64,000 bases of DNA from positions 190,001-254,000 of the forward strand of contig JAPJBO010000114.1 in NCBI GenBank assembly GCA_030068145.1, read 5' to 3'. How positions within the stretch are numbered: position 1 is the stretch's first letter; each line of letters starts with the position of its first letter. Source of the stretch: Diplonema papillatum. Taxonomy: Eukaryota > Euglenozoa > Diplonemea > Diplonemida > Diplonemidae. Under the pieces are notes generated by a model, which was not told the origin of the DNA, searched no databases, and saw nothing but the letters and a program-made list of their open reading frames with translations. Made by a program: the position numbers and the translations under genes. This document shows positions 1-64,000 of the stretch, piece by piece.

Positions 1-918
1 GCAGCGAGCCCAAACAGAAATGTGTTACTAGAGCGGGAACATCCCTCACAACGAGAAGCGCCGCGCGTGCAACTCTACCCAAGCACTACCGACCACGGGA
101 AGATGCATGACGTACGGACGCGAATCCGAGCACAAACAGCATCGACGCATCGGAAGTGCAAACGGATGGGGCTGCTGCCGTGACGCACGCAAGGCGCAGT
201 GGTCAGTCGGTGCAAGCTTGATGATAGTGATCCAAAGCAAAACAGAGAAAAGCAAGAATAGTTGAGTCGCAGCTCTTGGCAAAGACAGATGGAAAGAAGA
301 AATGTGAAAACGGGGTTTTGCCTAGAGGCTTTTCGTGTTATTCTGCAGATGCTTTGGGCTATCTTTGTGTCTATGCTTTCAGTTGTCTTCTTAACCATGG
401 TTAAGTGCGCAAATGGTGTCAGCCGAAGCTGGTAAAGCTTCGGCGCCGCCCACGTTATGTTTGTTTAGCATTGAGTTCTTTTAAGTACATGAACCACATG
501 GATTAGCATGCACTGGATGTTTAGCAGCGGCTGCCAAACATCCCGTGACACCGTGAAAGTGAGCGTATGCTTCGCGCTCACGAACGGTCCTGCTCTAAGC
601 TCAGTTAGGTTCTCCCGACTCCCCAAATTGTGGTTGGCACAAACTCAAGAGGTCTAGTCAACTATTCCCTGCAGCATACTTTCAAAAAAAGAAGAAACGA
701 ATAAGAGTGCCGCACGGGGAAAATACTCGAGGCCGATCGGTGCTTCAACGTACTCATATATCTGTGTTGCTTGTGGCTGCAGCGCATGTTCTCCTTTGAC
801 TTTGAGTTTCCTCGAGCATTTTCCTGCACAAAGCAGTTTCTTATTCGAAAAAGGAGAAAGCAACAAAAAACTGTACACCGCGAGAGTAGGAGAAGGGAGG
901 TTCTTGTATAGGGTTTAA
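1..918. other. Gene-free stretch with dispersed repeat pieces
   Basis: I see no credible gene; short frames here have no recognisable content. Two pieces recur elsewhere: the stretch around 263-320 and the one around 596-660 resemble 27307-27350 and 27396-27470 in the same order, so this is a diverged copy of one dispersed element. The part around 410-560 (TTTTAAGTACATGAACC, then a GCAGCGGCTGCC block) resembles 34110-34200. Confidence 0.5.
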
Positions 919-997
919 TGGTGTGATCCAAACCAAGTTCTGCCGGGTTTCTGCTGGGTTCTTGGCGACGACTTTCTACCGGGGTCTGGATCACACA
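919..997. mobile_element. Miniature inverted-repeat element, TGGTGTGATCCA ends
   Basis: The ends are TGGTGTGATCCA and its reverse complement TGGATCACACA, 79 bp apart. The inside carries the CCGGGTTT motif that also fills half-copies at about 19456-19530 and 20955-21027. A larger relative with the same ends lies at 39609-39805. No coding capacity. Confidence 0.6.
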
Positions 998-1241
998 ATT
1001 TAAGGTAAAACAGTGGTGTCGCCACTGTTTTGAGGGGGTCATAACGCCCACGTGATAAAGAAAGAAAAACTAGAGTTTTTTTGTTGACTGCACTACCTTG
1101 AACCCAAATAATAGACGTGGTTTCAGGTGGCCGCTTGATCATGATCGGAAGGTCCTACTCGGGCGGTTCAGTTTCTTCACACGTTGCACGTGGCTAAAAA
1201 ATAAGCTCGTCACTCGCACAACCGCGGCTGATACAAAACTA

Positions 1242-1277
1242 ATGATGATGATGGTGATGATGATGATGATGATGATG
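1242..1277. repeat. (ATG)n microsatellite
   Basis: About twelve GAT/ATG triplets in a row with one GGT interruption. No gene spans it. Confidence 0.9.
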
Positions 1278-1854
1278 GGAAGAGAGAGTTGTTTTCGTTG
1301 AACGCAGTGCCTGATCATTTTGTACGTAAAGCTGAATTCAGGACGCAAGTGAAAACGCCACGGTTTGCGGCGACGAGCTTCTCATTTCCGCCAACATTTC
1401 AGGGTTCGGTAAAAAGAAATGCGTAGTTTTTGTTTTATTATCTTGCTACTACGAAAAAGGGGTGGGCGCAGAGCTGCGCATTGACGGGGCATGAAGTCCT
1501 GTGATCGGAAATAGCACTGCCCGGCGCAGTGTACACGCATGAGTGAAATGGAGCGGTAGCGGGTGGGGAAGGGGGGCTACCTCTCGGGGCCTCTGGCGGC
1601 ATCGAGTCTTCCTTTTTTACAGCGGGGACAAAGCCCTGAGGAGCCGTTTGTTCGTTCTTTTCTTTCATGCTCCGGCAGCTGGAGATCCATCCAGGAGACG
1701 GGAGCCAAACTCTACCTGGGGGGGGGCGAGGGGTGTCCCAAGGGAAGTAACCTCGTTCTGTTCAAGTGGTTGGCTGTTCGCGTGAGTGGCCTGCGAAGTG
1801 CACGGGCACCCCCCGCGGTCCTTCCTTGGGTGTGAACGCCAAGGGAATCTCCCG

Positions 1855-2160
1855 GAGTGGTTGATCCTGCCAGTAGTCGTAATTATGCTTGTTTCAAAGA
1901 TTAAGCCGTGCAAGTCTCAGAGTAAATGAATTAACAGTGTGTCTGCAGAGCGGCTAACTCGATTCAACTCTGTGGCCTTAAAACCGCGGGTCGAGGTGGA
2001 TACAATTGACCGAGATAAGAACCAACGCTAGCAATAGCAGCGGTGTGTGGATGAAACAGGTCAATCGAGTGGCTTTTTCGCAACTCTTTTCACTGGTTGA
2101 GGGTTTAAGCCCACAGGCTTTAAGTGAATATGCGTAGTACTAAGCGTAGTTGGATTGATG
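1855..2160 (+). pseudogene. 5' fragment of SSU (18S) rRNA gene
   Basis: The sequence starts with the eukaryotic SSU 5' signature (GTTGATCCTGCCAGTAGTC), then ATTATGCTTGTTTCAAAGAT and TTAAGCC..GCAAGTCTCAGAGTAAATG, in the correct order for the first 100 nt of an SSU gene. Similarity is clear to about 1975; from there to about 2160 it may be a divergent continuation that I cannot verify. A second, minus-strand copy at 36522-36616 shares the same GTCTCAGAGTAAATG..ATTAACAGTG block. It is far too short to be a working rRNA gene. Confidence 0.75.
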
Positions 2161-2335
2161 TTGAGCTGGGTAAACCATGGGACACCCCCAAGGTGGTCCC
2201 GGGGGGTCCCAGGGTCTACCCGGTTGGGCAGATTTTTCCGGGGGTTCTGCGTATACTTTGCAGAATGTCGCTGGTGCTTGCCGCACCTTGGGGTGCTCGA
2301 TACCCAGCTCGACCAATATAGAATGCCGCTGTCAT

Positions 2336-2401
2336 AAGATAGGCCCCAGGACCACCACTGGTGCAGTCACCTGCACCAGTGGTGGTCCTGGGGCCTATCT
2401 T
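2336..2401. repeat. Perfect 31-bp inverted repeat with 4-nt loop
   Basis: Arm 2336-2366 and arm 2371-2401 are exact reverse complements around the loop TCAC. As RNA this would be a very stable hairpin. It lies just downstream of the SSU fragment, in sequence I cannot otherwise assign. Confidence 0.95.
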
Positions 2402-2518
2402 CTACTGACTACCTGGGACACCCCCCCCTGAGTATTCCAGGCTATACCCGGTCCAGTTCAACACTATTCCAATTACGGTAATATGCGACGGGCCGTCATT
2501 CAGTGCGCCCCGCATGGC

Positions 2519-2674
2519 GGAGTACAGCCTCAGAAGCTGGAGTTAAAAGAGGAAGTGCCGTGTCACACCCGAAAAGCGGGTGTGCTGCAACCACAAACGC
2601 GTGGAAGTCCACACCCGAAGCGGCGTGCTTTCTTCAACTCGAGCTTTAGCTCCAGCTTCTGGAGCTGGACTCCA
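2519..2674. mobile_element. Fold-back miniature element, family F, intact copy
   Basis: The left end reads GGAGTACAGCCTCAGAAGCT and the right end is its near reverse complement (CTCCAGCTTCTGGAGCTGGACTCC region). The interior has CACCCGAAAAGCGGGTG hairpin-like pieces. A second copy at 3097-3630 is interrupted by another element. A tiny version lies at about 10370-10405. Confidence 0.7.
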
Positions 2675-2827
2675 CCGTGCAGGATGGTGTTCTTTCAGAG
2701 TTTCGGGTGTCGTCGTATTGGGACCTGATTCTGGGAACGTAGGCGGAGGCTAAATCACCCCCACAAGGCAATTCCTTGGCAGTTCCTTAAGGAAACCCAT
2801 CAAAACCCCCAAACCGCAGCCACAAAT

Positions 2828-2935
2828 TTGTTTGCGCGCACTAGCGGAACTCACCTGCTTTGGTAGGTTTCATGTAGTACGCTGCCAACTACTAACTTTT
2901 AGTACCAACAATGCATTGTTAACACAAAAAAAAAA
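2828..2935. repeat. Dispersed repeat R, copy 1
   Basis: This block of about 105 bp contains GCACTAGCGGAACTCACCTG, a TTTCATGTAGTACGCTGCCA stretch and AACAATGCATTGTTAACAC. It recurs almost unchanged at 21041-21145 and more diverged at 41419-41523. It carries no open frame. Its function is unknown. Confidence 0.8.
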
Positions 2936-3096
2936 AACAGCCCGACTAGGACACAACCACACAGGGAACCCAAAAACATTCGGAACCCCCAGGAAAGTTT
3001 GATCCACACCGGTGTGGGTTGATAAACCGCCCGCAAAACGTGTCAAGGTACGTGGCGGCTGCCCCGTCGTTCGTCGGGAAGCGCCATACTGCACGT

Positions 3097-3630
3097 GAGG
3101 TCCAGCCTCAGAAGCTGGAGTCAAAGAGGGTGTGCCCGAGTCACCCAGGCATCTTGTTAAGAACCATCCATCCATCCATCAGCCGGCTGACCCCCCCCCC
3201 CCCCCCCCCCCCCCCCTCATAGGCTATTTTCACTGTGGAGGGGGGAGACGCTACCTGTCACTCTCTAAGGTGGTCACCACGGTGGGCGGTCAGAAAAAAA
3301 AAATTTTTTTTTTGCCCCAAATACCCCAAATACCACACTTTGGAAAATTTTTGTGGGCACACTTTTGGCAGGGAATTTTGACCATTTCACCATAGAGAAT
3401 TTGACCACCCAGCCTCCAAGGCAACTGCACTGTAGAGGGGGGGGGGTCTGGTTTATCCGGCCATCCGGCCAAAGTGGCTGATCCTTAACAAGAGCGCTGG
3501 AGTCACCGCCCGAACCCGAAAAAGCAGGTGTGCTACAACCTAAACGCGCGCAAATCCACCCGAAAAGCGGGTGCGACGCCCGCTTCTTCAAACGCTTTAA
3601 CTCCAGCTTCTGAAGCTGGACTCCACCGTG
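3097..3630. mobile_element. Family F fold-back element split by element E
   Basis: Outer ends (GGTCCAGCCTCAGAAGCTGG and the matching right end at about 3600-3630) are those of family F seen intact at 2519-2674. The interior is interrupted from about 3153 to 3493 by a different inverted-repeat element (E). This is a nested insertion, so E is younger than F at this site. Confidence 0.65.
3153..3493. mobile_element. Inverted-repeat element E, nested in family F
   Basis: The ends are CTTGTTAAGAACC and GATCCTTAACAAG, inverted relative to each other. Inside are a TCCA microsatellite, a poly-C run of about 26, an A/T-run hairpin and CAACTGCACTGTAGAGGG. This copy is uninterrupted. A second copy, 29050-29301 plus 33575-33650, is split by a DNA transposon, and a reversed end fragment lies at 33893-33940. 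Confidence 0.65.
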
Positions 3631-3644
3631 GGTACCTCTAATAG

Positions 3645-3850
3645 GTGGGATCGCAACGTGCTTGGAATGGGTATGTGCTCAACACCGCACCGGTCCCGTC
3701 TGCGCCGTGTTTCGGTCCTTTAAGCCACGGACACATAAGGCGGACCATCATCACCGCGGAACATGAGCGCCTGCAGACAGGACAGCGGTGTGAGCCTGGT
3801 TTGTCAGGCGGCTGTTCGTAGCTCGTCACAGCCAGGACCACCGGTGCTCC
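3645..3850. repeat. Dispersed repeat family A
   Basis: The core ACGTGCTTGGAATGG is followed by a CTCAACACCGCAC..GTCCCGTCTGCGCC stretch, then a GGCTGTTCGTAGC..GTCACAGCCAGGA tail. Related copies lie near 4533-4660, 19016-19075, 25368-25500 and 48273-48420. The tail of this family is the apparent source of the 182-bp satellite at 4590-5770. Confidence 0.7.
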
Positions 3851-4532
3851 CTTCGGAGGACCAGATTTACCTGCGTTTCGTGTGAGCTACAGCACATTTA
3901 CCCCCTTGATCTTGTAATCTTGTTGCGATAGTGGGGAGTCATCGGCATGCCGTGAGTACCACACGTATCGTATATATTTTGATCTTTCGCAACTGGCGGC
4001 CTCCTCGGGTGTTTCTTACAAAGCAGGTGCTTATACAGCAGAACAACGTTTGTTCGTTGCTAGGTTGGAATGGTTTCCTTCATTCTTTGATGTTATGCGT
4101 GCTGTGGTACAGCCTTCGTTGAAATCGGACTGATCAAGCAGAAGGCAAGAAGATGCTGTGCAACTCCTTTGCGAGAAACAGTCTCGTCGAGCTAAAAGCG
4201 AACGCTCACCCGTAAACCCGCCTCCCGCGTCGAAGAAATCTGAAGTTGTAGGCAGGGCCCAAGTATGTTCTTCGGTTCTCGTTTTCCCCCATCCTTCCTC
4301 CCTTCGTTCCTTTTTACTCTCGTTGGCTGATTTGAAGTATGTTGCCCAGCATATCGCTCGACAAGTTCCCTTAGTTGCTTTGTTTTCTCGGTTTCGCTTT
4401 TAGATTTTGGAGGAAGGGTGTCTTTTTCTCGTTCGTTCCTCCGTATCTCGCTTCTTCGCTGATGCAGGTACATGGATACCTGCGCTTCTGTTGTATGCAA
4501 TGATCGGGGGGGATGTTGTGAGAAAAGCAAGA

Positions 4533-5790
4533 ACGTGCTTGGAATGAATATGAGCTCAACACTCTGCCTGCCCGCAGACAGGACAGCAATGCGAGTCTGT
4601 CGTGTTCAAGCAGCGAAATTGTCGGCTGTTCGTAGCACGTCACAGCCAGGATAATCTGGCATTAGCAAAACTCAGCGTAAGCCACCAGACTAAGTTCGAG
4701 CAGCGAAAAAAAAAAAATTGTCGTGCGGCTGTTCAGCCAGGACAATCTGGCAGTAGCAAAACTCAACGTTAAGTCGTCTGACTTAGTTCGAGCAGCGAAG
4801 TTGTCGGCTGTTCGTAGCACGTCACAGCCAGGATAATCTGGCATTAGCAAAACTCAGCGTAAGCCACCAGACTAAGTTCGAGCAGCGAAAAAAAAAAAAT
4901 TGTCGTGCGGCTGTTCAGCCAGGACAATCTGGCAGTAGCGAAACTCAACGTTAAGTCGTCTGACTTAGTTCGAGCAGCGAAGTTGTCGGCTGTTCGTAGC
5001 ACGTCACAGCCAGGATAATCTGGCATTAGCAAAACTCAGCGTAAGCCACCAGACTAAGTTCGAGCAGCGAAAAAAAAAAAATTGTCGTGCGGCTGTTCAG
5101 CCAGGACAATCTGGCAGTAGCGAAACTCAACGTTAAGTCGTCTGACTTAGTTCGAGCAGCGAAGTTGTCGGCTGTTCGTAGCACGTCACAGCCAGGATAA
5201 TCTGGCATTAGCAAAACTCAGCGTAAGCCACCAGACTAAGTTCGAGCAGCGAAAAAAAAAAAATTGTCGTGCGGCTGTTCAGCCAGGACAATCTGGCAGT
5301 AGCGAAACTCAACGTTAAGTCGTCTGACTTAGTTCGAGCAGCGAAATTGTCGGCTGTTCGTAGCACGTCACAGCCAGGATAATCTGGCATTAGCAAAACT
5401 CAGCGTAAGCCACCAGACTAAGTTCGAGCAGCGAAAAAAAAAAAATTGTCGTGCGGCTGTTCAGCCAGGACAATCTGGCAGTAGCGAAACTCAACGTTAA
5501 GTCGTCTGACTTAGTTCGAGCAGCGAAATTGTCGGCTGTTCGTAGCACGTCACAGCCAGAATAATCTGGCATTAGCAAAACTCAGCGTAAGCCACCAGAC
5601 TAAGTTAGAGCAGCGAAAAAAAAAAAATTGTCGTGCGGCTGTTCAGCCAGGACAATCTGGCAGTAGCAAAACTCAACGTTAAGTCGTCTGACTTAGTTCG
5701 AGCAGCGAAATTGTCGGCTGTTCGTGGCACGTCGCAGCCAGGGCAATCTGGCATTAGCAAAACTCAGCGTAACTAGTCTGACTATGGTTC
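4533..5790. repeat. 182-bp tandem satellite, about 6.5 units
   Basis: From about 4608 the sequence repeats every 182 bp. Each unit holds two related halves of about 91 bp, both with CAGCCAGGA.AATCTGGCA.TAGC.AAACTCA. One half carries an A12 run and a shortened CTGTTC segment. Units differ at only a few positions, so homogenisation is recent. The array grows out of a family A repeat whose end matches the first half-unit. The 62-residue open frame repeated in every unit on the minus strand follows from the 182-bp period and is not evidence of a protein. Confidence 0.9.
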
Positions 5791-6498
5791 GATGCAGCGA
5801 AATGTGAAGTCAGACCACACGCTAAAGTTCAGACCGGACCACAGAAACTCTTACAAGAATGGCAAGGTGCCTTCTTCTGTCGTCCGAACGGGTCGGAAAC
5901 GGAGGTGATGGCCTTCTAGCCAGTCACTTCGGAGAGCAAAAAAACTCGGCGTAGCTGCTTCGACTCCGAATGGAAGGGAGGAAATACATATAGAGGTAAG
6001 GGGCACATACAATACAAACACAATCTCATTTGTTCTTCGCTTACACCACCGTGTGTTGTTTTCTCACACGAGACTTTGACCTGTTGTGTTTGTGTGATTT
6101 GTCGTGCAGGGGGTGGACCTGCAAGACCTCACGTCCGTTCAACACGTGGTTCGGTAGTTACAGCACTTGGGATCCCTTCTGTTCTTTGTCGGGCAGCATC
6201 GTCGAGCATTTCCTTCCAAACTGGCGCTTATGTAAAAAAATCACGAACTGTCGCGGCGCGTCACTTCTACGTCGAAGTAGCTGACTGGGGCCGTTTTTTG
6301 CTGACAGAAATTCGTGTAGGTGTCTCGGGGGTTCGCTTTCGCGGCACCCCCCCTGCTACGTGGAAAAGGCTTTTTCGCTCCATCTTCCGTGGCTGGAGTT
6401 ACTGGGAACCGTGTGGACGTGCTGGTGGTTGATGCAGTACCACACGTTCCCGTTCTTTTTTACGTTTCCGAAGATGTCGTGGGACGTACAGAATGCTG
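5791..6498. other. No gene recognised
   Basis: The stretch holds fragments of dispersed family B (TACAGCACTTGGGATCCC.. around 6160-6240, shared with 34580-34660 and 36450-36490). I see nothing else. Confidence 0.4.
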
Positions 6499-6900
6499 TT
6501 TTTTTTTTTTTTTTTGTGCGGTCGACGATATACGTCGTTCTGATGTCTGACGACTTTGTTTCTTTGCTTGCTTTGTTTTCCTTGTGGACCTTTTATTTCC
6601 TCCTTTCAAACTAAAACTTCTTCCTTTAGGACAATCCCTTCTCACCAATCAGTTTACTCCCTTTTGCAAATAGAAATTCAGCCAGGTGGCCCATTCTGAC
6701 GCTTTGTCTCCTTTTTTCCTTTTTTTGACCTTTTGTTGGTTTTGTGAGCCTTTTGTAGAGTTAAAGTTTTTCTTTGTGCGGTCGGCAAAGTTACGCCGTT
6801 CTGACGGCTGTTTTCCCTTTCTCGTAGTACTAGTTCCTTTTCGTTCCTTTCTCAGTCGTTTGGACAATCTCTGCTCCCATTCAGATTACTCCCTTAAACC
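6499..6900 (-). pseudogene. 3' fragment of a non-LTR retrotransposon
   Basis: Read on the minus strand, the end of an open frame gives DKASEWATWLNFYLQKGVN followed by a stop at 6649. This matches the C-terminus of the complete LINE ORF2 at 53871 (DKAAEWANWLRSELSTR). Downstream comes a 3' UTR that ends in about 18 A (T run at 6499-6517). Two direct repeats of a CAGAACG.CG..ACCGCACAAA block (about 6510-6545 and 6768-6805) suggest an internal duplication. Only the last few codons and the 3' UTR survive. Confidence 0.6.
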
Positions 6901-6904
6901 ACAA

Positions 6905-7110
6905 GTGGGCGGTGGTGTACGTTCCACCCAGGGCTTACGCTCCGTTTTCGGCCTCAGAGAAGATACGTGTGGTCGACATGTGGGCGTTCAAGGTTCGAGG
7001 GGGGAGCCCCCTTTCCCCCTATGTGCGGCGGGCAACAGAAATAGCCTCACTACTGGCCTTGGCGACACCTGGCTGTGCGGCCTTGGCGACTTGTGGACCT
7101 AGAGCAGGTG
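6905..7110. repeat. Dispersed repeat family D, uninterrupted copy
   Basis: It contains CAGGGCTTACGCTCCGTTTT, AAGGTTCGAGGGGG, CTATGTGCGGC and GGCGACACCTGGCTGTG in order. The same order is seen at 25755-25880 continuing at 26810-26880 (interrupted by an inverted-repeat element), and reversed at 61640-61790. This copy serves as the empty-site reference for the element at 25879-26812. Confidence 0.7.
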
Positions 7111-7434
7111 CAGGGGGCAGGTCTTGCTTCACTTTCCTCTTCTATGGAGACCCGCCCCCGGCATCCCGACTGTCCAATCACGGTCGTGAAAGGTTTGCGC
7201 CTATTGTGATGAGGTGGTTGACCAGCCTTGTACACAACACGGCTACACGAGTAAGAAATCCAAGAACATTTCCGGAGTTGGGGCTTGCACTGATAAACGA
7301 AGCAACGGACGATCAGCATCAACTGACCAAAGGTGATGAAAATGATAAGGCGAAAGTTTCTTGTTCTTCGCGTGTACGGGGTAGAAACCTCTCTGGGGGG
7401 GGGTTTCCGGTAATAGCACTTTTTTCTAGCGTTA
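7111..7434. other. No gene recognised
   Basis: Open frames across this stretch have no recognisable domain and run through repeat family D on one side. I see nothing else. Confidence 0.35.
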
Positions 7435-7690
7435 TTTGTGGATTAGAAGGTCGGTATTTTAAAGTCTCCGGTTGACCGTAGAGGCTTGAGTATGGCGGGG
7501 GTTGAGAAAAGTGAGAGGGTGCAGCTCGTTTCGGGTGTTGTGTCACTCCGTTGTGAAACCTTGTGAAGTCCCCTAACGCGTTTAGGGGGTGCTTGGGATT
7601 GGGTAGGGTGTGGTCGTTCTGCTACGGCGTGAAAAGCCAGGAAGTTTCGACGCTAATCTTCGACTCTTTTCGTTGGCTTCGTTTCTAGAC
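7435..7690. repeat. Dispersed repeat shared with 38795-38960
   Basis: GTTATTTGTGGATTAGAAGG through GCTACGGCGTGAAAAGCCAG and CGACGCTAATCTTCGACTCT occur in both places. The copy here has about 70 extra bases between TCTCCGGTTGA and AACCTTGTGAAG that are absent at 38846, which marks an insertion here or a deletion there. Confidence 0.75.
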
Positions 7691-8059
7691 TGTTTCTTGT
7701 AGTAAGCGGTCGGGTTTTTGAAGTCTCCGTTTCTCTTTCATGTGCAACCGTTGTTCCGGAAATGTTCCCGTCAGTACAGATGTACTGATAAAATACTCGA
7801 GGGACTGCCTTGTGCTCATTCGAAGGAGGCTAGAGGGGGAGAAAACAATACAACTACAAAGTGGGTCGTTTTTAGAGTTATAGTTCGCTTGAGAAGCCGG
7901 GATTTTAGAGTCTCCGGGTGACCTTCGTCGAATGGGTTCTTTTAAAGCTAATACGTACTGGGGGGGGGGGCATGCATGGCTTCTTTCGTGTACACTTTAT
8001 TTGCTCGCTTAGACGAGTCAGGTTCGAAACAATTTGTGACCGACACCAAGTTCTCGCCA

Positions 8060-8235
8060 GGATAGGTGAGTGCTCTTGGGCTCCCCACGTCTACGCGCCC
8101 GCCACTAAACCCAGATTTACATGTGTTTCGTGTGGGCTACAGCACATTTACCTCCTTTGATCTATCGCAACTGGCAGTCTCCTCAAGCATTTCCTACAAA
8201 GCAGGTGCTTATACAAAAAAAAAAAAGAAGAAGAA
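8060..8235. repeat. Dispersed repeat family B
   Basis: It contains TTTCGTGTGGGCTACAGCAC, TCGCAACTGGCAGTCTCCTC and ACAAAGCAGGTGCTTATAC ending in an A run. Close copies are at 49300-49440 (same strand), 35690-35870 (reversed) and more diverged at 3870-4040. The A-run end suggests a retroposed origin, but no promoter or target duplication is clear. Confidence 0.6.
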
Positions 8236-8620
8236 CCGTGTGGAAATCCGCACCTTCCACACGGATGGAGCGTAAGCCCTGGTTCCACCCCCCGGCAGTG
8301 TTGTTCGCCTTCCGAAAACTACTTCCCGCAGCCGATGGGCTCTCCCCATCAGTAGGGTAAACCCAACCTGCTGGAGGTCAGAAGGTCTTCCCCATCTGTC
8401 AACAAAGACAGCGCATGTAGCCACAGGTATGAAGCGTTGTATTAGAAGACGGCAGAGGGCGGACTTGTTCTGACAGACGCGAGCTGCCAGCCGACGTGCC
8501 CAGCTGCTGCGGAAGAATCGTGGTGCAGGTGTCCGGACGGAATCCTGCAGGTGAGCTGGGCGAGTCACAGCGTGGAGAGGGAGCTATGCGTCCAGATCCA
8601 TACACGCGACCCTATTGTCA

Positions 8621-8815
8621 GTACCATGCAGGGTCAAAACCTTGTGTCTTTTTTGGAAATGGCCTAAAAAATCTTTCCGGAAAAAATTTGGGTTTTTTTG
8701 AAGTTTAAAATTTTTGAACAAAAAACTGCGGTAATTTTTGAGGAAGTTGAGCGCGGGGCCATCGGCCCCGCGGGAGCGTTTTAAAAAGACACAAGGTTTT
8801 GACCCTGCATGGTAC
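8621..8815. mobile_element. 195-bp miniature element with perfect 33-bp inverted ends
   Basis: The first 33 bases (starting GTACCATGCAGGGTCAAAAC) are exactly repeated as the reverse complement at 8783-8815. The inside is AT-rich with a GCGGGGCC..GGCCCCGC hairpin at about 8753-8772. The outer four bases GTAC are self-complementary, so they could be either the end of the element or a 4-bp target duplication. The perfect ends imply a young insertion. Confidence 0.85.
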
Positions 8816-9003
8816 AGCGGTGCCGTGTGGTCAAGAAGGCAGAGTATGCACGCACGAGGCTGGCCGTGAGCGAGCCTTTCTGTATGACGAGTGGATGGGG
8901 GAACGTGCTCGGAATGGATCTGGCAAAAAATGCCAAAAGGCGGAGGAGAGGGTTCCGGCAGAAAAATTCTGGCGTATACGTATAAGTAAAGGGGGGGGGG
9001 GGG

Positions 9004-9135
9004 GTCGAATAATAACACTGTGTTGATTTGTCGAATAATAAAAAAAGTTCCGGGTAGCCGAACAGTAGCAGGATCAAATAGTGGTCGTGTTTTTTAGACA
9101 ACCAGACGTGTGTCAAATAACTGTTATTATTCGAC
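9004..9135. mobile_element. Miniature inverted-repeat element, GTCGAATAATAACA family, copy 1
   Basis: The ends are GTCGAATAATAACA and its complement at 9122-9135. The inside shares CTTGTCGAATA.TAAAAAA, TTCCGGG and GAACAG.AGCAGG with the second copy at 39115-39242. It is not coding. Confidence 0.75.
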
Positions 9136-9439
9136 CCCTCCCCTTTACGATTGCTGCGCACGTGGGAAACTTTTATATTTTCTTCCTGAGCGCAGCGCCC
9201 CGTTTCTCTGGGTTTTGAGGTCTCTATTGGCTAGGTAAGTCACATACCCGACATGCATCGTACTTTTTCTGAACCACAATATTACTACCCACACCAGCTC
9301 GCAGCCAGGACCACCCGTGCCTCGAGTGCACAGGTGAAACCGTCTGGCTTTCAAAATCCGAGTAATCACCCCGAACCTGGTTGGAGTTGTCCTCCGTGGG
9401 CTGCAGAATACCGGGTGCCCAGGAAAAACATCAGAAACC

Positions 9440-9625
9440 CCGACGGGGCGTCACCAGAAATCCAAAACTTGAAACCTACCACTCAGCTGCCCATAAAATG
9501 CTCTGAAAGGGCGGGAAAAGTGGTCGGACGCTCGTTTAGGCTGAGATGATGGCTGCAGAATGCGAAAACAAGGCAAAATCACCTCCACAAGCCAATTCCT
9601 TCGTGCAAATTAGGCAGGTATGACA
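9440..9625. repeat. Dispersed repeat C, reversed copy at 27870-28000
   Basis: ACTTGAAACCTACCACT, TAAAATGCTC, GGTCGGACGCTCGTTTAGGC and GGCTGCAGAATGC occur here. They recur as the reverse complement at 27880-27990. No open frame is conserved between the copies. Confidence 0.65.
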
Positions 9626-10399
9626 CCTGGAGTATTTTCCGGCTCCGTAGGTTGATAACAGTTGCTGTTTTGGGCGTCAAATGTCAAAGAACCAGCTGGT
9701 TTCGAGCGATTCGTTGAAAAGCGCAGAGTGCGGTGAGCACGCGCACGTACGGGATCGGCACTGCGACGAGCACGAAGCCATCCCGCAAGGACAGAGCACA
9801 GGATGCAGGACGGTACTCGCCTCGACTGATGAGACGCGGCACCGCGAACAGGGGAAAAATCCTAATCACTGCCTTTCACGCATTTTTGATGCCACCATCA
9901 AGTCTGTAGGTGTCGTTGTATTCGGGTCTGGTCTCTGGGGTGGGTCTGGGAAAATAGGGGAGGTTAAGAGAGTCTGCGGTGATCTCCGTCGGTCGGGTAG
10001 TATTTTATGCTACCATGTGTCTTTGTATCACACTGCACACACACTTATACACGCATTCATGTGAAGAGGTGGGGGGGGGGGTGTTTTTTTCCCGTACCCC
10101 TCCCCCGCAACGACGGCAAAGGTGACTGCTGACTCCTTTCATGGGCAGGTTGTTCTCTGCCGGCGGAAGTTGGTTGGATGAGCTGTATTTTTTCCGGGGT
10201 TTTTTTTTTTTTTTTCTTCTTTTTTTTCTCCTTCCTGATACGCAGTCACACTTTCCTTCTTCCCACCCCCCCTCCCGACTTTCGTCCTGGTTAGCTGCGC
10301 GGGAGTTTCTCCCTGCGTTTTGTTTGGTGTTGGAAGGCTCGTCGAGATAAAGCGTGCACGGTGGAACCCAGCCTCAGAAAGCTTGGCTAGGCTGGACTC
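9626..10399. other. No gene recognised
   Basis: A 127-codon frame at 9681 has no recognisable content. A T-rich run lies at 10199-10230 and a mini copy of family F at about 10370-10405. Confidence 0.4.
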
Positions 10400-11252
10400 C
10401 AGCATCGTGTAAGCCGCCGTCAGGCTCAGTGGTGGTTGTTTGCCGCCGACTTCGCCCCCTCGCAAGCAGTGCGCTGCTGGTGGAGAAGAAGTTGTGGTGC
10501 GGCGTTGGTAGACGGCCGGGCTGATGTGCAGCTGCCAATCAATGGCGGGGAGGTGTTGTACGAAGGGTCGTCGTTAGACAACCTTTCACTACGAAGTGCA
10601 GGACCTTGAGGCTGGACTGCCTCCTCACCTCCCAACAAGTTGCCTGTTAAACTCATTGGTGGCTGTTCGCCGCCGATTTCGCGAGCAGAGCGCTGCTGGT
10701 GGAGAAGAAGTCGGAGTGGCGCTGGTACACAGCCGGGCTGATGTGCAGCTGCCAATCAATGGCGGGGAGGTGTTGTACGAAGGGTCGTCGTTATACAACC
10801 TTTCACTACGAAGTGCAGGACCTTGAGGCTGGACTGCTCTCGGTGACCTCCTCACCTTCCAACAGGTTGCCTGTCAGACTCATTGGTGGCTGTTCGCCGC
10901 CGATTTCGCGAGCAGTGCGCTGCTGGTAGGACCATACGGGGGAGGGGTTGTACGAAGGGACGTCGTTTGACAACCTTTCACTACCAAATGCAGGACCTTG
11001 AGGCTGGGCTGCTCTCGGTGATCTCCTCACCTCCCAACAGGCTGCCTGTCATGGCTGTTCGCCGCCGACTTCGCAAACAGAGCGCAGCTGGTGGAGAAGA
11101 AGTCCCGGTAGACGGCCGGGCTGATGTGCAGCTGCCAATCAATGGCGGGGAGGTGTTGTACGAAGGGTCGTCGTTAGACAACCTTTCACTACGAAGTGCA
11201 GGACCTTGAGGCTGGACTGCCTCCTCACCTCCCAACAAGTTGCCTGTTAAAC
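10400..11252 (-). pseudogene. Tandem broken copies of the cyclin 3' end
   Basis: The last part of the neighbouring cyclin gene is repeated about four times in the same orientation. Each unit of about 200 bp joins LSND.PSYNT directly to a segment matching AIDWQLHISPAVYQ...SALLAKSAAN, so about 22 codons of the cyclin box (FYAHAAGVSLGELS and beyond) are missing in every copy. A 600-bp higher-order repeat makes 10508-10765 nearly identical to 11108-11365. The shared deletion shows that one broken copy arose first and was then amplified. None can encode a cyclin. Confidence 0.8.
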
Positions 11253-12068
11253 TCATTGGTGGCTGTTCGCCGCCGATTTCGCGAGCAGAGCGCTGCTGGT
11301 GGAGAAGAAGTCGGAGTGGCGCTGGTACACAGCCGGGCTGATGTGCAGCTGCCAATCAATGGCGGTGAGGAACGCCCGCTCGATGCGGGACAGTTCCCCG
11401 AGGCTCACCCCCGCCGCGTGCGCGTAGAACGTGTTGTACGACGGCACGTCGTTCGACAGTTTTTCCCCGAGCAGCAGCGCGCCGATGAGGACGCGGACGC
11501 AGTTGCCCTCCGTCACAGGGCACCCCGTCACAATCACGAAGCTGTCGAGCAACGCGGAGCAGAGGACGAGCTCTTCGCGGCCGCACCCCGTGACGCCCGC
11601 CCACCTCCGCAGGACCTGGGGTACGGTCGCCTCGACCGGCGAGCCGGCGCCACAGAGCGTTTTGAACACGGAGCACTCGGCCGCTTTGTCGCCGGTCTCC
11701 GCCGACTTCGACCGGGCGCTGACCCTTTCGAGCAGATTGGACACCACCGAGATCGCGTCTTCGACACCCTGCGGCAGCGCGCGGTCTGGTGCGGAGGCAG
11801 TGTGCGCGCGGGTTGATGATAGGCGGTGCAGCACTTCCTCGCACGACGTGTTCGACGCGGCGGTCGCGATGCTGGTGATGCTGTGCTTCCGCGAGCCGCG
11901 GAGGAGCATAAAGTCGTCTGAGTTCACAGGGGCCACCGACACCGGCGAACCCTCCCCGCACGAGTGCGGTGACACCTTATGGCTGCTGCTGCTCCCGCCC
12001 CTCTGGCTTGACCTCTCTAGCAGAGCCTTGATCGCCTGCATCGGCACGACTCCTGAAGGCGGCGTCAT
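11253..12068 (-). CDS. PHO80-type cyclin
   Basis: This 271-residue protein has a Ser-rich N-terminal half with no recognised domain, then a cyclin box from about residue 150. The stretch VLRRWAGVTGCGREELVLCS, the LIGALLLGEKLSNDVPSYNT block and the GVSLGELSRIERAFLTAIDW block are the hallmark of the PHO80/CYC2 group, which in trypanosomes and fungi binds cyclin-dependent kinases. The ATG at 12068 is the first in frame, just downstream of a GA-rich tract and a (GA)n microsatellite. The last 20 or so codons run into a tandem array of broken copies of the same segment, so the true C-terminus could have been altered by that rearrangement. The family call is firm; the specific partner is unknown. 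Confidence 0.85.
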   Translation of the reverse strand: MTPPSGVVPMQAIKALLERSSQRGGSSSSHKVSPHSCGEGSPVSVAPVNSDDFMLLRGSRKHSITSIATAASNTSCEEVLHRLSSTRAHTASAPDRALPQGVEDAISVVSNLLERVSARSKSAETGDKAAECSVFKTLCGAGSPVEATVPQVLRRWAGVTGCGREELVLCSALLDSFVIVTGCPVTEGNCVRVLIGALLLGEKLSNDVPSYNTFYAHAAGVSLGELSRIERAFLTAIDWQLHISPAVYQRHSDFFSTSSALLAKSAANSHQ

Positions 12069-12116
12069 TGGGTCGCGGCTCTTTTTTTTTTTTGTGGTTT
12101 TCTTTTTTCTCTTTTC

Positions 12117-12118
12117 TT

Positions 12119-12182
<64 letters not shown>
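12117..12182. repeat. (CT)n microsatellite upstream of the cyclin
   Basis: About 31 CT dinucleotides lie 50 bp upstream of the cyclin ATG. On the coding strand this is a GA tract in the 5' flank. Confidence 0.95.
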
Positions 12183-15664
<3,482 letters not shown>

Positions 15665-15850
15665 TACACACGCTCGGGCGAATCCAGTTTGCGGAACTTC
15701 TTCTTCGGCGACTTCAGCGGGGCGGCCGCGGGGGAGCGGCGGGGGGAGCGTTGCGGGGCGGCCGCCGGCGAGCGGTGCGGAGACCGCGACGGCCGCCCGC
15801 TTCGCGGCGTTGAGCCCCCAGCGGGCCCTCATCTGGACGAGGAGGAGGAG
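15665..15850 (-). pseudogene. Duplicated internal piece of the G-patch gene
   Basis: This sequence matches 16186-16362 of exon 2 almost exactly (the RSPAAAP..SP-KKK coding stretch). It lies just 3' of the stop codon of the same gene. It is a partial tandem duplication with no start or stop of its own. Confidence 0.85.
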
Positions 15851-15872
15851 GAGACGCTTCGTCGGGGTGCGA

Positions 15873-16760
15873 TCAGGAAGTGGCGTCGGCGTCACGCTTC
15901 CGCTTTTTGTCCTTCTTCGTCGCAACAGCGGGCTCGTCGTCGTTCTGCCGTTTCGCCTTCTTCTCCTTCTTGTCTTTCTTCGCCGCCGGTTCTTCGGCTT
16001 CGGCTGCCTGCTTCTTCTCTTTCTTGTCTTTTTTGGTCTTCTTCGCGGTGGTTTCTTCCACAGCGACGTCTGGTTGAAGCGATGATGCCTTCTTGTCCTT
16101 TTTCTGCTTCTTCTCCTCTTCGTCTTGCTCCGGTTCCGACTTTCGCTGTTTTTTGGCTTTTTTGGCCGGCGGCTCAGCCTCGGCGGGCGAATCCAGTTTG
16201 CGGGACTTCTTCTTCGGCGACTTCAGCGGGGCGGCCGCGGGGGAGCGGCGGGGGGAGCGTTGCGGGGCGGCCGCCGGCGAGCGGTGCGGAGACCGCGACG
16301 GCCGCCGCTTCGCGGCGTTGAGCCCCCAGCGGGCCCTCATCTGGGCGACGAGGAGGGCGCTCGACTGCGCTTCGACGTCGCGGATGCGCGCGATTTTGGC
16401 CTGCGAGTTGGTGTGCCGGGCCAGCTTCCCAAACCGGGCTCCCTTGCACGCAGCAAACAGGTCCGCGTCCGAGACGACCGAAATAGGGCCTCCAGCCCCT
16501 TCATCCGAGGAGGAGGAGTCGCTGTCGTCGGAGGACACTTCGGGGTCCTTTTCGATGTGACCGTCGACCAGCTTCGCGTGGGACGGGAGGAAGTCGTGCT
16601 CCTTTGGCAAGTCGCCCGCCGCCGCCGCCGGCTCGGGCGCCGCCGCTGGAGACGTGCTCGGCGAGACGGCGTCGCGCTTAGCGGCTTTCTTGCCCTTCTT
16701 CTTCTGCTTCGTGCTGCTGTTCACTTTCGCGAGAGCGTCGTCCAGGAGGTGAGCGAATTT
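15873..16760 (-). CDS. G-patch nucleolar protein, exon 2 (C-terminal part)
   Basis: This exon carries 295 codons plus a TGA stop. It begins KFAHLLDDALAKVNSS, then has an acidic Ser/Asp tract (SSDDSDSSSSDEG), then DLFAACKGARFGKLARHTNS. That last block resembles the conserved region after the G-patch in GPATCH4-like proteins (ACxGR..RHG..KLARI). The rest is a long Lys/Glu-rich tail with SPxKKK repeats, as expected for a nucleolar RNA-binding factor. There is no in-frame ATG at the start, and the acceptor GGCAG|AAATTC preceded by CTAAGACCTTCCTCCCATC is a good 3' splice site. I therefore join it to the G-patch exon at 21344-21538; the two together give 360 residues. The join is inferred; the similarity of each half is seen. 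Confidence 0.7.
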   Translation of the reverse strand, partial: KFAHLLDDALAKVNSSTKQKKKGKKAAKRDAVSPSTSPAAAPEPAAAAGDLPKEHDFLPSHAKLVDGHIEKDPEVSSDDSDSSSSDEGAGGPISVVSDADLFAACKGARFGKLARHTNSQAKIARIRDVEAQSSALLVAQMRARWGLNAAKRRPSRSPHRSPAAAPQRSPRRSPAAAPLKSPKKKSRKLDSPAEAEPPAKKAKKQRKSEPEQDEEEKKQKKDKKASSLQPDVAVEETTAKKTKKDKKEKKQAAEAEEPAAKKDKKEKKAKRQNDDEPAVATKKDKKRKRDADATS

Positions 16761-16910
16761 CTGCCGGATGGGAGGAAGGTCTTAGTTGTAGGTTACAGCA
16801 TAAGCGGTAATTTTGGCGGTCTTGATTGGGGGGATTTTTTATGTTGTCGGAACGGCCAGAATCCGAGATTTTGCGATTTTTTGGCTTTTGTCGAATAATG
16901 TTTTCCCCTT

Positions 16911-17340
16911 TTGGCACACGGCTTTCTTGCCCTTCTTCTGCTTCGTGCTGCTGTTCATTTTCGCGCGAGCGTCGTCCAGGAGGTGAGCGAATTTCTGCCG
17001 GATGGGAGGAAGGTCTTAGTTGCAGGTTACAGCATAAGCGGTAATTTTGGCGGTCTTGATTGGGGGGGATCATCTTGGCATTTTTTTATGTTGTCGGAAC
17101 GGCCAGAATCCGAGATTTTGCGATGGTTGGCTTTTGTCGAATAATGTTTTCCCCTTTTGGCACACGGCTTTCTTGCCCTTCTTCTTCTGCTTCGTGCTGC
17201 TGTTTACCTTCGCTCCTGCGGCCGACGGATGGGAGGTGGTCGAGGTGGGGGGGATTGCGAGAATGTCTGCTTCGTGCTGCTGTTCACTTCCGCGAGAGCG
17301 TCGTCCAGGAGGTGAGCGAACTTGCGCCGGATTGGAGGGG
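16911..17340 (-). pseudogene. Tandem extra copies of exon 2 start and its 3' splice site
   Basis: The roughly 230 bp that span the branch region, acceptor and first 30 codons of exon 2 are repeated upstream of it. One copy at about 16911-17090 keeps CAACTAAGACC..CCGGCAG|AAATTC and reads KFAHLLDDARAKMNSSTKQK. A further broken copy lies at 17162-17340, where the acceptor reads CCGGCGC and is lost. The first copy could act as a decoy or alternative acceptor. Confidence 0.75.
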
Positions 17341-17371
17341 TCGTTATCATTGGTGCTGGTTTTGAGGAACA

Positions 17372-18436
17372 GGGGTTTTTTGTGTTTCCGACGATCCCGA
17401 ATGGACGTACAGATTGGTGTCTTTCGACCTTTTGTATGCTTGTGGAGTTCAGCTTAGTGCGTGCTTGTGGTGATCGGTGGGGTTCCCAAAAGAAATGTTT
17501 TGTGTTATCGTATCTTCGAGCTAGACTTGATCTCGTGCATTAGCCAAGTGGCCCATTCTGTTGTTTTTCCGCTGGGCTCCTGATAGCGGACTCGCGCGCA
17601 AACGGACAGTATGACTGCAGTGTTGCGGGCCGCAAATTCATCCAACATTGCCTGTAGGTTACCTCACTCTGTCCAAAGATGCGCGTGAGGTTGGCTTCGG
17701 GTCCGTAGCATAGAATATGTCGTTCGTCGCCAGCCGTCAGGACATGATCTGCACTTCCTCGGTGGTAGCAGCCTTCTACGGCGCACTCGTTGCGGGTTTT
17801 GAACGGCATGATGGCTCTACGGGTGAGTGCTTGGAGGAGGTCCGTAGCTCCATGCAGGTTCCGCAGCGCCCGCAGGGCTTGTGCGCTGAGGCAGCGAGGT
17901 GGTACATCGGAAGATAGTCGCTTACGGACCGCGGTGTCGCGACTGTCGGTACGGTTTCTCCTCACGAAGAGTCCGTTTTCTTCGAGTTGCACCAGGTCAC
18001 CATTGTCGTCTTCGGTATCGTCTTCTTGCCACCGTTGGTACAGTCTGGCAACGTTGGCCTTGCGGTAGCACCATTCTACGTTGGATGTGCCGCTGTTTTC
18101 GTAAGCGGCGTTTGCTGCGGCGTCTGCTGCGTTGATGTCGTCATTGTCGCTGTGTCCCCTGCCCCACTGCACATCTGGGAGGGTGCACAGCACCATGGCG
18201 ACCGGGTCTCCTTTGCGGGGGCTCCTTAACCGGGCGATGGCGCTCATGCTGTCGCTTCGCGGCTTGGCCATCGCGTGGGGCTTGACTTCCTTCACAGCAG
18301 TCGCTAGAACCATCATCGCACACAGTTCTGCTTGTGTGCTCGAGCTGATCCTCCCATGGATCTTCGCCCCGTAGGCCTTGTCGTTGACGCAAATTCCGAC
18401 AGCGTCTCTGCCTTCCTTTTTTTTTTTTTTTTTGCG
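17372..18436 (-). pseudogene. 5'-truncated LINE fragment: RNase H, zinc motif and 3' UTR
   Basis: Reading starts without ATG at 18418 and gives GICVNDKAYGAKI..SSTQAELCAMMV, then DSMSAIARLRS, then HSDNDDINAADAAA: the RNase H residues E, D and D of the LINE family at 53871-57851. A C-x4-C-x7-H-x8-H motif follows (CAVEGCYHRGSADHVLTA..). A frameshift near 17570 moves the true end into another frame (EWATWLMHEIKSSSKIR, stop about 17504). The 3' UTR still matches the complete element down to about 17372 (GACACCAA.CTG.TCGTCC..CGGGATCG). The 5' break abuts an A18 run. It sits in sense inside the putative G-patch intron. Confidence 0.8.
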
Positions 18437-21040
18437 GTGGGGTCCAGTGCAGGCTCGACCGCTCGACCGGTCAAGTCACTTTCCGAAAAAAACTTTTTTT
18501 TTTTTTGGACAGGAATTTGCCACAACTTTTTTTTGCACTGGTGAATACAGGTCAAAATCCATCCTATGCCAGAAAAAAAATTCCCACGCTACGCGTGGGA
18601 AAACAACATGTGGTGTTTTAGAGTAAATGTTCGCTTGAAACTCTGGGTTTTAGCTGAAACGGGCAGTCTCACAAAGCTAGTACACTGTCGTGCTTCAGTA
18701 GTAGGACGGCTTAATACGACTTTTCTAATAGCTTCGCTTGTGAATCATTAGTGCCATGAACAGGTCGACAACCCAGGTTCTCTGTCACATCGTCCATCAT
18801 ACAAAAGATGGGCCCAGAGTGACGAGTCGAGAGCAATAATTTTTTTTTTTTTGTCAATTCGACCAGCCGGTGACTGCACTGGTGGGGTCTGCTTGTGCTG
18901 CCTCCATTATTTTACACTCGTTCTCTTCTCTGCTCACTACTGTACGTCCTCTTTCACTCCTTTACACGCTTTGGCTGGACAAAAAATACTCCTACGACCG
19001 ACGGATGGGAGGGGGAATGGATGTGTGTTCAACACCGCACTGGTCCCGTCTACGCCGGACGAGACTGTTCCGTGTGTCAAGAAACTAGTGCCCCCGAGTG
19101 GGGGAAAATCTTAGTTTAATGTTTAGGCAGAGCACTGCCTCTCATGCATGGTTGATGCTAGCATCAAGTCTTCTTCGAGGAAGATGTTGTCTAGGAAAGG
19201 GATGCAAAATAGAAAGAGGTAAAAAGGGGTAAAAAGGGGAGTGTACGGCTCCCAAAGTGGCGCGGTGTTGTGTGCACCTCGTTCTTCGTCTCATGTTTCG
19301 CTCTTGAACGCAGACCAATCCAAAGTCAGAGCTCATCAGTAGATCCTTTGGACGGGGACTTTCGGTCCTGTTCAGGTGCTATCACAACTTTCTGGTTCCA
19401 ATGTATATATCGCATCCTTCCTTCGTCAAATTAAAAAACATAGTATGGCCGGTGGTGTGATCCACCCTGGAGTTTTTCCGGGTTTGTGCCGGGTTTGTGC
19501 CGGGTTTGTACCGGGGGGGGGGTCCGGGTTTTTTATTTTTGTCTCCCCAGCACCCGCTAGCACCCTTGGTCGTGGAGATTTCAGGCTTCGCGGTGGATTT
19601 TGCCACGTTTCATGATCGTCTGGTGCTCGTGGGGGTTTGTCCCGCACTTTGCGGTCCCTCGCCCTTCTGTCATAATCAGCCTACGGGCTTCGGTATCGTG
19701 TATATTTTGTCGGTTTGAGGCCCCTTCCGTAGCTTGGAAAACGGAAAGAGAAGCAAGCATCTCCATCGATTCAGAACGAGGGACAGAAGTTCCCACGCTC
19801 AACCCGCTCGGCTGTGCCATCGGAACAGAAGTCGGCAACAAGCGGTTCGGACGGGCGGGTTCCCCGCCCATCAAGTACAACCGGTTTTCCCTCTCGCCTG
19901 ATGGCCTGAGCAGACTGCTACCTTTGGTTCTGCATCCTTTCAAACTGTGGCTGACCAAGCCGCTGTTTGAGCTCTGCAGGGGTTTCGATGCACTCCAAAA
20001 TGCGGGTACCAACAACCCCGGCAGCTGGGAGGAATGGCTACCGAGCATGGGTGCGTGGCGTTCGTGGACGCGCAACTGCATGCAAACAAGCGTCACGCAA
20101 TTAGCAGAGACAGGTCACCACTCGTTCTGCAGTGGAGTTAGCATTAGCTCAATGTGTCGGGAGCAGTAGTTGTCGACTGAAAAGTACCGCGGATGCAGAA
20201 CATCGATGCAGACGATGATGCCGCAAATGCAGCTTTCTGCGAGCAGGCAAGATGGCAAGCGAGAGAGCGTGCCGTACCCCAGGCAGGTCGCTCGAAAACG
20301 GCGACCCGAAATGGAAAATTCACCCCCAGGAACAATACCCAGCGGACTGGAAGCGCAGGCAGGCCCGGATGGAAGCATGAGGTGAAGCAGATGGGACAGA
20401 GGAGCGGAAAAACGGGGCCGCACCAGTGGCAGACCCGGACGTTGGGGTTAAACAATCGAAGAAGAAGTGTAAAGACGAGGAAACACCGACTCGGGCACAC
20501 CGGCCGAGAACAGCCAATCATGGAACCCAGGCTACGGCGCGGTGGTGAAGTAACGAAGCTCGCTCGCTAGCATCCGGCAAGAGCCAGCATGACACATGAA
20601 TTTGGAATTGATGCTTCATTTGGAAACAGCGAGGGCAGAGGGTTAATCTGCTTGTACTAGGCTCCTCGGTTCCCGTAGTATCGGGGGAGTTTGAGGCAAT
20701 TGCTGGCTGGTGGTCGGTTGTAGTCCGTTGCGTCAAGCACAACCGGGCTTGCCCTCTGGAGGCTTTGGAAAATAGTGGTTCCTGTCTGTCAGAGATGTGC
20801 ATTCAGCGCTGCAATGGCAAAGCATTCCAGGTACCGGTGGACCTACATATTAATTGGTGTTGGTTTTTACTCGACAGGACCGTGGTGCCGTCGGTTTAGC
20901 TTGATTGCAGCGATCACCTGCCATAACCTGAAGGGGTAGTGCAAAATAAAAAATCGGACCTTGAGTTTTTCCGGGTTTGTGCCGGGTTTGTGCCGGGTTT
21001 GCACCGGGCATATGGATCACACCAATGGCGCTTTCTTTTG
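18437..21040. other. No gene recognised; dispersed repeats
   Basis: Seen here: a TTCCCACGCTACGCGTGGGAA hairpin at about 18580-18600, shared with about 51372-51392; family A pieces at 19016-19075; a GAAAATCTTAGTTTAATGTT repeat at about 19105, shared with 25280 and reversed near 41080; and the half elements with GGTGTGATCCA ends at 19456 and 21027. The peptide RAVPQAGRSKTATRNGKF read at about 20265-20325 resembles RAVPQAALRKAATLNGRF on the minus strand at 24090-24150, so both may be remnants of one coding element that I cannot name. Confidence 0.45.
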
Positions 21041-21145
21041 TTTGTGCGCACTAGCGGAACTCACCTGCTTTGGTAAGTTTCATGTAGTACGCTGCCAGCT
21101 ACTAATTCTTAGTACCAACAATGCATTGTTAACACAAAAAAGGGG
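21041..21145. repeat. Dispersed repeat R, copy 2
   Basis: Nearly identical to 2828-2935, from TTTGTTTG.GCGCACTAGCGG to the end AATGCATTGTTAACAC. Confidence 0.85.
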
Positions 21146-21343
21146 GTTCTGGTTTGGGTTGTGGCTCGTAACCAACCGCCACGGGGCACTGCTTCCACTG
21201 AGTGAAAGTGGCTATACCTTGTCAAGGAAAACGATGGAACCGTTCGAAACGAACTTTCCGTGGGGGAAAATGTTTCTTGGGTTTGAAGAGCGCGTGGTGC
21301 CTGCACCACTGGGGAGGGAAAAGAATGTGGGGTCAAAGGGTAC

Positions 21344-21538
21344 CTTGACGTCTTTTTCTTTGAACGCGGCTTTGTCCGCGCCGAGCCCGTAACCGTCTTG
21401 CTTCTTGTGCACGCGTATATATGTGCTGGCCCCTTGCAGGTCCTTGCCGACGCCGGCACCCTCTTTCCAGCCATACTTTCCGAGCAATGCCGCAGGATCG
21501 AACCTTTTCTTTGCAGCCTTCTCTTCAGCTTCGGGCAT
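21344..21538 (-). CDS. G-patch nucleolar protein, exon 1 (G-patch domain)
   Basis: The ATG at 21538 opens MPEAEEKAAKKRFDPAALLG, then KYGWKEGAGVGKDLQGAS and KKQDGYGLGADKAAF. This is a complete G-patch (GxxxGWxxGxGLG pattern) followed by the basic segment usual in GPATCH4-like proteins, which bind RNA and helicases in the nucleolus. The frame remains open past 21344 to a stop at 21212, but the residues after DVK (VPFDPTFFSLPSGAG..) look unlike the family and correspond to a GT start followed by pyrimidine-rich sequence. I therefore end the exon at the GTCAAG|GTACCC donor. A CAG 20 bp upstream of the ATG could serve as the spliced-leader acceptor. Confidence 0.75.
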
Positions 21539-21644
21539 TTTGTGTTCTTTGTTTTGTGTTTCTGGCTACTCGCTCAGTCAGTTGCCTGTGACGACATTAT
21601 TTTGATGTTCGACGTTTTAGGTTACGGTGTAGTGTATGCACACA

Positions 21645-22009
21645 CCACCACAGACGGGACGTTTTAGGTAACGGTGCAGTGTTTACATACACGTAGTGGT
21701 TCCACAGACGGGACGTTTTAGGTAACGGTGTAGTGTTTATATACACGTAGTGGTCCACAGACGGGACGTTTTAGGTAACGGTGTAGTGTTTATATACACG
21801 TAGTGGTCCACAGACGGGACGTTTTAGGTAACGGTGTAGTGTTTATATACACGTAGTGGTCCACAGACGGGACGTTTTAGGTAACGGTGTAGTGTTTATA
21901 TACACGTAGTGGTCCACAGACGGGACGTTTTAGGTAACGGTGTAGTGTTTATATACACGTAGTGGTCCACAGACGGGACGTTTTAGGTAACGGTGTAGTG
22001 TTTATATAC
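21645..22009. repeat. 53-bp tandem satellite, about 7 units
   Basis: The unit contains CCACAGACGGGACGTTTTAG, GTAACGGTGTAGTG and TTTATATACACGTAGTGGT and repeats every 53 bp. One more unit continues at 23274-23327 after an inserted element, and reversed units occur at about 23825-23931 and 24704-24740. Confidence 0.95.
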
Positions 22010-22421
22010 CACTCATTCCACGAAAAAGTGTCACAGATTTCGGCTTTTTTCGGATTTCTGCCGAAAATTTCCATCTGCAGGTCCGAAAATGGTCGGTTTC
22101 GAGATTTTGAGGACACGTTTGAATCCGTTGAGGACAGGGCTTTCCGAATATCTGGTCGGATAAAAATTTTGACCGACCCCCCCCCCCATAAATTGAGGCC
22201 GGGTCTCCAAAAAATGGGGTCTGAAAATCGACTTTTTTTTTTCTAGGCATGCAGGAACAAGTCAGATTTGACTCGCCACAGAATTCTACGGGGGTGCCGA
22301 TACGGTCCCGTGACAGAACTACGCGATTCCTCAAAAATTTGGCGGAAAATCCCAAAATTGTGCCTCCTCCTGCCGGATAGGACGAAATTTTTTTCTTTCG
22401 AGAAAAAAAAAAAACACCCAA

Positions 22422-22485
22422 AGCGGGACTCGAACCGGCGACCAAAAGAGTCATTGGTGAGTGCACTGACGGCTACGCTACTTGT
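22422..22485 (-). pseudogene. tRNA-like segment (A and B boxes)
   Basis: The minus strand has TAGCGTAGCCG (A-box like) and, 40 nt on, a perfect B box GGTTCGAGTCC. The D-stem can pair, but the T-stem has a mismatch and the acceptor strands do not pair. This is a tRNA-derived sequence and not a working tRNA. Confidence 0.5.
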
Positions 22486-22691
22486 GCCAAAATTTCGATC
22501 TGTTCTGTTCTGTTCTGTCTGGCGGAACTTTTACTGCAGCCTGGGCGAGGCTAGACGGCCTAGTCCTGCAGGTAGTACAGGGGTTCATTGTACCCGCTGT
22601 TTACTCCGTTGTTTGTTTGGTCCTACCTCCAAGGAATCGAAGCTAGGGCTTGCTTCCGGGAGCTTATCCCCGAACGCCTGGAAAGTCTCTC

Positions 22692-22765
22692 TGGTGGGAT
22701 TCGAACCGTCGTTGTTCACCTCATAGAGGTAATTTGGTCCCTCGTCCTACCGACTCAGCCAGGTG
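22692..22765 (-). pseudogene. tRNA-like segment (A and B boxes)
   Basis: The minus strand reads TGGCTGAGTCGG (A box) and then GGTTCGAATCC (B box). Stem pairing is poor, so it is not a functional tRNA. Confidence 0.5.
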
Positions 22766-22984
22766 TACCCCTAATTCGATAGTATTTTTCTCTTATTCCC
22801 TCGCAAACCACCAAAATGGTCGCTGGTTCGATTCCTCGCGGCGTCGAGCGTTTTGGAGCTCGTAGTGCGTGTTCTGCTTACAGTGGTGGTGTAGCGGGGG
22901 TCAAACCGCAGACTTCCTGACGGGGCACGCGAACCACCGGAAGGATGATTCAAATAGCGAAAATGAAATCGCCCGCGTTTTTTT

Positions 22985-23055
22985 CGCCCGTGGTCTAACG
23001 GGTAGCACGCCCACTTGTGGTTCTGGGGGTGCTTGGTTCGATTCCTGCGAGGAGT
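22985..23055 (+). pseudogene. tRNA-like segment (A and B boxes)
   Basis: GTGGTCTAACGGGTAGCAC resembles the D-arm of Glu/Gly-type tRNAs and GGTTCGATTCC is a good B box. The acceptor and T-stem do not pair properly. A lone B box (GGTTCGATTCC) also occurs at about 22826. Confidence 0.5.
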
Positions 23056-23332
23056 GTTTTTTTTGAGGACCAAAAATCGGCCCAAAAACGTCTAAAGTGC
23101 CATCTGGGGGTCAGATTTTTGGCTATATCGAGTTCCAAAAAGGTGCCGATACTTGCCGTGGATAGCTCTTTCCATCCCAAAAAAAATTTCCGAATTTTGC
23201 TCAAAATTTGACCTGAACATGTCGGATATGAGGAAGCAAAATCTGTGACACGTTTTCGTGGAATGAGTGATACACGTAGTGGTCCACAGACGGGACGTTT
23301 TAGGTAACGGTGTAGTGTTTCTACACGTAACC

Positions 23333-23502
23333 CCGAGCTCACGCCCATTTAAAGTTTGAGAATAGGTCGAGGAAGCGATTTCCCCAATGCCTCCAATCAT
23401 TCGCTTTACCTGGCGTAACTCCTGTTTTGGTTCTAACTATCCTGAGGGAAACTTCGGAGTGAACCAGCTACTAGATGGTTCGATGGGTCTTTCGCCCCTA
23501 TA
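23333..23502 (-). pseudogene. Fragment of LSU (28S) rRNA gene
   Basis: Read on the minus strand it contains the highly conserved LSU blocks GGGGCGAAAGAC, ATCTAGTAGCTGGTTC, AGTTTCCCTCAGGATAG, GTAAAGCGAATGATT and TATTCTCAAACTTTAAATGG in the right order. It is only about 170 bp and abuts the 53-bp satellite, so it is a displaced fragment. Confidence 0.9.
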
Positions 23503-23931
23503 CCGCGTGTGGAGGTCCGCAACCGACAGGGGCCGTTAACCCCTAAAAACAGGAGTCTGCTCATCGAGGGCGTATGCCGGGTAAATTTGGGCCTCAGAAT
23601 ACGGGAGAAGCATGGCAGGCTGCCAAGGAAAAGAGGGAAAAGTTCGGGCAAAAATATTCTGGCTTCGCCAGATTATTTCTGCCCACACTCCTATGTAGCA
23701 CCACCACGCGTGCACACACGCTCATGCGACGCTAGGTGTAGATATGTGGATACATTCGCTGCTAGGATGATCGAAGTTGAGCTCCCGTTGGGTCGAGACA
23801 TCCACCCATCCTTCTATGGAGTGGTTTCAGCACGTGGCAGCTATACACCACGAGGGTGTCCTCTAGGGTACCCGTCTGTAGTACCACTACGTGTGCGTCT
23901 GTAGTACCACTACGTATAAACACTACACCGT

Positions 23932-24703
23932 CATAGTTGGCAAGCAAGGCAAATTTAAGCAAAGTTGGTGACCCCCGAAAAAAGCAAAGTCGAGTTGCTT
24001 CAGATTTGCTTCAGATTCGCTTAATTTTGCAAAATTGAAGCAAATTTAAGCAAAGTTCGGCAGGAATGGTCCGGGCCTACGGGTAGGACGAAACCTGCCG
24101 TTCAGTGTCGCAGCTTTGCGAAGCGCTGCCTGCGGTACGGCTCGCACCTTGTCACCGATCTTACTTGCCGTCTGCTCTTGTATGGCAGCCTCGTAGGTGG
24201 ACATCGACTTCGAACGCCTGCTGGTTCGGTGTGGCCTCTTGTTGCGACCGGCCATGTTCCCACCTCGTTGACGTGCATCTACTGCCCCCTGTTTTTTGAA
24301 CATGACCCACCGGACAGTAGAGGAAAGAGTGCCCTTGTTCATGTCTAACGCCCCCTGCCCTCATAGACCCTTGATCACATCGAGTCGTTCTTCAGCTTTT
24401 CTGGTGTCATGTTGGGGGTTTCGATCGTTGCTGTTCCGGGAAAACGGAATGGTTGACCATTGCGAGGCTTTCTTCAACAGCACCATTCTTGTCGCTCTGC
24501 ACGGCTATCGTGCAACACAGTCCCGGCTCCGTTTCCGCAGGTTCGTTTTCTCAGTTGTCAAAATCCCTAGTGCATGATGCCTACTTTGCTTAAATTTGCT
24601 TAAATCTGTTTTTCTTTGCTTAAATTTGCTTTTATTTTGCTCGTAATCTGGGGCAAATATCCTAAGCAAATTTAAGCAAAGTCGTCTTTGCTTGCCAACT
24701 ATG
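23932..24703. mobile_element. 772-bp inverted-repeat element, CATAGTTGGCAAGCAA ends
   Basis: The ends are CATAGTTGGCAAGCAA and its reverse complement. Inside, AAGCAAATTTAAGCAAAG and its complement recur several times near both ends. It sits in a reversed 53-bp satellite unit: ACACCGT flanks the left side and, two bases out, the right side. A 7-8 bp target duplication would fit a hAT-type element. A minus-strand frame inside (24046-24342) has no recognised domain. Confidence 0.65.
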
Positions 24704-25754
24704 TAACACCGTTACCTATACCGTCCCGTCTGTAGTACCACAGGGCACCTGAGAGACTTGCTCTTGTGCTAGGAAGTCAGAACTCGGCTTGCGTCGCCGT
24801 ACTATTTGCCACCGGCATTCGTTGAAATGAACGGAGAAACTCGGAACAGGTTTACTGAAGAGACAAAGCGAAGGGCGGAAACGTTTGACCAGCTCAGACC
24901 CGCGGGCCGCTGTTCTCCGATCGGCAAGATCGAGTCCAAGCCTCGCGGAGCACAGAAGGGAACCTGTAGCCCCACCTGTCGGCATTCGGCAGCGGCGAAG
25001 ACATGTAAAAACTTGAATTTTTCTTTGAACCAACCACACCCTGAAGGCTGTGTGAAGTTCTCTAATCGACTTTTCGTGGTGCATCAACTCCCTCAGCGAA
25101 ACTGTGAGAGGGTGGCCGCCTTTCGGTCGCCAATTCCTCCCGGTAGAGCAGTCCTGCAACCACATGCAGACGGGGGGTGTGGGGCAGTCGTCTGTCCCAA
25201 AAGCGCGTGGTGCTTGCATCCACTAGAGGCCGTTGTTTTAGAAACGGGGGGAAATCTTAGTTTCATGAATGTTGGGGGGGAGAAAATCTTAGTTTCGTGT
25301 TCAGGCGCGACTTGCCTCTCATGTATGTTTGATGCTGGCACCAAGCCTCCTTCGCGGGAATGCGAGTCTTACGTGCTTGGAATGGATGTGTGCTCAACGC
25401 CGCACTGGTCCCGTCTAAGCCAGGGACACATAAGGCGGGCCATCACTAGCGCGGGTGTGCTGCATAGTTCGCCACAGTCAGGATCATCCATTGAAGGTAA
25501 ACCCGGCTCAGGGAGAGTCGTCGCACAACCAAGTCCGTACAATCAGCTAAAGAAAAGAGCGGCCGCCTTTCTGCGAAGTAACGCAGAGCACAGAGAGGGG
25601 GGGCAGTGCCGTGTGCAGCGCGAAAGAAAGGAAACGAAGTGCAAAGGGAAAAGGACGGCGAGGAAGTAATCCTTCGCAGCAGGTCGCCGACGCGACGCCT
25701 GATTAGGAATGCTTTTGGTATGTGTTCAACAGCCCTTGAACTCATTAGGCGGAC
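24704..25754. other. No gene recognised; reversed satellite and repeat pieces
   Basis: A reversed 53-bp unit covers about 24704-24740. Two adjacent GAAAATCTTAGTTT repeats lie at 25250-25300, and a family A copy at 25368-25500. A 287-codon plus-strand frame at 24806 runs through these repeats and is not credible. Confidence 0.4.
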
Positions 25755-25899
25755 CCTTTCACGCAGGGCTTACGCTCCGTTTTCGGTCTCAGAGAAAATA
25801 CGTGTGGTCCACATATGGGCGCTTAAGGTTCGAGGGGGATAAAAACTTTCCCCTTATGTGCGACGGCAAAAAAAAAATAGCTATTTTTTCACGAGAGAA

Positions 25900-25979
25900 A
25901 GGTTGTTTTCTAGCACGAGTAGTTTTCCGGTGTGCCACGAGTGGCACACCGGAAAACTACGAGTGCTAGAAAACAACCT
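25900..25979. repeat. Palindrome with 39-bp arms and 2-bp centre
   Basis: Arms 25900-25938 and 25941-25979 are reverse complements except at one GAG/TCG site. The match continues with gaps into the flanks (TTCACGAG..AGAAAGG). Confidence 0.9.
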
Positions 25980-26419
25980 TTTCGAGTGAAGAAGATAGGT
26001 TTTCCACCGCACCAAGCGACTTTTCCACACGCGAGTGTTGCTGCACACCCCCCCCCCCACCAAACCCAAGCGGACTCACCCCCAGCGGTCCGCTTCTGTT
26101 GTCTACAACATCACTGTTGGGTCACACTCAAGCATTAACCTGGGGGCACCGCAAGTACCAGTTGCAAATGATGATGTCCGCGTTTACCTGCCATCTGATG
26201 ATGCCTCTTCCGAGGAAGATGCTTGCTCCGACTCTGAATGAGTGCCTGCGTGTTGTTCGTCGTTCTTTGGCTTCCTGATCATCAATGGCACACATTTTCC
26301 TTTTTCAAGCTCACTTTGCAGCCGTGCCCGCAAGATTGCCATCAAGAGCCCATGACTTCTTCTCCATTTTCCGTTTACCCCCCCTGAAAATGTACCGCAA
26401 AGCACTAGAAAACGCAAAA

Positions 26420-26745
26420 AGTCTGCAGTGTAGAAAAGTAGTCTACAGTGTAGAAAAGTAGTCTACAGTGTAGAAAAGTAGTCTACAGTGTAGAAAAGTA
26501 GTCTACAGTGTAGAAAAGTAGTCTACAGTGTAGAAAAGTAGTCTACAGTGTAGAAAAGTAGTCTACAGTGTAGAAAAGTAGTCTACAGTGTAGAAAAGTA
26601 GTCTACAGTGTAGAAAAGTAGTCTACAGTGTAGAAAAGTAGTCTACAGTGTAGAAAAGTAGTCTACAGTGTAGAAAAGTAGTCTACAGTGTAGAAAAGTA
26701 GTCTACAGTGTAGAAAAGTAGTCTACAGTGTAGAAAAGTAGACCC
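26420..26745. repeat. 20-bp tandem satellite, about 16 units
   Basis: The unit is GTCTACAGTGTAGAAAAGTA, nearly identical throughout. Each unit contains the small palindrome CTACAGTGTAG. It lies inside the element at 25879-26812. Confidence 0.97.
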
Positions 26746-26880
26746 CCCAGTGTGGAAAATAGCAAACCGAGCGTGTGGAAAAGTCGCGTGGCAGGTGGAA
26801 AAAATAGCGTCGCTAGGTAGCTACTGGACTTGGCGACACCTGGCTGTGAGGCCTTGACCGCTAGTGGGCCTAGACTCCCC

Positions 26881-28722
26881 TGCATGTGGACCAATAAATC
26901 AAATCCACATGTGGTACATGTGGATCCACACGTGGGGGAACAAAATCCAAAAAGAATCAAAGTGTGGAAATCCACACGTTCCACACGTTGAGCGTAAGCC
27001 CTGCTTTCACAACGCAGAATCTGCGTGTCTCCGGACGCACTTGGCACACGGCTACGATCTTGACTGGTACGAGCCATTGGCCGGCACGGGCAATCTCAAC
27101 ATTGAGCATCCGTGCTTCTGGTGAGACCAGAAGCGCCTTGATGCTTTGGCAAACGGGCGCACGAGCAGAAAATGCACTACGTTGCATGCGGTTGGCCTTA
27201 TTCATCATCAGTTTTGGAGTGAAACGTTCGCTTACGACCCGGCACTTTGAAGTATCCGGGTGACCTTCGGCAAATGGACTTCATTGTTCATCGGGAGAAT
27301 CATTGAGCCGCAGCTCTTGGCAAGAGAGATGGAAAAAAGAAGCCGTTTTCATTCTTCGCTTTTTCTCACAAACAGGGGAATCGGCCCTGCTTTAGGCTAT
27401 GTTAGTTTCTCCCGACTCCCCAAATCATGGTAAGTACAAACTCGAGAGGTCGAGGAGTAGTTGAACACACTCGCTTTATGTTACGTTGGCTGGCCAAGGT
27501 TGGGACTTTGAGGTTTTTTGCAGTTTAAAGGCACGGTATCGCAGACGGTCTCCGCTTGACCATTGAGCCTGGGTATCGGAGCGATGGGTGAAGACATACG
27601 AGTGCGTCTCAAAAATACCTTAGAAATTGTCCATTTTCAATTTGCGGCAAAGGAGTTGCCACGCGGGTGTCTCTGACCCGTACCGTTCCTATACGAAGTT
27701 TCTGAGCTCGGATTGGCCACTAGATGAATCCCGCGAGGCTTCTAAGTCTCCCAAAATTCGATTCTATGGGGTGTTGGGTCCCCCCAAGCAGGAATTGCAG
27801 CACGTCGGAGAAAGTCTATGCTGATGGCAACGCCTGGTCGCAAATTAAAAACGGGCACAATTTCTGAGGTACTTTTGAGTTGACTTGTTTTTGCATTCTG
27901 CAGCCATTATTTCAGCCTAAACGAGCATCCGACCACGTATTTTGCATTTCCCGAGCATTTTAGGACCACCCAAGTGGTAGGTTTCTGGTTTTGAGCTGCT
28001 GGGGGCCCCCCTTTTTTCCGAATAACAGGGGTCTTTCGGGGTGAGGTACTCATATGTGTGCGTTTTAGCTTTGGCTAACCAAGGTGGTTACGAACGTGAC
28101 CGACACCACGATCACATTCGTGATGCTTTCTTTCGAATAAGTGCATGCACCTGCCGCAGAGTTGGAAATTCTCAAAGGAAGAAATGACGCCAGCGTTCAA
28201 GAAAAAAGATTCGCCTTGTAGCTGCATTGCCTCTCGCCCAGGTCGTCCCCTCAAGCCTGCTTGTGTTGTATGTCGGCACAGGACGAAGGGGGCGAAGACG
28301 TGGAGACCGCGGGTCCCGGCGCCTGGCGGCGTGTTTGGAAATATTAGCAGGGTCGCAATCAGCGACGCTGGCGAATTGCACCAGTGTGGGGGCTGGCCTC
28401 AGGGCTCGCCCGTGCAGGAGCTCAGCCCCGGAGAGCCCCGGGTACAGCGTTGGCTCACAGCGGACGAATGAAGGTTCGCAACGGTTGCAACCGACAAAGG
28501 TGTGCACCACGGCGAAAGCGCGGGAAAAGTGACCCTTCTGGAGCCACGTAGCGAAAAGCTGGCATAGTGTGGTACTACTCATTTGCATGCAAATGACTCC
28601 CCACTAACGCAACAAGAAAACGGTTTCTTGAGGACGGTTGTGTACGCGTACGCTCTTCGGGTCGAAGAGCGAGGAGAGCGTAGGTGCACGTTCTTCTATG
28701 CATCAGCAATGCGTAGCATCAC
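26881..28722. other. No gene recognised; dispersed repeats
   Basis: It contains AACGTTCGCTT..TCCGGGTGACCTTCG (about 27217-27270, a motif also at 7861, 18613 and 36009), the 27307-27470 match to 263-660, and repeat C reversed at 27880-27990. A GC-rich stretch at 28220-28500 is open on both strands but unrecognised. Confidence 0.4.
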
Positions 28723-28945
28723 CTAGGCATAGTGGTCAAACGATTCGCATTATCGCATATTATCGCATTTGGGGGATTGACGCCAATTATCGCATTTTCA
28801 TTCGCATTATCGCACGACTAAACCCTGGGCAAATACAGTGCTATGGACTATCGCGTATTATCGTATGCCGATTATATGCGATAATCTTGTGCGATAATGC
28901 GATAATTATATTATCGCATGCGAATCGTTTGACCACTATGCCTAG
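28723..28945. mobile_element. 223-bp miniature element with ATTATCGCA repeats
   Basis: The ends CTAGGCATAGTGGTCAAACG plus TTCGCA are inverted at the right end, with about 28 bp matching. The whole interior is built from ATTATCGCA and its complement TGCGATAAT, so the element can fold on itself throughout. The flanks CGTAGCA.C are also inverted, so the true ends may lie a few bases further out. Confidence 0.8.
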
Positions 28946-29049
28946 GAGGTGCTACGTGCTGTATACTCAGGTACGCCCAGGCTCGCCAGGGTTGGGAATG
29001 GATCTACTGATAGCGCAGTAGAAAGTGACCCCAGTTGTTCAGATTCATC

Positions 29050-29301
29050 CCCCCACCCACACTTGATTGCACCCCCTCCGCCCCCCCTCAGGCTATTTTC
29101 ACTGTGGAGGGGGGAGACGCTACCTGTCACACTCTAAGGTGGTCACCACGGTGGGCGGTCAGAAAAAAAAAAATTTTTTTTTTTGCCCCAAATACCCCAA
29201 ATACCACACTTTGGAAAAATTTTGTGGGCCCACTTTCTGGGCCAGGGAATTTGGACCATTTCACCTTAGAGAATTTGACCACCCAGCCTCCAAGGCAACT
29301 G
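29050..29301. mobile_element. Left part of element E, split by a DNA transposon
   Basis: It matches 3225-3432 (TTTCACTGTGGAGGGGGGAG to CCTCCAAGGCAACTGCAC). It breaks off at CAACTG and resumes at 33575 with TGCACTGTAGAGGG, which gives the exact insertion point. Confidence 0.85.
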
Positions 29302-29476
29302 CACGACGCACTAGTAAGGTACATAACTTGTGAAAATAACTAGTTATTTTATAACTAGTTATATTTGATAACTTGTGACTAGCACGAGCTAGTTATATAA
29401 CTAGCTCGTGCTAGTTATATAACTAGCTTGTGCTAGTTATATAACTAGCTCTGCTAGTTATATAACTAGCTCCTAG

Positions 29477-29935
29477 GGTATTTTACGGGTGAAATGCATT
29501 GAAATACACCATCACTAAACAGCTACCACAGCTCGAAAGACACAAAATAACAAGAAAACAGCAGCCTCGCAGGGAATGTGCCAGCAGGACCAAGAAGGGA
29601 AGTGTGTTGTTACAAACTGAGGCCGTGGAAAATCAGAATGTTCCACACGATACTTCGTCTGATGCACTCCTATGAATGTGTGGACGCAGAAACTCTGCGG
29701 GCACATGGGAACTAACTGCCGAGAACCGGGCGCGACTGGGACTATCACTCAACGCATGCGCAGAGCGGATACGGATCGTGAAGGAAGAAACTGGGTTGCT
29801 ATGCGCCGAGGCTGCCGCATCGTGGCTCCTATTATGCAAATTCTCTCACTTGTAACTTGCTCCTCATGGTATTTTACGGAGAAATGCACTGAAATACTGC
29901 CCACTGAACGGCGACCACAGCTGATATACACGAAT
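29477..29935 (+). repeat. Rearranged left end of the transposon, with a broken copy of gene 2
   Basis: 29477-29530 (GGTATTTTACGG.TGAAATGCA..) is repeated at 29868-29930. Between them, 29677-29795 matches the start of gene 2 (31294-31415: GACGCAGAAACT.TGCGGGCA, then GACTATCACTCAACGC) at roughly 85% by eye, but with frame breaks. This looks like the trace of an internally deleted copy fused to the left end. Confidence 0.7.
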
Positions 29936-29942
29936 AATCAAA

Positions 29943-30974
29943 ATGAGCAAGCGCGCACGTGAGACAAAGGCGAAGACACCCGAGAAGAAGAAGCAGAAGT
30001 CCGGCGACTTGGAGCCGGACGCGAATGCCAAGACGGACGCGAACATCGTGGAAGACTTCGTGGAGTTGTTTTTGATGGTAAAGGAGGGAGAGGAGGTCCA
30101 ACACGTGCCTTTGAAGGCACTGGTGGGACAGCTTTTTGGTCTCTCGTTGTCAACGAAGAATGGCATCCTCGGCAAGGCTATTGCCGCAAAGTTTCCTGCG
30201 CTCAAGGCGCTGAAAAACCAGACCCAAACAATTGGCTCAAAACTCTATTCGCTGCGGGTGAAAATGAACACCGACTTGGTGTTCCGCGGTGTCGGGCTCC
30301 GCAAAAAGCTGACGGCCACGGCGAAGGACTCGGAGGCGTACCACCGATTGAAGGCGGCTACGGTAGGCGATGTCAACCTGGAAACGGTTGACTTGCCGTC
30401 CTTATACAAGTGCAAGACGGCATCGGGGGCTATTACTCCCGCTGCTGCTGTCACAGGGACTCGCAGAAACAAGTGGCCGGACATCACTGTCCTGGGGAGG
30501 AAACAGGTGCGCGAAGAGGGTGTGGACGTCACCTACTTCTGCATCGTTATCGAAAGTGGGTGCAGTGTCGTGTCGACTGTGCACCCACCGACGCTGACAG
30601 GCAACCGGCTGGATTTCACGTTTCTTCGTGAACGTCCGTCGGAGCACTGTGAGGCTGGTTTGTACACCGGAAGCTACACCCTCCCTCCAGACGTCATGAT
30701 CGACAGTGTCCGGCCCCTGCAGGTCCGGGGGGCTAGCGGGGGATTTGCAACCTTTGTGAACTTTCCCCTGTCGAGGAAGAAACATAGCGTGAGCCTGCAG
30801 CCCGGTGACTGGCGCAGCAATCCAGATGTCGTGGGGCTTTTCTCCGACTCGGGGGACGACGCTGATGGCATCGAGGATGAGGACGACGACGACAAAGACT
30901 CTCAAATCAAAGCCGACGTGGAGGATGATCCTGATGCCAGCGACAATGAGAGCGTGACGTTTGTTCCCAACTGA
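29943..30974 (+). CDS. Transposon gene 1, unknown function, 343 aa
   Basis: The N-terminus is strongly basic (MSKRARETKAK..EKKKQK), like a nuclear localisation signal. The centre is globular, without a domain I can name. The C-terminus is acidic (DSGDDADGIEDEDDDDKD). There are no cysteine clusters and no catalytic motif. It lies 200 bp upstream of the transposase gene in the same orientation and inside the same terminal repeats, so it is part of the element. By analogy with two-gene DNA transposons it could be a DNA-binding or accessory protein, but that is inference only. Confidence 0.75.
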   Translation: MSKRARETKAKTPEKKKQKSGDLEPDANAKTDANIVEDFVELFLMVKEGEEVQHVPLKALVGQLFGLSLSTKNGILGKAIAAKFPALKALKNQTQTIGSKLYSLRVKMNTDLVFRGVGLRKKLTATAKDSEAYHRLKAATVGDVNLETVDLPSLYKCKTASGAITPAAAVTGTRRNKWPDITVLGRKQVREEGVDVTYFCIVIESGCSVVSTVHPPTLTGNRLDFTFLRERPSEHCEAGLYTGSYTLPPDVMIDSVRPLQVRGASGGFATFVNFPLSRKKHSVSLQPGDWRSNPDVVGLFSDSGDDADGIEDEDDDDKDSQIKADVEDDPDASDNESVTFVPN

Positions 30975-31178
30975 AAACCTTTTTGTTTTTGCAGCACCAA
31001 AATCAGATCATCCTTTTTATTTTGTACTCCGTTTTTTGAGCAAACCAAGGTACAGGCACATCACATACCGGTAAGCAACATTGACACTTTGCGGGTTACG
31101 TAAGCAACTTTTAAAACTTCGCTGGTCACAACAGTTTTTGATGAGTAGGATGCGGTCTTCCAGGTTCCTCGTAGGGAA

Positions 31179-33134
31179 GTGTCGAACGAGGAAGGAAATT
31201 TATTGTTAGAACCAGACCATGGATACCACTTGAAATCTTCCGCAGGACAAAAAAAATACTCCATTCTTTCCTGGCCAGCTTACACTCTTAAGAAGATGGA
31301 CGCAGAAACTGTGCGGGCAATTGGGAAGATAATAGCCGAGAACCGGACGCGATTGGGACTATCACTCAACGCTTGCGCAGAACTTGGACGGATAGTGAAG
31401 GAAGAAACTGGGATTGCGATGGGGCTGTCGCAATCGGTCGTGGCCAAGGCCGGCGAAGACTTCAAGCTGATGGCAGGTAGGGCCCTGGGGAATATCGCGG
31501 AATCCCTCCAGTTTTTATTGCGCAAATTTCCGTTCAAGACGTGTAGGGAGGCTCCCTCCGTGATTATATTCATGGACGCGTACAACACGGGGAATGCCTT
31601 TCGCTCTCGGAGCTCCAGGCAGCGGCTGGCCATCTCCCTCTCGGCTGGGAGGACTGCGACACGCTTTCTTACAGTTTGTGACAAGCGAAAGCCGCAGTTC
31701 CACGAATGGTGGATATTCAACGCCTTGCCGCAGCTGACGCAGATTCAGACGGGCAGTTTCAGCAAAGGGAAGCACGCAGCCTCTGTACAGCTGTTTCGCT
31801 TCGGCGGGGATCATGCGGAGCTGTGGTCGCTGTTCAGTGGTGTTGGCGGTTCTGGCCATCGTAGTGCGTTTTGTACGACGGCTGCCGGTGACTGGCTAGA
31901 GCAACTGCACGCCTGCGAGAGGCTCAGCCTGCAAGAGATGCATGCAGCCGGCTATACATGCCACATCGCGCAACGGTTCCTGCAACCGTGCTTCACGATG
32001 ACCCCGGCCCTGCACGACGTGAAAGGGATGATACGCCTCATTGTGCAGACGCTTCCGCACGCAGCAGGGATAGAGCTCGCTGTCATCGGCAGCATTGGCA
32101 ACAACATGACAGGCTCCCAAGCACGCAAACTGCTGGCTGCCCTGATAGCGCAAACGCAAGGGAACCAGTTGACACTGTGTTCCCTCATGGATGTTCTCGT
32201 GTTCTTTCGCTATCAGGACATACCTGTGCGCTTCTTTTACGCAGACACTCCAGACAGCCAAATTGTGAAGTATTTTTTGTTCAGTTTACTGAGCTACCAC
32301 GCACTCATCTTTGTGCTGGAGTGGGCCAATCCCGGAGTCACTCGTTCAGCTTATGCCCACAGTATGAGTCACTGGTTTGATGTTCAGGATGCCCATCGGT
32401 TGGTGACATCTGATGAAGCGTTCGAGCAGATGAATGGTGAACGCAAACGATGGGTGGCGTGCACGTCTCAACAGACGATGGAACGTGACTTGCAAGTGTG
32501 CGAGCTTCAGCACAAACACTTCGACAAAAAAGGTCAACGCACTCCACTACCGGAGCTTACACCCCCCGCAGCAGGAATACCGAGACTATTTGAGTACGAC
32601 ACTTTTCATTTTTGCATCTGCATTGTTCACAGGGGGAAAAATGCCACGACAAACTTAGTTGCGCGTCTCAAAAATCTGGGCCTTGGTGCGCACGTAGGTC
32701 GCAGAACGCGCTGGGGAATAAAATTCAATGCGACCCCGGGTGTTGAAACTAGTGAAATAATGTTTTGCGTTTGTGAGGAAGCCCCCTGGAAGCTTCGTCC
32801 TCCTGAGAGAGAGAAAGACAGCGCCGAAGTGGCTGAATCGGAAAGCAGTGATAGCAGTGAAGGCGAGGCGCACTCTTGTATCATATGCGGAAGGAGCTTC
32901 AGTCGGGTGTACGGTCTGTACGCACACTACGACTCTCAGCACCGCCCTGCCGTGACATGTGAGTGCAAGGAAGACTGTCCCGCCTGTGCGAAGTCTGTAC
33001 TAAAACGTGGCTTGAGCCAACATATCTTGTACAACCATGCAAGTCTACTGACAAAGACGAAGTGTCCTCTGTGTCTTGAGAGCTTTTCCTCCGCAAGACT
33101 AAGAGACTCGCACATGAAGAAACGCCATCTGTGA
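31179..33134 (+). CDS. Transposon gene 2, probable transposase with three C2H2 fingers, 651 aa
   Basis: Three classical C2H2 fingers end the protein: CIIC..H..H at about 567-588, CPAC..H..H at 600-620 and CPLC..H..H at 629-650. Upstream is an acidic Ser-rich linker. The central part has FMDAYNTGNA (D133), LFRFGGDHAELWSLF (D211), a GSGHRSAFCTT turn and PALHDVKGM (H279, D280). This order resembles RNase H-fold transposases that have a cysteine-bearing insert after the second Asp, followed by an LH..KG helix. A candidate third acidic residue is E381 in LEWANPG. Met40 (KMDAETV) is an alternative start, and it is the region duplicated at 29677. Catalytic assignments are inference. Confidence 0.75.
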   Translation: MSNEEGNLLLEPDHGYHLKSSAGQKKYSILSWPAYTLKKMDAETVRAIGKIIAENRTRLGLSLNACAELGRIVKEETGIAMGLSQSVVAKAGEDFKLMAGRALGNIAESLQFLLRKFPFKTCREAPSVIIFMDAYNTGNAFRSRSSRQRLAISLSAGRTATRFLTVCDKRKPQFHEWWIFNALPQLTQIQTGSFSKGKHAASVQLFRFGGDHAELWSLFSGVGGSGHRSAFCTTAAGDWLEQLHACERLSLQEMHAAGYTCHIAQRFLQPCFTMTPALHDVKGMIRLIVQTLPHAAGIELAVIGSIGNNMTGSQARKLLAALIAQTQGNQLTLCSLMDVLVFFRYQDIPVRFFYADTPDSQIVKYFLFSLLSYHALIFVLEWANPGVTRSAYAHSMSHWFDVQDAHRLVTSDEAFEQMNGERKRWVACTSQQTMERDLQVCELQHKHFDKKGQRTPLPELTPPAAGIPRLFEYDTFHFCICIVHRGKNATTNLVARLKNLGLGAHVGRRTRWGIKFNATPGVETSEIMFCVCEEAPWKLRPPEREKDSAEVAESESSDSSEGEAHSCIICGRSFSRVYGLYAHYDSQHRPAVTCECKEDCPACAKSVLKRGLSQHILYNHASLLTKTKCPLCLESFSSARLRDSHMKKRHL

Positions 33135-33394
33135 GGGGAGAGAGCGGTGTTAGCTTTGTTCTCCGACCATCTGTCTCCTTCTACAGCTCTGTAAAGCATT
33201 TCTGTTCAGATCGATTACCTCAAGACGCTTCTTGCTTCACCGTTCCGCTAAGGTGAACACAACGAAGAGACAACCGAGACAGCCGAGCAGATAGCAGAAA
33301 AAGCGGGCCAGGATACCTAGTCCGAGTGATATACACGTCCTTTTTGACTCAACTCAATGCAGTTTCACTGTATTTCACTGGTTATTCTGCTGGG

Positions 33395-33540
33395 AGAGCT
33401 AGTTATATAACTAGCAGAGCTAGTTATATAACTAGCAGAGCTAGTCATATAACTAGCAGAGCTAGTTATATAACTAGCACGAGCTAGTTATATAACTAGC
33501 TCGTGCTAGTTATAAATTTCACTAGTCATTGAGCTAGTTA
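33395..33540. repeat. CTAGTTATATAACTAG palindrome array, right end
   Basis: At least five palindromes with CTAGTTATATAACTAG, joined by CAGAG or CACGAG spacers, mirror the left-end array at 29334-29475. They are probable transposase-binding sites. Confidence 0.85.
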
Positions 33541-33574
33541 ATAACTAGCAAAACTCCATAACTAGTGCGTCGTG

Positions 33575-34791
33575 TGCACTGTAGAGGGGGGGGGAGGGGG
33601 GGTCTGGTGTATCCGGCCATCCGGCCAAAGTGGCTGATCCTTAACAAGAGCGCTGCCCCCCCCCCCCCCCTTTCCCCCCACCCCGTAGTTGCTTCTCGTC
33701 ACTTCTTGAACACGGCAAGACCATCCTGAAGAGGCACGAGCCTCGTGCCAACCAAGAACACTCAGTTCACGGAAGCGTGGACCGGTTGCGAGGGCCGTCC
33801 GACTACTTTTTCTTGACGACGGGGGAATATTTTCGGCCGTCGCGGCGTGGTGAGCCATCGGCAATTTGCAAAAGAACTCGCTCGGTAGGGGGTCAGCCGG
33901 CTGATGGATGGATGGATGGTTCTTAACAAGATGCTTGGGGGGGGGGGAGCGGAAACGAGAGTTGGGTAGGTGGCCGGCAACGCCTTTTCTGCAGGGTCTG
34001 CACGCGGCGGCTCGGGAACGCTCGCCTGCGATGGCCGAGACACTTCAAAAGACAGCCGAAGAATGGTCAAAGATGAACAGTGGTGTCACCTGAGGGGGGT
34101 AATTTCAGGCCGCCCATGCGATGAAGCCGTTAAGCACTGGGACTTTTAAGTACACGGACCGCATGGAGCAGCGGCTGCCGGCTTATCCCATGACACCATT
34201 TATAATACATGGAATGTATTATAAAACGCTTCCATGTGTCATGTAGTTGGTTACATGAATGAACTACATTGTGCAGAATGCAGAGGATCTGCCGGCACTG
34301 GGTGGCCAGCTCTTCGATCGTACCGTGTCGTGCTTCAAGCGCTTGCACTCATTCGAATCATCGTCTCCACGCGGTCGCTTTGCGTCCTATCATTTTCTTG
34401 CCGGTGCGCATGCTTCTGCGAACCCTGCCGATGGTAGCCCGGTGTCCAACCGTCCCTGGTACGGTGCACCCACAACTTCCCCGTGGTCTGAGTAGCCAAA
34501 AAAACTCGACGTAGCTGTTTGGACTCCGAATGGAAGGGGGGGGGTAGACCTGCATGACCTCACGTTCGTTCAACACGTGGTTCGGTAGTTACAGCACTTG
34601 GGATCCCTTCTGTTCTTTGTCGGGCAGCATCGTCGATGCATTTCCTTTCAAGCTGGCGCTTGTGTAAAACATTTGCCCACAATACATTGCGGCTGTTGAG
34701 GGAAAACTGTGGGCGCACAGTAGGACTGCCCCCTGGTTAAGTGACTTGCGACAACAACGAGTGGTGACACGCATTGCGGCGGGGGGGGTGT
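33575..34791. other. Right part of element E, then no gene recognised
   Basis: 33575-33650 completes element E. A reversed E end (GATGGATGG..TTCTTAACAAGATGC) is at about 33905-33935. A TTTATAATACATGGAATGTATTATAAAA hairpin region lies at 34198-34225. Family B pieces are at 34560-34660. A GC-rich stretch at 33690-34060 is open in several frames but unrecognised. Confidence 0.45.
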
Positions 34792-35517
34792 TCAGCGGCG
34801 GCGGGCAACCCTCAGGGCAAGGGCCATGCCCAGCCCGAACGTCGCGGTGCCGGCAGCGCCGGGGGCGAAGCCGCCCGGGCCGAGCTTTCTGTTCACGACC
34901 TTCATCTTGTTCTCCATGAGCTCGTCGATGTCTTTCCGGTTCAAAACTCCGTCTTTGTTGATGTCGAGCATGTTTTTGACCTTCATCTGCGCGGCTTGGA
35001 CCATGAGCTCCTGGTTCATGAAGTCCTGCTGGATCATGTACTGGGCTCCCGTGTAGCCGAGGGCCCCGGCGACGAGGATGGGCGTCTTGTATGAGTAAAC
35101 AGAGCGGGCGGCGTAGCCGCAGGCGTAGCCGACGCCGGTTCCGAACGTGCACTGCCCGACGAACGGCAGGTATTTGTCGAAGGTTTTTTGGTTGTTGTCG
35201 AGGAACTGCACGTAGTTCCCGAACATGATCTCGAAGTCCTTCGCGTCAACCACGCCGTCCCCGTTGACGTCGAGCGCGTGCTCCACGGCCGCCGAGCCCT
35301 TCTTCGCGGCTTCCGAGTGCAGGATGGCGTCGAGGGTCTCATTCTGCGGGATGAGGCCGGCCGCTTTGGCCTTCGCCTCGAAGATGACGGCGAAGTCCTT
35401 CTCCGTCAGCGCCCCGGCATCGGTCTTCCGCCCGCCGGTGAGTGCGTACGTGCTCGCGGACTTCAGGTCGCCGACGTTCAGCTTCTCGTTGACCGGCTTC
35501 GACTCGCTGCCGCCCAT
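34792..35517 (-). CDS. EF-hand protein with FUN14-like membrane region
   Basis: The protein has 241 residues and starts MGGSESK, a good N-myristoylation signal. EF-hand 1 loop is DVNGDGVVDAKDFE (about 83-96) and EF-hand 2 loop is DINKDGVLNRKDID (about 190-203). Between them lies a glycine-rich hydrophobic stretch (FVGQCTFGTGVGYACGYAAR, then TPILVAGALGYTGAQYM). The C-terminus has LGPGGFAPGAAG and then GLGMALALRVARR. That spacing of small-residue helices resembles FUN14 family membrane proteins, and FUN14 plus EF-hand fusions are, as I recall, annotated in kinetoplastids. A role at the mitochondrial or another membrane is inference. The ATG at 35517 is the first in frame. Confidence 0.75.
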   Translation of the reverse strand: MGGSESKPVNEKLNVGDLKSASTYALTGGRKTDAGALTEKDFAVIFEAKAKAAGLIPQNETLDAILHSEAAKKGSAAVEHALDVNGDGVVDAKDFEIMFGNYVQFLDNNQKTFDKYLPFVGQCTFGTGVGYACGYAARSVYSYKTPILVAGALGYTGAQYMIQQDFMNQELMVQAAQMKVKNMLDINKDGVLNRKDIDELMENKMKVVNRKLGPGGFAPGAAGTATFGLGMALALRVARRR

Positions 35518-36078
35518 TTTCCTTGCTTTCTTGACGCGGGTTTTTGAGGACGGGGGGGGGAATCTGAGTTTTTTGTGTTGGCAGGATCTGGCCTCCCATG
35601 TGGCATCAAGTCTTCGCGGGAATGCAGTGGTTCTTGTCTTGTATTTTTTTCACTTCTTTTAGCGTTATTTTAGAGTGAATGTTCGCTTTTGTATAAGCAC
35701 CTGCTTTGTAGGATATGTTTGAGGAGACTGCCAGTTGCGAGAGATCAAAGGCCTTCCGCCCGCCGATGACTCCCCACTACACCGCAACTATATTCCGAGA
35801 TCAAAGGAGGTAAACGTGCTGTAGCCGACACGAAACACAGGTAAATCTGGGTTTAGTGGCGGGCGTAGGCGTTCAGCAAATCGGCGGCAGCTATATCTGG
35901 CCGAGGCGCGCGTCAGGACGGATCTGGCAGGTGCGATAACTCCCCGTGATACGAGCACGAGTGCTCCGGGGAACGCCTGCTACACGGGAGCCGGTTTTTT
36001 TTTCTCTTTTTAGAGTGAAAGTTCGCTTGAAACTCCGGGGTTTTAAAGTCTCCGGGTGACTGACCTTCGTCGTTATGA

Positions 36079-36229
36079 TTGTTGTCGAGGACCTGCGCGT
36101 AGCTCCCGAACATGACTCTAAGTCCTTCGCGTCAACCACGCCGTCCCCGTTTGACGTCGAGCGCGTGCTCCACGGCCGCCGAGCCCTTGTTCTCAGCTTC
36201 CGAGTGCAGGATGCCGTCGAGAATATCTC
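36079..36229 (-). pseudogene. Fragment of the EF-hand/FUN14 gene
   Basis: About 150 bp match 35191-35340 of the gene (the first EF-hand and the residues before it) with scattered changes and one inserted base (CCCGTTTGACGTC in place of CCCGTTGACGTC) that breaks the frame. It lies 0.6 kb upstream of the intact gene in the same orientation. Confidence 0.85.
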
Positions 36230-36521
36230 GGCAGCCGGGGTACAACTTGCGAGAACACGAAGCTCGCCTTCTTTATCCTCGTAGCTTCAAGAGCACCATG
36301 CGCGCTTTGGAAGCAGCATAACACACAGCTGCGACAGCCAGCTTCGCTTACACCACGTGTTGTTTTCTCACTCAGGACTTTGACCTGTTGTGTTTGTGTG
36401 ATTTGTCGTGTAGGGGTAGACCCGCATGACCTCACGTCCTTTCAACACGTGGTTCGGTAGTTACAGCACTTGGGATCCCATCTGTTCTTTGTCGGCGCTT
36501 GCTCTCTTCCGCCGTGCGGCA

Positions 36522-36616
36522 CGCCTCAATGAGCCGTCTGCAGACCCACTGTTAATCCATTTACTCTGAGACTTGCCTGGCTTAATCCTTGAAACGACTG
36601 GCAGGATCAACCAGGT
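36522..36616 (-). pseudogene. 5' fragment of SSU rRNA gene
   Basis: On the minus strand it starts AACCTGGTTGATCCTGCCAG, then GTTTCAAGGATTAAGCC and GCAAGTCTCAGAGTAAATGG, then ATTAACAGTG.GTCTGCAG and CGGCTCATTGAGGCG. It shares these with 1855-1975 but is cleaner at the very 5' end. It stops after about 95 nt. Confidence 0.85.
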
Positions 36617-38253
36617 TTCATGTGACTCAAACCAGACTGGACCGAGGAAAAAATTGACGAATCAGAGATTCCCCGATACCAGAGATTGTATCGCGTCAAG
36701 CCTAGATTGATGCATTGATCATTCGTGATCCATTCATTCTTCAGAAGCGGAAGTCGTGTGAGCTAGTGACAAGTTGTGACAAGAAGTGGGCATCGGAATC
36801 CTCGCTTGCTCTTTTCCGCCGTGCGGCGCGCCGAGAGGCGGAAGTCGCGGAAGGCCGAGCCGGGCCGGCAGCAGGACGCGATCACCCTTACAGTGTGGTG
36901 CTCATTTGCATGCTAACGGCTAACATTTCACCGCACTAATGCAATGCTGTAGATACAGCTTCAAAGAGCCCGTAGACACGAAGCGACGAACCGTACCGCT
37001 ATAAGCGCCGGACCACTCAAGCATGCTTCCCGGACAGAACACACCACTCGTTCTGAGAGCCGTAGCAGTACACTCCGGCCACAACAACGCAGGGCACTAC
37101 CCCCACTAACGCAACAAGAAGACGAAAAGGAGATAGAAGGCGTGAGCTGAGCTGGACAATTCACATTCGAATGGGGGGGAAAGAGTGAGAGATAACAGGA
37201 AGAAGAAACAAAATATCTTGAGCAGACTGACTAGGCCCGATTTTGCACGCATGAATCGCCGAGGGCGCCACGAACACAGAACAGGAGCGTGATTTAATAA
37301 AAGAGAACTGGCGGCGTTGCTTTGAAAGATCGAGAGGCGGATCATCCGACTTCAAACACAGAGATCTCGTAAGGTCGGGTTCCTCCTGTTTCGGTCCCCT
37401 GAGGCGGTTAGTCACATATAATGTCGTGAGACAAAGGTTTGTCAGACCAGTTGCGAGGGACCACGTGCAGGAGTTGCTCAATGCATGAGCGCCGAAACGC
37501 CAACAACGACTGCGCGTTGGGTTCGTATCACGAAAACCATGGAACGGGCAAATTGTTCCACCGGTTTTGTTTTTAGACAACCACTTCTTAAGATTCAAAA
37601 TACATCCGGCTTCTCTCAAAAGATAGGGGTTACCGAAAACCTGATCATTCACAGGGGTGCACAAAAGGAACTCCAAGTGTTGCAACAATCGAAACGGATC
37701 GGCACACTTCCTAACATTCAAAACACATCTGGTTTCTCCCAAACTTGGAGTGGTTTGGCATTTCTTCGGCTCGCTTATTTTCGGTTCCTGGTAGGCAGCG
37801 ATGCTTCCGAGCGCCAGAAGGCGAAGCAAGACGTTCACGCGTTCACGCGGTGCTTGGATAGAGCTGGTCTTTTCCACGTTTTTTTTTTTTTTTTTTTTTT
37901 TTTTTGTGTGTCCACAGGGGTTTTTCCACTCACCAGTTTCGGGCCAAACCCGTGGTGAAAAAAAATTTCACTCCGGCAGAAAAGTTTTTCTGCCGGTGTG
38001 GTGTGGTGTGGGTGCCAGTCGACACGTGCCTGTGTCTGTCTGTGTGTGGTACGCGTCGTTGACCTCGTAGCCCCATAAGCGGGGGTCCCTCTGGCCCTTC
38101 ACCCCACTCAAGTTTGGGGTGCTAGCTCACTCCCTACCCTCTTGCTCCTCTTCAGATCAAGCAGGAAACGGATTCAGAGAACATGCAGAACAGCTACACA
38201 TGATGCCGTGAACGATGTAAGTAGAAGATGTAAGTAGAAATCACAAAGGGTTC
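36617..38253. other. No gene recognised
   Basis: Seen here are a direct repeat pair TTCAAAA.ACATC.GG.TTCTC (37592 and 37716), a T28 run at 37880-37906 and a GGTGAAAAAAAATTTCA hairpin near 37952. A 238-codon minus-strand frame has no recognisable content. Confidence 0.4.
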
Positions 38254-38530
38254 ATGCTTCACCACCAGCCCACCCACACTGTCCACCACAACCCGCGCCC
38301 TTACCACCCACAACCCACGCCCCGACCACACACAACACGCACCCACTCCACCACCAGCGCCCACCACCCACGCCCACCCACACTGTCCACCACAACCCGC
38401 GCCCTGACCACCTACACCCAGCAACGCAAAATCCCTTTAGTGAAAAAAGTTTTTTCACCAAGCCCATTTTGGGAATTTTTTTTTTTTTTAGTGAATTTTT
38501 TTTTTTTCACTAAAGGGGAAAATCCCTGTG
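38254..38530. repeat. C/A-rich low-complexity tract and an A/T palindrome
   Basis: 38254-38420 is built from CCACCACAACCCGCGCCC-type words with one repeated block (CACTGTCCACCACAACCCGC). Then CCCTTTAGTGAAAAAA and its complement TTTTTTCACTAAAGGG enclose 38431-38517. A similar palindrome is at 51850-51935. Confidence 0.7.
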
Positions 38531-38794
38531 TGTCCAAATTGGACCAACTTAGAATGGTTCTGGTCAGGGTACAAGCTATAACTTTTGGGCTGCCAGACTA
38601 ACCGATTCAGGCGGTATGTATTGAGGAAGTTGACGGTTTCGGGGTTCTGAACAAGAAGGGAAAACTCAGTAGGGAGCCCCATTCTGAGACTTGCGACAGA
38701 CACATGCCCTGTCACGTAAGGTGGCGACCTCGTATCCTTGTCCATAAATTCCTGGACAACAGTCCGAATAAGAGGAGTAGTGAATCCCCTGATT

Positions 38795-38960
38795 CTTTTA
38801 CCGTTATTTGTGGATTAGAAGGTCGGTATTTTAAAGTCTCCGGTTGAAACCTTGTGAAGTCCCCTAACGCGTTTAGAGGGTGTTTGGGATTGGGCAGGGT
38901 GTGGTCGTTCTGCTACGGCGTGAAAAGCCAGGAAGCTTCGACGCTAATCTTCGACTCTTG
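38795..38960. repeat. Second copy of the 7435-7690 repeat
   Basis: It matches from GTTATTTGTGGATTAGAAGG to CTAATCTTCGACTCT, but lacks the roughly 70 bases present in the other copy. Confidence 0.75.
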
Positions 38961-39114
38961 ATTATGTTCCGGGTTGCGTGCTCGTCAGGAAGATCCCGGG
39001 GCCTGGCTTTTATTTTGGGTGGTTTCGTGTTGCTCGGCGGCTGTGTGTCTTTCTTGGTAGAGTGGAGGCTGCTGTTCCAGACGAAAAATGAATTCGTTTA
39101 TTGAATAGGGCCGG

Positions 39115-39242
39115 GTCGAATAATACCACCTGAGTGATTGTTTGTTTACTTGTCGAATACTAAAAAAGATTCCGGGGACGCATGATGCGTCGAACAGCAG
39201 CAGGGTCACCAGGCGCGGGTCAAATAACTGTTATGCTTCGAC
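39115..39242. mobile_element. Miniature inverted-repeat element, GTCGAATAATAACA family, copy 2
   Basis: It shares both ends and the internal order with 9004-9135, but is more diverged (GTCGAATAATACCA on the left, TGTTATGCTTCGAC on the right). Confidence 0.7.
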
Positions 39243-39608
39243 CAACTTCCCTTTAAGGAGATCCGCTAATAATGCGCGAGCTGAAACGAGACGAAAGGAG
39301 TGCTGCAAAGATGATTCTCTGTGCAGACAAGCTCTTGACACTCGGCATCATAAAGCGTGCTTATTATATCATCTCAACCCACATGCCCAGCAAATGAAAA
39401 TTCAAGATTACACAGTGGGCCGGTCATTCTGACCACCCGGCACTTGCCTTTATAGTGTGTGTCTCGGGGGCTTGAAGTCCCCGTGACTCTCGTCAACGGG
39501 ACTACCTTTTATCCGCAACGCGTGGTAAGGGTGGTGGTTGCAGATGGGGAGAGGGTCTGTGAGCCATTTGCTATCTTTCGTTCGTGGGTTTGGCCGCCAC
39601 CCTTACAC

Positions 39609-39805
39609 GGTGTGATCCGGTGGCTTGGGTGTACGAGGGGTGTTCTCGGGAGTCCTTGGGAAGTTCGTGGGAAGTACTAAATGCAAGAAACCGCCAGAAA
39701 TCGCCATTTTACCCTATTTCGGGTGTACCTGGGGTGTACTTGGGAAGTACTTGGGAACTTCTCAGTGAGTTCACGGAAGTCAAGTTTTCTACTGTGGATC
39801 ACGCC
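39609..39805. mobile_element. 197-bp inverted-repeat element, GGTGTGATCC ends
   Basis: The left end GGTGTGATCC and the right end GGATCACGCC are inverted. The inside repeats TTGGGAAGT.C/GTGGGAAGTACT and GGGTGTAC words. It is a larger relative of 919-997. Confidence 0.55.
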
Positions 39806-40098
39806 ACTATAGTATTGAACACCCAGCCGTTTCCTGATAAAAAACGGCTGGTCACTAAACAACTTGTTTGTGCACCTGGGAACGCGTTTACACAATATCC
39901 CACACCCCTGACAAAGCAACAGGGGTGCGGTTCCCTTGTTTCTTTTTCCAGAATAGGAATTCGGATCACACGCTGCGCCTCGTCTTATCGTCTTATTAGC
40001 CTTTACAGTGCATTGTAGTGTAACCCGCAGGTTGTTGGTACTAAAAACACTGTACGTGATCTTCTGATCAACGCTCGAGGGACAAGGCTCGATACCAC

Positions 40099-40157
40099 GA
40101 GGTTGATGGCTTAAGCCTTGTAACAAGTCTCCGACTACTGGCAAAATCAAACCAGGT
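40099..40157 (-). pseudogene. Degenerate 5' fragment of SSU rRNA gene
   Basis: The minus strand reads ACCTGGTTTGATTTTGCCAG, then TAGTCGGAGACTTGTTACAAG and GCTTAAGCCATCAACC. This is the SSU start with several changes. About 60 nt. Confidence 0.6.
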
Positions 40158-40770
40158 GTTTCTTGTGAATCGACCTGGCTGGGTCGAGAATTCCTGATAA
40201 AAGGACTGCCCCCATGCTACGCGAGCACACGCAAGCCCTTTCAGGTCATTCGAGCGAAGATCTTGGCTAGTCGGAGGAGGGGGGACATGGTAGCAGTAGA
40301 GTCGGAAATGCCCAACAGAGATGAGACGAACACAGAACGACACTCGGGTGGAGGGCACCAAGACTTTTTTGATTTTTTTTTTTGTTGGTTTTTGGCAACT
40401 TTTTGTGAACTTTGCAGGAGTATGCTGGTCGACAAATTACATGAAGAAGCTGGCGTTTTGGGGCGCCGCAGGCCTGAAGGTGATGCTCCTGGGAGGTGAG
40501 ATTCTGCGTGGCACTGCCCCCTGGCGGCCGCTCCTTGCAGTGCTTCACCGATAACTGCCATCTCCTTTGCACGTAGTGCTGCCGGTCGATTTTGCCTGTC
40601 GTGTTAGCGATAGTCATAGTCGGCCCGGCAAGAAAGCCGACAAGCACATCCTACCAGGGCACCAGCACCGCGCAGGCGAAACTTCTTTGCAACGGAGGCA
40701 CCAACAGCTACAAACCCGATGGACAATCAGGCCGCATGGCAAATGGAAGATAAACACGACAATAAACACC

Positions 40771-40883
40771 ACCGTCCAGGCAGTGTTTTCCCGCAGCCAG
40801 GTTGCATGCCCAAGCCATCATCTCTTTTTTGTGAACTGTCTACTTTCTTCTATTTTGGCTGCGGGAAGACACTGCTGGACGGT
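40771..40883. mobile_element. 113-bp miniature inverted-repeat element
   Basis: The left end ACCGTCCAGGCAGTGTTTTC plus CCGCAGCC is inverted at 40857-40883, with two small differences in about 28 bp. The interior is not coding. Confidence 0.7.
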
Positions 40884-41206
40884 CAAAGCAAAAGGTAGAG
40901 GATTGAGCAGATGCGTTGCAAAATGAGCAGGGTTCGATTCGTGCAGCGTGTCACAGGGTATTACATGATCTCCCTCGGAATGCCCAAATCTGCTGGCTTA
41001 TACCCTCTCCCTTGTAGACAATATCGTCATCGAAGAAGACTTGATGCTGGCAGCAACCATGAGAGGCAGTGCTCTCTAAACATTAAACTAAGATGTTTCC
41101 CCCCTTGCGTGCCCTTCTGCCGCTTCGGATGTTCTCGTTGCTGTATGATGAACAATGCTGTACAACTGGAGAGCCGCCAGACGGCGGACAAAACGACGCC
41201 ATAGAA
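40884..41206. other. No gene; reversed dispersed repeat
   Basis: 41020-41095 is the reverse complement of the repeat at 19100-19190 (CTTAGTTTAATGTTTA, then GCACTGCCTCTCATG and GCATCAAGTCTTCTTCG). I see nothing else. Confidence 0.5.
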
Positions 41207-41418
41207 AACAGCGAGAGCCCCCCCAAAAAGGCGCCTTTCTCGAGGAGGGTCGCAGAGCTTCCTGCGTAGCACCCTGCGCCTCCCAACGCTCGACGAGACG
41301 GTTCCAGTAGTCGCCTTCCTCGCTGACGGCTGCCGACAACGCGGAGACCACAAATGCCGACGCGTTCGGCTCGCTGAAGGCGGCCGACGGGACGCACGAG
41401 TGAGGCGGGGCATACAGG
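41207..41418 (-). pseudogene. Diverged partial copy of the 397-aa gene C-terminus
   Basis: It reads FSEPNASAFVVSALSAAVSE and YWNRLVERWEAQGA on the minus strand, matching the end of the gene at 44740-45933, and breaks off after about 60 codons. It is the outermost and most diverged unit of the array, cut by repeat R at 41419. Confidence 0.8.
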
Positions 41419-41523
41419 GTTTGCGCGCACCTGCGGAACTCACCTGCTTGGGTAAGTTTCATGCAGTACGCTGCCAACTACTAACGTTTGGGCACCAACA
41501 GGGTTGCATTTGTTTGTGCGCAC
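41419..41523. repeat. Dispersed repeat R, copy 3 (diverged)
   Basis: GCGGAACTCACCTGCTTGGG, TTTCATGCAGTACGCTGCCA and CACCAACAGGGTTGCATTTG in order. It joins the two oldest units of the gene-end array. Confidence 0.7.
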
Positions 41524-41579
41524 GTCCTTCAACCCTGTTTTGTGCATCGTGAGGATAGTATACGCTGAACATCGATCGG

Positions 41580-44500
41580 GTTTTGTTCTTCTGACAAACT
41601 GCGACACAAAAAAGCCTTTCTCGAGGAGGGTCACAGAGCTTCCTGCGTCGCGGCACCCTGCGCCTCCCAACGCTGGACGAAACGATTCCAGTAGTCGTCT
41701 TCCTCACTGACGGCTGCCGACAACGCGGAGACCGCGAATGGCGACGCGTTCGGCTCGCTGAAGGCTGCCACCGAGTACGGCGAGTCAGCCGACGAGCGCA
41801 TGGCTGTCGGGTTGAAGTGCGGCGACGTCCAGAAGCTGCGCTCGCCCTCATGCAGCAGCGGCGAACCGGCCGGAATGCCGTCCGCCGCCAGGCAGGGGCT
41901 GCCGCCGACGTGGGACAGCGTCCGCGAGCGGCCCGGGCTCGACGCGAAGCCGCGGCGCGGCAGCGCGAAGGCGGAGCTCCCGGTTCGATCCACCGGCACC
42001 ATCCTGTCCGGGGACGCGCCCGCGATCCCGCCATGTACGGCGCCCCGTCGTCGGCATCCGGACCCCGGCTGAGGTCCCGCCGGCGGCCTCCGAGAGGCTG
42101 CAGCTCCACCTTGATCCATCTCATTCTCTGGCATCGGGCCGTACCGTTAACCGCAATAGGTCTCAAGCCTCTGGCCGACAGAACAATGTACGTTAGGGAA
42201 GTCGGCAAACTGAATCCATAACTTCGGGAAAAGGATTGGCTCTGAGGACGCATGCGGGATTGCCAGAGCGGGTTTAGGTCTGGGCTCAGATTGAAGGTGC
42301 TGTGAGTGGCGCTCTCGGGTGTTCCCGTAGTACGCTGAACATCGATCGGTTTTTGTTCTTCTGACAAACTACGCGTTTGTTAGACACAGAAAAGCCTTTC
42401 TCGAGGAGGGTCACAGAGCTTCCTGCGTCGCGGCACCCTGCGCCTCCCAACGCTGGACGAAACGGTTCCAGTAGTCGTCTTCCTCACTGACGGCTGCCGA
42501 CAACGCGGAGACCGCGAATGGCGACGCGTTCGGCTCGCTGAAGGCTGCCACCGAGTACGGCGAGTCAGCTGACGAGCGCATGGCTGTCGGGTTGAAGTGC
42601 GGCGACGTCCAGAAGCTGCGCTCGCCCTCATGCAGCAGCGGCGAATCGGACGGAATGCCGTCCGCCGCCAGGCAGGGGCTGCCGCCGACGTGGGACAGCG
42701 TCCGCGAGCGGCCCGGGCTCGACGCGAAGCCGCGGCGCGGCAGCGCGAAGGCGGAGCTCCCGGTTCGATCCACCGGCACCATCCTGTCCGGGGACGCGCC
42801 CGCGATCCCGCCATGTACGGCGCCCCGTCGTCGGCATCCGGACCCCGGCTGAGGTCCCGCCGGCGGCCTCCGAGAGGCTGCAGCTCCACCTTGAGCCATC
42901 CCATTCTCTGGCATCGGGCCGTACCGTTAACCGCAATAGGTCTCAAGCCTCTGGCCGACAGAACAATGTACGTAAGGGAAGTCGGCAAACTGAATCCATA
43001 ACTTCGGGAAAAGGATTGGCTCTGAGGACGCATGCGCGATTGCCAGAGCGGGTTTAGGTCTGGGCTCAGATTGAAGGTGCTGTGAGTGGCGCTCTCGGGT
43101 GTTCCCGTAGTACGCTGAACATCGATCGGGTTTCGTTCTTCTGACAAACTACGCGTTTGTTAGACACAAAAAAGCCTTTCTCGAGGAGGGTCACAGAGCT
43201 TCCTGCGTCGCGGCACCCTGCGCCTCCCAACGCTGGACGAAACGGTTCCAGTAGTCGTCTTCCTCACTGACGGCTGCCGACAACGCGGAGACCGCGAATG
43301 GCGACGCGTTCGGCTCGCTGAAGGCTGCCACCGAGTACGGCGAGTCAGCTGACGAGCGCATGGCTGTCGGGTTGAAGTGCGGCGACGTCCAGAAGCTGCG
43401 CTCGCCCTCATGCAGCAGCGGCGAATCGGACGGAATGCCGTCCGCCGCCAGGCAGGGGCTGCCGCCGACGTGGGACAGCGTCCGCGAGCGGCCCGGGCTC
43501 GACGCGAAGCCGCGGCGCGGCAGCGCGAAGGCGGAGCTCCCGGTTCGATCCACCGGCACCATCCTGTCCGGGGACGCGCCCGCGATCCCGCCATGTACGG
43601 CGCCCCGTCGTCGGCATCCGGACCCCGGCTGAGGTCCCGCCGGCGGCCTCCGAGAGGCTGCAGCTCCACCTTGAGCCATCCCATTCTCTGGCATCGGGCC
43701 GTACCGTTAACCGCAATAGGTCTCAAGCCTCTGGCCGACAGAACAATGTACGTAAGGGAAGTCGGCAAACTGAATCCATAACTTCGGGAAAAGGATTGGC
43801 TCTGAGGACGCATGCGGGATTGCCGGTCTGGGTTCAGATTGAAGGTGCTGTGAGTGGCGCTCTCGGGTGTTCCCGTAGTACGCTGAACATCGATCGGGTT
43901 TCGTTCTTCTGACAAACTACGCGTTTGTTAGACACAAAAAAGCCTTTCTCGAGGAGGGTCACAGAGCTTCCTGCGTCGCGGCACCCTGCGCCTCCCAACG
44001 CTGGACGAAACGGTTCCAGTAGTCGTCTTCCTCACTGACGGCTGCCGACAACGCGGAGACCGCGAATGGCGACGCGTTCGGCTCGCTGAAGGCTGCCACC
44101 GAGTACGGCGAGTCAGCTGACGAGCGCATGGCTGTCGGGTTGAAGTGCGGCGACGTCCAGAAGCTGCGCTCGCCCTCATGCAGCAGCGGCGAATCGGACG
44201 GAATGCCGTCCGCCGCCAGGCAGGGGCTGCCGCCGACGTGGGACAGCGTCCGCGAGCGGCCCGGGCTCGACGCGAAGCCGCGGCGCGGCAGCGCGAAGGC
44301 GGAGCTCCCGGTTCGATCCACCGGCACCATCCTGTCCGGGGACGCGCCCGCGATCCCGCCATGTACGGCGCCCCGTCGTCGGCATCCGGACCCCGGCTGA
44401 GGTCCCGCCGGCGGCCTCCGAGAGGCTGCAGCTCCACCTTGAGCCATCTCATTCTCTGGCATCGGGCCGTACCGTTAACCGCAATAGGTCTCAAGCCTCT

Positions 44501-44712
44501 GGCCGACAGAACAATGTACGTTAGGGAAGTCGGCAAACTGAATCCATAACTTCGGGAAAAGGATTGGCTCTGAGGACGCATGCGGGATTGCCAGAGCGGG
44601 TTTAGGTCTGGGCTCAGATTGAAGGTGCTGTGAGTGGCGCTCTCGGGTGTTCCCGTAGTACGCTGAACATCGATCGGTTTTTGTTCTTCTTGACAAACTA
44701 CGCATTTGTTAG
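41580..44712 (-). pseudogene. Four tandem 3'-end copies of the 397-aa gene (about 780-bp period)
   Basis: Units ending at 41631, 42411, 43191 and 43959 (spacing 780, 780, 768) each contain the last 170 or so codons of the gene at 44740, its 3' flank and about 280 bp of other sequence. All share a one-base deletion (CCCGCC.ATG region) and a 3-base deletion relative to the intact gene, so the copy broke before it was amplified. Downstream of the deletion, the frame from GGIAGASPDRMVP to QGAATQEAL is open and almost identical in every unit. The third unit lacks 12 bp (AGAGCGGGTTTAGG region). Confidence 0.9.
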
Positions 44713-44739
44713 ACACAAAAAAGCCTTTCTCGAGGAGGG

Positions 44740-45933
44740 TCACAGAGCTTCCTGCGTCGCGGCACCCTGCGCCTCCCAACGCTGGACGAAACGGTTCCAG
44801 TAGTCGTCTTCCTCACTGACGGCTGCCGACAACGCGGAGACCGCGAATGGCGACGCGTTCGGCTCGCTGAAGGCTGCCACCGAGTACGGCGAGTCAGCTG
44901 ACGAGCGCATGGCTGTCGGGTTGAAGTGCGGCGACGTCCAGAAGCTGCGCTCGCCCTCATGCAGCAGCGGCGAACCGGCCGGAATGCCGTCCGCCGCCAG
45001 GCAGGGGCTGCCGCCGACGTGGGACAGCGTCCGCGAGCGGCCCGGGCTCGACGCGAAGCCGCGGCGCGGCAGCGCGAAGGCGGAGCTCCCGGTTCGATCC
45101 ACCGGCACCATCCTGTCCGGGGACGCGCCCGCGATCCCGCCCATGTACGGCGTCCCGTCGTCGGCATCCGGACTCCGGCCGAGGTCGCGCCGGCGGCCGT
45201 CTCCGAGAGACTGCAGCTCCACCTTGAACCCGCCGCCGTTGGATGCTTCGTACGTGCCGTGTTCCCCGGCTTCGCGCGGCCCCGCGGAGTAGCTATGAGG
45301 AGTATCCGGCGGCGGCGGCGGAAAATGAAGCGGTTGTTGCCCCCCCCGTGCGCCTTGATCGGGGATTCCGCCTCGCGGCGAACCCGACGGCGGCGGCGGC
45401 GGCTGCACTCCGGCGGCCCGCCTGGCCTGCTTCGTTGCCGTGGCCCGGCGAAAGACCTCGCCGGGGGACAGGAATCCCTCCTGCTTCTTCAGCTGCGCAG
45501 CGGTGAAAAGATCGAGCGGGAAGTCTTGCACTTGGCAAGGCACATCCCTCCCCACCTCCGCTGCGCATTCGCAGATCACCCCCGCGGCGCGCTTCGCTTC
45601 TTCGAGACCCCCTGGCGTGGTGTTGGCGGGGTCGTAAGCGAACTTCAGCAGGAGGTCATGCTCCGGCGGAGCGCAGTGTACAAGCAGCTGGGCCACGCCG
45701 GCAGCGTCCGGCTGCACGCGGACCTTCAATATCTTCGGGTACGGGATAAACCGCTTCAGCGCTTGGTCGTGTGCCGTCAGGAACACGGCTGAGTTGGGGC
45801 GGCCGCCGATGGCGAAAACTCGGCGCTGGGGCTTCTTCTGATGGTTCACTTTCTCGACGGCCCGCACGTAGCGGGTGTGTGGGTGGTCGGCCCACTTCAG
45901 CGCCGGCGGCACGTCGGATGCCTGCGCCGCCAT
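44740..45933 (-). CDS. Unknown protein, 397 aa, possible PH-like N-terminal domain
   Basis: I start at the ATG at 45933 (MAAQASDVPPALKWADHPHT); the frame is open further upstream but that part overlaps degenerate flanking sequence. Residues about 20-115 (RAVEKVNHQKKPQRRVFAIG, FLTAHDQALKRFIPY, LKVRVQPDAAG) resemble the PH-like/TH1 fold of euglenozoan and myosin-tail proteins, which bind lipids; this is a weak call. Residues about 165-215 are Pro/Gly-rich. The C-terminal 165 residues are Ser-rich (RSRTLSHVGGSPCLAADG) and end YWNRFVQRWEAQGAATQEAL. This C-terminal part is amplified downstream as broken copies, and the N-terminal part is copied upstream at 46136-46444. Confidence 0.7.
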   Translation of the reverse strand: MAAQASDVPPALKWADHPHTRYVRAVEKVNHQKKPQRRVFAIGGRPNSAVFLTAHDQALKRFIPYPKILKVRVQPDAAGVAQLLVHCAPPEHDLLLKFAYDPANTTPGGLEEAKRAAGVICECAAEVGRDVPCQVQDFPLDLFTAAQLKKQEGFLSPGEVFRRATATKQARRAAGVQPPPPPSGSPRGGIPDQGARGGQQPLHFPPPPPDTPHSYSAGPREAGEHGTYEASNGGGFKVELQSLGDGRRRDLGRSPDADDGTPYMGGIAGASPDRMVPVDRTGSSAFALPRRGFASSPGRSRTLSHVGGSPCLAADGIPAGSPLLHEGERSFWTSPHFNPTAMRSSADSPYSVAAFSEPNASPFAVSALSAAVSEEDDYWNRFVQRWEAQGAATQEAL

Positions 45934-46135
45934 TGGAATCTCACATGTCGGTCGACCCGGACGGCCTTCGACTCTCTCCCGTACCTTCCTAAGACTACCT
46001 ACCCCCCCCTCCTCTCCCTCTTTCGGGAGGGAGTTGCTCCTGCGGTCTTTGTGTTTCGTGCTTGACCAACAGGTCCACCCACTGTGGACCCACTGTACCC
46101 CCACTGTGGACGAACTGTGGGACCCAGGCTTGTAC

Positions 46136-46444
46136 CTACCTGTGTGTATCGGTGTAGGCAGGGACAGGTAAGTCCAGGTACAGATGCAGGTGGTCATGTC
46201 CCGGCGGAGAGCACTGAACAAGCAGCTGGGTCACGCCGGCAGCGTCCGGCTGCACTCGGACCTTCAGGTACGGGATGAACCGTTTCAGCGCTTGGTCGTG
46301 TGCCATCAGGTACACGGCTGAGTTGGGGCGGCCGCTGATGCCAAATACTCGGTGCTGGGGCTTCTTCTGACAGTTCACTTCTCGACGGTGCGGGTGTTCG
46401 GCCTACTTCAGCGCCGGCGGCACGTCGGATGTCTGCGCCGTCAT
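46136..46444 (-). pseudogene. N-terminal fragment copy of the 397-aa gene
   Basis: It reads MTAQTSDVPPALK, then a TAG stop where the gene has Trp14, then AEHPHRREVNCQKKPQHRVF and so on to QLLVQCSPPGHDH. About 6 codons are deleted after the stop. It lies 510 bp upstream of the intact start, in the same orientation. Confidence 0.85.
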
Positions 46445-49299
46445 TGTAATCTCACCGAGTGAAGCGCACAAAGCATTCTGTCGATTCATCGTGGGAATGC
46501 TAAGCGCGTACCGAACCACTCACTAGGAAAGTGTTGGGCACCGGACAACAAAGGTTCCCACCCACCCACACCGGTTTGCTTGTCTTGTTTTTCGTGTCCG
46601 CGTTCAGCGCGAGGTAGGGGACCTGGGTTCCCGCCCTCCATCCCCCGTGACCTCCTGGGCTAGCCTGTTTCTCTCACCATTCAGCGGCTATCTCGGGGGC
46701 CACTTCAGTGCCTCGCGTGCCCCGCTTTCTCTGCAACTCAACTTCGATCCTCGGGAACTGATCCGCAAAGAGGTCATTGTTGCCATAGCGCGTTTCGCGA
46801 CTGTAGACCTTAATGCCTCGAACAAACCGAACCAGACAAGTGTATGCTCCCGTGATCTCAGGAAGCAGGGAAGTGCCAACGATCCGAGTTTCGGCGCCTG
46901 AGGGAACCACGAGCGTTTTGAAAAACAAAACCTTTAGGTCGAGCCTAATCGTGGACCGCCAAACCAGGCCTTACGTTAAGCATGCTGAACGTACTGATTT
47001 CAGCACGTTAATTTTCTCAGTTTCTTTTTGTACACATGCTGAATCAGTACGTGTACACGTGCTGAAATCAGTACGTACGTTATCAGCACGTCCGCAGATT
47101 CAGTTGGGGAATCAACCGCAGTACCGGGGATTCCGGTCGGCAGATCCTGCTGTTGCTTACCACCGCGACACTGAGGAGGCAGAGGCAAAGACATGCGACA
47201 CTAGCAGGTGAGCCCCCTATGCTCTATTTCTTTTTTGCCTGACCCTACGTACTGATTTTCAGTAGGTATTTTTTTTTTTAGCTCCAAGACAGTTGAAGTA
47301 TTGGCTAAAGATAAAGTGGTGTCACCTGAGGGGGTAATCTCAGGGCCGCCCACGTTAAGCAACAACAAAAGAGCTGTGTAAGCCCTGTTTGAAGGGACCA
47401 TGTCGCCAATTGTCGTAGAAGACACAAGGAGTTTTCGCACCGACTAAACGACCGACTCTGCAGCTTGTTCACAAAGCGCTCTTCCAATTTCCAACACCTG
47501 ACGATTGTTTAGTTGGTGCTCAAAAGCATCGACGCATTCCGTTGGACGGGCGGACCATGTTCCTGCAGTTTTGCTGCAAGTCTGCGCACAATGCGCAGGC
47601 AACGAATTGTCATCGCACATTATGCGCAAGCCGTTCAAATGGTTTTTACCTCTGTGCAAGCATTCCGGACGGTTTGCCGAGGCCCCATTGTTAGTCAAAA
47701 CACTGTTTCTCATCAGCCGCGAACTCGGTGAAGCCGGGTTTCAGTCAGCTCACCTCTTGACGTGGTGAAGATTCTGCCAGAAGAGCTTGCAACACAACGA
47801 GCCTCGCACGCATGTTTGCCGCTTGCATCAAGATGTATCCGAAGCAAATTGAGAGAGAAGAAAATATGAAGAGATGCGTAGTTTTGTTTTATTCTCTAAG
47901 AAAAAGAGAGAGGTCCGAGTTGGAGTGCAGGGACCATCTCTCCGGAGAGTTCCCTGTCTCCTCACTTCTCTGTGTGCTACGGCGGGCGTAAGTGGCACCG
48001 GCGGCGTGCTCCATGTCGCGGCTCTATTCCGGTAGGTGACGGAGCCGGAGTAGGCGCTACCGGGGGTGCTCTGGCCGGCGGGTAAGCTCGGTTCGCGGAG
48101 GATCGCCGCCTCGTTACGCTGCGGGCCTTCTACTTCACGACTGCGCGGCCCACGGCGGCGGCTAACGTTTTAATGGGGAACCTCAGCTTCCATTGAGCGA
48201 AGGGTACGTCCTGCGGAAGCAAAAAATATAGAGAGAGAACGGAGTAAAGAAAGGGGGAGGGGATGGCAAGAAACGTGCTTGAATTGGATATGTGTTCAAC
48301 ACCGCACTAGTCTTATCTGCGCCGTGTTTCGGTCACATTAGGCGGATCATCGTCGTCAGCGTGGTACCTGAGTCTGATTTGTCCGGAGGCTGTTCGTAGC
48401 CCGCCACAGCCGAGACCACCCATGCTACGAGAACACAGGCAAACTTGTCTCGGGAGAAGGCCACTACAACCGCGTTTGAGCAATCAGTTAAAAAACTCAG
48501 GACCACCGGTTGTTGCAGTAGGTTCTTCGTGTGCAGGGTGTAAAGCTCTCGAATGGGGGGTGGTTTTTTTTCCTGTGGTGGCACTACGGTAGAACATGCC
48601 ACCTCTTTTTTGTGACACTTTCACACACTCGTGGTGTGGTATGCACACGTTCACACGTTTGCGCCAAGAGAGACTCATGCGACCAATACCACGATCACAT
48701 CCGCAAGGAATGTCGCATGGACTCCCAACGTGCTGCGCAATGTTGAGCGAGAGATCACGAAAGCGCAGGTGCCATGAAGGCAGCGAGCGCATGTTGAGCA
48801 GGAGCTGCCATGCAGCCCATATCGGTCGAAGTCCGCGGTTTCCTTCATGGGGCGTTCCCCATAGGGAAGGAGTCAACTGAGACGTCGAAGAGGAAAAATG
48901 AAAAAGGGGGGGGATTGCACTGGTTGTTTGTGAAAATAAACGCTAAAAAGGGGCACGATCTTAAACTACACTTGGGGGACAAGTTTGCTCACCGGAAGGG
49001 CGTGTGGACACTCCGAAGTCGTTCCCTACCATGTCTCGGTACGCTCAAAACCGTGCACCGCGAGAGTAGGAGAAAGCAGAAAGGGAAACTAGAGTTTTCG
49101 TTGGCCGCACTAGCCCAAATCCTGGACGTGGTTTCAGGTGGCAAATTGGCAAATGATCATGAACAGAAAGTCCCACTCGGGCGTTTCAGTTACCTCACGC
49201 ATGTGGCTAGAAATACTCGAGGGACTGTCTTGTGCTCATTTCGAAGGAGGCTAGAGGGGGAGAAAACAATACAACTGCAAAGTGGGTCTTTTTTGTTGA
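46445..49299. other. No confident gene; possible coding remnant at 46674-46928
   Basis: On the minus strand 46674-46928 reads TLVVPSGAETRIVGTSLLPE and continues evenly, like a protein fragment, but the opposite strand is also open, so I cannot decide. TACGTACTGATTT/ATCAGTACGT words repeat at 46985-47090 and 47245-47265. 48000-48200 is GC-rich and unassigned. A family A copy is at 48273-48420. Confidence 0.35.
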
Positions 49300-49440
49300 A
49301 CGCTGACGCCCGCCCGGCCACTACACCCGGATTTACCTGTGTTTCGTGTGGGCTACAGCACATTTACCTCCTTTGATCTATCGCAACTGGCAGTCTCCTC
49401 AAGCATTTCTTACAAAGCAGGTGCTTATACAAAAAGAAAA
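49300..49440. repeat. Dispersed repeat family B, copy
   Basis: Nearly identical to 8090-8225, ending in an A-rich stretch 40 bp from the stop codon of the next gene. Confidence 0.7.
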
Positions 49441-49476
49441 GACGCCGCGGGAAACATCAATGCGAACAAGTTTGGA

Positions 49477-50631
49477 TCACTTTGACAAGACCCAAACTTG
49501 CTCTTCGAGGGTGTCCTCATTGGGGGTCGTGTACTCGTAGAAGCAGGACTGGTTGTACGCAGAGAGGATGGGCTCGAGGACTCTAGGGTGGTTGGGGATG
49601 GTGACGTTTGTAGAGGCGACGAGGGCAAGCTGGTGGGTCAAGACACGGAGAACCTGGGCCACGGTCCCGTCGGTGGTGACGAGGGCGAACTGGCCGGGGG
49701 GCGGGGAATGGGGGAGGTACGCAGCGGAGAGGCCGTGGGCGAGCTCGTGGTAGGTGGCCCCCCCTGAGAGGCTGAGGGTCTCGCTCCCGACCGGACCGGC
49801 CACCCTGATGACCGCCAGGAGCACCGCAACGTCGTTGCAGGATATCGCGCACATGAACGACCCCACTCCCTTCGTCGACAGCTGCAGCAACGCGTCGGAC
49901 GCGGTAGAGATCGCCTGCGTCCCGATTTTGGTGAGGGTCTTCCCGTCGAAGTCGAACACGTGCGCCTTTGCCATGTCAGTAGCTGCATCAACCGTCAGGG
50001 CGTTGATCGTGCCGTTGCGGCCGGGGAGGGAGAACGCGGAAAACGACTGCGAAAACCAAACAGAATCGTGCGGCAGATCGGCCTCGAGCAGTGTTGTTTC
50101 GAGGTCGTCCAGGGCGTAGTATGCGACCAAGGCCTGCTGGCCGGGGATGAGCGCGAAGTACTTTTCGGTTTGCAGGATGTTGACGGGATTGCCGAAGTTG
50201 CGGTTGTTGGCGAATGCTGTCCAGTTGTCGAGATCTTTCGAATCGACCAGCGCCCTCCGCGCGATGTCATACGTGTGCGCCTTGTAGATTCCTGAATTTG
50301 TGCCAAAGTAGTTCACAAACGCCGTGAACTGTCCCTTCTTCAACTCCGCGATCTGCACCGCCTGGACCAGCCCCTGTCCAGCGGTTCCCGGGACGCTCGC
50401 CTGCGGCACCTCGATCGGCGCGTCCCACCCGCCGACCCCTCTCACATGCACGAACCCTTTGTAGTGGAGATCCGTCATCCCCACCACCAACTCTCCCCCA
50501 GACATCAGCAAGCTGTCCGAGAACACCCGAGCTTCCGCGCCCCCTGGCAGCGCTTGCGCCGGGCCCACTGGTTTCAGCGTCCCGAGCGGCTGCGCCGCCG
50601 TCGCTGCCATCACAAACGCCAAGACTTGCAT
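49477..50631 (-). CDS. Probable secreted protein of unknown function, 384 aa
   Basis: The frame is open further upstream, but I choose the ATG at 50631 because it gives a clean signal peptide (MQVLAFVMAATAAQPLG, cleavage likely after Ala/Gln near 13-17). The mature part has no membrane segment and no named domain. It is rich in short beta-like stretches (SGGELVVGMTDLHYKGFVHV, GQFTAFVNYFGTNSGIY, YFALIPGQQALVAYYALDD, GQFALVTTDGTVAQVLRVLT) repeated at fairly even spacing, as in beta-propeller proteins; that is only an impression. Two cysteines lie close together (MCAISC). GC-rich coding sequence contrasts with the flanks, and no broken copies were seen next to it. Confidence 0.7.
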   Translation of the reverse strand: MQVLAFVMAATAAQPLGTLKPVGPAQALPGGAEARVFSDSLLMSGGELVVGMTDLHYKGFVHVRGVGGWDAPIEVPQASVPGTAGQGLVQAVQIAELKKGQFTAFVNYFGTNSGIYKAHTYDIARRALVDSKDLDNWTAFANNRNFGNPVNILQTEKYFALIPGQQALVAYYALDDLETTLLEADLPHDSVWFSQSFSAFSLPGRNGTINALTVDAATDMAKAHVFDFDGKTLTKIGTQAISTASDALLQLSTKGVGSFMCAISCNDVAVLLAVIRVAGPVGSETLSLSGGATYHELAHGLSAAYLPHSPPPGQFALVTTDGTVAQVLRVLTHQLALVASTNVTIPNHPRVLEPILSAYNQSCFYEYTTPNEDTLEEQVWVLSK

Positions 50632-52643
50632 TGTTTTTACTCGTTTGTAGTATCTCTTGGGATCTGTGGGTGGGGATGCTATACTTTCTGAGTGGGACAC
50701 CTGTTCACGCGCTTGACATACCCAACGAGCAGATTGAGCTGCTGCCGCGATGGATTTTCTCCCACAAATCGTCTCTGGTTTGCCTGATGACAAGCGCCAA
50801 GTCTCCGCTGATGGCACGAGCCTCCTCGTACAACGTTAGGTACCAGGGGAAACCGGCTACACGGGAGCCAGGCTTCACGTGTTCGGCAGTACTGCAGATC
50901 CAGGGTCTACGGGTCAAGTGGCTACCGATCTCCCAAACTAAAGCATAGGCGTGGCGCACCTTGAGGCTTGGCGCATGCGCTGAATACATGATCGTAGAGA
51001 CGGTGAGCCAGGGCAGAGCGGACGGAGCACTGTGCTGCCTCCGACTCAACCTTTGCAAGCTGTGGCTGACCGCCACGTTCCTGGACCCGGCGGCCTTTTT
51101 CTTTTTTCTTCTTCTTCTCAGCCTTCTCGAGTAGCCGCAGCCCTGCCAGCATCCCCTCGCGCTCGGCCACGTTCTTGCCTCGAAGTTGGCAGCGGGAGCA
51201 CTTGTTGTGCGTCCGTGAAACCAGGGCTGACGCTCCACGTGTGGAACGTGTGGGTTTCCACACGTGATTGTTTTTGCATTTTTTTTTTCCACGTGCAGGC
51301 AGGGGTTATTCTAATCCCCGAAATTCTGAAAAATCCCGGTTAAAAATCTTTGATATGGCCAGAAAAAAAATTTCCCCACGCTGCGCGTGGGAAGCATGGA
51401 TTGCTGAAGCAAGCAGTGTCCCACACAGTAGCGTCATACGTTAGCACAGTGTCGACCACAGTGGCAGCACCACTAACCAAATGCGGCGAGCGACATCTCT
51501 TTTAGTTTCAAAATCCTTTCAGGCCTGTGAGCTTCAGGATCGAAACGATCCTCCAGTGACTGATTACTGGGTGTGATGGAAAACACAATCTGGCTGCTGC
51601 TTCTCCACTTTGTTGTAGCCTTCACTTGTCTGTCCCAGTGGGCACTACGGCATGATGGCCTCAACGCCTTTCAACGAATCGAGGCAGGGCGAAGCTGCTC
51701 ACGACAGGCGCCCCCCAACACGCTAATCCCAACGCCCCTCATGCCCCATAGATATTTCTGGACCAGGCTGTGTACACACAAAACAGCAACTACGACTCCA
51801 GGATCTGAGCCTGTAGCCTGGGTCCCTTGCCAAAAAGTTTTCACCAGAAATCCCCATGGTTAAAAAATCTTTTTTCACCGGCCTGTTTTCAGAATTTTTT
51901 TTTTTTTTGGTGAAAAAAAATTTTTTTAACCATACAGGATAATCCCTGCGTGTGCAGGGATTATTCTTATCCCCGAAATTCGGGAAAATCACGGTTAAAA
52001 AGTCTGTAGCATGGCCGGAAAGATTGTTTTTTTTTTTCCACGTTGAGTCAGGGCATTAGCTTGGTCTCCAGCCCATTTTCCAAATTTGGACCGCTAACGG
52101 CTTTTTGCGTTTTCACTGTTTCAGCAGTTTCTGCACTTAGGGGGCTCACCTGCCAGGCACGGGTCTCTGCCACCTCTCCGGCCTCAACCTTTAGTGTAAG
52201 CAACGGCCAGGTTTTGTCGACTGGAACCCTCCGTACGGCATCTTGTCTCTGAGTACAGTCGAAGAATGGAGCTACACACTCTAAATAATGGTCGTAACAT
52301 GTGCGGCCCCCTAATGTAGTGTAGTGGTCATCTCCACTCAGTGTTCTTCAAATACTAATCAATTTTTCGGCTCGCGTAGCGAGCCGAAAAAAAAACGGGA
52401 TGGTACACCAAATTTCCAGGCCCGAAGAAATGGGTTTGTCCATCATGCGCAGACATCCAAGCTAGCTTGCTCCTCCTCCACCACCCTGTCGCAAAGGCAG
52501 TGCGAACAGAAGTTGCCGCCGACCCATTCGATACATTGCATTCGCCGAACTCTTGTTACACGACGTATCTTCACGACAAGGCTGGACCTTGAGAGGCCCT
52601 CGAATTGCACTTGGCTACCTCTGCCTGGGTGGTGGTGTGGCCA
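50632..52643. other. No gene recognised; repeat pair
   Basis: 51290-51390 and 51945-52045 share GGTTATTCTAATCCCCGAAATT-type sequence, CGGTTAAAAA and ATGGCC.GAAA in order. Between them, 51850-51935 is a palindrome ending ATGGTTAAAAAATC / TTTTTTTAACCAT. A CGGCTCGCGTAGCGAGCCG hairpin lies at about 52369-52387. Confidence 0.5.
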
Positions 52644-53240
52644 TTTTTTTTTTTTTTTTTTTTTTTCCTGTCGACAACCAGGGATTTATAAGGGGATTTC
52701 GGCCTAGAGCAATAGTCCATGTAGATGGACGGGTACCCGTCTTTTGCACCGGGGTGCCGAGCACGTGTTTGTCGACCCCCCAGACCCCCCCCCCCCCAGT
52801 GGTGGTCCAGCCTGTCCAGCCACTCCAGCCAGCCCTGCAAAGTCGTTGAGGGCCCGAAAATTAGTGCCACCACTGTCCTCCACTGTGGATCACTATGCAC
52901 CACCAGCCGCGTCCTCATCCGAAAGGCGGTCCCATTCTTCAGCACACCACCGCTTCTCTGGCAGGGGCCAGTTCTGGTGACACTGAAAGCCACGGGCCAG
53001 GAGCTGCACCGTCAGGAAATCTTTCATAGATTTCGCTGGTTTGCCCTTCAACGCCTTCTCGTGCTTGCGGTTTGCTTCTGGAATGCTGCCCACCTTCGAG
53101 TCTTCCCATAGGCTGTAGTCCTTCGTGTATGGAGGCGGTGGGGTTTCGCTTCGTGAGGCTGGCTGGGTTGCCGTGCACTGTCTCTTCCAGGAGCTGAACA
53201 ACGTATGTTGCCCTAGCATGTCCTTCCTTTTCCCCGGCAT
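52644..53240 (-). mobile_element. Short polyadenylated element with a 115-aa frame
   Basis: The minus-strand ATG at 53240 opens a 115-codon frame (MPGKRKDMLGQHTLFSSWKR..), followed by about 220 nt of 3' sequence ending in CTGGTTGTCGACAGG and A23 (T run 52644-52666). The last part shares GACGGGTACCCGTCCATC and ATAAATCCCTG with the 3' tail of the LINE at 53469. QHTLFSSW resembles a PCNA-interacting (PIP) box. It could be a non-autonomous partner of the LINE or a truncated relative. Confidence 0.5.
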
Positions 53241-53335
53241 TGTCCCGGCCCCATCCTGAGTTGGGCGTGATAGAATCCACCACTGCGGTTGGAAGTTCGG
53301 CTGTGTCTCGCCGGGTTGGGCCGCTTGCTCGCCTC

Positions 53336-53440
53336 CATGACCCCCCCCCCCCTATGACCCCCCTGGGACCCCCTATGGACCCCCCCATGACCCCCCTATG
53401 GACCCCCTATGGGCCCCCCCATGACCCCCTATGACTGCTG
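53336..53440. repeat. CCCCCTATGAC minisatellite
   Basis: Irregular repeats of CCCCCTATGGA/CCCCCATGACC words, about ten in all. It lies between the short element and the poly(A) end of the LINE. Confidence 0.9.
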
Positions 53441-53533
53441 TGGTAGCCTACCCACACCCGCCAGCCCGTGGGTTTTTTTTTTTTTTTTTGAGGATGGACG
53501 GGTGACCCGCCCATCTAGACCGGCGTATAAATC

Positions 53534-53630
53534 CCTGTCGACAACTTGTGTCAGACTAGCCCACCCGGGGGTGGTTGATTCCTTCGGGCAGGGTCTCCCC
53601 CGTCCAGAGTTTGCTTGGGTCCAAGGTGAT
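53534..53630 (-). repeat. Conserved LINE 3' tail
   Basis: About 95 nt near the 3' end (CACCTTGGACC.AAGCAAACT, CCTGCC.GAAGGAATCAACC, GGGTGGGCTAGTCTGACAC, AAGTTGTCGACAGG in order on the minus strand). It recurs at 60080-60175, and a shortened form makes the body of the spliced-leader retroposon at 59021-59073. Probably the site recognised by the LINE reverse transcriptase (inference). Confidence 0.8.
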
Positions 53631-53870
53631 GATCGCCTTTCGGCTCTTTATTTTTATTTCGCTCTCTTTGTCATTTTCATTTTATTGATATGCGTCCTCC
53701 CTCACTCTTAGCGTCCTAACCGGTCCTTTTTTTGTGTTACCGTCGATCCCGAAGGACGATCAGTTTGGTGTCTTGCGACCTTTGTTTGTTTGGCAAGGAG
53801 TTTTGGTGACGCGCTTTAGTTAGAGAAAGAAAATAAGAAATAAGATGCCAAAATCAGTTTGCTCGCCCTC

Positions 53871-56800
53871 TTACCGGGTGCTCAATTCGCTTCTCAGCCA
53901 GTTTGCCCACTCTGCGGCCTTGTCTTCCGACTCTTGTACTCGTATCCGCTCGCAGACGCTCTTCATTGCAGCTTTGTTGCACCGCGAGAATTCGATCAGC
54001 ACATCATTTAGCTTCGGCTCTCTACCGTAGATGGATTCAAGCCCAGCGGGTTCTGAAAAGCTCTGGAGGTGAGCCGCGTCGTTGGCTGTGAGGACGTGGT
54101 CTGCGTTTCCCGGCTGCTGACATCCTGGTACCGTGCACTGTCGCCTCGTGTGTCGTGGCATGATCGCCCGCCGCACTAGGGCTTGCAGTATGTCAGTGGC
54201 GCCGTGACATTTTCGTAGACCGGCAAGGATGCGCGGGTTTAGCAGGGCGGCGGGGGTTCCATCCTGCAGTAGCCGCCGTCGCAGGCCCGTGTCCCGTATG
54301 TGTTCTCGCGTCTTCCTTACAAAACGCCCCGGTTCGTCCATCTGCACATAGTCTTCTTCTTCGTGCGCGCACACGTGCGTGATCCCGGCTGCGTGGTAGC
54401 TCCACTCTAGGTCATACCGGCTGCGTGTCTTGTAGGCGGCGGTGGCGGCTGCATCGGCGGCGTTGATGGCAATGTTCTGCGCGTGACCCTTCGCCCACGT
54501 GATCTCCGGAGCGTCTTTCAGGACGACTGCCAGCGGGTCTCCTCTCCTCGCGCTCGCTGCCCTTGCGATCGCGCTCTTGCTGTCGCACCACCACTTGCGG
54601 AGTAGGGGCGACGAGGTGTTCGCGATCGCGGTTGCTACGAGTGCAATCGCGCAAAGCTCCGCTTGCGTACTAGAGCATATCTTCCCGACGATTTTGGCTC
54701 CGTAGGCCTTGCCGTTCAGGTAGACACCCACAGCACCAACCTGCGCTTCCTCTCGAAAGCTTCCGTCTGTCGCTATTTCGACGACCTGCCCCGTTGCTCT
54801 CTGCAGCGCGCATTCCAGATCTGCGAGGATCTTCGGCTTGGCTCCTGTCCGGACGGGTCGCAGTTGGAAGTCCCTCGCTGGAAGCTGCTGGCTTCGGGTG
54901 TGCGGCCTCGCTGCGATGTGGGCCCGTGTCCTCTGCGCGTCGCAGTAGTCCGATATCCGCGTCAGGCGAAAGCCAATTCCACTAGCCGTGTAGTCTCGCA
55001 CGCCTTTGCTGTTTCTGTGCGTCGGTACCAAGGAGTTGTAGGCCGCGTTCAGCTTCCAATGGTCGGGTTGGAAACATCGAGACAGTACGTGTGCTGACAG
55101 GGTGGGTAGGGCGTGGCTCCGGAAAAGGTCGGCCTTCCTTCTTGTCGACTGGAAGTAGGACTGCCGAACTAAAGCACACGCGCGGCTGAATCGTTCAACC
55201 TTTCCATCATTTCGCTTACATGCCGTGACTGTCTTTTCCGCGTGCAGGCAACCCCCGAGCAGTCGCGCCTGCGTTACCGTCGCGGTGCATCCCAGTCCGG
55301 GTACCTGCAGGCTTCGTTGCCGTCGCGCGACAATTTTGAACTTGGCTTTCGCCATGCGGAAATGCTTTTCTCGAAGCCACTCGTTGAGTCGTTGGACGTG
55401 CTGAGCTATCTGCGACCATTTTAGGAGGACGGTGAGGTCGTCAACGTAGGCCTTGCAGTACGAGGAGGTGATTTTCGGTGGCGTCGCTGTATAAAGAAGA
55501 TAGAGCACGACACTGAGCGGCGAGCCCTGCAGCAGGCCCTGTTGTGGGAGCATGGCGGGTGTGAAGCCTTCGTGAGTCGTCAGCGTGAAAAGCTGAGACC
55601 GGACTACTGGCTCCAGCGTGTTGGCCCATGTTTCACCTAGGGAGCACCTGACGACGTTGAGAAGTTGAGTGTGCGGCACCGAGTCGTAAGCTGCCTCGAT
55701 GTCCGCTATGACCACGGCATGGTCATCGTCGTCGCCGTCGTCTGCATCAAGCCAGTCTTGGGCTCTCTGAAAGATCTCGAGCGTCGCGTCTGGCCTTCCG
55801 CAACCGAATTGAAAGTTCTGCTCCCTGATGATCTGTTGACACGTGTGGTTCATTTTGAGGTAGAGACACACGTGCAGTAGTTTCACCATAAGGGGCATGA
55901 TGGCTATAGGCCGGTATCCCGCTGCGGACGTGCGTTTGTGGCCGATCTTCCGGATGAGAAAAATCCACGAGAGCGCGTGTTTTTCCGGTATCCCTTCTGC
56001 AATCCATCTGTTGAACTGTGTTGTAACTATGTCTATTTCTGCAGGTCGGATGGTGGTGAGGAAAGTTGCGGAAAAGTCCGTCGTTCTTGCGGTCTTCTTC
56101 AGGGCGTCGATGGCCTTCTTCACGTCTGCGCTTTCGATGTCGACGATCTTCGCTGGTCTCTCTTTTCTTCTGTGCACAGCGTCGCGAAAGGCTTCCTTCG
56201 GTGCGTTTGATGGAGTGGATGCGTTGTTGACGGCTTTGAATAAGACGGCATTGTAGCGCTCTCGGTAGTACTCCATAACGGCCGGTACGTTAGGAATGAT
56301 AGGTGGCTCGTACGGATGGCGTTTGGGTGCCACTTGGTTGCTCGTCTCACCTCTGGTAATTAACGTGATCTTCCGTCGTATTGATGCGACTTCCACATTG
56401 AGCTGGCGTCTGACTTCCTGGTTCGGTGTCGTACTCCGTTGCAACAGTCGTTTGTTCATGGCGAGCTGCAGTCTAGCTACCTTGGTCGTGCGCCTTTTCG
56501 GTGGGTGGTGCATGTTGGAGCCTGCCATGCCTCGGATGAGGTCGTCAAATGAGGCTGCCTCTGGTCGCCGACCGATTGGGTAAGTCATAGGAGGTATGAC
56601 CCTTTTGATACAGTGGTCGTACTGTAGGCATATCGCCGCATGGTCGCTTCCTCCCGTAAACCTTACGGCTTCTAATGAACAGTTCGACCCGCGTGGCACA
56701 AAGGCTCTGTCAATCGACGTCTCGCAGTTCCTCCGTCGAAAGGTTCCCCTCTGCCCGACCAATTCTCGGCTGGCGCATGAGCGCACAATCGCTTCGCACG

Positions 56801-57851
56801 CAGGCACGGTGTTGCAGTTAAAGTCTCCGACGACGACGTACTCATCGGTTGCCCTTCGCATCGTGTTGCATATCCATCCTGCTAGGGATTCCGCTTCTGA
56901 TCGTCGTAGCATGGTGGGTACATAGACGCTTATCACCCTAAGCACCCGTTCCCCTAGCTTGATGTCCGCATAGCAGGCCGTGCGGTGCGATCCCGTTCGC
57001 AGAGTGTGCAAATTTTCTCCCCGGATTGAGACTGCACTCCGCGCGATTTCTGTTTCGTCAGCTGCAACGGCTACTACGTTCCATCCCTTGTGCCGCGCCA
57101 TGTCGTCGAAGACTTGCTTCTGCCGTCCAATTTCGCATGTCGCTAGTATGTGGGCTTCGGGTTGTAGGTCAAAGTACGTTGCTAGGTCTTTTTTTCCGCA
57201 GGCGTTGCAGCTCACGATTCTCACCTTGCTTCCCATTCGAGCAGCTGTGCGTGGTAGCGTCGCTTGGGAGAGGGGCGGGATACTGAGTCGTGGCGGGAAA
57301 ACCGTGGTGTTTCCGGGTGACGCGGTTGATGGGATTGCGCCGGTTTGGAGGTTTGAGTCGGTTGGTTGGGCTGGCTGCGGCAGGATAGGCACGGCGTGGA
57401 GATGTTGAGTAATCGATTCGAGGAGGTGGCAAGGTGATGACAAATTATTATCGTCTAACTGGCGTCGTATTGCTTGAAGGTTTGTGGTTTGGCGAGGAAG
57501 ACGGGTTTGATCGGGCAGTGGGAGGAGGGGAACGTTCGGAGCTGGTCGGGGGAGGGTGGGAACTAGGTTGCCGGACAGGGGGCGTGTGATGGATGCAGAC
57601 TGATGTTCTCTTGTTTCTGATGCTGATGTGCTGACATGGTTTGGGTTAGAATACGAAGTGTTTGTGGCGACCCTGACATGGGTTGGTCGTTGCTGATGTG
57701 GTTGTGGGTTGCAGGGAAGGATCAGTGGGATAGCGGCGGGTTTCGGTGGCATCAGCCCCAGCTCGGCCGCACTCGCGCCAGTCCTCGCTGCAGCTCCATT
57801 GTGCGATTGATTGTTAACGTCGTCGTGGGATTTCGTCGTCGCCGTAGACAC
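53871..57851 (-). CDS. LINE ORF2: endonuclease, reverse transcriptase, RNase H, zinc motif
   Basis: The protein has 1326 residues. 1-205 is Pro/Ser/Thr-rich. 210-410 is an APE-type endonuclease (VSCNACGKKD at 213, CEIG with E240, VGDFNCN at 341, SDHAAI at 402). 560-870 is reverse transcriptase (DIEAAYD at 717, QGLLQGSPLS at 771, AYVDD at 801). 1025-1140 is RNase H (ATDGS with D1029, E1065 in QAE, D1090 in CDSKSA, NAADAA near 1131). A C-x4-C-x7-H-x8-H motif (C1239, C1244, H1252, H1261) follows. The motif core looks intact. There is no ATG at the 5' edge: the frame opens after a TAA and the listed first residue is encoded by GTG. The first ATG is codon 34. Confidence 0.95.
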   Translation of the reverse strand: MSTATTKSHDDVNNQSHNGAAARTGASAAELGLMPPKPAAIPLILPCNPQPHQQRPTHVRVATNTSYSNPNHVSTSASETREHQSASITRPLSGNLVPTLPRPAPNVPLLPLPDQTRLPRQTTNLQAIRRQLDDNNLSSPCHLLESITQHLHAVPILPQPAQPTDSNLQTGAIPSTASPGNTTVFPPRLSIPPLSQATLPRTAARMGSKVRIVSCNACGKKDLATYFDLQPEAHILATCEIGRQKQVFDDMARHKGWNVVAVAADETEIARSAVSIRGENLHTLRTGSHRTACYADIKLGERVLRVISVYVPTMLRRSEAESLAGWICNTMRRATDEYVVVGDFNCNTVPACEAIVRSCASRELVGQRGTFRRRNCETSIDRAFVPRGSNCSLEAVRFTGGSDHAAICLQYDHCIKRVIPPMTYPIGRRPEAASFDDLIRGMAGSNMHHPPKRRTTKVARLQLAMNKRLLQRSTTPNQEVRRQLNVEVASIRRKITLITRGETSNQVAPKRHPYEPPIIPNVPAVMEYYRERYNAVLFKAVNNASTPSNAPKEAFRDAVHRRKERPAKIVDIESADVKKAIDALKKTARTTDFSATFLTTIRPAEIDIVTTQFNRWIAEGIPEKHALSWIFLIRKIGHKRTSAAGYRPIAIMPLMVKLLHVCLYLKMNHTCQQIIREQNFQFGCGRPDATLEIFQRAQDWLDADDGDDDDHAVVIADIEAAYDSVPHTQLLNVVRCSLGETWANTLEPVVRSQLFTLTTHEGFTPAMLPQQGLLQGSPLSVVLYLLYTATPPKITSSYCKAYVDDLTVLLKWSQIAQHVQRLNEWLREKHFRMAKAKFKIVARRQRSLQVPGLGCTATVTQARLLGGCLHAEKTVTACKRNDGKVERFSRACALVRQSYFQSTRRKADLFRSHALPTLSAHVLSRCFQPDHWKLNAAYNSLVPTHRNSKGVRDYTASGIGFRLTRISDYCDAQRTRAHIAARPHTRSQQLPARDFQLRPVRTGAKPKILADLECALQRATGQVVEIATDGSFREEAQVGAVGVYLNGKAYGAKIVGKICSSTQAELCAIALVATAIANTSSPLLRKWWCDSKSAIARAASARRGDPLAVVLKDAPEITWAKGHAQNIAINAADAAATAAYKTRSRYDLEWSYHAAGITHVCAHEEEDYVQMDEPGRFVRKTREHIRDTGLRRRLLQDGTPAALLNPRILAGLRKCHGATDILQALVRRAIMPRHTRRQCTVPGCQQPGNADHVLTANDAAHLQSFSEPAGLESIYGREPKLNDVLIEFSRCNKAAMKSVCERIRVQESEDKAAEWANWLRSELSTR

Positions 57852-57874
57852 TGTGGCGCTGCTTGTTTACATCG

Positions 57875-58993
57875 CTACAGCCGTTTGACCGGCGTCTTGT
57901 TTGGTGGAGAGAGGCCTGGCTCGCTTGGGTTGCCTCTTTTGCTGCCGGTGAGTTGTTCTACCTCTGCGCTGTTCGCCTCTCCGGTTGGCTCTCGGACAGC
58001 GTTGCTCGCCGGCTCACTGGGCTGGGCGCCCGTCGACAAAGCACTCGGCTGCGGCGCCGGGCTGGCTGGCGGTGTAGCCGCTGCCTCGTCAACGGAGCGC
58101 TCTCCCTCTGCCAGGCTCTCCATCTCGCTTGGGGTGCCTTCATCACGGTCGTTTATGGGTTCCGCCGGCCTCATCAGCGCTTCGACCATTCCGAATCGCA
58201 GCACCGTGCCGAAGGGGGACTGAAACCCCTTTCTTGCGAGCTCGGCCTCGTCTATAGCCCCCAGCCCTCGCACGACATAAGCGACAAACTTGGGGTCGTC
58301 TGGCTTGAGCCCGTAGACGGGGAAGACTCGCAGTTCGCTTTCCGGTTCTACGCCTGCTGTGTGCATCGCCCCCAGGACCTCCATGTGGTACATGACCTTG
58401 TCGACCCCCGTGACTCCATATTCTCCTTTCGCCCTCTCTTTGAACGCTTCCTTCTGCTTGTCCTTCCCTTCCTTCGTCATGATGTACCTGCCGTTGTGCC
58501 TCAGCGCTAGGCCTGGCCCTTCGAGCAGCGCTGCCAAGTCAATCCACTTGGGCTCGCTGTCCTTCGGTACTTTGATTTCGTACCCGTTGGCACCCGTGCG
58601 AACTACTCTGCCGTCGACTCCCAGTGCGTGCAGGGCTCCAACTATCTCTCCAAAAGGATTGATGCTGCCGTCCTTCCGTCCGTCTTTGGTCTGGAACGCA
58701 TCGAGTGTAATTCTCTCCGGATCGGGTAGTGCCCACGTTGCCAAGTACGCCGAGAACCCAGCGTGCGCAGCGACAGAGATCAACCTCGTTACGTCGGCAT
58801 CTTCCCGCAGCTGGCACAGCTTTATGCTGTTGCCCCGGAAGAAACCGGCGACGGTGTGTGTGTGAACGACTTCTGGCATCGTCTGCAGGAGCTGCTCGAA
58901 TCCTTCTCTTGGGCCGCACACTGACAGCTGTTTGTCCAGAAGCTTTTCCATGTGAGCGAGCTCTATAACCCGTTTTTCGGAAATCGTGGACAT
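57875..58993 (-). CDS. LINE ORF1, 372 aa
   Basis: The start is the ATG at 58993 (MSTISEKRVIELAHMEKLLD); 13 further codons upstream come from the poly(A) and body of the inserted retroposon and are not original. The first 270 residues are globular with no motif I can name (AGFFRGNSIKLCQLREDADV, ALHALGVDGRVVRTGANGYE). The last 100 are Pro/Ser/Ala/Glu-rich, ending SPPNKTPVKRL. There is no zinc knuckle. By position it is the gag-like RNA-binding protein of the LINE. It stops with TAG 23 nt before ORF2 opens, and TAGCGATGTAA follows at the junction. Confidence 0.8.
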   Translation of the reverse strand: MSTISEKRVIELAHMEKLLDKQLSVCGPREGFEQLLQTMPEVVHTHTVAGFFRGNSIKLCQLREDADVTRLISVAAHAGFSAYLATWALPDPERITLDAFQTKDGRKDGSINPFGEIVGALHALGVDGRVVRTGANGYEIKVPKDSEPKWIDLAALLEGPGLALRHNGRYIMTKEGKDKQKEAFKERAKGEYGVTGVDKVMYHMEVLGAMHTAGVEPESELRVFPVYGLKPDDPKFVAYVVRGLGAIDEAELARKGFQSPFGTVLRFGMVEALMRPAEPINDRDEGTPSEMESLAEGERSVDEAAATPPASPAPQPSALSTGAQPSEPASNAVREPTGEANSAEVEQLTGSKRGNPSEPGLSPPNKTPVKRL

Positions 58994-58998
58994 GTTGG
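58958..58998. repeat. 41-bp target-site duplication, copy 1
   Basis: Identical to 59119-59159 (GAGCTCTATAACCCGTTTTT ... ACATGTTGG). It includes the first 11 codons of LINE ORF1. The duplication brackets the spliced-leader retroposon. Confidence 0.97.
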
Positions 58999-59118
58999 TT
59001 TTTTTTTTTTTTTTTTTTTTCCCCGACGACAACTAGCCTACCCGAAGGCAGTTGATTCCTTCAGGCAAGATTTCTCAATAATGTACAGAAACTGTAGCTT
59101 TTAAATCGTTGGTTTTTG
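58999..59118 (-). mobile_element. Spliced-leader retroposon (SL + LINE tail + A22)
   Basis: Minus-strand order: CAAAAA (59118-59113), the 39-nt spliced leader (59112-59074), a 53-nt body (59073-59021: AAATCTTGCCTGAAGGAATC ... GTTGTCGTCGGGG) and A22 (59020-58999). The body resembles the LINE 3' tail (TGCCTGAAGGAATCAAC..). The 41-bp direct repeats on both sides, the poly(A) and the absence of GT after the leader show that it is a copied-back trans-spliced RNA, not an SL RNA gene. It has no coding capacity. Confidence 0.9.
59074..59112 (-). other. Spliced-leader exon sequence (39 nt)
   Basis: It begins CCAACGATTTAAAAGC, continues TACAGTTTCTGTAC and ends ATTATTGAG. The length (39 nt) and the ACAGTTTCTGTAC...TATTG core match euglenozoan spliced leaders, and the 5' part matches the diplonemid one as I remember it. 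It is fused to AAATCTTGCC instead of a GT donor. Confidence 0.85.
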
Positions 59119-59158
59119 GAGCTCTATAACCCGTTTTTCGGAAATCGTGGACATGTTG

Positions 59159-59159
<1 letters not shown>
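59119..59159. repeat. 41-bp target-site duplication, copy 2
   Basis: Upstream partner of 58958-58998. It still contains an ATG in the same context, now cut off from ORF1 by the insertion. Confidence 0.97.
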
Positions 59160-59160
<1 letters not shown>

Positions 59161-59194
<34 letters not shown>

Positions 59195-60054
59195 TGCCGA
59201 AACCAACTGGAAACGAAAGGAAAAGAAAAATCCCTCCCTCCGCCTGTCCCTCCCTCTCAACGCAGGTAATTCATGATGGCAGCGGTCCAGCGGTTGGTTA
59301 GCGGATCGTCATAAGTCGATTTTACACGCTCAGCAACGAACTTCAACGCCGGCGGCCTTCGTAGAGCGAAATCCTCCATCAAACCTTTGAAGCTGGGCAG
59401 TCCTTGCGGGTAGGCCTCCAGAACACTAGAAGCTGCGTTGTGGATTGTGTCGTTTTCCATCAGGACGTGTTGGGCGGTCGCCGCGCGCTGGCACAGCCTG
59501 CATTGTACTCGAGTCCTGTTCGGCATGACCGCACGGCGTACGATTGCCTGGAATAGATCCACCGCCCCAGGTACTCGCTCTAACGCCTGGAGAGTCGACC
59601 CTTTGGTCGCGGTGTGGGATGCTATCTCCCGGATCTTCCTCAGCACTCCTCTCGACTCCATGTGCTGTACGGCCCTTTTTACGAACCGGGTCGGAGCGTC
59701 AAGCTGCAGGAAAGCCTCCCTCTCGTGCACGCAGACCGTCGGTATCCCGCCCTCCACGTAGATGCGTTCCACGTCTAAGAGAGGGCCCCCGGTCAGCAGG
59801 GCCTCCGATGCCGCCCCGTCTGCCCGATCGACGTACTGGTCTCCCGCATGTCCCCGGTGCCACTGCATGCACTGTCCATAAGGGCTCACAATCCTGGCCA
59901 CCGGGTCGTTCTCTACGCTCCGCTGGGCTCGCTTGATGGCCGCCTGGCTGTCACACCGCCATTCTACAGCACTTGGGGGGACGCCACACCTGCGCAGCGC
60001 CGTCGCGAGCACCAACATCGCGCAGAGCTCGGCTTCCGTGCTGGATGTGACCAT
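59161..60054 (-). pseudogene. 5'-truncated LINE of a second subfamily: RNase H and zinc motif
   Basis: The coding part (60054-59257) starts abruptly at MVTSSTEAELCAMLVLATAL, which is the middle of an RNase H domain, then WRCDSQAAIKRAQ and HRGHAGDQYVDRADGAA, then CRLCQRAATAQHVLMENDTI with its final His, ending MNYLR-stop. The same layout is seen in ORF2 at 53871, but the sequence is clearly different, so this is another subfamily. A short 3' UTR and about 30 A (T run 59161-59190) follow. The 12 residues before MVTSS come from an A-rich run and are not LINE sequence. Confidence 0.85.
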
Positions 60055-60178
60055 TTTTTTTTTTTCTTCTTTTTTTCTTCCTGTTGACAACTTGTGTCAG
60101 ACTAGCCCACCCGGGGGTGGTTGATTCCTTCAGGCAGGGTCTCCCCCGTCCAGAGTTTGCTTAGGTCCAAGGTGATGG
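60055..60178 (-). pseudogene. LINE 3' tail fragment
   Basis: 60080-60178 carries only the conserved tail (CACCTTGGACCTAAGCAAAC to AAGTTGTCAACAGGAAG) and then an A-rich run (60055-60079). Its 5' side also abuts an A-rich run (60181-60201). It is a dead-on-arrival insertion of about 120 bp. Confidence 0.75.
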
Positions 60179-60309
60179 TGATTTTTTTTTTCTTTTTTTC
60201 TCGGCGGCCTTTCCAAATTTGGGCTGACAGTCCAAATGTGGATATAGAAGCTAATCCCCTGGTTGAGTGAGTCACTCGCACATATCCCTAACTCTCGGCG
60301 GCCGGGACC

Positions 60310-61515
60310 CTCTTGCAACGATGCAAAAAAAAATATCTGCATACTGCCCAAAGACGAATAATTACTAGTACACGTCTTCTTGGCGAATAACGTTCACCTC
60401 CTCTTCTTCGACACCGTGAAGCCAAAGCTCGAGAGACCAGCAGCAGCGGCCTTTCGCACTTTTCCTGCCTGCGGTTGGTGCAGATGCCTGGGTCAGCAAC
60501 GATTCTGGCTCTGTATTCACTGGTGCAGGGGTCACTTCTGCTGTCTCCCGAGGACTCCCGGACTTGCACGGGAACACGCGATTGCGAAAGAGGTTTCTCA
60601 TCAAGAGATGAATCGTCGTCCTCGCGCTTGACTCTTTCTGTGAAGCGTCTGCGGCGCATTTTCAGCCACAGTGTAACCGCCTTGTCGATTATCCTGGGGA
60701 ATTCGGGGCTCTCTATCTTCGGGGGCATTGTGCCGGATAAAACATTCGGTGTTGAGGAGCGGCACACCCATTCTCATACGCCTCTTGCTTCGAACGTAGT
60801 TCGCCACCGAAAAGCATGCCTCGCATGCTACGGACGTCGGGGTTGCAACGGCCTCACGGACCAAGCAAGCAGCAAGGTCGCTACCGCAGTTCTGGTCGGA
60901 CTCGGATTCACGTTGTGCTGACACTTTCGCGAGGTAAGGTCAGTTGCATCGCCCGTAATGCTATCGACTTCATCCAGGACGTCAGCCTTCATGTCCTTCC
61001 AAGCACTGACAACGCGTTCGACCTGAAAGTCTACAGCCCCCTTTTCAAGTCTGCAATCACGGCATCGCTCGCGTCACGCTCCTGCCCATTCCAGTTTTTC
61101 ACAAAAAAAATATGGAAGGGCGGTATGACGCATCCTTCCACTTGCCCAGGCGTTTCTTGTAAGATGCTTTTGCTATCATTTTGCGGTATTTCGCAGCTTT
61201 GCCTCTGCTCCCACAACAGCGGCAGCATCAATCTCGTGCTGAGGCGTGCCAGCGAGGAAAGAAGTTGTTCGCCCACCGTCAGAACATCGTCGTGGGTGAT
61301 GTTGGCGCTTTGAAAGGCGCGCGCAGCAGTGCTGTATCGTTGCACGACATCGCATCGGTGCACTACATCGCTGCACTACATCGTTGCACTACATCGTTGC
61401 ACTGCATCGTTGCATGGTTGTCCTATGCCTACCATAGGAGCAACGATCATGCAACGATGCAACGATCATGCCAACGATGCAAAAAAAATGATTTCCCGCA
61501 ACGATGCAACGATGG
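60310..61515 (-). pseudogene. Degenerate hAT transposon
   Basis: On the minus strand 60924-60601 reads LVREAVATPTSVACEACFSV, then ANYVRSKRRMRMG and LLNTECFIRHN: the hAT dimerisation domain near the transposase C-terminus. Upstream, 61363-61031 (VLTVGEQLLSSLARLSTRLM) and the following frame (VERVVSAWKDMKADVLDEVD) are earlier parts, joined only by frameshifts. After FIRHN another shift leads into PKIESPEFPRIIDKAVTLWL. CATCGTTGCA and its complement occur many times at 61325-61515 and once at 60316, as expected for hAT subterminal repeats. At least two frameshifts make it inactive. Confidence 0.75.
61325..61515. repeat. CATCGTTGCA direct and inverted repeats
   Basis: At least five CATCG.TGCA words precede a CCTATGCCTACCATAGG centre, followed by several TGCAACGATG words. 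They are the subterminal region of the hAT remnant. Confidence 0.85.
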
Positions 61516-61534
61516 TTAGGGAGATGTGCGTTGA

Positions 61535-61800
61535 GTGAGGGTTTTTTTAATGACCTGTAATTCTGGTATGCGACCTTCGTGGGCGTGTTGCTGCTGGCCA
61601 CGTGTGCTTCCACGTGTGGATCCGCAGGTACCACATGTGAATTTTGATTTATTTTTTCCCCCACCTGCACATTGTCTCGCCAAGGCCGCACAGCCAAGTG
61701 TCGCCAAGTCCAGTAGTGCACTATTTTTTTGCCAGCCGCACATAGGGGGAAAGGCTTTTTTTCCCCCTCGAACCTTGAGCGCTGGCCGGCGGTACTCGTC
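61535..61800. repeat. Dispersed repeat family D, reversed copy
   Basis: CCAAGGCCGCACAGCCAAG, CCAGTAGTGCACTATTTTTT and CCGCACATAGGGGGAAAGGC are the complement of 6970-7110. This copy is intact where 25755-26880 is interrupted. Confidence 0.7.
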
Positions 61801-62379
61801 GGGGGGCCAATGAACACCTTGCGGGCGAGCGTGTCCATCACGAACTGAGCAAAGAGTAAAAGGTCGGAAGTATGTTTCATGTGCTCGAACGGAAACTCCG
61901 TCTAAAAAGGAAAACGGGGGTGCTGGAGGAGACGCGAGAAACGGTTTCTTTTGTTTTCGGCTCTTCGCTCCTTTGGGAGACTTGGAACGCGGCCTGACGT
62001 TCGAGCGTCGTAATGAACACCGGAACAACAGGTATTCGCGTTCTGAAACTCAGCCCCTCCGCAATCGGCATTGCACTGCCGATGCGGAGTTGCTGCTTCG
62101 TATCGGGAAATGGTGTGGGAAGAGCATGTACAACACGGAATTGGAAGAAGTGTGAAAACGGGTTCGGGAAGGAAAGCAGCTTGCGGCAATCGGCCTCCCG
62201 TGAAACAGGATGCGGCGACCACCAAGAGAACTGTGAAGCTGCTCTGGTTTTGAGCCAAAGCAAAAAGAAAGAAGAAGATTCTTGAAACTCAGGGAAAGAA
62301 ATGCGGTGGTTTTTTTTTTTTAGCGTTATTTGGGGGGGGAACGAAAAGAGAAAGCGAGAAAGAAAGAACGCTGGAGTGA
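61801..62379 (-). other. 3' flank of alpha-tubulin; possible unassigned exon
   Basis: On the minus strand the frame 62263-61877 reads AMPIAEGLSFRTRIPVVPVF and on to SRVSSSTPVFLFRRSFRSST with even composition, but no domain is recognisable and another frame is also open. The tubulin 3' side has a pyrimidine-rich stretch and A11 near 62311-62321. Most likely non-coding. Confidence 0.3.

Positions 62380-64000
<1,621 letters not shown>

Follow-up and report, generated by a model that had tools for sequence, protein, structure and literature searches.

Retroposed mRNAs carrying a spliced leader (SL), with stacked relicts of that leader, are well described for dinoflagellates in the accounts of PMC6050394 and PMC12014239, and retrogenes with relict SLs (DinoRL) are reported by Slamovits and Keeling (2008) as cited there. 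Shorter SL relicts are also reported in PMC12014239. An SL-bearing RNA is retroposed and a further SL is then added within the earlier one, which leaves stacked relicts whose number is taken as the number of rounds passed through; a similar arrangement is seen in Diplonema papillatum. However, the copied RNAs in the dinoflagellate accounts are presented as host mRNAs, whereas here a SINE is involved, the relicts stand before LINE-type ORFs and the genome is that of a diplonemid. In the window (the whole stretch of DNA analysed, 64,000 nt; C114:190001-254000), one copy shares with the relict-SL class an SL exon joined to sequence that is elsewhere preceded by AG, as well as a poly(A) end (A22) and a putative 41-bp target-site duplication.

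LINE-dependent SINEs with a LINE-derived 3' tail include RIME and SIDER of trypanosomatids. Like these, the SINE considered here is short, ends in A and has a 3' end homologous to a LINE tail. Its 5' end, however, is unlike theirs by eye, and the window copy has exchanged that end for an SL. In L1/SVA-type 5' transduction and in chimeric retroposons such as U6-L1, a second RNA segment lies at the 5' end and the product carries a target duplication. The window element resembles them in its extra 5' RNA segment, apparently joined and integrated with a target duplication, but the join coincides with splice sites, the end of the SL exon and an AG, and not with where a random template switch would put it. 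SLACS and CZAR insert inside SL RNA genes, and they likewise place a LINE beside spliced-leader sequence in a euglenozoan. In the window, by contrast, the SL appears to be part of the copied RNA, and an A-run ahead of a LINE ORF1, not an SL RNA gene, is the target. For trypanosomatid elements, PMC8190864 describes a shared 5' Pr77 promoter and unspliced transcripts. A search of the open-access literature, with subscription papers and preprints outside its scope, returned no report of SL-led LINEs, of an SL-SINE chimera or of this SINE.

Results

All elements in Table 1 lie on the minus strand, where the order is A31, C (59160), a 41-bp repeat, CAAA, a 39-nt SL, 55 nt, A22, the 41-bp repeat again and LINE#1. 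The repeat begins 5 nt upstream of the LINE#1 ORF1 start codon and includes it, and the first copy of the repeat holds a copy of that codon. The frame opened there has 17 codons (MSTISEKRVIELQKPTI), and its stop falls within the SL. The duplicated stretch directly adjoins A22 on one side and on the other lies 4 nt from the SL. An earlier reading of this DNA, made from the sequence alone, had proposed a complete 39-nt spliced leader, a tail of A22 and perfect 41-bp direct repeats. The repeats and the tail proved correct, and the leader is complete with one mismatch (T33A). The C and A31 upstream of the first repeat copy, and the start codon within the repeat, were absent from that reading. A 30-mer spanning this mismatch occurs at one place only in the genome (271 Mb, 2910 contigs), namely the window copy. 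The same reading had counted six extra bases (CAAAAA) before the leader. The four SL RNA genes that were fetched read ...GA[C/T]AACCAAC/GATTT..TTATTG/GTACTTTAACAC, with GTACTTTAACACACC after the SL exon end; together with the 39-nt leader length given in PMC10161547, they reduce the extra bases to four (CAAA), possibly copied from the cap or untemplated.

Table 1. Features of the SL-SINE element and its surroundings in the window
Feature	Position	Strand	Remarks
Direct repeat, first (5') copy, 41 bp, likely target-site duplication	59119..59159	-	41/41 identical to 58958-58998
Extra CAAA between repeat and leader	59115..59118	-	leader start set by the SL RNA genes and by the 39 nt given in PMC10161547
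Spliced leader (SL), complete, 39 nt	59076..59114	-	AACCAACG...TTATTG; one private mismatch, T33A
Body, 3' part of the SINE from the AG acceptor on, 55 nt	59021..59075	-	AGAAATCTTGCC...GTCGTCGGGG
A22, putative tail of the retroposed RNA	58999..59020	-	
Direct repeat, second (3') copy, 41 bp	58958..58998	-	runs on into LINE#1 ORF1
LINE#1 ORF1, 372 aa, intact	57875..58993	-	putative insertion at its start; no Pfam match
LINE#1 ORF2, 1326 aa from GTG	53871..57851	-	RVT_1 3.8e-15; Exo_endo_phos_2 below its cut-off
LINE#1 3' tail, then extra 3' sequence and A17	53473..53620	-	~75% identity to SINE positions 8-95
A31 run ending a truncated LINE-like unit	59161..59191	-	chimera probably entered at its 3' edge
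ORF piece of the truncated upstream unit	59257..60090	-	no Pfam match; LINE-like by eye only
Further LINE-tail copy, GGGGGAGACCCTGCC...	60070..60166	-	81% to body over 43 nt

The LINE next to the element is young. Its sister copy L008 (C179:86169) differs from 57458-58998 at 1 position in 1541 bp (99.94%), which indicates very recent LINE movement; it reads A23-CCAACATG and contains no SL-SINE insert. The insertion of a leader-bearing LINE#1 RNA into an older LINE#1 was considered and rejected, since A17 is followed by CCCACGGG and not by the rest of ORF1. Further along, 62380-63735 on the minus strand carries an intact 451-aa ORF from ATG, which we take by eye to be alpha-tubulin-like.

The body had been read as 53 nt resembling a LINE tail. 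The resemblance is real (79-81% over 43 nt to both LINE tails of the window), but the body comprises 55 nt and comes from a separate SINE of ~95 nt, whose 3' part it matches with 97.8% identity over 45 nt. Judged from the sequences, the LINE tail is a relative and not the parent. The SINE shares its 3' end (~75% identity over SINE positions 8-95) with the tail of LINE#1, its putative partner. A hairpin common to LINE and SINE tails, compared by eye, has one pair changed on both sides (CTGCC-TTCG-GGTAG vs CCACC-CCCG-GGTGG). The acceptor proposed in the LINE tail, GGGGGAG/ACCCTGCC, has 0 places in the genome at up to 3 mismatches, whereas the uncut SINE junction, CCGGTAG/AGAAA, has 833; the SINE body has 1,299. 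These counts, like those of SL-like and SL/SINE places below, allowed up to 3 mismatches. Reversed-pattern controls were 0 for the SL, the uncut SINE junction, the SINE body, SL/SINE, stacked SL, SL/GT, AG/repeat and T33A, which speaks against chance matches.

In its uncut form, the element is short, non-coding and A-tailed and has many dispersed copies, as expected of a SINE. A search with the whole window element, in which 40 of 1614 candidates were scored and the count is therefore a lower bound, gave at least 44 matches: the window itself, two SL-joined loci (L002 and L003), the sister LINE L008 (A-run and 41 bp) and 40 with the body only. In the SINE copies inspected, the body mostly has RACGYTAACCCAAACAACTTCCGCCGGTAG directly upstream. 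CTGACACTAG is absent from the window body, as it is from SINE copies L004-L007, and present in the other three SL-SINEs (L002, L003 and L091), a difference that points to more than one event. With regard to a Pol III promoter (a tRNA, 7SL or 5S head), Rfam gave no match at the gathering threshold for eight loci or for window positions 50000-64000, where the SL form is present and no uncut SINE occurs; A and B boxes were sought by eye only. Elsewhere in the window, a SINE-like piece at about 10134-10177 (minus strand) shows 79% identity over positions 10-53.

The SL substitutes for everything up to the AG of the SINE (CCGGTAG/AGAAA), which is exactly where trans-splicing would place it. This part of the earlier reading stands, as does the apparent retroposition of the RNA together with its A-tail. 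The junction itself is ambiguous by one G. Four SL/SINE places were found genome-wide, on C44, C209, C1423 and C114 (the window); on C44, just the last 11 nt of the SL remain. All four SL-joined places meet AGAAA, which in uncut SINEs comes after CCGGTAG. GT after the leader at related loci, named earlier as the sign of an SL RNA gene derivative, occurs at none of the four, and no SL intron sequence is carried at these joins. Exact SL/GT has 360 places; these include true SL RNA genes (four inspected) as well as C106 and C553, where the next bases are GT by chance. PMC10161547 gives a count of 110 SL RNA genes. Four exact SL/GT places at C728:93880-101398, spaced at exactly 2495 bp, form a tandem array.

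Similar joins occur at other acceptors. In a 136-place repeat, AG/GTTGTACACG is found in 99 of the 100 places listed, and the hundredth is C106, where, as on C553, the SL takes the place of the repeat's AG. On C553 (L104), the SL, ~50 nt of the repeat and an A-run lie directly upstream of a LINE ORF1. On C106 (L121/L103, C106:217080-217690), the SL and ~50 nt of the repeat lie between two A-runs, upstream of a non-ORF1 ORF fragment. No target-site duplication was found there beyond the A-run; this may be a second short SL chimera. In addition, the SL is stacked directly on TTTCTGTACTTTATTG, the SL portion past its own CAG; this arrangement has 25 places, 22 of them exact, which overlap and represent 22 loci.

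An ORF1 matching that of another locus lies within 450 nt downstream of 4 of 4 SL-SINEs, compared with 2 of 63 uncut SINE copies (Fisher 2e-5), where each locus's own ORF was left out and the ORF1 set came mainly from SL loci, so that other ORF families would escape. The two uncut copies are L005 and L055, the latter of which came via the SL search. LINE-tail or other pieces stand upstream of ORF1 in two of seven cases, one being a tail upstream of an SL-SINE (L093). At the other three SL-SINEs, no part of the ORF is repeated just upstream, and they are for this reason read best as leaders captured by trans-splicing. Flanking repeats occur only at the window copy. The supposed target-site duplication of the C209 SL-SINE-LINE was rejected as a chance 9-mer.

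We therefore reject a multi-copy SL-SINE family, with its four places and flanking repeats at one. The other three look like 5' leaders of LINE-type ORFs. A one-off retroposed RNA, the outcome that the sequence-only reading had reserved for a sole copy, largely applies, given four SL/SINE places and repeats flanking the window copy alone. The ratio of 833 uncut to 4 SL-joined places indicates that the SINE spread mainly without a leader.

The 41-bp duplication had been called unusually long. It is long, and rare here, but it has a counterpart of 46 bp at L026 (C176), and the edges of the two agree (A(n)C^CC and CTC^GC). That locus reads A12, C, 46 bp containing an ATG, a 203-nt insert ending in the SINE and A16, and the 46 bp again; the sweep gave 45 bp, and the 46th base was read from the locus sequence. 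The host ORF (starting MDIARFDAGTPS) finds no genuine counterpart in the ORF1 set (best E 4.3). The insert consists of a composite repeat (GGGGGGCAACGGAAG...A(n)) linked to the SINE, and its first part also occurs in L009, L051, L055 and L066. In a sweep of 236 A-runs, most in loci reaching 1.5 kb only, so that long elements escape, a target-duplication-like non-A repeat was found in two, the window and L026. By our own reading, the other six repeats from the sweep are two long tandem duplications, three repeated SINE/SL units and one chance 11-mer. Among 50 SINE copies checked at the 5' end, an A-rich flank is present in 45 and a convincing non-A duplication beside it in none (47 score 0, two 3 nt and one 16 nt, the last rejected as a split-A-run artefact); the test covered this end only, and L026 scored none since its 46-bp repeat sits further out. 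Together, these two surveys show that duplications of this type are rare here.

Spliced leaders are also found upstream of long ORFs. There are 617 SL-like places when up to 3 mismatches are allowed and a following G is accepted; 69 of them match exactly and have a base other than G next. Among 30 loci examined from these 69, an ORF of at least 127 aa starts 5-255 nt past the SL in 29, compared with 21% for random positions in the sampled DNA, and the ORF reaches at least 340 aa in 24, compared with 5.4%. The 36 proteins from SL loci, SL-SINE ORFs, L005, L008 and the window ORF1 fall into six multi-member families and two singletons; within this set, L003 and L043 are one locus, and L031 and L048 look like duplicated loci. 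Reverse transcriptase was shown only for the ORF family of the window; the label LINE-type for the other SL-led families comes from their repeated ORF1-like frames. In one ORF lineage, L050 (SL and one relict) and L112 (SL and two relicts) carry the same downstream sequence.

Discussion

We propose that the window feature probably arose when a trans-spliced SINE RNA was retroposed once, landing ahead of the start codon of a LINE that is itself very young. The SINE would have been part of a read-through transcript in which its TAG served in vivo as a trans-splice acceptor. The 39-nt SL would then replace the first ~30 nt of the SINE and cap the RNA, and the LINE-like 3' tail and poly(A) would be kept. 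A LINE reverse transcriptase, acting in trans, would use this ~115-nt RNA as the template for an insertion at the 3' edge of the A-run, just before the LINE#1 start codon. The 41-bp duplication would follow from two nicks, one in the bottom strand at A(n)C^CC and the other, 41 nt on, in the top strand at CTC^GC. The private T33A mismatch is unexpected in an insertion this young. The element is a clean example of a single event in that the donor SINE, the splice site, the tail, the duplication and an uninterrupted sister copy are all visible.

A less likely, though still credible, explanation is that the RNA of LINE#1 itself began with SL-SINE-A22-CCAACATG. Its source copy would have sat in the A-tail of a SINE, with the read-through transcript trans-spliced at the SINE TAG, and the upstream 41 bp would be filler at the 5' junction, produced when second-strand synthesis was primed by the target A31CCC on cDNA A22CC and then slipped to its end. 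The abutment of all four SL-SINEs on LINE-type ORF1 starts, rare among uncut copies, suits such an origin as well or better, and the other three places share the layout without an upstream repeat. C553 has a leader with another captured repeat, and A31CCC before LINE#1 and A17CCCACGG after it fit a common target. However, two template switches are required instead of one ordinary insertion, and the sister L008 has no leader. Moreover, the case of L026, whose ORF is not part of the ORF1 set, shows insertion to be a source of such duplications.

A template jump of the reverse transcriptase from SINE RNA to SL RNA would need no splicing, and head-to-tail chains of A-tailed units at L005, L009, L011, L018 and L019 lend it some plausibility. 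We nevertheless consider it improbable, because in three unrelated acceptors the SL is joined by its exon end to sequence that follows an AG, and no SL intron occurs at the SL-SINE joins. An assembly artefact, conceivable in a repeat-rich draft of 2910 contigs, is more doubtful still, given three more SL-SINE loci, a second duplication of the same build (L026) and the private mismatch, which speaks against a mosaic of known copies. Finally, a derivative or pseudogene of an SL RNA gene, which the 360 exact SL/GT places might suggest, is hardly tenable and was rejected for the window copy, where AGAAA and neither GT nor SL intron follows the leader, the body is a dispersed SINE, and an A-tail and flanking repeats are present; none of the four SL-SINE places has an SL intron.

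Retroposition of a trans-spliced SINE RNA has a possible wider counterpart. The same splicing on other read-through transcripts would explain SLs and relicts before several ORF families. Whether trans-splicing is the regular route of 5'-end renewal for the LINEs of this genome seems to us evenly balanced. In such a cycle, an upstream AG in a read-through RNA would receive an SL, and the SL and the intervening pieces (an old SL relict, a SINE piece, another repeat or an A-run) would be copied into the next insertion. Stacked relicts would then count generations, and short SL-SINE chimeras would be a by-product formed when the RNA ends at the A-run of a SINE. Such a link between trans-splicing and LINE 5' ends is of more interest than a family of SL-SINEs, as it concerns the question of how, in genomes with polycistronic transcription, LINEs come by 5' ends that are capped and translatable. 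If it is general, each copy records past splicing rounds, and trans-splicing moves neighboring repeats along with the LINEs.

Stacked 16-nt relicts (TTTCTGTACTTTATTG, the SL past its internal CAG) were seen on C293, C1253, C368 and others (L045, L046, L049, L050 and L108-L113). The most heavily stacked is L045, with a full SL and three relicts. These stacks are a possible generation counter. A second class of relicts, 11-12 nt long (GTACTTTATTG, from SL nt 28-29 on), occurs at L005, L047, L056, L058 and L091. Its start lies near the base that is a pseudouridine in the trypanosome SL, or alternatively at the foot of a UACAG/CUGUA hairpin; these relicts may reflect a stop of reverse transcription or a non-AG acceptor. 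Among 31 SL copies, the A at SL nt 2 is kept in 23, of which only 8 have an A before it, little above chance for flanking sequence; copying may thus often stop short of the cap-adjacent base. In the leader of L058, an inverted SL fragment (AATAAAGTACAGAAAC) lies between two SL pieces, perhaps owing to a template switch at the 5' end. A conserved stretch, GTGGTTCATGTACTTAAAAGAACTCAATGCT, stands upstream of the SL-led L038, L052, L106 and L107 and is also present in L116, where no SL lies within the 361 bp examined; it is perhaps a preferred target or the end of another element.
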